Assembly: GCA_007644065.1 (NCBI GenBank)
Contig: VJWN01000007.1
Coordinates: 1,178,001 to 1,242,000 of the forward strand
Direction of reading: 5' to 3'
DNA from: Margaritispora aquatica
Taxonomy: Eukaryota; Ascomycota; Leotiomycetes; Helotiales; Discinellaceae
DNA length: 64,000 nt
The notes below the pieces were generated by a model. The model saw nothing but the letters and a program-made list of their open reading frames with translations. It searched no databases and was not told the origin of the DNA. Position 1 is the first letter of the stretch; every line of letters begins with the position of its first letter. The position numbers were made by a program, and so were the translations under genes. Below, in pieces: positions 1 to 64,000 of this stretch.

Positions 1-481
1 TGTTGCGCGACATTCCTCTCCATGATTCCTTTTTCTCCACTGAGCTCCTCTATCATAGGGAAGAACATAGTTTCCTCGCAATGGTGGTGATGGCTACGCT
101 ATGGTCAGCAAGCTTTCGTCAACCTTTTGGTTCTGCACAGCCCAACTTCTGTCCTTGAAAATTTTTATGGACGCGTGGAAAGCAGCGAGAGTTTATTACG
201 TACTGAATGGCTTCAAACCAGATCTGGGCGTAGGTCAAAAGGTCGGCGATATCTGTGGGAAGTGTGGGGGTGACACATTGTAGGTAGACGGAATTGAGAA
301 CGCGCAACAAAAGATTATGTGCCAGCGACATTTCGGTAGCTACTTTGACGGTGCCTGGCGATTCCTGACACATTGTAAGTGACAGTCTGTCAAGTGAAGA
401 TAAGGCATGTGAGAAACTTACTCCCGCTGGCGAGGGCATTGACAGTAACGCAAAAGGTTGATCCACCCACGTTCGTGCCAT
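1..481 (-). CDS. hemerythrin HHE-domain protein, 5' part, cut by window edge
   Basis: The ATG lies at 481-479 and the gene runs off the left edge. Exon 1 is 481-422, exon 2 is 364-204 and exon 3 runs from 94 to the edge; both introns are GT-AG and the phases join. The joined reading contains ATEMSLAHNLLLRVLNSVYL, then FEAI followed by HHHHHCEETMFFPMIEE and LSGEKGIMERN. The early His, the HHxxCEExxFFP block and the ELSGEKG segment are the pattern of fungal hemerythrin-like (HHE cation-binding) proteins, where His and Glu residues bind a di-iron centre. Role is unknown in most fungi; oxygen, NO or iron handling is the usual suggestion for the family and is only inference here. Only about 105 residues are visible, so the second half of the helical bundle cannot be checked. 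Confidence 0.8.
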
Positions 482-1488
482 TTTGTCTCTAGTTAAGTGT
501 TTAAAAAAAACTTTAATCTTGCTCAGTCATGTTGAAAGGATGGACAATCAGCATCTTTATATGTGGTACCCAGTCACCACCTGCGCTGTTCTTTCAAAAG
601 TTCCTCAGATAAGCCCGACCAGTACCTTGTCTAGAGAATCACGTCAGCATCATCAATGCCCAATGCCCAATGCCTGTGATGAGATGATTTGCTAGATCAA
701 AGATATTTGGGGGCGGTAGTAAGGGTCCTTCAAGGTCCTGATTTGATAGTACAGGGGATTCAGCCTCAAGCGTGATTACGAACATCAATTAATTGGCACT
801 TAGGCGATATAAATAATTGTGTTGGTCACTATTGGATGCCGCATACGAAAGATGAGCCCTAGGTACAAGGTACTGGAAGTCCTCGTACTTGGTACAATTG
901 AGCTTGATGAGTATGGCAGTCTTGGCAGCATCACATTTGTTCGATTAAGAAGCACATGATTGGACGACTATACGATTCCAATGCTGGTCTTGTAAGGCTG
1001 GAAACCACCAGATAAACCGCTAGAACACAAGCTGCAATTCGTTAGTACCCCATGTTGCTTTGCTTGTTGACTGGCACTTAACGTACCGAGTATCATCTTG
1101 GGACCATGATCTTCCAACCTCGAGCACCTCCACTTTCGTGAGAAAGTCTTTGTATTCTATGATTTAAATTCGCAGGTATATCCTATTTTCGATATTTGAT
1201 TCCGATCCTTGGACTCCCAAACAGTATGGGATGATGAAGATCAGAATCTAAATGTACCGATGATTTATATTTACTGCATAGGCATTCATGTTCAGATAGA
1301 ACACTTGCTGTTGAGGGCAAGCTAGGTCACATGTTCTTGCGACAAGCGGGGCAGACAAACCTCGGCATGTAAAGGACCATCTCGAATCTCGCAAGAATTC
1401 TCAGAACTCTCGAATATAACACATTGTTAATATATCAAGAAGGAGTTGCTTCGCCAGAATGTAGCATTATTAGCATTGAAGTCACCTA
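482..1488. other. intergenic, 1.0 kb
   Basis: The upstream side of the hemerythrin gene. I see no coding pattern, RNA gene or repeat here; the short ORF at 483-695 has no recognisable composition. Confidence 0.5.
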
Positions 1489-1599
1489 GTGTATGCAAGT
1501 CCAAGTTCTCGAATACCACCCATCTCAACAGAAACACTTGCTACCACGATGCCGCAGAGAGTAAACAAACATTCACCCCTTAAACACGAACACATTAAC

Positions 1600-2064
1600 A
1601 ACAATGCCACGCGAAACCACACGAGCCGAGCTCACCACCTAAGTCGTCGAGCTGAAAAGGATCATCAGAAGAAATGACAGGGGCCCATGAAGCACTTGTT
1701 ACAAAAAAACGTCGCCACAGCGAAGTCTCGGGCTTCGTTGAGCGACGACTACCTTGATCTCCCGGAGGAGATCCACAAGCTCTAGGGGTGTCACGAGGCT
1801 CTCGCGGAGGAGAATGTCGACCTTAAAGGGGAGAACAAGAGGTTGGAGCAAGAGCTTGCGGCGTACAAGCAAGCCGTCATGCAGAGACCCGTGCTGGTAA
1901 TGGCGGCTCCGGCGGTACTGGTGTATAATCTCGTCTACTGCTCCGCATCCAGTGTACATCAGGATGTGAAGACAGTGGATAGAGGACTTTTAGTTAGCGT
2001 GATCTTTGTCCTTTTACTGCTTTTCGGGGGTGCTAGATGGAGTTTTACAAGGTGGGTGAGCTAG
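1600..2064 (+). pseudogene. decayed small coiled-coil/membrane ORF
   Basis: Reading frame 1 from about 1685 to 2064 is coding-like but has an in-frame TAG at 1783-1785. Around it the frame reads DDYLDLPEEIHKL, stop, then ALAEENVDLKGENKRLEQEL, a convincing coiled coil. It is followed by a hydrophobic segment near the C-terminus (GLLVSVIFVLLLLFGG) and a genuine stop at 2062-2064. Upstream, another frame reads AELTT, stop (TAA), then VVELKRIIRRND. Both stops would be Gln codons after a single C-to-T change. I do not recognise a family. It may be a relic inactivated by C-to-T mutation, or a spliced gene that I have not resolved. Confidence 0.35.
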
Positions 2065-4586
2065 ACAGGCACATGATTATGCTTGTTTTCTAGCTTGTAA
2101 GAAGAATTGTACTTGTAAGTCGGCGTTTGTTGTCTCTCAAATGGTTGGAGAGACTGGTAAGTAGATATGTTGAGATATATTTCTGTGTACCCTAGGCTAT
2201 AAGGATATTTTTTGACTTTCAAAGTTCATAATTGAGCGTTTCGATAATTTGACGATTCACATGATGGTATGTTACTTGCGACTTGATTTTGTACTGTTGT
2301 ATTTAATGTAGTATAACAAGATTCCAATGGCCTTTTGATTGAAAGTGATACAAGGTATTATTTTCCTGTACAAGAGATATACTTGAACCAATTACTCAAA
2401 AAACCAAAGTAAAAACTATTGCGAATCGCCATATCAAATTATACAAGCATCAAAGCTGGTTGGAGGTATCACAAAACACGGGAAACTCTTGTTCCAGTCG
2501 ATTCCAGGCAGTTATCATATGGATTACACTTCAAAGTGCAACAACCCAAGACATTGATATCAGGAACATTGTGTCCTACCATTAAACTAATAAGAAAGAA
2601 CGGCTGATCAGCCTCAGTAACTTATATGCTCCGATATCCACCGTGAAAAATCAGTTTATTTGATGCTATTATAGCGCGTTGCAATCCATCTGGTTAAATC
2701 CGTGTAGATCTAAGGCATCTTTAAGACAACTAATGGTATAGACAATAATAAGTTGATTGCGTTGCGCGCCCACTTCAGCTACATCTGCTGTATGAAATCT
2801 GCGGGAGCAGCAAGTTATAGCCATTACCTCCATCCTCCCTCCTTCATCGACTTGATATATATATAACATGACCCAAAGAGACGCAGCACTCGATAAGTCA
2901 AGTCAAGTCAAGGTCGTCCGCACCCGGCGCATCAAGCACAAGCACATGGAACCTTCAATGAAACCAACTCCTGTAGAACGAGTGAGATTACACTACAGGC
3001 GAGCACAACATCCGTCCGAGCTAACGCTAGGAAATGTTTCAATATATATACCTCCCAGTATCAATCGCATCCCTTGCATTTCAAACCTACCATCACGCAC
3101 CACGTATCGCATCAAATAGAAGCTAGATCTAGGAACACTGTTCAGGAAATAGGCTTGGAACGACATGCAATGCAGTGCGATGCGATGTAATGCACGTCAG
3201 TCACACACACACACACACACATATGCACGTAGGTACACACATGCAAGTACAATTAAGATTCAAGAGAGACATATAATCTTAACCCCCACTAATTTTCACG
3301 CAATTCCTTTTGATGACGCGAAATCAGAGTAAGACAGCGGGGGCAGGGCAGATCAAATCACTCACGCATATCACATAAGACAACCAAAAAAACAAAAGAC
3401 ATGTTGACGAAAGGAAGGGGATTAGGTGGTTGGATTGAGAATAGATGATGGGGGTTTTGATGATTTGTAATATTAGGATATGTTAGGATAGAGGTGTTGG
3501 TGAGTTCGAAGTGAAATAGGAGATCTTCATGCTTCTAAGGATTTCAGCTTGTCACTGATAGCAAAAGATACAAACCACAACACATATACAAGACTCACGG
3601 ATCAATAAATTCACACATAGAGCAGGCTCATTCGAAGAACCAAAGAGGTTGGTAGATACATCAAAGTCGTAAATATTTCAAATCATCCGACAGGCCAAAT
3701 ACCAAAAAAATATAACAAGTATATAGACCATTTTCTGCCTCCCCATCCCATCCCTCCTTCTCCTTCCTCATTCGCCATTCCCCATCCCCCGAAAACAAAA
3801 ACCCATATCCTCCTCCTCATCTCACATACAGAAAAAGCGGGTTGGTATCCCCGAGTGGGTAAGGATATAACCAAGGTAAAGTATATAGCTCGCTAGCCAC
3901 CAACAAGAACGTATCCTACTCGTGAAAGAAGTCCGAGCAGGCCAAAAAAAAGGGTATCCTCAAAAATTGCGCATGTAGATCCGTCGCTGATTGGAAACGA
4001 AGAGAAGCAGATGTCCAAGAAAGATTGGTCGAAGCATGCAAATGGGGGTATAGCGCCAAAATCGTCGTCGTAGATGCTGGTGATGGAATGTATGTTTCTT
4101 GCTGCTGGAGCAGATGACTTCGCTAGAGGGAAGGGGGCTGTAGTTGTAGTTGGCGGCCAGCAACGATGGTAAAATTCGTCGAGGCAAGGCGTGCAAATGC
4201 TAAGTATGTAATGTGGTAGTTTTGTGAATCTTATAATCCGGAATAAGAGGGCGTGGATGTGTGCATTGAAGATATCGACACGCAAGATAGATACATGGTT
4301 TCGGGCCGATGCAAAGAGCCGAGAGACAGGGAATGAGCGTGGTTATTGATTACGTATTTCCAGACGTATTAGAATATAATAGCAAAATAGAACCGACATA
4401 GTAAACCATGATGGCAAGAAGCTGAAGGTTGGATCCCAGAGACTGGTACAATGGTATCGAAGCGCGGTTCTGGGCCGCGAAGGAGTGAATATATGCAGGG
4501 TATGAACAGAGGTATGAATGTATAGATGCTAGTAGGCGACTTTTGAAGATTTTTTGTTCCAACTCGGAGCGTAAATGAATGCAGCT
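2065..4586. other. intergenic, 2.5 kb
   Basis: Long AT-rich interval between the decayed ORF and the 3' end of the SUN-family gene. It holds a CA microsatellite (3202-3220). The open frames at 3683-4285 are low-complexity and show no domain or start context, so I call no gene. Confidence 0.5.
3202..3220. repeat. (CA)n microsatellite
   Basis: Nineteen bases of alternating CA followed by ATATGCACGTAGG; non-coding surroundings. Confidence 0.9.
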
Positions 4587-6175
4587 CTAGAGCATGTAGG
4601 TGGCAAATGCGAAGAGGACGAGGAAGGAGAACATGCTGCCTGAGACAGCAGTCTCTGGAGCCGAGGAGTTCTTGCTCGTTGTTGGTAAGGAGCCAGAACT
4701 AGTTGTGGTTCCCGCGGCTTTCAATGCAGTGGCACCAGTTCCTGTAGCACCAGATTTGGAGGCAGCTGAAGTTGTTGTCGCATTGGTATTCTCGAAGAAT
4801 ACGTGAGGGGAGTTGTCTGCGGTTGGCGAGACAGATGAAGAGTATGCATTGTTTGATGGGACAGTACGGAGACTCGAGACCGCTGAGCTAGAGGCGGGTG
4901 CTGAGTGGGCTGACGAAACAGGTCCTGAGCTCGATGCTGGAGAGGTGTCTGATGTAGTTGGTTCTTTGGCTGAGGTAGGAGCAGCGGAAGTTGGAGCAGC
5001 GGAGGTTGGGGTCGGAGTCGGGGTAGGATCAGCCTTCTTTGCTGTTGTTGTGTCGACAGAGTCAACTTTCGAGGACGTCGTGCCTGAGTTACCAGTATTG
5101 AAAACCACAATATTCGCTTTTTGGCCGGAAGGGACAGTGACAACACAAAAGCTGGCACCACCGGCTCCAGTAGCTTGGTCAGCACTTGTCACACCTCCAA
5201 CTCCATTGATAGACGGATCAATTGAGCAAGGAGTGCCGTTACATCCTGTACCAACACACTCAATCTTGATACCCCAGCTGGGAGTGGTTTTGGAGAGATC
5301 ACAGCCTGTAAAGATTGGATTCCATCCAATCTTCACAAATGTGTTCCCACTGGCATCAGTATTTGCTCCTGCAACATATGGTGACCAGTTTCCAATTGGC
5401 TTGGTACCGTCACCCCAGATACAAGCATCAGCGGTGCTAACACCAGGACCGTTGATGTAGTAACTAAAGGCATGTTAGTGTATTGCGGTATTATAATTGA
5501 GAGATAGGACGAACTGAGCTGCAGTGCTACACCAGTAGCTTGTTCCTGGCACTGCTAAAGTTGCCGTGCCTGTGACTGATGTTGGGATCAACATAGCCTC
5601 ATTCCCTGGCAATACGGTTTGACAAAAAGCTACAACCTTCCCTGCACTGTTCTTTGCATTAATCGATCCAGTTCCTGCTACACAGTAAGGTTCGCTAGGG
5701 AATGGCTTGCTGATAACGCCTTTGGAGTCGCAATACAATCCACCGGCCTAAGACACATTAGTGTCTTATTCATATTCAATCTATCTTCTCTGCCTACCAT
5801 TGACTGCGGGTATGTGTAAGATGTTGCGTCTGGACTCCATTGTGCCATTACTTGTCCTGGAGGGCAAGCGTACGGGCAATAGCTATCTGGTTCGCATGAT
5901 TGATCCGGACTCATAGCCCACCCGGCATTCTTACTGCCCGGTGTCACCGCGACCAACCCAGCACCTGAAGGAAACGTGCAAGAGCCTGTGCGTTTCTTCA
6001 AAGCATCGCGAGATCCATCCTCAATTCCTTCCACCCTGGGAGACGTATGCGCTCGCTTGTGACTGTGTCGTCTCAGAGCTTCGAGATGCGACAACTGAGA
6101 ACTTTTCGCTTCGCATGGTGATGATAAAAGAACTATTGCTGTGCCAATCGCAGCTTGAAATTGAAGAAGCTTCAT
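4587..6175 (-). CDS. SUN-family cell-wall protein with Ser/Thr-rich GPI tail
   Basis: Three exons, 6175-5798, 5747-5515 and 5463-4587, give 495 residues with phases that join. The start ATG at 6175 is followed by a hydrophobic signal peptide (LLQFQAAIGTAIVLL). Residues from about 65 to 330 are the SUN domain: the Cys-rich block with SCEPDSYCPYACPPGQVMAQ, then EPYCVAG, YWCSTAA, ACIWGDG, PIGNWSPYVAG and NPIFTGC. About 130 residues of Ser/Thr/Pro-rich sequence follow, then a C-terminal hydrophobic stretch (SFLVLFAFATYML) typical of a GPI signal. SUN proteins (SIM1/SUN4/UTH1 of yeast, Psu1/Adg3 of fission yeast) act in wall remodelling and septation. With the domain first and the Ser-rich region last this resembles Adg3 more than SUN4. 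The donor of intron 2 (GTTCGT) is weak but is the only one that keeps frame. Confidence 0.9.
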
Positions 6176-6557
6176 CGTGTGTATCGTTCCTCGGAGGAGT
6201 ATATGCGTGTGTTGTGTGTTGTTTCCCCCAAAATCTTCAGTATCCAATTTCTTTCTTGCGCACCCGGTTTCCAAGCGACACCAGTTTATCAACAGTATGA
6301 AATCCCGTTTGTATAACCAGACATAATCCTACCAACCAAAGGAGTGACTTGTGGTGAGATTGATGGTTTTGAGAACTAGAGAACTGGAGCGACGGTAAAA
6401 AGAATGTGAAGCCAGCAGAGCAGCCAAATGAGCGTTGTGCAAAAGCAATGAACCGTAACAGAAGTTGGGGCTGGGCGACAGCAACAACGAGGAGGGAGAG
6501 CCTTCAAGACTTACGAATTTGCGGACTGACCTTACCTTACTCAAGACGGGATGAACT

Positions 6558-6600
6558 GAACTGGAACTGGACTGGACTGGGACTGGGACTGGGACTGACT
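6558..6600. repeat. GGACT/GGGACT short tandem repeat
   Basis: Consecutive copies of a 5-6 base unit (GGACT, GGGACT) with slight drift, in non-coding sequence. Confidence 0.8.
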
Positions 6601-7062
6601 GGACCGGGGGAACGAGTTAAACCTGATTTAGAACGAAACGTGGACGACCAACCAGAAGCCCACACAAGAAGGAGAGGACTTCCTTTCCCAGTGCATCCAT
6701 GACTCCTATAGTCTCTTTGAGTGGTCGGTTCAGATATCCTCGATGATTTGAGCCACCTTGAGCCACGTCGAGCCACCGCACCAACGTCCATGAGGCCCAT
6801 GCAGCGAAGCATTGGCGAGCGGATGAGGCAGTTCGGGGGAAATGAGCAGAAATTAGATGCAATCTCAGGACCACCACCTTCACCACTTTGACTACCTGGA
6901 CTGCCTTGACTAACCTCTAGCCTAGTCCGAACCTTGTTCCAATCTGCTCTAACCACCCAGAGGCGCTTTTTCAATTTGACATTCACCAATCCGGAGGTTG
7001 AGAGGGTTGTAGAGCATGGACCAAAATATGGAATAGGGATGGACGGCGTCTAGCCTTTTGAA

Positions 7063-7094
7063 ATTTTGACATTTTGACATTTTGACATTTTGAC
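7063..7094. repeat. 8-base tandem repeat, four copies of ATTTTGAC
   Basis: Four perfect head-to-tail copies of ATTTTGAC, in non-coding sequence. Confidence 0.9.
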
Positions 7095-7267
7095 ATGTTC
7101 TCCCCTTCTTCTGCCCCCTTGACTTGGTTCCTGGCCGTTCCTGACGCTTAAGCAAAAGGGGAAAAGCTCCACTCCAAGCGCGCAGTCGAACGACGAATCA
7201 ACAGTGAACATTCAAGCTTCAGGGGTAAACAAAGATGCAAGCATCCAAGTCCGAGTCGTCCTGTGCA

Positions 7268-7290
7268 ACCAGACCAGACCAGACCAGACC
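7268..7290. repeat. 5-base tandem repeat ACCAG
   Basis: Four copies of ACCAG plus a partial copy, non-coding. Confidence 0.85.
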
Positions 7291-8095
7291 CTTGTGGATT
7301 TCCATGGCGAAGCCCCCATCTCAGCGAGTGCTATCTCATGTGACTTGACATACTGTAAGAGCTTTCGCAAACGATCGTATGGACAACAACTGACTGGCGA
7401 TGTCGTATCCTGCACCATATACTAAAGACATATTTCTACAGCAACTTAATGGATGTTGGACAACGATGCATGTGGATTGCATTCCGAACCTTTCCAAGTT
7501 TCCAAACAACCAGAATTCTTTTATTCAGACTTCTCTCCGATACCATATCGCGACACCTAGAACTGTCCTACTGGTAGAATCCAATTATCCAAGATTGACC
7601 CTCTTTGCGGAGAAAGAGGGGAGATATTGATAAGAGATTGCTTAATCAAAAGTGCGTCCCCATTTGCGCCCCAACTGTGGCTCAAAGCATATAAAAAGGA
7701 AGTTTTGTTTGGACAATTCGGAGATCCTCTGCACATATCCGCATTGAGCCTATGCGCTTGCACATTTGTAAAATCTCTCGATCTCATCCCTCGAACCAAT
7801 TCGGATAGATGTCTCATACTATCACCAATGAATGATACGCTAAAGGTTTACCTCAGTGATTGTGTCTCAGCCTGCAGATGCACTTACTCGGCGACCCGAC
7901 GATGGCTTGCATAGAGAGGTTGCCAGGATCATGGACTCACCCATCCAAGATTATGCAATTCATGTTTTAATACTACAAACAAGGCTGAGCAAGAAAATAA
8001 TGCACATATGAACAAAGCTATTGAACTGGCCATTGAACTGGCCATTGAGGATATTCAGAAGGATTGACAGCTAACAGAGATTCGGTAGCATATAC

Positions 8096-8105
8096 GGGGG
8101 GGGGG
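8096..8105. repeat. G10 homopolymer
   Basis: Ten consecutive G residues, a likely length-variable site and a sequencing risk. Confidence 0.8.
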
Positions 8106-8588
8106 AGGCAAAGGGGTCGATGCGAGATCACGTGAACAACCCTTATTTGAGCATGCAAAATCTCGCGGAAGAGTGAGTACGAAGGTAAAGAACAACCCTT
8201 GTAAATGTTACCCATCAATTCCACACATTGTGAATGCAAGTCGAATTAAGGAGTAATCATTGTTGTAAAGGTACCTTACCTACCTACCTTTCCTTATATT
8301 TGCCAGGATGGAAGACAAATTGCGTTAGCTCCAATGATGTGAGGTCATCGGCAGCCTTGTCACCCCTCAAAAACATGTCGAGGCCGTATCGTGTGCTGTG
8401 TTCGAAGAGAACAGTCAAGCAATATATTTGTGTCGCATCATAGAATTTCGCCCGCTAAATCTGGTCAAATGATGGTCTGGAATTCCCACGAAGCTTAACG
8501 TACTTTCAAGAGCTCATCTATTCTCCGTAAACTCTTCCAACACCTCACAAGTTCTGGCTCCAACCTTGAACAGAGGACCACCTTTGAA

Positions 8589-9821
8589 ATGTCTGCATCA
8601 CAGATTCCGAATCTGTTAACAAGTCGGGGAGGTCCTAGATCGCGGGGTGGAAGAAGTCGAGGTAGAGGAGCATCTGTCGGACCTGCAGGAATCAGTGCAC
8701 CATCATCAGGAGCCCAACACCGCAAAGATCTCGCAGTTTTATCAACAGACACAGATGCAGCTGTCTCGAGATTGAGTGCTGTTGACCTAGGGTATATCAA
8801 TGATCCGTTTGCGCCTTACTTTGTCGACGGCCCAGGCACTCGCAGACTTCCAATCATTAACAGAGGTTAGTTGGTGTGTATGTGTGTGTGAATTTCCATG
8901 AATATATGTGCTGATCAACTTTGCCCAGGAACATACACTCGGACAACTGCGCTCGATATCTTGATCAACGCCTTTCTAGCCCAGCTGGATCCGGAAAATT
9001 CCCATCAGACAAAACAAATTGTTTCTCTTGGGGCGGGGACGGACACGCGATACTTCAGACTGCGATCCCAAAACAAGCATAGAAATCTCATCTACCACGA
9101 ATTTGATTTTCCTTCCGTGTGCGAGGCGAAATGGCGGACCGCAGCGAATAATAGAGTATTTGCTACCGATAATGACGAATGCTTGTTTCCAGCCAAGCAG
9201 ACAGCGGATGCAAGGCTTTCAAATGTGAACACAGAATGGGGGTTTGAACGAACTGTGAATGGTGCAGTAGAGACAGTCTATTGCTGCCATCCTTTAGATC
9301 TGCGGCAACTTCCCAATTCAACGCCATCGCCCGAGTTTCGAGGTCTTCGCACTGATCTACCAACTCTCATAATATCCGAATGTTGCCTCTGCTATCTGGA
9401 TGTCGATGTCTCCAGAGAAGTGGTTCAATGGTTCGTGATGAAAATATTATCCATAGGAATAATCTTGTACGAACCCATTGGTGTCAATGACTCATTTGGC
9501 CAGATGATGGTAGCAAACCTTGCAGCAAGAAACATCACGATGCCTTCATTAGATTCGTTTAAAACACTGCATGATCAGAAGCTACGACTTTCTGATCTTG
9601 GGTTTAGTGGAAAGCATAGCGAAGCTGGGCAAGAAGCGGAGACTGTAGAACATATCTGGAATGAATGGATCTCCGTGGCAGAAAAGCAACGCGTTGATGG
9701 CCTGGAGGGTCTTGATGAGGTCGAAGAATGGCAAATGTTGGCTAGACATTACGCGGTTGTCTGGGGCTGGAAAGGAATTGAGGGTTGGGAAGGATGGGTT
9801 GGGCTTCGAACACATGAATGA
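8589..9821 (+). CDS. PPM1: leucine carboxyl methyltransferase (PP2A methyltransferase)
   Basis: Two exons, 8589-8865 and 8929-9821, give 389 residues. The single intron joins INRG to TYTRT in frame. The protein methylates the C-terminal Leu carboxyl of the PP2A catalytic subunit using S-adenosylmethionine, which controls assembly of PP2A holoenzymes. Diagnostic segments: [20 protein letters not shown] and DPFAPYFV, then [18 protein letters not shown], the SAM-binding loop [15 protein letters not shown], the Asp-containing YHEFDFP, and the conserved [10 protein letters not shown] followed by the LYEPIG segment. Length fits fungal Ppm1. The first 35 residues carry an Arg/Gly-rich stretch ([14 protein letters not shown]), often variable in this family. 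Start chosen as the first ATG in frame ahead of the conserved part. Confidence 0.95.
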
Positions 9822-10094
9822 CAATGTCTTCAGCAATCGTAAGACATCACTGGCACCGACGACTTTCATACCGAGACGATCTCAGCACACCTATTCAGTT
9901 TATTTTTGAAAAGCGGGACAAAATATTCGGGGCAAATTCCTCATGCTTTGCTTTTGAGACATCGAGCAAGCTACCTCAATGTGGCTATTGCCAATACATT
10001 CCCCGAGAATGAAGACTCCTATCCTATTTATCTATCTCTTTTCCTCCATGTTCTCTCGTTATATTTCCATAACTCTTGAGAGGCTCTATTAAAT
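9822..10094. other. short intergenic region upstream of the GH16 gene
   Basis: 273 bases; AT-rich, no coding pattern seen. Confidence 0.4.
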
Positions 10095-12397
10095 ATGGCG
10101 CACCCAACTAGTGCTGCTCTCCTCATCCTCCTCACTTTTCTTTTTACGCCTATTACTGGGGCCCCACCCACGATTTCACCTTTCACGTTAGACGTAGAAT
10201 ACTCTGGCACCACCTTTTTCGATGGGTTTAATTTCTTCACAGCATGTATTTACCTCCCGTCATCAGATCACACTGACTTATGACCAGGAACCAGATTACA
10301 CCCACGGGTTTGTCACGTGTGTTATCTCACGTGCAAAAGTTACTTTTGTAGAAAACTGACAAGTGCAAAGATATGTCAGCCAGCAGAATGCGACAATAAC
10401 AGGCTTGATTAAAGCAGACGGAATCAAGCCTGTGTATATTGGTGTTGACAATACCACTGTTCTGAATACAAGCGGTCCTGGTAGAGCCAGCGTCAGGATC
10501 AGCTCCAAGAAGACGTATACACATGGTTTATTCATCTTGGATCTCGCGCATATGCCTGGTTCGATATGCGGTGCTTGGCCAGCCTGTGCGTCTCCTCCTA
10601 TTAACGGCGTTGAACTCCTGCTAACATGGAAATATGTGCAGTTTGGATGGTGGGACCTAATTGGCCAAACAATGGGGAGATAGACATTCTTGAAGGTGTG
10701 AACAGTGGTTCGGATAACACCATGTCTCTTCACAGGTTAGCTCTCATACGAGACGTTGTCTGGAAATTGCTAAAATTCTGTAAGCAACGCAAATTGTAAA
10801 ATCACAGGCGCAAATCAGACAGGCATTTTGCAGAATACAGATTGTGATGTGGGATTCAGTACTACAGGATGTGGCGTCACAGCCAACGATCAGAGTTCTT
10901 ATGGAACAGGTTTTAACAACGCAGGTGGAGGAGTTTATGCTACTGAGTGGACATCGGAGGCTATCAAGGTGTGGTTCTTTTCCCGCTCCTCGATTCCACA
11001 AGATATCCGTTTGGGCACGCCAGATCCAAAGAGATGGGGCCTGCCAACAGCCAATCTTGCAGGTGCATGCGACATTGATAGCCATTTTACCTCCCACGAG
11101 ATTGTTTTCGATACTACCTTCTGTGGTGATTGGGCGGGCAATGTGTGGGCTTATGACACCAGCTGTAGGGACAAGGCGACAACATGCACTGAATATGTGG
11201 CGAATAACCCGAGCGTGTATACTGAGGCGTAGGTAAGCGAAATCTGACTTGAAAGGAGACTTGCTGATTTTGGATTTAAGATACTGGGCAATTAATTATC
11301 TAAGGGTTTATTCACCGCAAGCAAACCCTACCGGAACATTATTTTCAGCTGGTACCTCATCGACCATCCAAATCTCTTCGTCGACCATCCAATCGATCAC
11401 TTCTTCCACCGGAACATCATCAGTCAAGATGTCATTGTCATCATCAACGGTTACGAGCTCGAGTAGTAAACCTTCTATGACTAGCACTACAAGCTCAACG
11501 ACTTCTACTAAGACTCAAAGCTTAAGCTCAAGCTCGTCCATTATTGTTCAAGTGTCTTCGTCTACGAAGCAACCGTCCAGCTCTCTCTCGGCAACATCAG
11601 CTACGAGCAGCTCAAGCTCGGTAGTTATAGTTCAGACATCCTCGTCTATCAAGCAATCAACCAGCTCTGTTGTAATACTGTCAACCACGTCTAGTTCAGT
11701 AAAAAGCTCCTCACCATCATCGTCGGCCACTAGTTTAAGCAGTAAGTCGTCTGTTATAACCAGTAGCACAATCCCGACGACCTCGAATCGAAGCTCAAGC
11801 TCGTCAGTTACCCTTCGAACATCTTCGTCTACAAAGCCATCAACCAGTTCTAATTCCGTAAAGACCTCTTCGTCTATGGCACAATCCTCCAGCTCTAGCA
11901 AAAAATCTTCATCTACAAGACAATCATCCAGTTCTTTCAAGACATCTTCGTCTTCAAAACAATTATCTAGCTCTATCAAGTCATCTTCATCATCTACGAA
12001 ACAGTTGTCTAGCTCTGTAAAGATATCACCTGCCATGGTCAGCTCACAAAAATCTTCGTCATCTATTTCGAGCAGCAAGCTTTCTACCACGACCAAGACC
12101 ACACTCTCAATGCCTTCTACAACCACTAAACGCTCAAGCTCGACGGCTCCCATTCAAACGTCTTCGTCTCCTAGTACTGGCTCTCGAAAGAGTACGATAG
12201 CTAGTTCAAGGACGTCTTCAAGAACATCAGCTGCGGTCCAGACACTCTTGCCCGCTAATTTCTTAGCTAGGAACGGCATGACAGCTAGCTCAAGGACATC
12301 GTCCAGCACTGCAAGGTTGCCTTCATCTTCGAGTGTTAAGAAGCACGGCCGTTCTTGCAAACGTAAATTGCGTGGTGAAAATGAGAAAAAGCGGTAG
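10095..12397 (+). CDS. GH16 endo-beta-1,3(4)-glucanase with Ser-rich tail
   Basis: Best model has six exons: 10095-10241, 10288-10316, 10371-10585, 10642-10735, 10785-11228 and 11281-12397, giving 681 residues. It starts with a signal peptide ([16 protein letters not shown]). The GH16 fold is marked by [37 protein letters not shown], the catalytic motif NGEIDILEG (the two Glu residues of ExDxxE), CGVTANDQ and [11 protein letters not shown]. These enzymes hydrolyse mixed-linked or beta-1,3-glucan, either in the fungal wall or in plant material. From about residue 325 the protein is a roughly 330-residue Ser/Thr-rich, presumably O-glycosylated tail ending in a basic stretch ([12 protein letters not shown]), with no GPI signal. 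The first junction is unusual. A GC-AG intron (donor GCATGT at 10242) gives [12 protein letters not shown], which fits the spacing of relatives; the GT alternative at 10246 gives a residue fewer. Confidence 0.88.
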
Positions 12398-12694
12398 TTC
12401 GGCGCTTCTACATCATGACCTTTATGCCGTGCGTTTGTTTTGCTCTTTCGATTTTGCGAGCGTCTGAGGCTGCATTTAGTTCGTATATAGGTGAAGGTTA
12501 GATTATTCATGTTGTTTTTACATTTACCCAATCAACTAATTGACCATTACAATTTAAGACTTTCGTGTATTCGTTCTCATTACATGTAAGATTGATGAAT
12601 GAGACATAGATTTGAAATTCCTCCGAATTCTACAATCATAACAAATTCATGGTATCAAACCAGCCAATACATTAATTACCAAGCACATGTCAAT

Positions 12695-13495
12695 TCACAA
12701 ATTCAGCGCACGTATCTGCTTCACCATCGCAGCTAGATTATCATCCAAACCCAGCTCATCTTCCCCCTTCTTCCACTCCTCTCCCCGCTGCCACGCCTCA
12801 ACCTCCTCCCTCCACCAGAACCTCACATCCAACACCCCATCCCCTACAATCTTGACCCCAACAACATCTCTTAGCCTCCCCTTCAATCCCACCAACGCTC
12901 GTCCTATGCGCAACTCATGTCCATACCTGAAGTCCTCATACACGAGCCCTACGCTCCTCAGGTCCGTCATGCCGCGCAGCTGCGTCTCGATCCCGTCGCT
13001 CACCCATTGCGCGCCGGACGATGAGGCATGGCTTATGATCACGTGCTGTATTGCTGCAAGGTCGGCGTCTGAGATGCCGAATTCAAAACGCGGGTCGGGT
13101 TGTCGCGCTTTTTTAAGCGACCAATTGTTCAGCAGGTCGTTGAGGCAGAGCGTGTCGTGTGCTGGTGAGAAGTAGATGGGGCGGAGGGCGATGGAACAGA
13201 ACGTTAGCTGGTAGGTCTTGAGGGCGATTTGGCGGGATAGAGAACAAGTGTGTAGGAGGGCAGGGATAGACGAGCTAGAGAGCCTGTAGTATAGGAATTT
13301 TTGAGGGAAGCCGAATTTATGCTTTAGTGTTATGCAACGCGCGGTTATGGGTATTATAGTCCAGATTTGGACTTGGAGTTCATAAGGGAGGCGGGTGAAA
13401 GGGTGGAAGGTGTTGCAGGCTTGGAGAGGGCTGATGGGTGGGGTTGTGTCGTCAGTTGCTGATGAGCTTCGGGCAGAGGTTGGGTTTTGGTCCAT
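12695..13495 (-). CDS. 2EXR domain protein, 266 aa
   Basis: Single-exon gene. The N-terminal part reads NTFHPFTRLPYELQVQIWTI about 30 residues in, the hallmark of the fungal 2EXR domain (F-x-x-F-x-x-L-P-x-E-L-x-x-x-I-W). It is followed by the usual ALLHTCSLSRQIALKTYQL and IYFSPAHDTLCLNDLL segments. These proteins are very numerous in Leotiomycetes and Sordariomycetes and have no established biochemical role; an F-box-like function is only a suggestion. Codon usage and composition match the neighbours. Start is the first ATG with the domain complete downstream. Confidence 0.85.
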   Translation of the reverse strand: MDQNPTSARSSSATDDTTPPISPLQACNTFHPFTRLPYELQVQIWTIIPITARCITLKHKFGFPQKFLYYRLSSSSIPALLHTCSLSRQIALKTYQLTFCSIALRPIYFSPAHDTLCLNDLLNNWSLKKARQPDPRFEFGISDADLAAIQHVIISHASSSGAQWVSDGIETQLRGMTDLRSVGLVYEDFRYGHELRIGRALVGLKGRLRDVVGVKIVGDGVLDVRFWWREEVEAWQRGEEWKKGEDELGLDDNLAAMVKQIRALNL

Positions 13496-13750
13496 CTTTT
13501 GCTGTGATGGATGGAAGAGCAGGTTGAGTAAAGTTGTGAGTTGGTGATGTTGTTGGTTGTGATACGAGAGGTATTCGGGAGTATTGATCCTGCACTACCC
13601 TGCTGAGTGGCTTAACAAGCGAATAAGTGGCTGGTGCAATACAGCTGCTGGCATTTTGCTTTTTCCTTTCTGCCTCAGACATAATCAATCTTGAAAGTAT
13701 GAAGCTTCTTGAGAGTGAGATGAACCCTTCCATTCGTGGGCATTATATCG

Positions 13751-14630
13751 TTAAGCTAATTCACTCCGCCGAGCAGAATTCTGAAGCTCAACCGGTACCT
13801 CTTTCCGATCCATTACTCCTCCCACAGGAACAAGATTCACCTCTCCGTGAGGTGCGCTCTGCATATCCTCAGTCGGTGTATCAACCCTCATCATGCCCGT
13901 CTTCTTCTTCTCCCTTAACCACATGTACATCAATGCCGCGATGGCAATAACAGCCGGTACACCGATCCCTGCCCCAATTGCCGCGTCATGATTTTCTGAC
14001 GTGCTCCCAGCATCACTGCTGCTGCTGCTGCTGCTGTTTGAGTTCGAGGACTGGCAGGTCGCAGTTGCGGTTGCAAACATAGTTACCGTACTTGTTGAAG
14101 TAACCGGCGCTGAGGTATTCGCGATGACCGTCCCGGCACTGACTTGGATCTCGAAGCCTTGTCTGCATGATCCGTTGGTGAGTGGAAAATCGCAGCACCA
14201 TGCTACCTTTGCAGTGTCTCCTACTGTGGTCCATTCACGCATTACCATAGGGGTGCCTGACGTGGGAAGATCTATGTGTCCGTCAGTACTAGACTAGTGA
14301 GGGATATGGTGTAGTGAGGGATTGCGAAACGGCCATGAGATCCCGAAAGTACATACAATCAACGCAGTATTGCGCGCATGAAGCATCTTTCCACGTCGGG
14401 TCGGTACAGCTTCCTCTCGACACGAGTCCTTTGTCGAAGCATAATCCTGAAGTCATGCATTGCGCATCACCGCAACATGCGCTGTGTCCTGTCGTTGTAG
14501 TGTTGCATGGTGAGTCCGGTGCGAGGTTGCCGCCGGGATAATAGCATGATTTCGCAGCAGCAGAGACACTGGTTGTTATACATGCCAAGATCAAGCTTGC
14601 CGACCAGACGAGGGTGTTCTTCATTATCAA
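13751..14630 (-). CDS. Cys-rich single-pass membrane protein
   Basis: Two exons, 14630-14357 and 14271-13751, give 264 residues, in phase across a GTATGT intron. A signal peptide (SASLILACITTSVSA) is followed by about 110 extracellular residues with many cysteines (SCYYPGG, SACCGDAQCM, LCFDKG, AQYCVD, VAWCCDFP, GSCRQGF). A Ser/Asn stalk encoded partly by a CTG/CAG repeat comes next, then one transmembrane helix (IGAGIGVPAVIAIAALMYMW), a basic stop-transfer (REKKK) and a cytosolic tail of about 60 residues. This architecture is common in fungal surface proteins annotated as hypothetical or sensor-like; no enzymatic motif is visible. A role as a wall or surface sensor is inference from topology alone. 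Confidence 0.8.
14018..14036. repeat. (CTG)n coding microsatellite
   Basis: Trinucleotide run inside the membrane-protein exon; on the coding strand it is CAG in the Ser frame (AGC) and encodes the poly-Ser stalk. Confidence 0.85.
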
Positions 14631-17103
14631 TAGAGCACGTCGTCAATTATAAGCACAATGCTTCATACACGGAGTCCGAAAAGGAAAACGAACGACTACG
14701 AAAATCGTGCCTCAACAACAGTTTATCACAACGCAGATCGTGGCTTAAATCAGGCTACGGCATTTCTCACTGCATAAACGCTCGTATACAAAAGGATCTG
14801 ATCTCCACATGGTCTAACGTAAGCTCGCAGGGTTCATAACCGTTAGGGTGCGCAGCTTGGTTGAAGTGCTTTGAGGAGAGAGGGTCCAAATGTAAGATTC
14901 TAAGCGAGCATGTCCTTAAGACCCACAACTTACTACTTTGGGCGAAATCGTCCGTGATGCTGTGGTCCGATTTGCCTCATCAAGCCTCATGCGATAGTGG
15001 ATAATGGGATTGGCTATGCTTTCATCCAGCCCTTTCCTGCTTCTCATTTTCTGGTGAGCCATAATGGGGTGTGGCCTTTTGGAAAGTGCAACTTAAGGGT
15101 CAACGACCTCGATGGAATTGGCATTTTCTTTACGAGCTCAGAGAATGTATGGATTGAAGAAGCATGGCAGTTCCGCCGATATGGTCCGTGGCGTATACGA
15201 AAAAAGCTTGTCGACTTCAAACAAGGAGGACAACCCATGTTTGCTGTGCCCCCTCGTTCTGAAAAAGCGGGGAACTAATCTGCTTACTGGAGCAAGAAGT
15301 CGTACGATGATACGAGCAAGATGGTAAATTGGTTTTCGAATGTTTTCAACGACGATCAGCTCGATAAGTGCAATGTCTAAAAATCATTTACCCAACTCAC
15401 TTGCATGGACAATAGACCAAGACCTCAACGTCCTAGTCTCAAACTACCATCATGTATACTTTTTTCTAAGTTTGGAATCTGAAATCTGATGCTATAATGA
15501 GAACTATTAGAGTATTGAGAGTAAGATCTGCATATTCTTATTCTTTCTCCATCAATTTGCAAGTTCTTTGGGAACCCCCCAAAAACACTATTTTGAACCT
15601 ACTTTCGTGACACATATGAATGACAAAGCAGATGCGAAATAACGGTTGGTGTAAAGTCATATTATAGGCTTATTTGTATTATAATATCCTTCATTTTTTC
15701 TCCTACACACCTTTAATATTGTAAACCGATGGATCAAAGACCTTCGAAAGCCGAAATCAAGGTAGGAGAATAAAGCCTGTCTCGCATCTACAGATTATTC
15801 ACTCTATTTCGTTGATAAATCTCGTAATTTAAACCTTGAAATCCTCCGTAAGTCTACAACACCTATTGAGCAACCACGATGCAACATCTTGAGTTGGTGA
15901 TGCTGCCCATTGATCTTTTCGTAAATATCGAAAATTTACTGACTTAGGCTGGGAATTAAATCCCAAGTCGATAATACCAATAAAGCTAACGATACTCAGA
16001 GACACGATAACTACAAACTAATAAACCGGTCCTCCTAAACCCTTATTATGATGACCCTTGGTTCATCATGGATCCTTTAAAGCAAGAAAGTATCGCAACT
16101 ACTCGCATTCTGAACTTGCACTTCACAACATAAACACCAACACTTTCTCGATAGCCTTCATAATGAACAGATCAAACCCAGAGTTTCGTGTGCCACATCA
16201 AATAATTTCCAATATCTCAACCATCCTCGCTTTTATGTCAACAAACCTTGAGAAGTTGACTATCCCCACTGCCTCAAGATCCTGCTAACACCATAAGAAA
16301 CGAAATAAAATTTGACGGCTATTTGGTGCAATGCACTTAATATCTATGCTTCTAAGCTTGTGAACGCGGTTTCCAAATGTCGTGACCTCCTGAAGTCTAT
16401 CAATCTATCAATTCAGCCTCTTTTCAACACTAAAGCGTCAGCCAAACTTTACTTTGAGTCTGACGAGAGGGCAATTTCAGCTGACAGAAAAGGACAGAAG
16501 GAATAGAACTACAAGAGACCTAAACCAGAACAGATTCCTAATTCAATCTATCATGTTTATCAGCAGCAGCTAGTGATGTGTTCACGAGATAAATAAACCA
16601 TTTGCGAGAACGATTAAAAGCGATTTGAACGAAACAAGCCTCGCTTCAGTCGAACACTCAAGCAACGCTCGTCTGAAGATCCACTCAAGCATCTCAAAAT
16701 GTCGAGGCCATTGAGAGATTGGAAAATACAAGCTAGAAATTTGACATAGTAGCTAAACCGAATAACACAAGAGAAATGCATATACAAATCTTCGGTATTT
16801 ACAGCTGTAGATCTTCCCTATCCCATTTCCTTATAACTTGATGTCTTTCAAACCCCTTCCAAGCTTGCTTCAACTGACGAATTGATATGATTCTTCCAGT
16901 TTAGTATGCTGCATACAAATTTTATTAGTGAGATATGTCGTAAAGCCATCAAGGTAAGGAGCAGTGGGGTTGAGGATATACTCTACCCCACATGCTGATA
17001 TGAAACCTCTGATTGGCTCCTGCAGGCGGCCGACAGCGGGCGTCAACAAATCCAAAAAGTACAACCCCGCCATCAACAATACATAAACTTCATGAAACCC
17101 AAG
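14631..17103. other. AT-rich gene desert, 2.5 kb
   Basis: No intact gene is seen. Between about 16058 and 16510 fragments in shifting frames have a protein-like look (for example NISTILAFMSTNLEKLTI and LVNAVSKCRDLLKSINLS) but are broken by many stops. This may be a decayed leucine-rich or F-box-like gene. The rest is AT-rich with no RNA gene or repeat that I can identify. Confidence 0.45.
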
Positions 17104-18455
17104 ATGACGCCAAAAACTTCTCCATTTAACCTGCAGACATGCGCCAGACCAAATATACTTGCTCTAGAACCATACCGGTGTGCAAGAGAGTAAGAGCTAT
17201 CAATTCCATGAGCAAAGTACTTAACAAGATCACTGACTCACCCCGCCATAGTGACTACAAAGATGATGGAACCAACATCCTCCTTGATGCGAACGAGAAT
17301 GCCTATGGACCATCACTAGCTCTCGAAGGGTTATCTATAGCTTCTACAAGCTCCAGCGACCCTTCAATTGACTTCCTTGGACTCCATCGATATCCAGACC
17401 CCCACCAACACGATCTCAAGCAACTTCTTTGCAACCTTCGAAATACTCATGTTCACACACCGAAGACAATAACACCTGAAAACCTCTTTGTTGGGGTAGG
17501 CAGTGACGAGGCGATTGATGCCCTGCTGCGGTGTTTCTGCGTGCCTGGACACGACAAGATTCTTGTGTGTCCGCCAACATATGGAATGTATTCTGTGTCG
17601 GCGCAAGTGAATGATGTTGGGCTCGTCAAGGTCCCCCTACTTCCTGCGCCTGGGTTTGGAATTGACGTACCTTCCATACTATCCACATTATCCTCAGAGG
17701 AAGGCTCGAAAATAAAGCTCATATATATCTGCTCGCCTGGAAATCCAACGGGATCCTTAATTGAGAAGGGAGACTTGCAGCAAGTGCTTGAGCACCCAAC
17801 ATGGAATGGAGTTGTCGTCTTGGATGAGGCATATATCGATTTCGCACCAGAAGGTTCATCAATGGCTGAATTGGTGGCAGAGTGGCCAAATCTGGTAGTG
17901 ATGCAAACACTCTCCAAGGCTTTCGGTCTAGCTGGCATTCGACTAGGTGCTGCTTTCACGTCGCCGCAAATTGCTGCCTTATTGAACAATCTGAAGGCAC
18001 CATACAATATTAGCAGTCCTACAAGCGCAATTGGTACACAAGCACTAAGTGTCGGACTGTCAGTCATGCAAGGTAACGTCAACAAGATTGTTTCTCAAAG
18101 AAATCGACTGTTAGAGGAGCTGCCCAAGGTAAATGGAATCGGAAGATTCAGAGGAGGCACCGCTAGCAACTTCCTTCTGGTGGAAATATTGAACACGGAA
18201 GGAAACCCAGACAATGTCACAGCTCTGGGAGTGTATCAAAGACTGGCAGAAAATAGAGGTGTGGTGGTAAGATTTAGAGGAAAGGAACATGGCTGCCTGG
18301 GGTGCTTGAGAATCACAGTGGGTACAGAAGATGAAGTGACGAGGTTCTTGAAAGAGGTCAAAGATGTAATCACCCACGTCCACAGCAATGGAGGAGAAGT
18401 CAATGGTGCGGCAGAGGAGAAAAAGAAGCAGGAGGCGAATGCTGTAGTTTCATAA
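17104..18455 (+). CDS. HIS5: histidinol-phosphate aminotransferase
   Basis: PLP-dependent enzyme of histidine biosynthesis that converts imidazole-acetol phosphate plus glutamate to histidinol phosphate. Two exons, 17104-17189 and 17252-18455, give 429 residues. Exon 1 encodes SPFNLQTCARPNILALEPYR, the invariant N-terminus of the family, and joins in frame to DDYKDDGTNILLDANENAYG. An ATG at 17139 in another frame also reaches the body but lacks this conserved start, so 17104 is preferred. Further landmarks: HRYPDPHQ, FVGVGSDEAIDALLRCFC, ICSPGNPTGS, VVLDEAYIDF, the PLP lysine in QTLSKAFGLAGIRLG (about residue 251) and the C-terminal RF.GKEHGCLGCLRITVGT. The intron contains TGACTCA, the CPC1/Gcn4 core. 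Confidence 0.97.
17234..17240 (+). promoter_or_regulatory. TGACTCA, possible CPC1/Gcn4 site inside the HIS5 intron
   Basis: Perfect Gcn4/CPC1 heptamer. It also overlaps the likely lariat branch point (CTGAC) of the intron, 15 bases from the acceptor AG, so it may be there for splicing only. Confidence 0.4.
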
Positions 18456-19458
18456 ACAAATAGAAGCATCAAAATTCAACCATGTTCGCCCATATGTTGG
18501 CTAAAACTTTGTTGTCTTTGTGATTTGTTGAATGAGCTTGATACTAAGGTATCTGTTCAAATTAAGATCTCATACCCTAAGTTGCTGGAAGTATCCCACC
18601 CAGCTCAGAAATTTAGTTTTAAAAAAAGATTGTTTAAAGAGGTTCATCCTCTACCTGAGCTGGACGACTTGATTAGGTCCTGAGTGGAGGTGGTGGTCCA
18701 TCAAGCATATCTAAATCTTCCTGGTTTATAATTACGTCTATATCAAGGACAGTGTATACCAAAATTGATGATCCTCCAAGCAGGCATCCGATTAAATACT
18801 CTAAGGTTGTATTCTCGAAAATGGTGTACAGACAATGTCTCTCCTCGCTTCGTCGAAATTCGGGATTGAATGTCAGCACTGAGCAGAGCTTCCTTAGCAA
18901 ACAATCTTAGACGATACAAGCCGTGAGATAATAGATTATCAACCAATGATGAATGGTTCTAGCTGTGGATTGAGAGTTAGTCTTCGCTTCCGATCCAAGT
19001 GGGATGGGGTCGAACACATGAATGGTAAACCAGTTCCTGTGACCACAACGACATTGAAAACAAATATAGGCTGTCGTCAAGCTGTTCATACACTATCTTC
19101 ACGACAAGACTGTGAATAAACTCTCAACATGAAATGACGTGCACAGCTTCTGATGTCTTTGATGCAGCTTCCAGAAATCTTTTGAGGGTGGAAGAACACG
19201 GTAACTTGCATCAGACTTTTGCTCCTTTGTTGATCCCATCTGTGATCCATGTGGTGGACTTCTAGACTATTATTGCAGATTTCCTGAGGTTACCTAATGA
19301 TCAATAGCCACGTAGAACTTTTTATGCTCTCCAAATGAATAATTAATAGTTCTGGTCAAGCTCACCTCTGCAATTTTTCCCGCTTCGCCTCGTCCCCCTC
19401 AAACGAGCCAAACTACCTACCTCGGGTTTCTTGCCTCCAATATCTTCCTCTTACAACC
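18456..19458. other. intergenic, 1.0 kb
   Basis: Between the end of HIS5 and the start of the zinc-knuckle gene. A minus-strand open frame (18673-18900) has a hydrophobic patch but no recognisable domain. The last 100 bases before 19459 are C/T-rich, typical of a fungal promoter and 5' leader. Confidence 0.45.
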
Positions 19459-21894
19459 ATGCGAAGACAACTTCTCCGGAGGCACGGAGAGTATGAAACT
19501 GACAGAATGGCGCCCTCACGCTCTTACGAGAAGAGTATTACAGACCCGGATGCCGTTTCCAATACTCAACTCCTCGAAATGCCTCTCAGCACGCTATCCA
19601 AGACGCTTCCCCAAACAACCTCCAACGGCGCCACTATTTTGATCTATATCCGCTGGCTAGAAACGCATCGCAAGCACCCATCGGACTTGTCTAAGAACTG
19701 GGAGAATACCGTCATGCACTGGGTAACGTCGTTGAAGAATCGAGGATTCCACAGGAAGCAGCTTCTGGAGGATTTCATGGACTGGAGAATTGAACACGAA
19801 CCTTTCGAATCTAACTATGGCCGCTTTCCACCGGGGAAGAGGGTGCTTATGGAGGCCTGGGAGGGCATCGTACCTTCTCGATACAAAGAGTTATCTCCTC
19901 TCCGTGAAGAGCGTAGAGATCATCGAGGGAGAAACGCTGCAGATTTATATCGTCCTGGTGAAAACATCGCCGAATTGTCTCCTCGAGAAGAGCGTAGAAA
20001 TTATCAAGCAAGAGACGGTGCAGATCTCTATCGTCCTGGTGAAATTAAGGTTGAAGCTTCCTTCGCAATTCCCTTGCGACCAAGAGAGCATGCAACGCCC
20101 AGAGACTTCAGATCTACATATGAAGCACCTCCACCAAAAAATTATGTCTGCAATCGATGCAATAAGCCAGGTACGTGATCTTTTTATCCGAGAGGATTGC
20201 TTGTGTTGTCACTTGTGGCTGTAACCGGCAGGCACATCTTTCCTCTTGCTAGACAAACACTTTAACACAATCGCAAGTCTTTACAACAAGTAAACTAACA
20301 AATACCAGGTCACCATCTCCAGGTCTGTCCAACAAATCTAGATCCAGCATATGACCGACCTCCTGACCCAGATTACTTGTGCGAAATCTGCCGGAAGCGT
20401 GGTGAACACTTCAAATCGCTCTGTCCACAGAATCAGGACCCCTGGTCCATCATCATGAAGCGCAAGGCGAAGAACATCGTGACACCACCACCAAAAACAC
20501 TGCTACGCGGACGAGGCAAGTGTGGTGAGCCATCTCCATTGTCGGAGAAGGAGCGTCAAGGGAAAGAACGAGGAAGCATCAGCAACAAAATTGATAGAAA
20601 CGAAGGTCGATTGAATCAAGTCAGAGATTCTCCCAGAGGCTCTCCATACCAAAGAAGTAGTCCTTTAGTCAGACGACCTAAATCGACAGCTGAGCAGCAA
20701 CTAGAAGATATCGAGAAAGCCAGGGACGAGCTCTTTCAGGAAGACTACCGTGAGCTTCTTGCCAATAACGGAGGAGGTTCTTCGATGGAAGTCGTAGGCA
20801 TCAAGCAAGAAAGAGAAATCGCTACTCCACAATCCAATCCATCGAGTGGCAAGAAGCGTGTTGGAGAGGTCTTCAACCCACCAACAGGACCAAAAAGACT
20901 GCGCTTTGCAGGGAGTGTGTCTTCCATCAAGAATGAGACAGAACTGCTTGGACCGAGCATACCAGACATTGAGAATCCATTTTATGTCAAGAGGATTCCT
21001 CGATCTCCTAGGTTCGCAGCCCCAATAGAACCAAGATATACTACATGGTCGAAGAATGTCAACCCAGATGAAATTGATATCGACGAAAACGATGAGAACT
21101 CCGCGGTAGACACAGACATTGATGATGTGGGCAACAAACCTGCTAAGATTTACGGAGAACACGTAAAGATATTAATGCAAAGATTCCCTCAAATGAGTGA
21201 GCAAATTAATGCAATGGAAAAGCGTGTCGATGCTCTCGACATGTGGAAGGGAAAGGAGGAGCGCCAAGCTAACCTATCCACTTTCGTGTGAGTAGCTCCT
21301 TTCTATCCTTTGAACATGTATTCATATATCCCCAGGCCAAGCAATTCTCCACCGTGGAGCCCATTTGCTTCGGAGTATGGAGCTGATGATAGCATTGAAG
21401 ATATGGCAAAAAGGAAATCCGCCTTTGCGCAATTCGATGGGGCGTGCGACGATTCTCCTGTTAGGACTCAACAAGAGCGAAGCACTGACAGAGAGAAAAT
21501 ACACATTGGAGTAGCGTCGTCATGTCAAGCATTCGACCCTCTACCTCGCAAACCATTCATCCGTAATCACTTATCAGGGAATGAAACCGAACCCTTTCCT
21601 AATTTCGACTATGAATTTCCATATGACGAGCAAGAGAGTGCCAATCCCAAGACGAAGCCAAATGTCAAGCCGCCACGACCATTTCATCCATCTGATTCCA
21701 CTCAAGTTCGCCGTTCGAATTTTGATACTAAGCCGGCTAATAACACCCTCGAGGAGCTCAAACAATTTGGAAAGAGCTTCAAACTTGATACACCAATGCC
21801 AACTGATATTGCTACTATCATGGGGAAAGGAGTTACGAAGTCAACTACAAACTCAATAGAAAACAGACTTGAGAGCAAAATAGACGAAAAATAA
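19459..21894 (+). CDS. zinc-knuckle (CCHC) protein, 749 aa
   Basis: Three exons, 19459-20170, 20309-21287 and 21336-21894. The N-terminal 130 residues are a helical region of unknown type (THRKHPSDLSKNWENTVMHW). Two knuckles follow near residues 230-275: CNRCNKPGHHLQVC (CX2CX4HX4C) and CEICRKRGEHFKSLC. The intron falls inside the first knuckle, within the PGHH codons, and joins it exactly. The remaining 470 residues are charged, Pro/Ser-rich and probably disordered. The paired knuckles with an extended low-complexity tail recall Mpe1/RBBP6-type RNA-processing factors, but no RING or DWNN domain is visible. RNA binding is therefore an inference and the protein is best called a zinc-knuckle protein of unknown role. 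A tandem repeat of about 28 residues (PREERR..GADLYRPGE) sits at about residues 150-200. Confidence 0.85.
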
Positions 21895-22280
21895 AGCAAT
21901 AAGCAAACAAGAGCATTAAGAAGGGAATATGGAAGCTTCGGATTTGTTTTTGCTCCATCACATTTAGTGGACTGGCCAGCAAAGACTTTCGCTATGGTGG
22001 GTATCTTTGATGTTTCTGATTGTACACTTACTCTACGCCTTTTTACACCCCAACAGGTCAGATATCCTAGCTCTTCTATGCGAGAATTCTTCGAGCATTT
22101 AGGAGCCGTACTCATGATATAGCTTAGCAGCGTCTTCATCTGCTCGATACCAGTTTCTTGCACACACTCGTGTCTTTTCGATCATTCAATGCCGTGACTG
22201 GAATATGCCTCCTATATGCCTGTAGAACACCCTTTACGCCTACACCTCGCTGTGCTGTGTCCAAAATCTCTACAATCCTC
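21895..22280. other. short intergenic region between convergent genes
   Basis: 386 bases holding the 3' ends of two convergent genes; no further feature seen. Confidence 0.4.
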
Positions 22281-22891
22281 TCATTCTAGCTTGTCTAGGT
22301 GCTCTAACCGCGTTAACACAACCTGTTTACTCGTCTCTTCGATCTCTCCTGCAAGGAACACTTCGTCCAATATCGCGTAGACCTACCTCAAAACATTAGC
22401 CCAATATTCTTATCATCAATCTGCTCTCGCTTTTGGCCATCCGCTTCCCACACCTTCCTTCCACACCCCACAACCACGCACCTTGTAGAAATTAAATACC
22501 AAATCCAGCTCACAGACATTCCCGAAGAAGCTATCCAGCACCTCGACGAAGAAATGAATAGCCTCTAGGTACGCCAGCTCGTTATCATTGGCATCGACGC
22601 ACGCGCAGAAGAACAGCCCCGCGTATCGCCGGTACACGATCTTGTTGTTGCGAAACTCGACGAAATTCGACTGGTACTTCTGGTCGCGCGGCGCCACCAG
22701 TCGGTGCACCTCCCCCTTCAGCTTGATCTTCTCGGCGTCCGAGTAGGGCGCGTAGTATTTTGCCAGGCGCGTCTTGCCTCTATTGTGGGGAGGGAGAAGG
22801 GTTAGTGAGTGTACAATACGAGTGTATAGCTTGGGGGTGGGCGATTGGGAACATACTGTCGGTTTTGTATTAGGATGAAGGAGAGCACCAT
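22281..22891 (-). CDS. APS2: AP-2 adaptor complex sigma subunit
   Basis: Small chain of the AP-2 clathrin adaptor, which recruits cargo and clathrin at the plasma membrane. Three exons, 22891-22857, 22779-22482 and 22382-22281, give 144 residues, the expected size. The protein starts [12 protein letters not shown], continues [92 protein letters not shown] and ends with the family C-terminus RLEHLDKLE. The QSNFVEF and RRYAGLFFC segments distinguish sigma-2 from the sigma-1 and sigma-3 chains. Phases join at both introns. Confidence 0.97.
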
Positions 22892-23200
22892 TGTGAAGAT
22901 TGTGCGCGATTCTAGAGCTGAGGGGAATGCGCAGGTCAAGTAGATCCTAGCTGCTGGAAGTGAGGTCGTCCTCGCCGTCGTCGTCGTTGAGGTCGAGGAC
23001 ATGCCAGTGCAGATCTGCAGGAGCCGACATGTCCGAATGCGCCAAAAACCTGGGTGTGGATTTTCAATTTCATTTCAGAAGATTTTATCCAACTCAACAA
23101 GTTTTATTTCTTCAATTTTCGATTGTCAAGTAGTACTTGATTTCTCTATAATATCATATCTTAACTGTCTATTATGGTCTATCTATTTCTCCAATTCATC
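22892..23200. other. short intergenic region upstream of APS2
   Basis: 309 bases including the APS2 promoter and the 3' flank of the reductase gene; no motif that I can support. Confidence 0.35.
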
Positions 23201-24344
23201 TTATAACAGAGGCTCCAAAGATTTAGCGGTGTCAACAATACTCTCAGGAAAGCTCCTGAGCTTCATTCCCAGAGCTTTCTTCCCTTTACTCCCATCGATT
23301 ATTATCCTACCACCTGGATATCCAATCTCTCCTATCTCCCCGCTCTCTTTGTCATATCCCAAATACCCCTCACCGGGATGGCCTTTAGCAATTTTGTCAC
23401 CAATCGCAGTCCTATCATACGCTTTGTTCAGCACGTCAGCAATAGCTTGCGTCGGTCCAAAGCTTTGACACGCAATATATCGCTCTCCATCAGCTTCAGA
23501 AGGGTGCTCGTAAGCCCATGTATGTAGCAGCGCTACATCTCTTACATCGACGAATCCACCTGAGCCGAAGGTTGGGGGTATCATCTTCGTTTTGCCCGAG
23601 AAGATCTTGAATAATGGCTGTAGAGTCTCGTTCAATCCTTCTCCAGACCCGGGTAACAAGGCCGGCGGCCCTATTACTACTGAGGGGTTGATGGTCGAGA
23701 TTGCAAAAGCAGGCTTTTGCTCCGAGCGGAACTTCCACACAGCTCGATCAGCAGCCGTTTTGCTCGCCGCGTACAAGATTCCTGGATTAGACTGAACACC
23801 GGCTTCGAGGTCCTTGGTTGCTTGATCCCAGGCGCTGTGGGCGAAGTCCGCTTCGGTGAAGCGGTACTCAGGATCGTCTTCGTAGTTGGTCATGGCGGCT
23901 ACAGAAGAGGTGACCACTACGGAGGTGAGTTGAGAGCCGGCTTTGAGGGCTGAGAGGAGGAGCGTTTCGCTTCCTCCCACAGCGGGGATAACAACTTTGT
24001 CGTAGGTCATGTCCGCGCTGAAGCTTACAGGTGATGCGGTGTGAAAACTGCCGTGGACGCCTGGAAATGTTAGCCTTGGGTTTAGTTTGTGGAAAGACAG
24101 TTATACCTTGAACTGCTTCGTCAAATGCGCTAGTGACGGTCATGTCAGGTACCTCGTACATTTTTACACGATCGATGTATGGTGCGTATGGGCCACTGAG
24201 TAGCAGCTCTGTGGTAGCTGCTCGTCTAGCTGTTCCTCGGATGGAGTACCCCTTTGATAGGAGGTGCATCCCAAGCACGCTCGCTATGTACCCATTGATA
24301 CCAGTTATGAGAACGGTCTTGCCGTTGCTCACCGGGAGACTCAT
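23201..24344 (-). CDS. NAD(P)-dependent reductase, GRE2/dihydroflavonol-reductase-like
   Basis: Extended short-chain dehydrogenase. Exons 24344-24107 and 24060-23201 give 365 residues. The Rossmann loop is VLITGINGYIASVLGMHLLS (TGxxGxxA) at about residue 12, with a basic RGTARR after the second strand, which favours NADPH. It continues HGSFHTASPV, SVVVTSSVAAM, the catalytic YAASK (YxxxK) and INPSVVIGPP. Relatives include yeast Gre2 methylglyoxal/isovaleraldehyde reductase, carbonyl reductases and dihydroflavonol reductases, so the substrate is probably an aldehyde or ketone. In fungi these often accompany secondary metabolism, but no biosynthetic backbone gene is nearby. Confidence 0.92.
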
Positions 24345-25300
24345 TTTCGCTCTTACTGATGAGGGCCGGATAAGTGGGATGATGTTGGTTCAGCTCCGAT
24401 CTCGAAGTTGAGAACGCAAAGTGACAGACTGAAGGACTCGTTTGTGTATCAAGCTGCAAGGTAAGTTCCAGAGAGATAGAGATATAGATATATAGGAGTA
24501 TTGTATTTAAAAGCCGTATTGAACGACTATACTGCGAAGTAATATACTCCTTTGGTTCTTGAGTTTGAAGAAGATGAAACTAATCAGTCCCAGTCTTCAA
24601 TCTAGATTTTAGAAGTCGTAATGAAGTAAATTATTTGGTGTAAGTGAGTTCTACCACTGAAATAATATCAAGGGCGCTTATTTGTTGGAATACGTCGTTT
24701 TGAGGTTAGGTGGGAATATTAACAGTGGAGCAAGCTCTCAGCTGAGCTGCAGGAACGCAATCCAACCTGTGTGGGAGCACCATGATTTTTCTTATAAACC
24801 TTGCTTCAACAACCTGATCTCCAAAACTGATGCATTTGATACCCAGCTTCAGTCCATGCAGTTTGCTGGAGACCGCAAAAGGTCTTCGATATTTACTCAA
24901 AAGAATATGAGAAAGATGGCAACATTCACACCTCGTTCATGGGGATGAGCTGCATGAGATGTTATAAACCCGCAGGTTTTCTGGTTAAGCTAGGGATAGC
25001 CATGGCTTCCTGCAGCCCCAATTGTGCCATATCTAGCTATCTTATAGAGTACTTAAATGGTATTTGAATATATATACCTCACATGCGGGCTGGGTCGGTT
25101 GACAAGACAGCTTATCCAACCTAGGTTTCACCTCAGAGCACTATGTGTGAGGTTTATTTCAGCTGCGGATTATATGTATAGCCGTGGGATGAGACCAACA
25201 GATGGGGCTCTGGGCAACCGTACGACATATTCAGCTCTTCAATTGCAACTTCAAAAGCACACATCAAAATACTTTCATCGATCATTCAAAAGACTCCACG
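24345..25300. other. intergenic, 1.0 kb
   Basis: Divergent promoter region between the reductase (minus) and the ankyrin gene (plus). AT-rich, without a coding pattern; short AT repeats around 24480-24500. Confidence 0.45.
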
Positions 25301-26853
25301 ATGGATGGAACATGTCAGAAAACGGATCTTGGATCCCTTCCATTGGAATTATTCCAGCTTCTGATCGATAAAATGATAGCTGCTGTTGGATTACACAATA
25401 CAACCTCTCTTCGCCTCGTGAACAGTTGGTTGCCTTGAATTTGACTCATGACAGGCCTTTGCTAACTTACAAGCTAGAAACTTTTGACAACGAGGTCATC
25501 CAGTCCTTCTTTAGAGGGAAATACATGAAACCAAATACAGGTCGATTCGACAGTAGGATACCTCGTAACCTCTATGTCCGATTCATCCTTTGGCGGCTCC
25601 AGAGTCCACGAGGACAAAGAAGTATACTCAACGCTCATCTCGAAGAGTCCATCGGATTCTATGAGTCGCATCTCAGCCAGCAGAAGTCGAAAGAGGAAAT
25701 CTCAAGAGAAGTATTATTACAACATCTGATCCAAGCAGTAGCCGACCATGTGCCCATGAAGCTATTGCGATTGAGACCTCTGATGAGAGCTGTCAATATG
25801 CGTCGAGTCGCTCAAGGAGCTCTGGTCCTTGCTGCTTCAGTTGGGGATCTTGAGTCGGTGAAGTCTATCCTTGCGGAAGGCGCGTATGCAAACTATGGAA
25901 CGGTTCATTTTGCACGTCCCCTCGTTGCAGCATGCAGGTCAGGCAATCAAGACATGGTGGAACTCTTGCTTGATAGAGGAGCAAAAATAAGTGGTATCGC
26001 GAGATATAAACCAAATGATTATGCCATGACGCCTTTGCGAGCAGCTTGTGAAGGTGGCCATACACATATCGTACACCTTTTACTGCGGCATGTCAATGAA
26101 AGCTCAGATCGAGACTTCGATATTGATCTCGAAGGTGCTGTCGCTCTAAATGCCTGCATTCGTGCCAGACAGAATGATCTGTTCTTGGAACTGTACCATC
26201 AAACATGGAATGCGGATTTTGAAGCCGGAACAATAGCTGGGTATGTGGGTAACATCGAAGTTGTGAACATGCTCCTCGACGACATTGAACCCAATAAGAC
26301 CTTCGCATCCAAGCAAGGTCAAGCAGGCCGATTCCTGCATCTCGCTGCGCGAAACGGTCGCACGGAGCTTGTGAAGTCGCTTCTAGAGCGAAATATATAC
26401 AAGGCCGGACAGAGGACATCTCTGGGTCTTTACCTCGCTGTCGCATATCGGCGTCATGAGGCCGTGGACCTGCTTCTGCAGAATGGTGGCGTGATTGATG
26501 ACGAGAATTCTTTCATAGAGGTATACGAGGGATTCGAGAGGGAGTTTCGTGGTACGATGTTGGTCGTTGCTGCTGAGAACGATGATGTGGCGATGCTGAA
26601 GATTCTGGTGGATCATGGAGCGAACTTTGAGTACGAAGACCAAGGGCTTATGGCCATAAGAAAGGCAATGGAGATGGGTTGTAGGGACGCTTTCCAATTC
26701 TTGGTGGCCACCTATAAGAGGTTGAATAGTGGGAGACATCCGACAAGAAGAGGAAGGATTTTGACTATGGATGTTTTTGATGAGTTTCAAAGAAATTCGA
26801 GAGGTAGGCAGGTAGAGCCTGTCTATATTGCTAACGATCCGTCTAACTATTGA
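25301..26853 (+). CDS. ankyrin-repeat protein, probably frameshifted near its start
   Basis: The long frame (about 25420-26853) encodes ankyrin repeats, for example GALVLAASVGDLESVKSILA, RPLVAACRSGNQDMVELLLD, TPLRAACEGGHTHIVHLLL, RFLHLAARNGRTELVKSLLE and GTMLVVAAENDDVAMLKILV. An N-terminal piece in another frame starts at ATG 25301 and reads SLPLELFQLLIDKMIAAVG and TTSLRLVN, the F-box-like lead that precedes ankyrins in many fungal proteins. The two frames meet at about 25419-25428. No intron of acceptable length joins them: the only GT-AG option that keeps the conserved LRLVN is 26 bases. A missing copy of GAAC at 25420 would explain the break. The gene is therefore either a recent pseudogene or carries an assembly error. 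Ligand unknown. Confidence 0.75.
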
Positions 26854-27231
26854 GGCTCGCAAGTATGGAAATGCACTGGTGCTTAGGACTAAAGGTTACA
26901 CTGTACATAAAGTGCCGTCACCACTAAATCTGCAAATATGGTTCATACACACATAGTGCTCAACTTTGGGATTTTGACCATTCAATTCTAAGTACAGGTA
27001 CGCTATAATCAGCGACCAAATGTAATCCAGGTCAGTCATCAAATCAATAGCCAAAAGAAGGCATAACTTCACAGCAATAGCTCGATAGCAACGTTACCAG
27101 TCGCATGTGGATGGGTTTTCACGAGTTTTAAGTCCATATACGCATCGTCAAAGTGTTCGCTTGCGAGAGAGATATCAAATTGCACGCTAGTTCATCTAAA
27201 AGTCGACATGACTCACTATACAGATTTCATT
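26854..27231. other. intergenic, 0.4 kb
   Basis: Between the 3' ends of convergent genes; no feature recognised. Confidence 0.4.
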
Positions 27232-28801
27232 TTAGAAACTACCTGCCAATACTTCCCGAGTCTTCTCAAAGACATCATATCTACCATCAAGTCAGCACGC
27301 GTATCCTATTATCGAGAAATGCAATCGACTTACTCAAATTCTCTCACCAACCTCTCCCTCATCCCTTCGTCAACCGCACTTTCAGGAGGTCCTTCGCTTT
27401 CGTATCCCTTGAGCTTCTCGCCAAGAGTCTTCACATACTCTGTGGGCACGCTCGAGATGATCTGTTGCCGATTCGCCCTCTTCAACCTCGCTTGATCAAA
27501 CATTTCCATCCGTTCGCTTATTTGGTCTTTGCTGTGTAGATTGGAGAACAAGATGAGTAGTGCGCCACAGTCCTCGATTGCCTGACATCCTGCTTGTGCG
27601 TTGAAAGGCAACATAGGGTGTGCTGCGTCACCGATGAGGAGCGTCTTGCCGTAGACATAAGTAGATAAGGGTTGGCGGTTCCGTAGACGCCAGGTTTTGA
27701 TTGTAGATGCTTTGCTATTTGGTATTAGTGGCTGTCGTGGGGGTGTGGACTACCATAAGAATACCTCATGAGCCGCTTAAGAGCTGGGTGGAAGTCCGAG
27801 AACACTTCAAACAACGCATCTTTGTTCGCTGACTGGTCATAGTCTGCCATGGATTAGAAATATTTTCACCATAAAACGTCCTTCCAGCGAACCTTCTTGG
27901 TCGGATTGTCCTGGCTTCCCTGGAGAGAAAGTGGCCAAATTCTGGACCTCGCCACTACAGAGTAACGGATAAGTGAACTCTTGAGAACGGAATCAGAATC
28001 AACTTACTTGCGGCACGCATAGCATACCAGCCGAAGCGGTGGAATGATAAACATGTTCCTTCCGTCTGTTACCAGATCCCGACACTCCGGATCGTTCAAC
28101 ACTTCCTCGGTACTCAACAACCACCTATGAATGTCCCAGCCCATATCTTTGCTCTCTTCCTCTTTCTCTCTACACATCAAACCTAACGCGTTTCTCCTAA
28201 CGAAAGAATGAATTCCATCAGCACCGATCAGCAAATCACCCTTCCAGATCCTCCCGTCATCCAGCTCAACTTCTGCGCTCTGAACATCAACACGGACAAT
28301 CTTCGCACCAAGAATAAGCTTCACATCCTCATTTACTTCTCCCACAACCTTGCCTTTTGCATCCGTCCCAAGAGCAAGCTTCATAAGCCCCTCATGTAAA
28401 TCCACACGATGGAACGCCCGATGCGGAAACCCAATCTTCTCCTCCAGCCCGTCCATCACACCCTCAGGGTACATCTTCAGATCCTCGAGCGTGACTCCGG
28501 AGAGCGTGCGCACGAAATCGATCTTCACGCCACTAGCGGCGTCGAAATCGAAGTTGAGTGCGGAGAGGACTCGCGTACCATTTGGAGCGAGAGTAATAGC
28601 GGCGCCGACTTCACGGAGCAATTGCGAGGATTCGAAGATCTAGGTTTCTTAGTGGTCATGTGCTTCAAGAGAGGGAGAGAGGAGGGTAGGTAGTACAGTG
28701 ATTCTGTGGCCTGCTTTCTTGAGAGCTGTGGCTGCTGTTAGGCCGGCTATGCCTGCGCCTACGATGAGGATGTTGAGCTGAATAGGTGATAAGGAACCCA
28801 T
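27232..28801 (-). CDS. FAD-dependent monooxygenase, salicylate-hydroxylase-like
   Basis: Group A flavoprotein monooxygenase. Six exons (28801-28697, 28639-28008, 27954-27893, 27843-27765, 27714-27334, 27280-27232) give 435 residues, all in phase. FAD-binding motif NILIVGAGIAGLTAATALKK at residues 10-30, then LREVGAAITLAPNG, the DG motif LLIGADGIHSFVRR and the GD motif LLIGDAAHPMLPFNAQAGCQ followed by AIEDCGAL. These enzymes hydroxylate aromatic rings with NAD(P)H and O2. The nearest general type is salicylate 1-monooxygenase and relatives, but the ring substrate cannot be read from the sequence. A stop at 27331 appears if exon 5 is read on; the strong GTAAGT donor there and the final exon (YDVFEKTREVLAGSF) make a better end. 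The third intron (GTTCGC donor) is the weakest call. Confidence 0.9.
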
Positions 28802-29383
28802 TTTCGAGTCTTGTATCGTCTCAAAATGATGAAGCTGAATGTTGTCAAAGAGATTGAGGAAGAGAAACAGGCGAGAGCAGCTAGTTTTATACTGTCGTAA
28901 CGAGTTTCTCCTGTAAGGAGCTTGCCGAATGTTGAAAAATGTTGGGGTGTTGCATTGCATCAAGGCAAAGTGAATTGGTACACTGCACCATTAAACGCCT
29001 CGATCTTCGATGCTGGGGAAGCATAGGCGGGTGCATGTGCTCGAAATGGTTGTGAATAGGATGGTTGCATGACTTTGATAGGTCAATGGTCCTGGAACCG
29101 AGTTCTTGGCCATGGAACTGCAGATTGAGTGTCCGGGATTTCTGCACAGCATTACCATTTTTTCGCCTGTTCTTGGTACTACTAACCACCTACTCTTCCA
29201 TCGGACGAGACTTCATGAAGCTACTTCATGGGTTACAAAACGATCTGGTCCGGTCTTTTGGAATCGGGGAAGGGAGTGTCACATGACTGTCGCTTGAAGG
29301 ACACTTGAGTCTCGTGACTTGAGTTTCCATTGCTCGAGAAAGAATCTAGATATGAAGAGTGTATCTATCTCTAGCGTGACCAT
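28802..29383. other. intergenic, 0.6 kb
   Basis: Promoter side of the FAD monooxygenase and 3' flank of the AAA ATPase gene; no coding or RNA feature recognised. Confidence 0.4.
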
Positions 29384-31662
29384 CTAAACCGTAAACTTCT
29401 CCGCAGCCTCTACCTCCTCCTTCTGCAACGAGCTCAAACTCTCCTCAAACTGCTTCCACACCAACACAATCGTCTGCAAGAACTCCAATTTCAGCTTCTC
29501 GCCCTCGCTCTTCGCTAATGTCTTGGCCGTCGTGATCGAGTTCGAGATCTCTCGCCCATTCATTTCAGTATTCTGCACCCAGTCAAGAGTCTCTTCCATG
29601 TTGATGTCGATCTCGTCTGCTGGGACGCGAGCGAGATGCTTTTGCCAGAGGGTGCGACGGACAGCTTTGCTAGGCGAGGAGTATTGAAGGGCAAGGTGGA
29701 TACGTGACTTGATGGCTTGGTCGAACACGGAGACGCGGTTCGAGGTGAGGAAGATTATACCTTGGAAGTATTCAAGTTGGCGGAGGAAGACTGAGCGTGT
29801 TATCTCATTTGCATTGCGAATGGAGTGTTTGGTGTTACTTACCTGCTACCATGGCATTCTGTGCCAATTGATCAGCGGGACCACTCTTGCGAGCCTCGAG
29901 GAAGACGTCAGCCTCGTCAATGAGGACGATGGCTTGGAAAGTTGAAGCGTATGTCAAAAGACGTTTGAGCTCGTACTCGATTCTGTATTGGTAGCTGCCT
30001 AGTTCTCCTGTGGAGATATTGAGAAGTGCTCTGTGGGTGTGCTCGGCAGTCATTTCTAAGCGTGTCAGTTGCCGATATACTGTGTTAGCAAATGGGTTTA
30101 CTCACCAGCTGTCAAAGTCTTTCCAGTACCAGGAGCTCCATGCAGCAGCACCACTAAACCTTTGCCTTTCAATCCATGTTCATTTCGCGCCTTATCTGGG
30201 AATTGATGGCCTGTTACCAAGCCCTGCAGTAGTCTCTTCTGAGGTGCTGGGAGGATAAGCGAGTCGAGGGCGTTCAGTTTCCAATCAGGCTCCGAGAGAT
30301 GGTCGACGAAGTACTTGCACCATTCTTTCTTCTCAAATGAGAATCCGTAGACGTACGAAGGGCACAGTCTCGGGTCGAGCTCATCCTCTAGATCAGTCTG
30401 GAGGACGTCAAGGGTTGCTGATCGTGTCAATTAGACGAAACACTCCCGTAAAATGGCTGAGTACTCACAAGGCTTCTTCTCCTCTTTATCTTTATCTTTA
30501 TCATCCTCTCCATCGTCTTCAGAGCTCACTTCCTCTTTCTTGGCACGTGCTTCCTCGTTGAAAGTCTTTGGGTCAATCACGATTCGACCACTCATCGTTT
30601 CTGGCAGGAAAACACCATCTGTTTCATATTAGTCAAGTCTCCAAATATCCGTACCTAAATTTGTACCTACCATAATCAGCTTCTTCGTTATAAAAGTCCC
30701 AAGGTGGACGACGCAGATAAAGAAATAGTCCATCGTATTGCTTCACACACATCTCCTTAACTTGGAGATATCTCACTCCTCGCTCAGCCATCGCATCTTC
30801 TGTATCTTTTCTCTCCTTGTCGCTTAAGAATTTCAGAGGGAATGCAGAGAGTGAGGTAATGGAGGTGGGGAAAAGCCCAAAGAACTCCTTATGTGGCTGT
30901 TAGTTCATACTCTGAGAGCAGAATGACTTCACATACCTTTCTATCCCATAGTCTCAACTTGTCTCCAGCAATACCGACCTTGACACCATCGAATGAAACA
31001 AAAGACACGCTGACATCAAAGTATTTTCCTCCATTCCTGCTCTCGCCATAGCCATGTCTCTTCACTTGAAACAATCGCGTGTGTCCATTAAGGTACTGGC
31101 ACACCAAGTCTCCAGGTTTAAAGATCATCCACAAAAGCGGAAACGTTATCAGTCCATCAGCAATTTGAGTGTTGATCTCGGCACCCTTCGGTCCTGCTTC
31201 CTCGTCAAGGTGATCGAGCAAAAGAGCGACATGCATCTTGGTCGTCATATCTTCTTCCTCCTGTCTATACTTTCGGAGTTCATCTTTATGGTGCACAAGC
31301 ATCATGTAAGGATCCTCGATCGTGAATCTTGAACTGAAGTCCAGTGACTCGCCTGGGTAGTAGGTGATCACATCTTTAAGAGCCTTGAGGATGTGAGGTG
31401 AGTTGATCTCCAATGTTGTCCCAGTAAGCCTGTGGTTCTCATCGAAGGATTGCTTGGAGACCAAAGCATATTTAGCGTAGGGATCTTCAGTTGAAGTCTT
31501 AGAGTTCTTCTCGACAATCTCGATCTCTCCCTTCTTCGTTCTCAGCAAGAGGCCTTTGACCTCGCATCTCACGCCAAACTCATCCTCATTGATAGTCTTT
31601 ACTTCTTCCTTAGTCTCTTTCACCGCTGGTACAGCACCTTCACCTGTAGCGTCGGCACCCAT
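29384..31662 (-). CDS. AAA ATPase with N-terminal DUF7025-type region
   Basis: Read from ATG 31662 (MGADATGEG); an in-frame ATG at 31854 would add 64 poorly conserved residues. The N-terminal 450 residues match the large fungal AAA family of unknown role, with LLVHHKDE-like, HTRLFQVKRHGYGESRNGG and DVSVSFVSFDGVKVG segments. The AAA module follows: DPRLCPSYVYGFSFEKKEW, Walker A in LLHGAPGTGKTLTAE, Walker B in AIVLIDEADVFLE, sensor 1 in IIFLTSNRV and an Arg-rich SRIHLALQY. Several short introns interrupt it (near 30890-30940, 30610-30670, 30430-30470, 30060-30110 and 29790-29845). These proteins resemble Bcs1/26S-type AAA modules but have no known substrate. An acidic Lys/Asp/Glu linker (EDDGEDDKDKDKEE) separates the halves. 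Confidence 0.88.
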
Positions 31663-32431
31663 CTTGCTGATGCTTTCGAGTAAACTGGTGTGATGGTAAC
31701 AAAAGAAGCAGGATATATGATACAGGCAAGGTAAGGTACGACTCCAGCTAGGGCTGAGCTTCGCCTGCTTGTTTTGCAGGGCTCGAAGGTTGTGCAGGTT
31801 TGTGGTCGTTCTTACTCGCTGAAAATACGGGATGTGATTACTTTCAGGCTTCAAGCTGCATATGTACAGGGCTTTGAGTGGGACGACAGATCATCACTCA
31901 TACTCGGCATTCATAAGTCAGCTTTGAGATTTAGTGACTGGCTGAATATAGAAGCATTGCAATACCTATCAAGGTATAGATCTCTGGCGCTTCGATTGGA
32001 ATATATACAGGTGGTGGAGGATGAGATTACAGACCGAAACTTCTTGGTAAGAACTTGTGTAGTTCACTAGAAAACATCGAGACAAGCGAGTTTCGATGAC
32101 CATAGCCTATTACAGAGTCCAGAGAGCATAGCAGAGCCCGCTGCAGTCACCGCCCCATTGGAAATCAGTGGCGGTACAGGGGATTAATGCGGAGCAAACG
32201 GCGCTTTGGCCGAAACCAGCAAGCTCATTATCAAGCATCTTGCACCACATTTTTGTGACACGGAACAGAATATATTACGATTAATCGATACTGCGCCATT
32301 AAGCATGCAAGCTTAAAAACTAAAATCTGGGGAAAGACTGACGTTGTGAGCCCTCGAAATGTTGCAAGATAAGAATGCACATATTGGGTGAGCCTAATGT
32401 TTGTTAGTGAGGAGTAGCGTGCATAGCTAAC
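31663..32431. other. intergenic, 0.8 kb divergent promoter
   Basis: Divergent region between the AAA ATPase and the NLR gene. No RNA gene or repeat seen. Confidence 0.4.
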
Positions 32432-35400
32432 ATGATCCATTTAAGCGCCAATAATCCCTTTGCCGAAGCTATCTTGTCCTTTATCGAGGAGCTTCGAGAT
32501 AATGAAGATCGCAAAAGTGTCTTCTACAAGGAGGTTGTCCAGGTAGCTTGTCGTTTGTATATGGCCGACGATGATGATGTGGACCAGAGCCTTCTATCAG
32601 CTACAGGCCTATCTGATTATATCTCTAACCTTCAGGTCGAGCACAGAAAGAAGAGTGGAATTCGGAAGGCCTTTTCGTTCGCTCAACCCCTTGTGGAGGG
32701 GTTGATGCAGTACACATCGGCAGTTGATGTCATGATTCAAGCAGACCCAACTGTTTCAGCATTAATCTATGGAGGTGCAAAATTAGTTCTCCAGGCAAGA
32801 TATCGTCTTACAGGAAATAGAATCTATATCACTAACTTCCTCTTAGCTTGCAAACGAGTATACCAAGTACTTTGAGGCCATTACGTTGATGATGGAAGAG
32901 ATTGGTGTTCAGCTACGATGCTTCCACATCTATACTCGCGAGTTCGCAGCAGACAAATACTTGAACGGTATCTTATGCAACTCATACAGAGATATTCTAT
33001 TGTTTTGGAGAGATGCTTCTAAGATCCTGAACCAACGTGGTAAAAGGTTCTTTGCTGGTGGTATATTGGCACCCTTCAAAGAAAGATATGGGAAATTCAA
33101 GTCAAAGCTGGACAAAAATGCTCAAAGTGTAGAAAGAATGACTCAAGCGCTTCATATTCAAGCTCAAGGAACTTTCAACAGATCTCAATCTCTTCAAGTC
33201 CAAGATTTGGCGAGGGTTCTTGAGCGAAGCAATTCGCCTCGACCACCTGACTATTCTGATTCAGACGCAGGTTCGTGGCTGTTGTCTCGCGAATTAGAAT
33301 ACATCTAATTTATTCTTAGGCACGCAGCATGACGAGATAAAGAAATGGGTATGTGGGGGGAGATTTTCTCGCATTGATCCCAAGCCAGATCTAGAGAGAC
33401 ATATATCATCCAGACATCCTGGAACCGCGAAATGGATCTTCCAGGACCCTGTCTACACCAAATGGCTGACATCAGGGGAGACATCTTCGGTGTGGCTGAA
33501 TGCTTCCCCTGGGTCTGGCAAAAGTGTATTGGCTTCCTCTGTCATTGAAAATATTCAATCGTCGCCAAGGAAGTCACAAAAGAATGTCATATATTTCTTC
33601 TGTCGCTTTGATGATGCTGAAAAATCCCACGCAGCTTCGGCGCTGCGATCCTTGTCTATCCAGGCACTTAAGCTTGTGAAATACATTCCAGATGAGCTTT
33701 ACGAGCTATATAAGGAAGAGTGCACAGGCGATGACTGCTACATCTCGACAGTTTCAATAGCTGAGAAGGTCTTAGGATTTCTCCTGAAACGTATAGATTA
33801 TGTCTCTGTGGTCATCGATGGCTTAGATGAATGCCATGGGGAGGCTATACTTGATTCGCTCATCAAATTACGAGATCAGAAATCTCATGGCATCACTAAA
33901 TGGTTTTGCACGAGCCGAAATGATGCTATTGTGCGCAAGAAGCTTGAAAATTCGAAATGGGATATCCTGACTGTCGCAAACAGCGTAGTCAAGAGTGATA
34001 TCCGAATGTTCCTGGAGGACAATTCTGATCTGGTGTGTGGTACTTGCGACCAGCTCGACAGGATCACCGAGTTGTCCGAAGGCAACTTCCTAATGATGCG
34101 GTTGACAATTGACCCTTTTCGCAATGAGGAATTAACGTGCTCCGAAGAGTTTGAAGACGCTTTGGATACTTTCCAGCCTGAGCTTGGCAAATGTTGGTAC
34201 AGAAGTCTTCAGAGACTATTACAACGGAGCGAGCAGATCCAAGAGCTTGCACAGTAAGCACATGCCAACACTCTATTCACACATTTTACTCATTCGTATG
34301 TCTAGGATGATTTTCCTGGCTGTCATTCTTGCGGTACAGCCAATGACTTTTAACGAGCTCATTGAACTGCTCTCTGTCAAACTGGGAGAGGAACCTTCTT
34401 CACGAAGGCGGAGAACAAGATCAGTGATTCTATCAGCATGTTCACCCTTTGTTGAAGTTGACTACGACAAAGACTTTGTCAATCCAACACTGAGACTTGT
34501 GCACAAATCAATAGGAGATTTTCTCTTTCAGGATCCGATAGAGACAGATTTTGTGACCAAGGACTGCTATAAGTTCTTTGTTCAATATGAGCAGGGACAT
34601 GTAGAAATGGGAAGGCGGTGTCTCTCCTATCTCTCTTACAACCGGTATCGAGACTTTTCGGATGTCACACTATCAGAGAATGCAGAGCATGGACTACTCA
34701 AGTATGCGTCGATATATTGGTACAAGCACATTGAATATGGTGGTCGAAACAAGGTGACATTTGAGATAGTCAGAGATTTCATGAAATCACCAAACTTCTG
34801 GACATGTATCAGAGTGCAAGCAAAATATGCACCACATACCTTTGCAAAAATGGCCTACAAGCTCGGCACCGACAGCTACATAATGGCATCTGGAAAGCAG
34901 ATCTCAAATCGAGATGAAGTTTATTATGCAGATGCTCTACCATCATGGCTCAATGAGTACGACAACGAAGGCGACAATCTTATCTGGGGCTACCATATGT
35001 TTGTCAGGGAATGGGGTGATGTTTTGGTGAAACATCCTAGCCAAGTACAACCCTACTTCGCAAAAGTACTTGGAGATCGTGGCTTCTGGTGGATAGGTAA
35101 CGAGAAGAGTACTGAAACAAAAGTCACAATACAGGACTCTGGTGAGGAACTCAAAAGTACCTTTGGCATCAAGGATCTTGAATCTGGCTGCTCACCTGGC
35201 TGGCAATTTCACGATCGCTTATTAAAAAGTATCCAATCACCGAAAAGAGAGCCACTCTCGGAATATGTCACGAACACTATCGCGAAAGCCCATGGCGAGT
35301 GGGATCTTTTTAGTCAAACTACCGTGATAGGAATGAACACGGCTACCACAGCATATCGTTTTAGGTCCTCAGTGTGTGATTGCGAAGAAGAAGTCGACGA

Positions 35401-36387
35401 TTCCGATTCTAATGATGATAATGATGATGAGAGCTCTGATGAAGAAAAAAGCACAGATGTTTCCATTCATGAGCCATCAATATGGTTTTTGTCCGTAACC
35501 AATGCTGCCAGCAAGACGAAGTGGTTTCATTATGCCACCAAGAAAGGGATACTCCAAAAATCTGCTCAATTGTTTATACCTAATACACCTTGGCTGTTAT
35601 GGCCACAAGATGAATCGACAATCTTGGCTATCGACACGAATACCTGGGTTTCTCTGACGATCCTGGTGCCGGTTCATAAAACTGAAAAGGACTATATCCT
35701 GATCTCCCAAGGTATGATGCAAACGGACTTTTTATATTACAACCATGCTAACACCTATTAGATCATTACTATTCCACTGCTATGTCTCAATTACATCGCG
35801 CTTCGGTTTACCTCTCAGCCAACGACAAATGCACAATAGAACACACGATTTTCGATTTCGACGTTGCGGATCTCAACAAGCACGCCGTCAAGACCTCGCC
35901 CAAGCTATTGTCTTCTCAAGAAATAATCTGGTCCCGTCGCTCACCGAGTCTCAATGTTCCCGCCGCCTTCTGTTGGCACAATTCAATCCTCTATGCAACT
36001 CTCAACATGCCCACCGCGAAGATAATCCGCTTCAGCCCTAACAGCCCAGTCCAAATATACAAAACGCAGATACATATTCCATCATCAACCTACTCGCGAC
36101 AGCCTCGATTCCTCATTTCAAGACCTGAGGGTGTTTTACAGGCGAGTTTTATTCTTGGAGCCTATCCAGAATCGGAGCTCAAGGCTGTGGTACTGCAGTT
36201 TAAACTTCCCGAGAGTGAGGGCAGTTGGGAGGAATATGATTTTGAGAAGATACAGAAGGAGGAAGGGGGGACGGCGATGTCGAGTGTGTTCTGGAAGGGT
36301 GCGTACGCCGCGAAAGAGCAGCTCTTTAGTGTACCGATTAGGAGTGGATTGGATTGGAGGAGGACTGTTTATGTCACGTGTTGGTAG
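32432..36387 (+). CDS. NACHT-type NLR (STAND NTPase), 1250 aa
   Basis: Five exons: 32432-32794, 32847-33270, 33320-34253, 34306-35711 and 35762-36387. The N-terminal 260 residues form a helical effector or signalling region of the kind that precedes fungal NACHT domains (LIYGGAKLVLQLANEYTKYF). The NACHT starts at about residue 270: Walker A NASPGSGKSVLASSV near 326, VIYFFCRFDD, Walker B VSVVIDGLDECHG and KWFCTSR. A winged-helix segment follows (AVQPMTFNELIELL, VNPTLRLVHKSIGDFLF). About 550 residues then carry no WD40, ankyrin or TPR repeat that I recognise and include an acidic run (DSDSNDDNDDESSDEE). Fungal NLRs act in non-self recognition and programmed cell death. Intron 1 has a GC donor (CAG/GCAAGA), the only choice that gives the conserved VLQLANEY. 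Confidence 0.9.
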
Positions 36388-36674
36388 GCGAACAGGGACT
36401 GTCAAATAGATGAAATTGAGATTGGTACACAATCGTCACAGTGAGATGCTTTAAATTAGGAAATTGAGAGGCACATACCAATGAATCTACTTTCATATCT
36501 TATTTTCAGTCACATAAATGTCTTTCATTTACTACTGATATTGAGATGTCCCAAATATTGGTACATTATGAACACAAAAGTCTATACCCACAATTCAAAG
36601 CCAAAGTCTATGCTCGAGAAACGGATTGTATCACGAATATTACTGACATATCGGAATCACTCAATCACTAACTA

Positions 36675-38072
36675 CTATTCCCTCCCATCCCCATCCTCTT
36701 CATCACTATCCCAGTACTCTCCCCTCTCAATCCATCTCACCTCCCCCTTCTTCGGATCCATCACACATCCAAAATGACTCTGCTCATTCATAGTCGGATA
36801 TTTCCTCACCCATCCCACCAGCGTCTCCTCTCTCATACTCGGGTCCACCATATCCTTCTCCTCGACCAAATCTGCCTGCTGTTTCCTCCGCTGTCTACCC
36901 TTCAAATCATTCCACTTCTTCTGTACACAAGCGCTGCGCTCTCTGCTGTCTGCGAGGAAAGAAGCCATGCCGAGATCTTCGATAAGCCCTGTTACCGGAG
37001 GTTGAGAGAGGGGTGACTTTTTGGATTTTGAGGGCGCGGGAACAGGTGCTGGAGCTGCGATTGGAGAGGGAGCCGTGTCGTTGTTGGTGTGGACTATGAA
37101 TTCGTCAGATCTGCGTACTCTAGCTGTGACGAGGTCTTTTTCTAGCACAGTTGCGGAATTGCCGTCGCAGATAATGAGGTAGCATGGCGCTGTTTTCTCA
37201 GTACCTAGTTTTATGGCAACTGCATCTAGAGATGGCGGCTTAGCTAAGCTTGGTGGAAAGAGTGCTTCCCGCAGAATATGAGCTATTGAAGGGCGAAAGC
37301 CGAGAAGAATGCCGACCTGGTGGAGGCGTAGTGAGCGAGTCGAACAGTCGTGATTTGGTCTAAAGTTGAGTGAGATGGATAGACTTTCTCTGTCGCAATG
37401 TTAGGTTAAATTGTAATTTCGCTGTGATGATGGGAGCCCTTACCTCACACCTGTTAACGCGCCCACGAATCCAGCATAAGTAATCGTCCTACCAATCACT
37501 TTCTCAGGCTCCTCACTATCCGATCTAAAGAACTCCAACACTACCAAAACACTCCTTAGAGGATCCATACCCCAATCTAGTGTCCTGAAATGCATCATTC
37601 TCTTTTCATTCCCATCATCTCCTTCATCTAAGCTAACACTTGCTTTTCCTCTCCTCCTACTAACCCCCTTCGGCGTGGTCATCACCGCACCACTCGTACA
37701 CCCCAACATGCTATCCAGCAACACATTCAACGCCACTAGGATGTACAGATCGACACCACTGGCACTCGCAATCCCCTTGATCTCTTCCGTCTCCTCAGAT
37801 GAATATAAACGCCGCAAAAACAGCCAAGCTAGGGTCTTTATCCAACTACGTAGCCAGGGCTGAGGGAAAACAGGACTCAAGACATCGTCAAAGAGAGGTG
37901 TGATGGCGCGCATTTGCGGTGCGAATGCTTTTGCGAGTGCGACATAGCGTTGGGATGGTGGAAGCGAGAGATCGATTTTGTGGATGGGTATCGGGATGTT
38001 GCTGGATGGGATGGTGACGGAGGACTTTGATGTTCCGGTAGCTTCAGAAAGGGGGGATATTATCGAAGTCAT
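36675..38072 (-). CDS. acid-ceramidase / NAAA-like Ntn hydrolase
   Basis: Exons 38072-37444 and 37389-36675 give 447 residues. Members cleave N-acyl amide bonds (ceramide, N-acylethanolamines) and mature by autocleavage before a nucleophilic Cys. That Cys is seen in NVLLDSMLGCTSGAV at about residue 140, followed by HFRTLDWGMD, equivalent to the R-x-x-D-W/F substrate-pocket motif, VLEFF, and TYAGFVGALTGVR. The second half contains SLSISLNFR, CSTRS and the PCYLIICDGNSATVLEKDL strand pair. The last 110 residues are Pro/Ala/Lys-rich, then DPSMREETLVGWVRKYPTMN and an acidic end. No signal peptide is obvious, unlike lysosomal acid ceramidase, so location is unclear. Start at 38072 is the first ATG close to the conserved part; an in-frame ATG upstream (38177) is possible. 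Confidence 0.85.
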
Positions 38073-38938
38073 GATGGATGGCCTCTTTGATCGACGAGTA
38101 AAAGAATGATTAGAGTTGGGAAGTGAGTTGAGAAGTGAGTTATATGGTCGGAGTGCTTGGATGTACTCAGCCCCCACATTATTCTAGCGCCATTTAGGCA
38201 GCATGCGAGATTTCGTGAAATGTGACTGGTTGCTGCTATTGCACACAAGTTTTCAACACAGAATACTTTTGATCGTAGTTGATTATAAGTCGGGAAATTG
38301 TACAAATCTATTGAAGAGTGATATGGCAATATGTATTACGATGTCCCTTAATTTAATGGGGTTGATGGAGGGGTATATTGTGTCATGTGACTTAGATTCA
38401 TCCTCGAGAAAGCCTGAAAGCATGGAAATCAGCAATCAAGTATATATGCATAGAGAAATGGCAGCCAGATACACGATCATGAGCTGCAGCTATATTTCCC
38501 ACGATTTCGCCTTGACTATATTGGCATGACGGCATCCCATAACGACAAGTTGTAACATGATTGTCGGATAAGCGAGCCTCCTTTTTTTAAGCGAAAGGGG
38601 TAACAGAATTATGGCTTTTGAATAGTTTCGAGAGCATTTCCGCGAAGTTCAAAAAGCTGATGGCGAAGAGAAAGGAAGAAATTTAATAGGAGCTTTAATG
38701 CTCTCAATAGATAGAGCAAGACAAGTGGGTATTGAGAAGAGCTGGAGTGGAAATGGAAATCTTGGTGGTTGTAAAGAATTTTAGAGTTTGGAGGAATTCT
38801 TCCTACAACTCATGGTTCATCATAACATTAGGGTCTAACTTCTATCTAGAGACTGAATTCAGGTCACTGTTGTCTTGGCTCGGGCGTCTCTCTCTCTCTC
38901 TCAAGCTTCAATGTCTTCACTTCTCCTGATCTCATCCT
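38073..38938. other. intergenic, 0.9 kb
   Basis: Between the hydrolase start and the permease 3' end; no feature recognised beyond a CT dinucleotide run near 38888-38900. Confidence 0.4.
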
Positions 38939-40954
38939 CTAAGTGCTGGACGAGACGCTTGATCCTGTTCTTCCAACCTCAACATCAACTTTCTTATCGG
39001 CAATCTCATCACTCTTTCCGATAACCTCAATTCCCTCGACAACACCTGGGCCTTCTCCCTCGGGAATCAACTCCATTCTGCCCAATCCCTCAACTGGCCA
39101 GATGTAGTTCAATCCCATATAAACAATCAGACTCAGTGGTGCTGCAACAAACCATGTGATCTGATAAATGCGTACCCATGCGTTATCGGTCTTGGTGTTG
39201 ATACAGATGAAGATGAATCCAGGGATACATGGCGCCATTCCGACGACCATCGCCACGATGCAGCGAAGATTCCAGCCGTGATAGAACCAGTAGATTCCCT
39301 CTGGCAGGAAGAGATCTGGAACGACCCACTTGCGCTTTCTGAGTAGCCAATAATCTGCCACTAACATCGTAGTTTGGGAGGCATGGAAGACTTTCGAATG
39401 TTAGCTTGACTCCAGGGCGACTCAAACAAGGAAAGACTTACTTGTGAAGCAGCTCAAGATAGTGACAAAAATTGCAGCTTGAGCAACGAATCTCCAAGGT
39501 TGAATGAGCATGCACACGATAACCACAAACATGGCGCCACGCTTCATGGAGACGTATTTGGGAAACAGACCACTGGAGACTGTCAGTATGTGCTTGATGT
39601 AAAGTCTTAAGATGATCACTCACGTTAAATCCATTCCGTAGGTCATAACGTTTTGACTCAAATTCATGAAAATTTGAGTGCACAACAAACCCAGGCCGGC
39701 AAAGAAAGTGCCAGCTCTGGCAGCAGGGGTGTAGTTCTCCTCCTGGATGTAGAGAAGAAGGGTAAGAGGATTCCAGAGCGTCTTTCCATACATGTTATAA
39801 GTTGCTGTTGTTGTTAGGACACCAAAGGTTGCTGACACAGTGACACAGATGGGTAGAACGAGAAGCATCTACGCAGAGTTAGTCTGATAAACGTTTAGTT
39901 TGATGTGTGGAAATGCTTACAGCTGGGGTCGAGACGCCTCTCTTCCTCTCGAAACGAGTCCAATCCGAGATACGATCGGCTGCTCCTCCATAACTGCCAC
40001 TAATAGACGAAATACACTGCACCATTCGGAAAGCTCGCTTGGTCTTGGACAAGTTCAAAGTTGACGAGATCAGATCACCAGTTCCCCCATTCGATGACAG
40101 AGCCCAGGCGAGAATGCCGATAAAAGTTGCAGCGACGACGGCGAAAGCAGGGTACAAGCACTTTCGGATCTTGTGAGGTGGGACAACAGCAATGATACCA
40201 AGGAAGATGATGCTGTAAAGAACGAAGCCAATCAGATTTTGAGGGGTGATTGCTGCTGATGCTGGAAGTGTGTTTGGCATGTCCTTGAATTGGGGAATGA
40301 TGGCAGAGATGCAAATGGCCAGGGCCATTCCACCGTAGTAGGATTGCATACCGGCAAAGACGAGACCACCAAGGAAGACGACACCAATTGGCAGAGTATT
40401 GCCCCATAGACCAAACACGGAGCGATTGAAACAAGCATATCCGGTGTGATAGTCCATTCCTGGGCCTATTGATTGTCAGCCGAATTCAATTGATAGTCAT
40501 GGAGATAATCACGAGCGCAAAAGAATGCGATCCAACTGGAGATCAAGCTTCCAACGAAAACACCACCGATGACTTCTCCTGCAGAGAGGCCATATGCGAT
40601 GTAAGAACTACCCAAAGTGAAGGTTCCAATGCTTACTCCCAGCATGACCCAGACTGTGGCATGTTAGTCTGATATTCTCCCGAAGTTCATCATATATGGT
40701 ATTGTGCAGCTGCTCTAAACGAGGACCTCATGACTTACTGTCCATCAGTTAGCAGTATTTCTGTTGTTAAGCACATGTAAATAGATCGCATACCTTGAAA
40801 AGAACCCCAAATAACCGAATGTTCGCTCCTTCTCAGGAATAGGATACAAGTCATGGTTACCCCATCTTGTCGTTCCTTTCCAGGTGTAAACATCGGTTCT
40901 CTCAGGAAGCTCGAATGGCTTGAGAATCTTCTCGACAGTTGCTCCGATACCCAT
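38939..40954 (-). CDS. NCS1-family nucleobase/cation permease
   Basis: Twelve-helix transporter of the NCS1 family (uracil, uridine, allantoin, cytosine, thiamine, pyridoxine and similar substrates with H+ or Na+). The N-terminus reads WKGTTRWGNHDLYPIPEKER, followed by TM1 (WVMLGVSIGTFTLGSSYIAY), MDYHTGYACFNRSVFGLWGN, SYYGGMALAICISAI, QNLIGFVLYSIIFLGIIAVV, LLVLPICVTVSATFGVLTTT, LSQNVMTYGMDL, FVVIVCMLIQPWRFV, TTMLVADYWLL and two closing helices. Several short introns occur. The junction between GFFS (ending at about 40794) and WVMLG (starting about 40664) does not close in frame with any GT-AG pair I can find, although GTAAGT at about 40738 and CTAAC...CACAG at 40668-40683 are perfect signals. 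A micro-exon, a non-canonical acceptor or an indel is implied. It heads a block with three flavin monooxygenases. Substrate unknown. Confidence 0.88.
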
Positions 40955-42045
40955 CTTGAAAGTCGATATCAAGTACCTGGATGTCGATGATCAATGCAGA
41001 TGATGAGCGAGGAAAACCCGAGCGACTGTTTGAAGTTATATACAACAAGCCAAGTGCTGTTTGATGCTAGATCTTGGCATCTAGGCCAGTGCTATCTATA
41101 CTCATTGAATAATCTTAGAACAGGCATGGTAACGCGGTCATCAGGCCCATAGATTCGGGTTTCCGCATATGCGAGTGTCTATGGGGATGCTTTGCGGATG
41201 GGATTTCGCGTTGTCGGATTGTGTTTCCGCTACATTATACGCGGCTTGCCCCTCCCGCTACGACATAACATGTGGTTATGCATCGTATTGACTTGTTATC
41301 TTGCATAGCGATAAGTGATGAGAGTTTGGGGAAGTTTAAATGGAACCTCTGTGGGGATGATCTTCAAACATTCCCAGGGGTGTAAGCCAATTGAGGCCGT
41401 GGGAGACAAGAGCTTATCGACAATATCTGAGCCCCCCGGTGCCATTATGCATAAGGTCTAGGCTCACATTGCTGATGAATTCGAGATGATCTAGAAGGAG
41501 TCTTCAATTGCTTAGAGGTCTCAATGCGTTATCACGACTTCACTGCTAGACTTTAGAAACATCATTAGTATTATGCAATTGGAAACTCAGGCACCCCATC
41601 TTTGTACCACGAATGCGAGCATATGAGGTTTGGAAAAGAGTCCTTCTTGCTTCGAATGTTAATCAAGGAGTTTAATTTGAAGATATTGGTCTTCATTGTA
41701 GCATTTCTAATATCACGACGAAGATTTCATTGACAATCGCACCCATACCTTTGATATGATGGTGTTGATCTTCAGCAAAAGACTGGAGCCCGATCGTTTC
41801 CATATCCATATTTACAGTTTCTTCGCTATAAAATAGATCGGATACACCGCCAAATCTCATTTATTATTCTTTGGCGTGACTTTTGTCATCCTAGTCAGTC
41901 GGCAGAGGAACTTGAGATTGTTGAAGAGTCAATAAGTCTAGGCTCGCTTAAGACGAAATATCTTCACTGGCTAAATGAAGCTAAAAGAGGATTGCTTCCG
42001 CTACTGCAGTAAGACAGCGAATTAAAATGATCAAATTAAAACAAG
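40955..42045. promoter_or_regulatory. permease upstream region with paired GATA elements
   Basis: 1.1 kb between the permease start and the 3' end of the first monooxygenase. TTATCT at 41296-41301 and CGATAA at 41309-41314 are inverted HGATAR elements 8 bases apart, about 350 bases upstream of the permease ATG. That fits AreA/NIT2-type nitrogen control. No coding pattern. Confidence 0.5.
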
Positions 42046-44128
42046 CTATGCCTTTGCCGCTTCTGTCGTACTGCCAATCTTCAATCCCTCCACAGCCTTT
42101 ACAGTCTCTGCCACGGCACCTCCGACCGCCTCCTTTACCTGGGTAATCCCCGTCTTCCTTGTGATAATAATATCGCCATTCTCGTCAATCTTGACACCTT
42201 CTGGCTGCTTCTTCAGATTCTCATATGTGAATTGGTGAGCTGGATGATCGACAGTCATTGTCTTCTGTCCTGGTTCGCGGAGCAGGTTCTCTCGGAATGT
42301 GCCTCCCGGAACAGCATCTGTGGGCCTGATTAATTTCATGCTTACTCTATGGAGAGACATGGGAGACTTACACTCTTTCTGCATGATACCACGTTCCTGC
42401 AGGATAGGGACTAAGAGCTCAACGAAATCCTCGTAACTGGTTGGGTTGCTGACATCTGTAATTCTGTGTCAGTTCGAATCTGAATGTCTGGTTATCAGAT
42501 TGCACTTACATGCGACATTGAATCCATCAATATCGGCCTCATTCGCCCACTCCTCGAAAACATCTGCGATCATTTCCGGTGTACCCACTGGCATTGGACC
42601 AAAGCCGCAGAACGCCATCTGCTTTCCGATTTTCCTCGGCGTCCAGGTAATGGTTGGATCTCTGCCCAAAATCGCAATCATAGTTTGAATGCCATTGACT
42701 TCCTTACCATCCAGGCTGAATGGCTCATCTAATGGGTACTGCGAGAGATCAAGGCCCAAGTAGGAGCTCATCTTAGCCAGTCCACCCCTGTAATCCGCGT
42801 TCTCGAGACATTTCTCGTATTTCGCTTGTGCCTCCTCGAGAGTGCGGCCGATGATGGGTGTGATTTGAGGGAAGAATTTGATGTGTTGTGGATCCCGACC
42901 ATTAGAGGCAGCTTGGGCACGCAGCTTTTGGACGGTCTTGATGGTGATTGCTGGCTTATTTCCACCGCAGAAGACAGCCTCAGCGTGCTTGCCTGCAAAA
43001 ATAGAGCCGGCTGTTGATGTACCTGCTTGGAAGATGACAGGGACACGTTGTGGAGAAGGAAGGGATGGGCCGTAAGCGTCTGTGTTGTGGTAGTTGCCCT
43101 CGTAAGTTACCTTGTGGACTTTTTCGTAGTCATATGCGATGCCTGTCTCTTTGTTGAACAACTGTGGTAGAAGTCAGTAACTGCTTGTCAATTTCTGAGA
43201 ATGAGACCAATTCCCACAAACATTGGAGAAGAAAAACTTCCGGCCATGTGCTGAGCAATTCTGCACATTCAGGAGGGATTCTTACCTTAGCACCATCTTC
43301 CCAAGATCCCTGCCACAGAGAGTAAACCAGCTCCATATACTCTTCCGCTTCATCATATCGCTTGTCGTGTGCCGTGACGCTCTTCAGTCCCATAGCTTTC
43401 GCAGCACTAGTTGAGTATGAAGTGACGACATTCCACGCAAAGCGTCCTTTTGTAACGTGATCCAAAGTCGAGGCCGTTCTAGCCATGATGAAAGGGTTGA
43501 TATATGAAGTCGAGCCTGTGATTCCGAAAGAGACATTTTCAGACGCCGAGGCCATGCCCGATACGAGGGACATAGGGTCGAGCCATCCCACGCCAGATCC
43601 GCAGTCGAAACTTGCTTTGCCATTGCTCTCGAATTTGTCCTCCACTTTTTGCGATTAGACGCAAGCTCGGTAAACGTGAGATGAGAGTGGAGGACCTACC
43701 ACCGTACACATCTGCAAAGAAAATGCATGAAATCTTGCCCTTATCTGCAAGCTTTGCAAGCCATTGATAGTATTCTGCGGCACTTTAGAGAAGCCCAAAC
43801 AAGGAGTTTCGACGAAACTGACCAAGTGTGTCTTTGGTCGTCTGATTGTCTCCCTCATTTCTACAGAGTCAGATTTACACCCTTCGAGAGAAAGTTCGAA
43901 ACTTACTTCCATTGCCCAATACCCATATGAGCGCCAGTCTAAACACGGAATCGAGTTAGCTATCTGTTCTTTGACATTGTGCACATTTTCAGCCTACGCG
44001 AAAGTGATTTTCAAGATTCGAGCTTTTCATTTAAGTAGCGTCGCGAAACATGGATATCAGAGGGAATCGGGATTTCTTACACAGGACATCTCGAAGAAGT
44101 TAATATGAAGCATCTTCTTTGGCGCCAT
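42046..44128 (-). CDS. NtaA/SnaA/DszA-type FMN-dependent monooxygenase, copy 1
   Basis: Class C flavin monooxygenase of the bacterial-luciferase superfamily, which uses reduced FMN supplied by a separate reductase. The first exon is 44128-44081 (MAPKKMLHINFFEMSC) and the second 43938-43907 (TGAHMGIGQWK). Further short exons give NEGDNQTTKDTL, EYYQWLAKLADKGKI and IFFADVYGG, then GVGWLDPMSLVSGMA, FGITGSTSYINPF, TASTLDHVTKGRFAWNVVTS, YMELVYSLWQGSWEDGA, PSPQRVPVIFQAGTS and the C-terminal PMPVGTPEMIADVFEEWA and DAVPGGTFRENLL. About 500 residues with at least seven introns. Relatives include nitrilotriacetate monooxygenase NtaA, EDTA monooxygenase EmoA and dibenzothiophene-sulfone monooxygenase DszA; the substrate here is unknown. 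It is the most diverged of three copies and carries an extra Ala/Lys/Val-rich tail of about 50 residues. Confidence 0.9.
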
Positions 44129-44913
44129 CTTTGCGGTTGGCTTGTGCGATTTCTTGGGTTTGAAAGAAGGATATCTAGGAAAACAGCAGGAGTGGTCTTA
44201 GGCAAAGTTGTTCAGTACAACGAAGCAAGGAGCAACGAAAGATATACCAGAAATAAAGCAACGCGCTGGATGCCTTTTTCCGAACAGCGGGAGACGCGAC
44301 TTGACATATCCCCTCCATGTTGCCCGCTGCGGTAGAGCAGCCGATAATCGCACCTTGCCGTTGAATGTCAAGGGGATACATGAATAGTACAAGGATAGCC
44401 CCTCCATCCCACCACTTTCCAGAGAATATACTTTGAAGACGCACACCATTGTAAGACACAAATCGAGAAACCCCTAGCAATGGAGGGGTCAAGTTGTCAG
44501 AGCATAGAAGTGGAGCTCAAGCGAGATGTTTGGTGTCTTATGATTGGCCATGTTCAATCCCCCACCTTTCGAGGAAGCGGATGGCACTGCCGACGCGGCG
44601 GAAAATGCTCGCGACAACGATGACCAACATGAAATCTAAGAACCGAAACGTCCATTCTTGAAGCCATCGATCCATATAACGGGCAGCCCAGCGTCACGAT
44701 GTCGGCTTCTCTTGATGATGCGCTGTGCAGGAAACCGTTCCGAGGAAGCTTAACATTGAAATTTCAGGCATTGCCCTTGCCATATCGTTCCGAGCAGTAT
44801 ATCAATACTTTTCGTGTACTTGCGAGTTTTGAATTGTGTTGTAACATTTTTATCTCGACTTGTATCTGTTATTGCTAAAATCAAATTCACTCTTGCTTCC
44901 TCAAACATCGAAG
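44129..44913. promoter_or_regulatory. divergent promoter between monooxygenase copies 1 and 2
   Basis: 785 bases separate two divergently transcribed paralogues. It holds two direct copies of CGTTCCGAG (44736-44744, 44786-44794) and a CGG-N9-CCG arrangement at about 44588-44602, candidate Zn2Cys6 regulator sites. Function is inferred from position only. Confidence 0.4.
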
Positions 44914-46854
44914 ATGGCTGAATCGAAATTCTACCCACGAGGATATCCTCGCAGAACGGCGCACTTGAATTTCTTCGAGAGTGCGTGTAAGGGTAGTCAT
45001 ATGTGTACTGGACAGTGGAAGTATGTAGAGTTCTTGAAAGGCCCGTTCGAACAGTTCAGAAGCTGATTTGTTGTCTTTCAGGGATCCAGCCGATTCATCT
45101 CAGCACAAGGACAGACTAGAGTACTACTGTATGTTAGCCAAATACCGAGTTATAAGAGATACTAAGACATGATAGTATGGCTTGCAAAGCTTGCGGACAG
45201 AGGCAAAATCACCGGAATCTTCTTTGCTGATGGTTATGGAGTCATGCAAGTAAGCGACATGAGATTTTCGTAAATCTCGAAGAAATCACTAACTCGGATA
45301 ACAGACCTACGAAGGCAAGCCCGATGCCCTCTTCAGAGGTGGTTCCATGGTTGGCTATCTCGATCGTATGTAAACCTTTGCTATGCTTTCTGATGCCTGA
45401 ATTATATATCGTCGCTTCACTTAACTGATATTTGTAGCTGTCACACTCGTGTCAGCAATGGCAGCTGTCACCAAGTCCGTCGGATTCGGAATCACCGGTA
45501 GCACCAGCTACATCAGTACGTCGCACTTTCCTCTCCTCCTTCGCTCAATCACTCACTAACAACCCACAGCACCATTCATGCTGGCACGCACCTGGACATC
45601 GCTCGACCACATCACGCGCGGCCGAATCGCCTGGAACGTCGTGACATCGTACTCCAACACGGCCGCACAAGCCATGGGCTTGGACTCAGTCAAGCCGTCA
45701 GCGGAGCGATACCGTGCCGCGGAGGAGTACATGGATCTCGTGTACCAGCTGTGGGAGAAGAGTTGGGAAGACGGTGCGGTCAAGTTCCAGGCTGAGCCGG
45801 AGATGGCGTATGATCCTAGCAAGATCCATAAGATTGAGTTCAATGGCGAGTTCCACAAGTGCAATGCGTATTTCCAGACTGTATGTTCTGCAATCTACCA
45901 ATTTGTGAGCCCAAAGGAGTAAACTGATGTCCGTCGCAGCACCCTTCGCCCCAACGCACACCTGTGATTTTCCAGGCTGGTGCCTCCAAATCCGGTATCG
46001 AATTCGCAGGTCAACACGGCGAAGCAATCTATACAGACAACAAGACCCATGCCTCTCTGCGCTCATATATCGAAGAGGTGCGCGCCTCAGCAGTCCGCCA
46101 TGGCCGTGATCCCTACGACGTGAAGATCTTCATGGCTTTCCAGGTACGCACTCTCTCGATTTGACCAAACATTGGTCAGTGCTAACAATCTCAGCCCTTC
46201 CTAGGCAAAACCCTAGAAGAAGCGCAAGAAAAGTACAACAAGGCGTATGAGCTAGCTTCTGTACAGTCGGGTCTCGCGAAGTTATCAGGCTTCACCGGAG
46301 TTGATCTCTCGAAATATCCTCGCAACGAGCCGTTTACATTCGAAGCTACGGCTTCGGATGGAGCTATCACAGGTGTAATCAAGAACTTCAATCTTGAGGC
46401 CAAGGAGGCGAAGGTGCCTTTCACACCTGAGAGTCTGGGAAAGATGGCAGGCTTCGCTGGCGTGACATGTCCTGTTGGTACACCAGAGATGGTGGCTGAT
46501 GAGATGGCCAAGTGGATGGAGGAGACGGATGTGGATGGATTTAACTGCGTTTGTGAGTTGCCGCTGTTTGACAAGATCCTGGACTTGGAAATAGCTTGCT
46601 AACATATCGTGCTAGATAACTCGAATCCAGTCTCATACGAGGATATTGTGGATCTCCTGGTGCCAGTGCTGCAGGAGAGAGGACTGATGTGGAAAGATTA
46701 CATTGTTCCGGGTGGAAGCTACAGAGAAAATTTGCACAACACACCTGGTAACCCATACTTGAACTTGAGGCATCCAGGTAGCAAGGTCAGCTACAGAATG
46801 CCGAAGGAAGCAGAGGCAGCTGGTGAGGCTAAGAAGGAAGAGGTCGCTGCTTAG
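44914..46854 (+). CDS. NtaA/SnaA/DszA-type FMN-dependent monooxygenase, copy 2
   Basis: Second paralogue of the luciferase-like NtaA family. ATG at 44914 opens MAESKFYPRGYPRRTAHLNF. The pieces then read HMCTGQWK, SSQHKDRLEYY, WLAKLADRGKITGIFFADGY, FRGGSMVGYLD, VTLVSAMAAVTKSVGFGITG, TPFMLARTWTSLDHITRGRI, AWNVVTSYSNTAAQAMG, SLWEK-type YQLWEKSWEDGAVKF, HPSPQRTPVIFQAGASKSG, RDPYDVKIFMAFQPFLGKTL, CPVGTPEMVADEMAKW and IVPGGSYRENLHNTPGNPYL. About 500 residues, eight or so short introns, all resolvable with GT-AG. It oxidises an unknown substrate with FMNH2 and O2. It is transcribed away from copy 1 and towards copy 3, to which it is closer in sequence (shared EPEMAYDPSKIHKIE). Confidence 0.92.
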
Positions 46855-47511
46855 CTAGACGAAGTATTCCAGCATGATATATGAAATATACTTAAAGTAA
46901 ACGAAATGTTTCAATTGACTTTTGTTACTGCTCATGATTGAAATAAGCGAATATCCGCTTTAGATCAATAGGTAATTTTCGCAATTTGAGGCAAGCCCGT
47001 TTCTCTCCTTAGAGATCAAATCCTCTACGTCCTTCTCCCGTCAGTGATAGATATATAGCGCATGTCATGCACCTAATTGAATTATCTAAACGTGTTCTAA
47101 TCGTCCTTCTCGAATGTGCAAAAGAGTTCAAATTTGACACTTTCTAGGGAGTCACTTAATCCTGCTATTCTAGGTATAGAGGTCAGGCGATGCAATGTAA
47201 GCCAACTTGGATATTGATATAATATCTGCGCAAATCGTGTCCAGGAGTTGAAGGTCCATGTCCAGTTGTTCGGATGGAGCTCATTTGACCAGAATATCCC
47301 ACTCTTCCGCACGGGAGTGATCCAGTATCTCGGGATTTCAACCCACTTGACCATACCGAGCGGCAAGAACTCCCGATATACAGACCCATCGAGTTTCAAT
47401 ATGGCACAAAACAAGCAAGATTGAAAGAAAGTGCCTCCTGTCAATCGTCAGAGCCTCAACCTCCATATTGTCGAATCTAGCCACTACTCACTCAAACAAT
47501 AAAAACTCAAA
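46855..47511. other. intergenic between monooxygenase copies 2 and 3
   Basis: 657 bases. A minus-strand open frame at 47097-47444 has a Trp-rich, protein-like look (NNWTWTFNSWTRFAQILYQY) but no start context or family that I recognise; it is left uncalled. Confidence 0.4.
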
Positions 47512-49537
47512 ATGACAACAATCACAAAGCCCAAGAAGCAAATCCAACTGAATTTCTTCGAGACTGCATGCGTTGGCTCAGTAAACGCCATAGGACAATG
47601 GAAGTAAGCTTCCCGTACTCTTAAACAAGCATTTGAATCAAAATCGCAAAAGACTAACTCAAAAAGAGACGAAAATGACATCTCACGAACCAAAGACACG
47701 CTAGATTACTACTGCTGGCTCGCTAAGATCGCCGAGAAAGGCAAAATCAGCTCCATTTTCTTCACAGATCTGTATGGAGGTCATGAAGTGTACAATGGCT
47801 CAAAGGATGCGCAGTACCTCGCCGGGTCACAGGTTGGTCGGTTGGATCCCGTGACTGTGATTTCAGCCATGGCGGTGGTGTCGAAATCAGTTGGGTTTGG
47901 CGTTACTGGTAGCATTTCGTATATACGTTCGTCGAAGCAAACAAGTCCTATTCACCATCAAAGTAAAACTGATGATGTTTACAGCACCATACATGTTGGC
48001 GAGGACATGGTCCAGTCTCGATCATCTGACGAAAGGCCGAATGGGTTCGTGATTCTATCTAATCTAACTCAACTCAGCCTTGAATCCTCACCAAAACTAC
48101 TGCGAGTGCTGGCTAACACACACTCTAGCATGGAATATCGTGACATCGTTCAGCAAATCCTCGGCTAAGGCACTTGGCTTCGAGGATCTGATGGCGCATG
48201 ATGAAAGATACGCCGCTGCAGAGGAATACATGGAGATCGTGTATTCGCTGTGGGAGAAGAGTTGGTATGTTGTTCCTATGATCACTATATCGAGACATGG
48301 CTGAAATAGTACAGGGAGGACAATGCTCTTAGATGGCGTATTGAGCCTGAGATGGCTTATGATCCGAGCAAAATCCACAAGGTAATTCGACTTTCGTTTT
48401 TATGAGTAAGGAGTCCTCTCGCTAATGTCATATCCAGATCGAATACAAGGGGAAATATTTCTCAAGTAAGTTCCATTCCCATCCAGTCTCTCTCTTCAAC
48501 ATGGTCAGGTCTCGGTTACATTAGAACCTGTCAGCGCGACTGTGGACTATGCGCCTGGAATATATTTCCCTGGCCTTCCACTTCTTACGCAATGTGTATC
48601 TCTGGTGAGACAACACAAACTAACATCTCCAAAGTGGAAGGCGTGCACCAAACGCATCCAACCCCCCAAAGAACACCGCTCCTCTTCCAAGCCGGCGCCT
48701 CAAAAGCAGGAATAGCGTTCGGCTCCAAACACGCCGAAGCCATCTTCTGTGCCAACTCCACCATCGCCGCAACAAAAGCGTACACGAGCACCGTACGTGC
48801 TTCTGCTGCCGCCCAAGGCCGTGATCCTTCATCAATCAAGTTCTTCTTGGGCGCCATGGTATTCCTCGGTCGGACGGTCGAAGAAGCGCAAGCGAAGTTC
48901 GAGCGCGCGAGGAAGTTCTGCAGTATTGAGGGTGGGCTGGCCCGATTTAGCGATTTTGCGAATTTTGACATGAGTGTGTATCCGAAGGATGAGCCATTTA
49001 GGTTTGGGACAGAGGCGAGGGAGAATGCCATTCATGGTGCGATAGAGGGTATGAAGGTCGTGAGCGATGCGAAGGAGATCACGCCGAATGATGTGGGTGA
49101 GATGTTGGCTTTAGGTGGTATGGGGCCGAGACCTATTGGGACAGCTGAGAGTATGTCCTTCAATCCCACTGTAGAACCGATCGTGCCATGCTGACGCAAG
49201 AAAAGTGGTGGCTGATGAATTGATTAAATGGGTAGAGGAAGGGGATATTGATGGTTTTAACCTCCAATCCGTGGTATTGCCACAAAGCTGGGACGATATT
49301 GTGGAGCTGCTAATACCTGAGTTGCAAAGACGAGGTGTGTACTGGACTGACTATCCTGTTGCAGGGGGTACATTGCGTGAGAACATGAATACGAAGCCTG
49401 GTCATCCTCATCTTGAAGATGATCATCCAGGAAGTAAATTCAAATGGAGCGCCGCAAAGGCTGAGTCTGAGGTTCAATCAGACGGGGATGAGCTTGCTGT
49501 CCGGAGTAAAGTAGATGAACCAGTAAAAGATGTCTAG
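47512..49537 (+). CDS. NtaA/SnaA/DszA-type FMN-dependent monooxygenase, copy 3
   Basis: Third paralogue, in tandem with copy 2. ATG at 47512 opens MTTITKPKKQIQLNFFETAC. It continues with DYYCWLAKIAEKGKISSIFF, GSQVGRLDPVTVISAMAVVS, VGFGVTGSISYI, YMLARTWSSLDHLTKGRM, AWNIVTSFSKSSAKALGFED, YMEIVYSLWEKSW, EPEMAYDPSKIHKIEYKGKY, HPTPQRTPLLFQAGASKAGI, GRDPSSIKFFLGAMVFLGRT, RPIGTAE and VAGGTLRENMNTKPGHPHL. All junctions can be closed with GT-AG introns, including a longer intron of about 155 bases ahead of EGVHQTHPT, so it looks functional. Exon 2 is less fragmented than in copies 1 and 2, pointing to intron loss or gain since duplication. Substrate unknown; reduced FMN must come from a reductase encoded elsewhere. 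Confidence 0.9.
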
Positions 49538-50336
49538 AGGATCTGAACCATAACCAAGATTAATTTGAATTGATTGAGATAAATATCATCCACGTGTTGC
49601 GCAACACCCAAGTCTTCCTAAAAAGGAGAATATAAATAGGAGAGCAGAAGGGTTTCGGAATGTGTCCAACAGTGCCATACTTTGATGCTTTATGTAAAAT
49701 GACCTCCTCATAACATAAGTCCTAACATAGGCTTGAAGAACAAGATGCTCCTTCATCTTCTCGTTGCGTCTACTGAAGTCCATCCTGCCACTTGGCAGGT
49801 TCCACCTCAAGAGCGAAGGAATATAGAAATCCTAGTTCAAGGTCACCATAAATCCATATGTTCACTATGGACTTGTCGAACAATATTTGTTATTTCAATT
49901 TCATTTTCTCTAATATCTTCCCCTTTGGAAGTAACGCTGCCGCCCAACCCAAAACAGTCGCAAAATGACAACGCAAGCCATGCAAAGACAACTAGTGTGC
50001 CTACTCGACATCCCAGTGGCCCGAAAAATCCGTAAACATAATCCTAACAGGTAATCGTACGTATTCCCCTTGAAGGAAGTATAATGTAGGAAAATCCATC
50101 GAGAAAAGGAAAGAAAAATGAGACCCATTCACCACACATCATAATACAACAACGCTGCGTGAGGTCATGCTTAGCCCGTTCATATTCGTAAAGGTCCTTC
50201 ACAGCTCTCGCTCGAGGCGCCTTCGGCATACTAACTTCGTCGTCCAAAGCCTGTCATATCCATACCCAGCCTAATTCTATTATGTTCCCTCCGCAAAACT
50301 TTTATGGTATGTGATAATCGTGCATGACGTGTGGAT
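49538..50336. other. intergenic, 0.8 kb
   Basis: Between the 3' ends of two convergent genes; no feature recognised. Confidence 0.4.
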
Positions 50337-51632
50337 TTAGATGGACATCAGTGGCTCCTCAGTCTTGGAGGTCATCGCATCTGCGATAGGGGTTGACTTG
50401 AACTCCTCCTTGGGTGCGACTGGGAAATCCTCGGTCTTGTATGCAGAGACATTCTCCTTCTCGACCTTGACTGGGGCAGCCTTTTGAAGGGTTGGGGAGA
50501 CAGAGCGTCCACGGGCGTTTCCAATCATCTCTTGAGCCTTAGCAGAGTAATCTCCAACCAAAGACTTTGTGTTTTCGGTAACAGCAGAAGCATGCTGGCT
50601 AGCGAGAGCCTTGACCTGCTCAGTTTGTTGACCCACGATCTCAGAAACATTCTTGATTTGCTCATCGATAAACTCCTTGTTGGTGGTGTAGATCAATGGC
50701 ACGCCAAAGAGAACGGTGTTGGCAATAAGGCAAAGACCCCAGAATGGAACAACCTTAATCAGATAGTAGGAGAAGAAGGCAGCGAAAAGAGCCTGCACGA
50801 TAAATTAGCTTTCGAATTCAAGTGGGGATTAGCGAACATACAGCAGTGGATGCAAGAAGGTTCTCTGCAAAGACGATTTGCTGAGCCTCGATGACGAAGA
50901 AGTTGATAAGCTCATGGACGTCACCAATAAACGAGTTAATGGTCTCCTTAGAAACTGTGTAGTATTTCCTTGGGCGAATTTGGGTGGTAAGTCCATGGGA
51001 GAGAACGGCCTTTCCGACAGCTTCAGCGAGGACAGTGATGGCCAGGATCATGTATGTAGCTTTAAATGTGTATCGAATGATATCAAGGTATCTAGCAGCG
51101 AAGATGAACAGAACAGTGGAAAGGTAGGCAATTCCGGAGGCTCTTGGGTGCTCCCATGACAGGAGGCTGTAGAAGAACGAGTGGTATTGGGTCAGAGGCT
51201 GTCCAGTAGCTGCGGGCGTCATAGGAGTGGTCTTGGCCGCTGCGAGACCCGAGAATTCGGCTGAGGTCTTTGCATGTTGGTCCTTGAGGTTATCCGCAAC
51301 GGGTCCTACATCATGATCATCAGCACTGACCCCTTCTGAATTTTCTCTCAAGATAAGGATATAAACGTACCGTTGGCGAAGCTTTGTGTGATGGGGTGGT
51401 TCTTGACTGTGTCTGCGGCAGAAGAGGCACCTAGATATTCTGTCAGTTGAGATTTGGGGGAGCTGTGGAGCTGCGAATCCTGTTTCAAATGTTAGAGGCA
51501 GCTTTGATAGCAAAATTTGAAGTTGGCACAAACCTAACCGTTGACTATAGAAGTCTTTGCATTCTCAATGCCATTTGGAGCATCTTTCTCGATGGAAGGA
51601 ACCACAGTATCGTGGGCGGTGAAGTCGGACAT
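50337..51632 (-). CDS. RTN1: reticulon-domain ER membrane protein
   Basis: Reticulons bend ER tubules with two hydrophobic hairpins. The ATG at 51632 opens MSDFTAHDTVVPSIEKDAPN. Three short introns lie in the N-terminal third and one near 50795-50835. The reticulon homology domain starts at SFFYSLLSWEHPRASGIAYL with a first hairpin (LSTVLFIFAARYLDIIRY to ATYMILAITVLAEAVGK), a loop with VHELINFFVIEAQQIVFAEN, and a second hairpin (ALFAAFFSYYLIKVVPFWGL, CLIANTVLFGVPLIYTTNKE). The C-terminal 110 residues are cytosolic, with a helical QQTEQVKALASQHASAV segment. Order, spacing and the LIYTTNKEFID motif match fungal Rtn1. Confidence 0.93.
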
Positions 51633-53117
51633 GTTGAATAGCTTCAATCAAGTAATTCGATTGGGTGATGTGATGTAGTGTTTGGCAGATGGTGAAAGCA
51701 CAAGAGTCTGCGAAATGGATGTTGGAGTTGTTTTTTGTTTGAAGAATCTGCAGGAAGAAAAGGTTGTGAAGAAGTGTGAAGTTGAGGATTTGTTTTTTTT
51801 TTTCGAAGAAGTGTTGCCGGATTGGATGTTGACGACGGATTCAAGAATGGAAGTTGGGTTCTGGGTTTTTGATGGTTTCCAGGTTGGGTGGATTTTGGTG
51901 GTACAATTCAATTGCACATGAAGGAAGGTGCGACCTTGCTGGGGGGGGGGGGGGGTTAGTAAGGTAGCTTGAATAGGTTTAGCGTCGAGGCACGCGAGCG
52001 ATTCTTTTCTTGGTTCTGGCAATCAAACTGGTTCAAAACTGGCCGGAAGTGGTCCAAACTGCTGTGAGCCACACCGAATTTATCACTGAGTGGCTGAACA
52101 GGCGATAAATGACGTTGACGAGGAACTTTCTAGCTTAGGATCTTGGATCGTAATACTCAGCTCAGGTTTGGTTCAAACAAACAAACAACACAAAAATGAT
52201 TCCTGCCGCTTTCCAGCTTTTGCTTCTTTTATAGCAGGATTCAGACATAGCCTTATGACGCATCTTTTGGAACATTCTCTACCGTGTTCTCTTCTTGAAC
52301 TCAAGACACATTCGCACCCGAGTTCGCGATTTATTTACTTTGGATATTTTGGCATGTGATCGCGTCAGGCAGAAGTGTTTGTCTGTTGTTCGATCACTGA
52401 TCACGATCATTTTCCAACATCTGGTGATGAAACCCCCATTGCTACTATATTGAGTTACTTCTTCCAGTTGGATGAGGCCATCGTGACACCTATTCGTTTT
52501 CGAGATCGGGTGCAGGTGGAGATGCAGAAAGGAGGTGTTGGTTGCAGAAATGGGATGGGGGAGCTTGGTAGACCTTACCAATGATAAGCCCAACAGCTTG
52601 CATTGCCAGCCAACCAAGCCAACCAACCAGCTGTAGAATTTATAAGTAGGTTTAGTTATTAATGCTATTTGGAGATGGGTATTGATGTACTGGTAGGGCG
52701 AAGACAGATTGAGCCATTTATACATGAACGCAGATTAGTATAACGCCAAGAATCAGTATGTTTCAGCCAATACAGGGCATCAGTTTGACTTTGATAACTA
52801 TTGATAGTTCAGAAGTCTGAAGGCAAAAGGAATAAAGTAGAGATTCGTTTAGTACTTAAACTACCTCTCTCCAAGATTTCAAATATCTTCAAACACGCCT
52901 ATTGGATTATATTTCTCAAATCCCTTTCGAATATTATCGTCAATGCATTTCAAGAATTCTATCTAGCTTCAAATATATAACTGACAGTGAGCTGTGGCTG
53001 TGAGGATATCAAGGTATACCTAGGTACTTACCCCTCGATGGAAAATGCAGCAGTCACGTGATGATACATCGTGGTCTTGATATAATAACATTGCAACTAC
53101 CAAAATATATTCAAAAT
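51633..53117. other. intergenic, 1.5 kb, with G15 run
   Basis: Promoter side of the reticulon gene, then a stretch up to the tRNA gene. It contains a G15 homopolymer (51941-51955) and AT-rich DNA; no gene is recognised. Confidence 0.45.
51941..51955. repeat. G15 homopolymer
   Basis: Fifteen consecutive G residues upstream of the reticulon gene. Confidence 0.85.
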
Positions 53118-53243
53118 GGCCTGCTGGCCCAATGGTAAGGCGCTTGACTACGAATCAAGAGATTGCAGGGTAAGCTTTACAACCGTCTTCTTCCTAGCGA
53201 ACCAATAACTAACAAGCGCCCAGTTCGAGCCCTGCGTAGGTCA
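53118..53243 (+). tRNA. tRNA-Arg(ACG) interrupted in the T arm by a spliceosomal-type intron
   Basis: Exon parts are 53118-53169 and 53224-53243, 72 bases when joined. Acceptor GGCCTGC pairs with GTAGGTC (two G-U pairs) and is followed by discriminator A. The D arm has GCC/GGC around AATGGTAA. The anticodon stem CTTGA/TCAAG encloses loop CTACGAA with anticodon ACG at 53150-53152. The variable loop is AGATT. The T stem GCAGG (53165-53169) pairs with CCTGC (53231-53235) and the T loop is TTCGAGC. The body fits a cytosolic arginine tRNA that would read CGN codons after A34-to-inosine editing. The 54 bases at 53170-53223 lie between positions 53 and 54. An A-box-like TGGCCCAATGG precedes and a T9 run follows. 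It may be a real split gene or an inactivated copy; processing cannot be judged from sequence. Confidence 0.85.
53170..53223 (+). other. 54-base spliceosomal-type intron inside the tRNA gene
   Basis: Begins GTAAGC, has CTAAC at 53209-53213 with the branch A 11 bases from the acceptor, a pyrimidine-rich patch (TCTTCTTCC) and ends CCCAG. All of these match short spliceosomal introns of the protein genes in this window. Removal restores GCAGGTTCGAGCCCTGC exactly; the boundary can slide by one base without changing the product. I see no obvious bulge-helix-bulge pairing, but that needs folding. Confidence 0.75.
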
Positions 53244-53264
53244 GCAACAGTGCGATAGCATACC

Positions 53265-53273
53265 TTTTTTTTT
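53265..53273 (+). terminator. T9 run, likely RNA polymerase III terminator
   Basis: Nine consecutive T residues 21 bases after the tRNA 3' end, followed by GC and T5. Confidence 0.7.
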
Positions 53274-53341
53274 GCTTTTTCATCAAGCAGAGAAGCTTAT
53301 CTTTTGCAGACATGAAATGTGATCAATGTTGACTTTCGAAG

Positions 53342-53420
53342 TGTGGTGGGGTGTCGGCTCGGTAAACCCGGGTTCGAAAGAAGCGAGCTACCCGATGTTC
53401 AACCCCTCACATTTTTTTTG
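53342..53420 (+). ncRNA. possible small structured RNA (hairpin with T-tail)
   Basis: GCTCG (53357-53361) pairs with CGAGC (53384-53388), TCG (53354-53356) with CGA (53393-53395), and GGGG (53348-53351) with CCCC (53403-53406). The loop carries the palindrome AACCCGGGTT and a B-box-like GGTTCGAAA. A T8 run follows at 53412-53419. This could be a Pol III transcript or a decayed tRNA-derived element; no family is recognised. Confidence 0.25.
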
Positions 53421-54817
53421 GAGGGGTCATTTCTCTTTGTCTGATCCATTTGAAACGAATTCATGGCTTGGAGTTTTGGACTGACTTGAGAAATGGTTCT
53501 TAAAAAGAATTAATACGCGAGTAATAATTGAATAATCTTGATCAGATACGTCTTCTTAACTAGATACTCTTTACCGGAGTTCCTATGGATGAAATTTATT
53601 TTCGTGCTACATTTTCATCAAGCCCTTACTAATTAATATTGTCTGTATTGTGTGCTTACTTTTATTTGTCACCTCTATTCATTTTAGTGACATTCACTAA
53701 CACGCAAGCGTCGCTATTATAATCCGTATTGTTTCCATTATACATGGGCAAGTAGAAACCTAAATCAGCTGGCATGCGGTTCAAGATTGACCGAGTGCAG
53801 GGCTTTCGAATTTGCTACTGAGATTTTAGGTCACTGAGTTTTGAATCGCAAGATCAGAAAGTCCTTAAAAAGAAGCATGTGATACTCACATTACGATGCT
53901 TGCAGGCTTCCTCTCTCTCTCTTGGCCAAAATCACGAGAAAGTGACTTCAGATCATAGGTAATGTGTGAATCATATCCAAATGGGATGAGAACATTTCTC
54001 AAACAAGTCTCACTGCACTTCTTCGCTTCATCACTTATCATCATACCAGCAGCGAGAACGTATAAGTCATGAGTACGTCTTACTGCGATCACAAACTTTA
54101 GCACCGTCGGTAATGACGTGGATACGTGATCTTGAATAATACATGCATTTATTTGAGCATTCGCTCGCCGAAGTCTGGATGAAGTATTTATAGGGTACAT
54201 CTTAAGTTCTTGCCTCTGATTTCCAATCCAAAGTCTCAACCATCCAATCCCAAGAAATCTGATCGACCACTGTTTAGAACTCATCAAAATCACTCAAGTC
54301 TCAAACAGAAAACGCCCTCGCAAGTCCATCCAGTGACAAAAATATATCTCGAATCACAACCATGTGTACCTTCTCAATCATCGAGTTTCGTTGTGGCGAT
54401 CAGCTTAGCCGTTTGGAACACCGTTGTGTCTAGAGATGGTCCACGCATCGAAGACTTTTGCCCAGTTCAAATAGATTCTACAATCCTTGTTTTCCAAGCG
54501 TGCGATATCTGCTAATGGAACCTTTGGAATAGACAGATTTCAACGACCAGGTCTCATGGCAAAGGCAAGAAAAGAGAAGTGGCAAGCTTGATAACGAGCC
54601 TTTTGGAAACAACAGGTGGGGCGTATTATGGATGTCTTGGTCTTTTCACTCTGGATTTCTTACCCGCTAAAATGGCTAGCTACCTTAGTGCATGTATGCA
54701 AAATTCGTCCTTTGGATATCTTTCGTTAGCCCAGATGCGTAGTGCAAGCTGTTTCCAACATTGCAACAGAGTAGACCAGACAGAGAAGAAGGGTTGGCAA
54801 AGTTGATTGATTCATGA

Positions 54818-57055
54818 CTAAAAATTTTCAAAGTGAGGCTCATCGTAGCGATAGTGAGCGTCTTCATGGGAATTTACCCAGGATCCTGGAATTTTGTATT
54901 CCGGCTCCATGGGACATTCAACCAGTCCCCAAAACTGCAAGAAATAAACAGGCATTTCCGGTACCAACCAAAACCCCCAGTCCTCTAGAACTCTTCCATA
55001 GGTGAATTTAATTTTATACTTCTCCCAGATGACTGGCAAATATTCACTTCCACTCTTTGGAGCTATTATATGGATATAGCTGTGTTTTTCACTGTCCGTC
55101 ATCCTTTCCATGTCGCCATATACAAGTAAATCAACCCCTGATATGTAAAGTTGCTTGATCCAGACCATTAGGGGCTCAAAAACTCGCTCGACAGATGAAC
55201 GAAACATGCAGTTCAAGAGAGGTTTGGTGGTACCTTTTTGATGATGTGTGAACTCGATTCGCTTAGATATGTAGTAGGAATTGAAGCCATCAATAATTGA
55301 TACCAATGGGGTTTCTATTGGGTGATACTCGGCTGCCATTACATTATTGAGTTTCGAGCCTCCTTTGATGAGCTTATGGATAACATTGAGAATCTCTAGA
55401 TGTCGCGTTGGCAATCTTGAAGCGAGCCCAATGGAGTCCGAGTGTTTGTCCGCTCGTAGACACTTGATTCTGGTAGCATATTGCTCTCCAAGGTTACGAG
55501 CGGCATAGTGTAATAATGTCTTTTGGTCCTCATTCCTGGTATCACAAAGTGTGGGTGTTAGATCTATGTTTTCAAGAAGACAAGTCAAAGATGACCCTAT
55601 ATCAAAATGCTGATACAAAGAGCACAGCTTTAGCGCTATTTGAAAGCGTCCCGAAGGAGCCTGTTTTAGAAAGCCGGACACCGTCTGGTGTGTTAGCCAT
55701 TCGATGAGCTCGACATTAATTCGAGCCTCGGGTGTAGATAGAGAGTTCGTCTCAAAAAGATCTTCGATGTCTGTTTTACTAGCCAACAGATTTACGAGGG
55801 ACATAAAGTCTGTTAAGTTGGTAGACCACGAGCGTGTATATACAGCCATCCTCAGCGCGATTCTCCAACATCTACTTCGTGTCAGCCTATTACAAACAGA
55901 TAAGAGGCTTGGAAGACAGGGAGTTGTTAATGGCGTACCCATACGAGCCCTCAATCAACAACAATCGGCAGATTTCTGTTTGGTGATATTGAGCGGCCAT
56001 CTATAATATGTTAGCATGCAAAACGGTACCAGCAGGATTTCAAAGGGATTTACTCCTAGGACAGTCAAGCCCTCATGCCTGTCGTGAGGATGCGCTTTCT
56101 TGTTCTTGAATAATTCTTGCATTTGCGAAATGTTTCCGTTCCTCGTGTGCTGCATAATATCCGAGTCGAAAGATACCTCATCGTAGATATCCAGAAAGAT
56201 TCCCCATCTCCCAAGTGCCCTTTGCTTCGTTATCTCAATAACAAGTGAAGTCACCTTAAACCACCACGGTGCTCTGATGGTAAGTACGCATTTATTTTTC
56301 TTCATGGGAGAATTTGCCAACTGTCGAGTACTCTTTCGCTGGCGTACTTTATTTCCCGCGTCATTCAGACTTGAATTTACCCCTCGTGTGGCTCTTCGCA
56401 TTGTGCGCTTTTGTGCATTTGTTCCACAATTTACAGCACTTAAAGATTATGACAATGAAGGCATGCTAGAATATGTATGGAGAATCTCACGAGTTTGTGA
56501 TACGCGAATTTCGACACTCGCCAAGTGCAAACTATGCTGGTCTGCCTATTTTCGTTGGATATCGTACTGGTGCTTGTGCACCATCCTATGGATGTTTAGT
56601 AGTAATTTATCATTTTGAATGGTATTCTGCCCGTCCACTCACTCCATATATGCTTGGTTCGACAGCAACAGCATCATTTGTGCACTCTGCAAGTTTGACG
56701 TCAACCTATCAAGTGCTCCTTTCTTCCAAGCAGATTTGACACGGCCCACAATCTTATTTCTGATCATTCCTTCCGCAAGTTCTTTTGCAACATTCTGGAG
56801 CGTCTCTGTAGAAACTTTGCAGGCTTCGAGGCATCTCTTCATTGATGCTGGTTGTGATTCGTAAAGCTCCATTTTCTCGTCACATTTCTCAAACTCTAAA
56901 AGTATATCTGTCATGATCTCGATATGTTGAATAATACGGCCAACATCCTTTGGTGCATCTTTGAAGTCCGCATAAAAGGCCTTGATAGTGTTGATGCTCT
57001 GCACTGCCACTCCTAAGGTTCCAGAGATGCCTGCGATCCAGCTGAGGGGATCCAT
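54818..57055 (-). CDS. NLR-like protein with fungal_N head and divergent ankyrin-like body
   Basis: ATG at 57055 opens MDPLSWIAGISGTLGVAVQS, the hydrophobic start of the fungal_N (azaphilone-cluster protein L N-terminal) domain. The helical domain then runs through AFYADFKDAPKDVGRIIQHI and KGALDRLTSNLQSAQMMLLL. Three introns can be closed in frame: 56640 to 56439, 56054 to 56003 and 55925 to 55870, all approximate. The middle has AVNCGTNAQKRTMRRATRG, then APWWFKVTSLVIEITKQRAL. After this comes MAAQYHQTEICRLLLIEGSY, an ankyrin-like repeat, and ALRMAVYTRSWSTNLTDFMS. No NACHT or Walker motif is present. Fungal proteins with this head and ankyrins are thought to belong to the NLR/immune-like repertoire; function here is unknown. 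Confidence 0.75.
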
Positions 57056-58841
57056 TTTGTGTGTTTCTTAGATAAGATGATTGCGTCAAAGACTGACAGA
57101 GCTAGGTTGATTCCCAAGTAGTTTTTCTCTGAAAAACTTTCGAGTTTTGGAATTATTTGGTGAGGCTGGCATGTAGCAAACATCGTCCGCCTCGAGCAGC
57201 AGTGTAACGGCAAAGAAACCGTCCTAACGCAGTAACAAAGAAATCTCAAGAAATCTTTGGCTCCCCGCTTTCGATGCATTGCATTGATTCCTAACCTGTG
57301 TCCGACGAGCCTGAGATAACAGAGAATGGCTTGTCGCATTTGGGTGAACTTGGACATTAGCCCTAAGGCTCGTAAATGTGTGACTTCATCAACTGCCACA
57401 ATCATTCTCGTATCCGTCCATACTACTTAACTTTCGGTAATATTCATCGAAAGTACCTTAGATGATTAAGATAAAAGAGTGACATGTGTATGTCTATGAA
57501 GGATTGCGTGGTATTTCCACAGCAAGAATGAAAGAACCTCAACTTTGACCAGTTTCGACGTTCCAATACAGGAAGGAGTGATGTCTGATGCATCGATTGA
57601 AGAACCCTGATACATACCCCAAAACCCGCACAACCACGATTAGCCATATTTGGCCGGAGATATGAATTCTTCGAACAGAAAGTCACATTTGTATCAGTCA
57701 AGGTAGGTAAGGTAGGAACAATAATGCCATCATCGCGGTCTGAGCGAAGATACGATAAACCCGTGATGTACGTATCACATGTATGTCACGGGATCTCCAG
57801 ATTTCTGCTGTACATCCTCCAGAACAGAACAGACAGAGCTGTGATTGGTTCAAACTTTTGTCAAATTTTGGCAGTAAATCTCATCTCTAAAGTTCACACT
57901 TCCAAACAAGCCGTACATATATTGAATTATTCAGATATTTGATCTGATATCGAGCTAAGTGTAGTGAAAAGAGTAAAAGGGGTAAAAGGAGTGCTCTCCT
58001 GTGTAAAAGTACCTCAGTCATAATCGTCTTTCTCAATTCATTGAGTACAAACTGTACAATACCTCGGTAGGTAGGTGAATAGTTTTTGGATGAGGTCGCA
58101 CACTCACCAACGTTACCCGAGTGATATTTAACTCTCACTGATAGCCTCACATCATTGTAAGATCTCAGGATTTCTAAGATACATAGAAATTCCTTCACCA
58201 TAAGGTACTGTTCGAAGTATCTCTGGATAGAGTTCGTCATGTGACTGACGGCAGTTGAATTCGTTGATCGTCCCCATATTCTTCTGTCGATCCGATCCGC
58301 CATTCAGCCTGAAAAAAACACCAAAAGTACTTCCACAACGCCACCGGATCAACTGCCACGGCCCATCGGACAATTCATCCATAGATATCACAGAGGTATC
58401 CACTTCTTCAACGGTGTGATCGGACGAGGAAGCAAAATCTCACCGCAATCGCTCTTGGTACCTGGATCCCTCGTCTGAATAGCTTCAACCGCAAGATGCC
58501 TATTCGTCTAAGGATCTGTCAAGCATATTAGCTCCACATCCCCCATTTACCTTATATTATAGCGCGGGGTAGGTGCATTTGCATACGAGATGATGCGAAG
58601 AGCGTTTTCTCCCATCGTCCGGTTTCTTTTATGTCAGGTCACCAGCCAGTTTGCTGCTGCTAACGCAAGAATGACAATCCGGAAAAAGTACATGGAGCTC
58701 GTACTTGCATCAAGATTTCTGAACGGAGTGAAATGGTCCGAAGTATAAAGATTGTGGGTTTTCCTTGTGTATCTCCATCTCATCGATTTTCTAGTCCAAT
58801 TCTTCGTTCTCTTCAAAGACAAAACTGTCGAAATTCCCAAT
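57056..58841. other. intergenic, 1.8 kb divergent region
   Basis: Between the fungal_N gene and the CE16 gene. Several minus-strand open frames (57013-57405, 57887-58303, 58152-58403) lack any conserved pattern; none is called. Confidence 0.45.
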
Positions 58842-60028
58842 ATGCATTTCTCAGTGGCAGCTTTGTTGTCCGCAAGCGTAATCGTTACAGTTAGTGCTAA
58901 TAACAATGGCTGGCACCGACCTTCGAAACCTACGAAATGGCTTCCGGACTTCGATAATTTGGTAGCTTTTGGAGACAGGTGAGAGGGAATAACATCCTCA
59001 ATGATCATTGACACTAACAGAAACCAGCTTTACTGATGAAAGTCGCCTCGGATACTTCATCAACCACGCAGGAGCCGCACCACCAGCAGGACTACTTCTC
59101 CCACAGAGTACTTCCACTCCTGGAGGAGGAATCACCTGGCCACGATGGGTATCCAACTACACTGGGGCCAAACTGTACAACTATGCCGTGTCAGGCGCTG
59201 TATGCGACAACAACATGATCAATCGATATCTCTCGGCCATCAATGGACCATTCCCAGATGTTGTGTATGAAGTCCAGGCTTTCATTGCAGATACAAAGTT
59301 CATAAACACAACGACAAAAACCAATACCCTCTACACAAATCGCAAGAAGGACAACACGGTTTATTCGATGTGGATTGGCACTAATGATTTGGGAGCTGGA
59401 TCGTTCCTCACGGATAGCAGCTTACACGAGACTACCATCCCGGATTACGTGGAATGTATTTATGATCGATACGATGAGATATACAAGAATGGTGGACGGT
59501 ATTTCGTTCTCATGAACAATGCACCACTGAACTTGTTCCCTCTGTATGCCATGCCAGGCAAAGGTGGACTACCCAGCAGTCACTACTGGACAGACAAGGT
59601 ATTTACCTATCAAAATCTCTTTCTCGAACATATCTACTAACACAAACTAGCCAGCCAATATCTCCGAGCCAAGCAGTAAGATGAAAGAATACAACTCCCT
59701 CGTTAACTCCCTCTTCGACTACAGGACTCCTTATGAGCTTCTGATCGCCAAACGGTACCCTGATGCTTCATTCGCTGTCTTCGATGTTCACTCCCTGATG
59801 ACGGACATGTACAATTCTCCCGAGCAGTACTTCCCGTCACCGGCCAATGTCACGGGACAATATTATTTCTGTCCACCAACGGGAGGATCATGTAAGAGCA
59901 GCTCTTTGGGCTTGGAGCACTTCATGTGGTATGATGAGTTGCATCCAAGTGAGCAGACGGATAAGATTGTTGCAAAGGAATTTGTTAAGGTTGTGGAGGG
60001 GACGAGCAAGTATGCTGCATATTGGTGA
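58842..60028 (+). CDS. CE16-type GDSL acetylesterase, secreted
   Basis: Three exons, 58842-58978, 59028-59598 and 59651-60028, give 361 residues. A signal peptide (HFSVAALLSASVIVTVSA) precedes the SGNH/GDSL core. Block I is VAFGDSFTDESRLGYF with the catalytic Ser, split by intron 1 through the Ser codon. It is followed by GGGITWPRWVSNYTGAKLYN, block II YAVSGAVCDN, block III MWIGTNDLG and block V WYDELHPSEQ carrying the Asp and His. The pattern matches carbohydrate esterase family 16, exo-acting acetylesterases that remove acetyl groups from hemicellulose oligomers. Potential N-glycosylation sites are frequent. Expression is likely carbon-source dependent by family, but no binding site is called here. 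Confidence 0.92.
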
Positions 60029-61107
60029 AGGAATGATGGAAATAGTGGTACTGGATTCGTTAGGGGAAAAAAACATATAGTAATGAGAAGTGTGGAACTC
60101 CCTTGTACTCGACTAAAGTGCTTGGTGGTACAGCATGTCGCTTTTGTTTTTCATTTGCCTGGGTTATTGTCTACATTTATTTCTTGTTCCATGACTTAAC
60201 ATTATATTCACAAGCTGATACACAACATCAATTGAGTTTGACCATCCCATCTACTCAAATCAGTTCTCTTCCAGATCCTCATCTCTTTCATCTATCTCCA
60301 TCCACATCTACACCCACATCTACACCCACATCTACACCCACATCTACACCCACACCCACAAACAAACCCTAAACCCAAACCCTCCTGGGGATTCAGTTCC
60401 ATGTCATGCATAAATAGTCTCTTACGGCGTTGTTCTAGCGAAGTAGCGTGGGCGATCTGATCGGTCCGCTCTGGTTCGGGTCGTCTCGTATGGGCTTAGG
60501 CAGGTTCCATTTGCTTTGCTTTGCCTTGCCTTTCAGCCCGGTCCAGTTGCATGAAATTTTTCTCTGTCCCTCCACCTTTTACAACCCCAAAAATCGAGAT
60601 TATCTCAAGCTATTTCCAGCTATTTCCAGCCCAGCCCAGAGCTGCCGCAACCCTGGACCTCGTTTGCACACTTCTGCCACCCTTGCAATTGTTCTGCATC
60701 AGCGACACCAGCCAGGCACAATATTCAGCACATTCGATCGCTGCATCACACCCTTCCTATACCCTATACTGTCTTTGATATTACGAAACCCACCGAATCA
60801 CCCCCGAAATTCACCTAGGTACTGTACTTAGGTGCTGCTCGAGGTCCTGATACTACGGAGCTGCTGGGAATTATTACTAGATCCGGTAATACAACATCAA
60901 GTCCTGTTATATTGTAGACTACGATACAGACTACAACCTCGGCCTTATCCTCACTAACACTATAGAGTTTGGCCCACTCTACTATTACCGTTACTTGAGG
61001 GCTATTACTCACGTACAACGACTCAAGACCAACATCCCGCCAAAACCATGCTGTCAATGTTCAGCCTATCGTAACTTTCTCCTCCAAGTTCGATCGGAGA
61101 CGCCGCC
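60029..61107. other. intergenic, 1.1 kb, with 12-base tandem repeat
   Basis: 3' flank of the CE16 gene, then a C/T-rich long leader of the SSXT-like gene. A 12-base tandem repeat lies at 60302-60349. The short ORFs at 60448-60831 may be upstream ORFs of the next transcript. Confidence 0.45.
60302..60349. repeat. 12-base tandem repeat, four copies
   Basis: Four perfect copies of CCACATCTACAC, then degenerate CCACACCC units. Confidence 0.9.
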
Positions 61108-61155
61108 ATGTATGCACCTGGGTATGGACCGGTTCCAAATAATATTCCGGGCGGG

Positions 61156-61187
<32 letters not shown>

Positions 61188-63219
61188 AAACCAGAGCCAG
61201 AGCCAGAGCAGCCAGGGTCACTTCATCCCCAATCCCAACGCCAATGTCAATGCCAATGCGAATCCCAATCCTGGTCACAATGGCGCACCATCGCCCTCGC
61301 CTTCACACACACACACGCAACACCAGCAACACCAGCCCCATAATCTTCACCCCCACCAAGTCCAACACCCACCACGACCCAGTCAGCAGCACCAGCACCA
61401 GCAGCAGCCTCAGCACATGATGTTCAACCCACAGCAGCAACAATATGCTCCCGCGCCAGCTGGATCTCCTTATGGTGCTCAAGGTGGGCAGGGTGGACCC
61501 GCTATGGGTGGTGTCGCCGGCGCGATGATGCAGCAGAATAACGGTATGGCGCATATGCCTGCTGCTGGACCACATGGTATGTTGCACACAGGCGCAAGAC
61601 GTTTCTTCTTTCACTTGACAACATGTACCTGCCCTGTCTCTCACTCTGCGGCTCCCGTCTCGCGCCTGGCCAAGGTTGCTCAGCTTGCGCCGTCCCTCTG
61701 CTCGAGATGAGCTGCAAGGCTAGTCTGTCAGCACAAGTTTGAGTACAATGAGCTGCTTGACGACTACACATTCTCATTTGCTACCATTGGCAAATCATCA
61801 CTAACACGTAGCCTTATATACAGCCGCTTCATATCAGACGCCATACTCCGGCTCACCATACATGGGAAATATGCCAGCCTCGAGCACACCCGGTCTGCCT
61901 CCCAATTTCATGCCACCAACCTCGGGTGCGCCGTCATTCCCAATGAACGCGTCGAATATGAATCCTCAACATCAAGCACAGCGTATGCAGCCTCCCCCTC
62001 CATCTTTGACGCCGACACAGGCTGGTGGTCCTAGAGCTGCTCCCTTTGCAGGCGCGCCGCATGCTACTCCACCACACTCAGCTCCATCACAGCAGCAATT
62101 ATCTACCCCACAAGCTTCAAACCAGACACAATCGCAAATACCAAACAATGGCCAGCAAGCACAAGCGAGCACGATACTCACACCGCAAACGCCAAATTTC
62201 CCTCCTGGGGCACAAGGTGGAAATGCAGGATCAAGTATTGCTATGCCATTGAGTCCTGGGTCGGAGTCAAGAGAGAAGGATAGGGTCACAGTCCTGTTGG
62301 ATATAAATAAGTATCTATTGATGGAGGTCATGCGGTTACAGGCTCTGCAAGCAGATCTGAAGAAGGAGGAATCAGCGACGGGAAACTCTCCAGATGCTAC
62401 AGAGAAGGAGAAAGCAGATAGAGAGAAGGAGAAGCTGGAAAAGGCGAAACCAGCTTCGAGAGACTACTTCGAGTATGTTGAGCATTGGGCTCGCCGGGGA
62501 AGTGTTTGCTGACATTGGATAGATGTATGCGACGCTTGCAAGGAAATTTAGCATACCTCGCGGCTATCGCAGATCGATCCCACAAACCATCCTCCCAAAT
62601 ACCTGCACATCCTTCTATAATGACAGCGCCTCCCCTATCACCTCGATCGTCTCAGCCTAACTCGACCACATCCGGTTCACCAAAATCAGACGCGCCGAAG
62701 AAAGATGAACCGGAAGAGTTTAAGATCGAAGGGCTAGATGACGATCATGGAGAGGCTTTGAAGGAACAATATAAGAAACTACAGGCTCTTTTTCCTGGCG
62801 TGGATATCAAAAAAGCAGAACAAGCTGCCGCTACTGCAGCCAGGCTGCAAGCAACCCAACAAGCTACGATGCAGGGAAAGCAGCAAGGTGGGCCGGTGCA
62901 AGCTCAAGCTCAGGGCCAGAATCACAATCCAAATCCGAATCCAAATCAGACTCAGACTCAAACTCAAAGCGGAGGGCCAGTGCAGGGACAGGCTCCAGAC
63001 CCAAATGCAATACATAAACAGCAAAATGATATGATGAGGCAGAGAATGATGCAAGCTCAACAAGCTCAACAGGCTGCGGCTCAACAGCACATGCAGATGG
63101 GCTCCCAACAGGCTATGCAACATATGCAGCATCAGCAACATCAGCAGCAACAACAGCAACAACAGCAACAACAAGGACCAGCGCAAGGACAACAACAACC
63201 CCAAGGTTTCACACGATAA
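61108..63219 (+). CDS. SSXT/SS18-like Gln-rich protein, possible SWI/SNF subunit
   Basis: Three exons, 61108-61576, 61824-62472 and 62523-63219, give 604 residues in phase. The first exon is low complexity: Gln-Asn repeats (NQNQNQ), His/Gln/Pro runs and GGQGG. A conserved island near residues 290-375 reads VTVLLDINKYLLMEVMRLQA, then after a charged linker YFECMRRLQGNLAYLAAIAD. This matches the SSXT (SS18/SNF11/GIF) signature: an N-terminal LLDxNxxL helix and the ECxxxLxxNLxYLAxIAD helix. The C-terminal half is acidic then Gln-rich (poly-Gln at about 575-590). SS18 and yeast Snf11 are SWI/SNF accessory subunits, so chromatin-linked transcription is the likely setting; the insertion between the two helices is longer than usual. 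Confidence 0.82.
61157..61210. repeat. coding CAGAAC/CAGAGC repeat
   Basis: Six-base units encoding Gln-Asn then Gln-Ser inside exon 1 of the SSXT-like gene. Confidence 0.85.
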
Positions 63220-64000
63220 GAGATCCGGTAAAGGGATGGAGGCACTTTGTCTGATATATATATATATATATATAATTGGCGTTCAGCGGGGTCTGGAATA
63301 TAAAAGCCACTCGCAGGAGGTGATACTGATTGGAATGTGTGAGTGTGAAGTAGCACACTTTGGCTTTGGGCTACAGGAGGGAATTTTGGATACGTTGTTG
63401 AAGTATACATTTATGAGCGTTATGGAGCGAATTGGGGAGTGTATCCCTAGTGGTGTGTGGCTAGAAAGAGTACCTACTTACGGCTTGAATGAATGAGAGT
63501 TTGAAGTTTGATATGAAAACTTCTGCGAACTACCTCCGCGGCGTGTTAAAGTTACATATCTCTGAGATATATACGCTAGTGCGTACCAAAAAAAAAAAAA
63601 ACGTCTCTACCCAATGTTCATCTGCTCAGTACAATGCCTAAGGTAGCATCTCGTTTATCAAGTCATTGCATTTACCAAATTATGCCCAGCGGCATGTTGT
63701 ATTTGGTTTCTGCTTTAAGGAACTGGACTGGTCACACAGGATGCAGAAGACCTCACGTCACATTTGATGGATGCTTGGATGATCACGTGTGCTTGGCGTC
63801 GCTTGCGATTCGAGCCTGATGCGAGCATTGCGAGTTAGGTACCTAGTAGTAGTAGATCTCCCGTCTCTAGCTAGGTAGGCTTTGCATTTGCAGTGTTGAA
63901 AGTGAGTTACATCACATCTACATCTGCACTATCTTTTCTCCAATTCGGTATAAGTATCTCTACCCCGTTTATTCGTCTCCATTGTGCAATCTTCTCTTCT
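63220..64000. other. 3' flank and intergenic to window end
   Basis: Holds a TA dinucleotide run and an A-run near 63588-63601. The last 100 bases are CT-rich, perhaps the promoter of a gene beyond the window. Confidence 0.4.
63254..63274. repeat. (AT)n microsatellite
   Basis: About 21 bases of alternating AT soon after the stop codon of the SSXT-like gene. Confidence 0.9.

Follow-up and report, generated by a model that had tools for sequence, protein, structure and literature searches.

Probable spliceosomal introns in nuclear tRNA genes of the fungus Margaritispora aquatica

Introduction

Can a tRNA gene be interrupted by an intron of the kind that the spliceosome removes? Textbooks keep the mRNA-splicing machine separate from tRNA processing, and the locus considered here, a tRNA-Arg(ACG) gene within a 64,000-nt stretch of genomic DNA (the window), raises the question of whether the two can meet. 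An earlier note on this DNA had read the gene as one entered by a spliceosomal intron. From the comparisons below, we consider it very probable that spliceosomal (U2-type, GT-AG) introns lie in working nuclear tRNA genes of this fungus, and that they would be removed by the spliceosome from Pol III pre-tRNAs.

Results

A tRNA-Arg(ACG) gene that folds only without its insert

The locus is made up of the following features.

53118..53169, forward strand: tRNA-Arg(ACG) exon 1 (tRNA positions 1-53; A box and anticodon ACG), 52 nt
53170..53223, forward strand: GT-AG intron at 53/54, 54 nt, with 5' splice site GTAAGC, a branch-like CTAAC and 3' end CCCAG
53209..53213, forward strand: the branch-point-like CTAAC; its A at 53212 is base 12 counting back from the last intron base
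53222..53232, forward strand: B box AGTTCGAGCCC in genomic DNA, made of the terminal AG of the intron and exon 2
53224..53243, forward strand: tRNA-Arg(ACG) exon 2 (T loop, 3' T stem, 3' acceptor strand, discriminator A)
53265..53273, forward strand: T9 run, Pol III terminator-like, downstream of the tRNA gene

The claim that a cloverleaf can be drawn at 53118-53243 only without the 54-nt insert was borne out: the joined 72 nt are named tRNA-Arg(acg) by ARAGORN, which finds no tRNA in the genomic window. Given its flanks, the joined sequence is called in ARAGORN runs that permit introns and missed in the default run. The Rfam tRNA model found nothing in the window at its cut-off, a loose threshold yielding a partial match of 26.3 bits against a cut-off of 29. 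Covariance-model scoring of the locus, suggested in the earlier note as a check, agreed with its reading: a model of nuclear tRNAs from this genome covers exactly 53118-53243 and skips the insert, at 57.4 bits, a score that is partly circular because the joined sequence is one of the model's 11 training rows. This was the model's single match in the window at E values up to 10.

When the letters of the insert at 53170-53223 were shuffled, the full signal (GT[AGT]NG, then CTRA[CTA] with its A 9-17 nt from the end, then YAG) arose in 0 of 20000 trials. As the motif was defined after this case had been seen, its replication at one site in all five Arg(ACG) genes found and in other tRNAs is the stronger evidence. 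A group I or II self-splicing intron was considered and rejected, the inserts measuring merely 48-61 nt against a catalytic core of hundreds of bases; across the window Rfam gave no match that reached its gathering threshold, while a search of positions 53000-53500 at E values up to 5 gave just the tRNA and a chance-level CRISPR repeat match.

Five Arg(ACG) genes, each with an insert

With the locus as query, the 42.4-Mb genome (49 contigs) returned five places, each a tRNA-Arg(ACG) gene that has an insert at 53/54. A search with the joined tRNA returned just these five split genes, and no contiguous Arg(ACG) was found in the 42.4 Mb. Where the earlier note had allowed for intact copies elsewhere and decay of this one, the search gave five of five copies with the insert, none intact, and exons that stay 97-100% identical. 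The absence of intact copies is not proof, since genome searches score the best candidates only and copy counts are lower bounds.

The five introns are 54, 55, 57, 61 and 54 nt long and carry, in the order of those lengths, CTAAC, CTAAC, CTGAT, CTAAC and CTAAA close to their ends, which read CAG in one and TAG in four. Their first eight bases, GTAAGCTT (53170-53177 in the window), do not vary among the five copies, a match that runs two bases further than U1 pairing requires. This identity may stem from shared descent or from pairing with the 3' splice site: the AGCT of GTAAGCTT is predicted to pair with AGTT at the 3' splice site with a probability of 0.69-0.83 in the copy on contig C14, and of 0-0.18 in the other four.

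Interrupted genes for other tRNAs

The Arg(ACG) family does not stand alone. In total, we found 11 intron-bearing tRNA genes, covering five isoacceptors and four positions (6/7, 30/31, 53/54 and 60/61), the further cases being these.

Lys(CTT), 53/54: insert in 2 of the 6 copies found
Gln(TTG), 6/7: insert in 2 of the 2 copies found, with different intron interiors
Arg(CCT), G000:C23:1168604-1168738 (L062), 30/31: insert in the 1 copy found
Lys(TTT), L061, 60/61: insert in one copy

One Gln(TTG) gene and the Arg(CCT) and Lys(TTT) cases came from weak matches to the tRNA model, and a Gln(TTG) query then brought up the second Gln(TTG) gene. In the other four of the six Lys(CTT) copies found, the T arm is uninterrupted at the exact predicted junction, so that here the empty site is seen directly, and a Gln(CTG) sister gene is unsplit at exactly the junction predicted from Gln(TTG). 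Isoacceptor queries found no intact Gln(TTG) or Arg(CCT) in the 42.4-Mb genome. The Gln(TTG) 5' exon is merely 6 nt plus the leader. We also read a 37/38 intron in both Lys(CTT) carriers, both Gln(TTG) genes and Arg(CCT); of the four of these run through ARAGORN (both Lys(CTT) genes, one Gln(TTG) gene and Arg(CCT)), it was marked in three, the Lys(CTT) copy on C49 being called as a tRNA without an intron. Introns at 37/38 are numerous among the tRNA genes of this genome.

The Lys(TTT) gene L061 is the weakest of the set and may be decaying, given that the final two bases of its B box are lost and its D stem has a mismatch, and that another gene (L036, labelled Stop(tta) by ARAGORN) reads as Lys(TTT) without an insert. 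A further gene at G000:C48:685604-685748 resembles a Cys tRNA with a 72-nt intron; its anticodon loop CTTCATA gives UCA in the usual register, ARAGORN names it Met(cat), and it is possibly a UGA reader or a decayed Cys copy.

As to coverage, the Rfam tRNA search of the genome scored 62 of 1722 candidates, and its tRNA list is incomplete. The 11 interrupted genes were seen among 51 nuclear tRNA genes, a biased sample composed of 46 Rfam rows off contig C38 and five genes from other queries; the 21 of 67 Rfam tRNA rows that lie on C38 were dropped. This contig (G000:C38, 42.6 kb) is rich in organelle-type tRNA genes, some sets of which occur twice about 33.7 kb apart, and is probably the mitochondrial genome, assembled past the start of the circle.

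The genome was also scanned with sequence patterns. The pattern GTAAGCTN{20,50}AGTTCGANYCC had five matches, all in tRNA genes (four Arg(ACG), one Lys(CTT)), and its reversed-pattern control had one; GTAAGN{27,57}YAGTTCRANYCC had 11, seven of them in tRNA genes (five Arg(ACG), two Lys(CTT)) and four not, as judged by eye, with nine for the control. Genome scans with GTATG and GTGAG gave two and four matches, none in a tRNA gene, and three for the control in each case. CTAACN{4,14}AGTTYRANNCC was not enriched (13 matches versus 23 for the reversed control); of the seven of these 13 that were read, five are known tRNA cases and two show no tRNA, one of them looking like an mRNA intron. No match to the exact 24-mer of the exon-intron junction turned up in viral and prokaryotic DNA collections, in which matches were hardly to be expected.

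Selection on the interrupted genes

Could the interrupted genes be dead or dying, with translation relying on intact copies that the search missed? A eukaryotic tRNA gene with an insertion in its D or T arm is as a rule regarded as a pseudogene, according to a review (PMC4090602), and the four insert-free copies of Lys(CTT), the weakened B box and D-stem mismatch of L061 and the status of our genome-search counts as lower bounds all fit such a view. However, the search of the 42.4 Mb for intact copies came up empty for Arg(ACG), Gln(TTG) and Arg(CCT), though a like query did find insert-free Lys(CTT), and dead copies would drift throughout, whereas here the exons are near identical while introns and flanks have diverged. 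Exon 1 of the window gene is identical in three of the other four Arg(ACG) copies and 98% identical in the fourth, and across the five copies exons are pairwise 97-100% identical; intron interiors have identities of 0.45-0.76 (mean 0.61, versus 0.59 for shuffled introns), and flanks average 0.63 over 60 nt upstream and 0.68 downstream. Between the two Gln(TTG) genes identity is 1.00 in the exons (38 bases compared), 0.57 in the intron and 0.79 downstream, and between the two Lys(CTT) carriers 1.00 (36 bases compared), 0.62 and 0.76, respectively. With exons kept and intron middles resembling shuffled sequence, selection keeps the tRNA parts and the intron ends, with the insert in place. We therefore regard the dead-copy explanation as very unlikely, and working genes that need their introns removed as the better account.

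Intron anatomy and comparison with mRNA introns

All 13 introns described here (11 in tRNA genes, two in the U6 genes below) start with GT and end with YAG. The tRNA introns are 48-61 nt long, with a branch-like A 11-13 nt from the end; 10 of the 11 have CTRAY, the Arg(ACG) copy on C14 having CTAAA, and the 5' splice site of Arg(CCT) is imperfect (GTTAGA). The 11 tRNA introns match the U1-pairing consensus CAGGTAAGT at 5-7 of 9 positions, and 19 candidate mRNA introns of the window match it at 4-8. Under letter shuffles, the full set of signals, the limits of which were set after the first cases had been seen, arose 0-2 times in 20000 per intron across 12 introns (10 tRNA, two U6).

The same grammar had been claimed for the mRNA introns of the window, and indeed the 19 candidates are 49-99 nt long with GTRNG and CTRAY, a comparison that is partly circular because the scan selected on the same motif; in 15 of them the A is 10-16 nt, and in the other four 21-24 nt, from the end. 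One of these candidates, at 50793-50841 on the minus strand, ends a reticulon-domain exon.

The positions of the inserts invite another explanation, namely that they are non-canonical introns cut by the tRNA splicing endonuclease at a bulge-helix-bulge. Both 53/54 and 30/31 are known intron positions in archaea, and some eukaryotes have non-canonical introns; in archaea and Cyanidioschyzon merolae these are tied to the bulge-helix-bulge and the endonuclease, according to the same review (PMC4090602). Considering the many 37/38 introns of this genome, the enzyme is also in use here. Yet introns of the endonuclease depend on structure and not on GT-AG (PMC13149111), whereas GT, YAG and CTRA[CTA] at one distance recur in 11 of 11 of our inserts, which lie off the canonical 37/38, at 6/7, 30/31, 53/54 and 60/61. 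The expected structure is likewise wanting: in the one register tried, 1-2 of 4 bulge-helix-bulge pairs are possible in 10 tRNA introns (a noisy measure, since chance alone gives the two U6 introns 3 of 4), the predicted pairing probability is 0.00 in all seven precursors of 53/54 type, and the Arg(ACG) folds have no common helix inside the introns. Endonuclease cleavage of these inserts thus seems highly improbable to us, and spliceosomal removal fits their signals.

After joining, ARAGORN names a tRNA with the expected anticodon in 10 of the 10 genes run. In their genomic forms, eight of the 10 give nothing and two are misread, in keeping with the earlier expectation that ordinary finders would miss such genes. 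One misread is an Arg(ACG) copy given a misplaced intron; the other is Arg(CCT), named Ser(AGA) when unspliced because its spliceosomal-type intron adjoins the anticodon.

Pol III signals and the 53/54 site

A run of T5 or longer starts 8-37 nt past the 3' end marker in 11 of 11 intron-bearing tRNA genes, and none of the 11 introns holds a T-run over four (ten computed, the eleventh by eye), as a Pol III transcript would need. A TATA-like motif lies within 60 nt upstream of five of the 11.

It is conceivable that the insert stays, the unspliced transcript or a Pol II read-through product having another role. In its favour is only the indirect point that most genomic forms are not tRNA-like to ARAGORN; the T-runs after all 11 genes, the full cloverleaf pairing of the joined exons and the failure to find any other Arg(ACG) for decoding speak against it and leave it exceedingly unlikely.

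At 53/54, the terminal AG of the intron together with exon TTCGANCCC gives AGTTCGANCCC, a form of the B box; the AGTTCRA form occurs as well in tRNAs of this genome whose T arm is uninterrupted, such as Ile and eMet. An AG-ending intron completes the B box and can thus occupy 53/54 without breaking the internal promoter, and we infer that this is why two isoacceptors share the site.

Introns in the U6 genes

The U6 snRNA is also a Pol III RNA. A search that scored 47 of 2801 candidates found at least two U6 genes over the cut-off, at G000:C48:1672708-1672815 and G000:C23:2147951-2148056 (L098 and L099), each split by a GT-AG intron (53 and 50 nt) whose site differs between the two. With the introns removed, the two are identical over 102 nt, so each displays the empty site of the other. 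The U6 gene of fission yeast holds a spliced mRNA-type intron thought to derive from reverse splicing, according to PMC10484740. Given this published intron and the fact that both U6 genes found are split here, short Pol III RNAs are very likely being processed by the spliceosome of this fungus already.

Discussion

Taken together, the insert in five of five Arg(ACG) genes, the identity of their exons, the Pol III-type T-runs and the recurrence in five isoacceptors and U6 support the claim that a spliceosomal intron has entered a tRNA gene. As expected of functional genes, the Arg(ACG) copies offer an ACG cloverleaf after joining, conserved exons and a Pol III-type terminator; as expected of U2-type introns, their inserts have GT...AG with a 5' splice site matching U1 and a branch motif at the distance usual in the host.

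We posit that Pol III would transcribe each gene through its A box, its B box (which the intron AG completes at 53/54) and the downstream T-run, and that the spliceosome would then excise the 48-61 nt intron by means of the 5' splice site, the CTRAY branch point and the YAG acceptor, so that a normal cloverleaf is left. Where a 37/38 intron co-occurs, the tRNA endonuclease and ligase would remove it, such that one tRNA would pass through two splicing systems. As for origin, RNAs that come into contact with the spliceosome could have gained spliced-out introns through reverse splicing. We infer from sequence the Pol III transcription, the spliceosomal removal, the order of steps relative to RNase P, RNase Z and the tRNA endonuclease, and the gain by reverse splicing. 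The T stem spans the insert in four of the five predicted Arg(ACG) folds, with one or two bases from the start of the intron drawn into the pairing; the 5' splice site may for this reason be partly hidden.

A broader reading, which we hold to be somewhat favoured as a whole, would have the decoding of CGU, CGC and CGA (by Arg(ACG)) and of CAA (by Gln(TTG)) depend wholly on the spliceosome, some tRNAs pass through two splicing machines in turn, introns still be entering tRNA and U6 genes, and 53/54 be preferred as a site where an AG-ending intron rebuilds the B box.

How does this compare with known systems? Spliceosomal introns are present in the rRNA genes of lichen-forming ascomycetes, which are alike in that the host is a structural non-coding RNA, and unlike in that it is a large RNA and a Pol I transcript. 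Canonical eukaryotic introns at 37/38, removed by the TSEN endonuclease and ligase, lie in nuclear tRNA genes as well and co-occur with ours in the same genes; however, the inserts described here lie at other positions, carry GT-branch-AG signals and yielded no structural cleavage motif. Closest in kind are the mRNA-type introns of Schizosaccharomyces pombe U6, where a spliceosomal intron sits in a short Pol III RNA that needs splicing (PMC10484740); here, in contrast, the host is a tightly folded tRNA that has an internal promoter and a splicing system of its own, and several isoacceptors are affected at four positions. The introns of archaea, nucleomorphs and C. merolae share positions outside 37/38 (53/54 and 30/31 in archaea) and the presence of more than one per gene, those of the Guillardia nucleomorph being 3-24 nt long (PMC4090602). 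They differ from ours, in which the bulge-helix-bulge was not found in the one register tried and spliceosomal signals are present. The tRNAscan-SE 2.0 paper gives one intron as the limit for a eukaryotic tRNA gene (PMC8450103).

The earlier note knew of no established precedent. Searches of open PMC papers likewise brought up no account of a tRNA gene with a spliceosomal intron; an earlier report is possible, since most subscription papers and preprints fall outside that collection. U6 is a known case of a Pol III RNA with spliceosomal introns, and the tRNA as host appears to be new.

If these genes work as proposed, the tRNA supply of at least one fungus would depend on the spliceosome, and should the broader reading above be true, translation and mRNA splicing would be directly coupled. 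It would then also be possible to study intron gain into structured Pol III RNAs within one genome, with carrier and non-carrier paralogues together, and to ask directly whether the spliceosome can act on a pre-tRNA that is short and folded and has an exon of just 6 nt. For annotation, tRNA finders can miss or misname such genes, and their annotation may carry wrong isotypes.

Other features of the window

About 100 nt past the tRNA, 53335-53425 holds a B-box-like GGGTTCGAAAG and a T8 run; this segment folds no better than its shuffles (z -0.94) and has no Rfam match at E values up to 5. The nearest relatives of the reticulon exon are metagenomic proteins and, among named organisms, those of Leptodophora, Oculimacula and Mollisiaceae, which points to a probably helotialean host. 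Elsewhere in the window, a NACHT/NPHP3_N exon at 33490-34257 and an ankyrin-repeat ORF at 25426-26853 resemble fungal NLR-type proteins.
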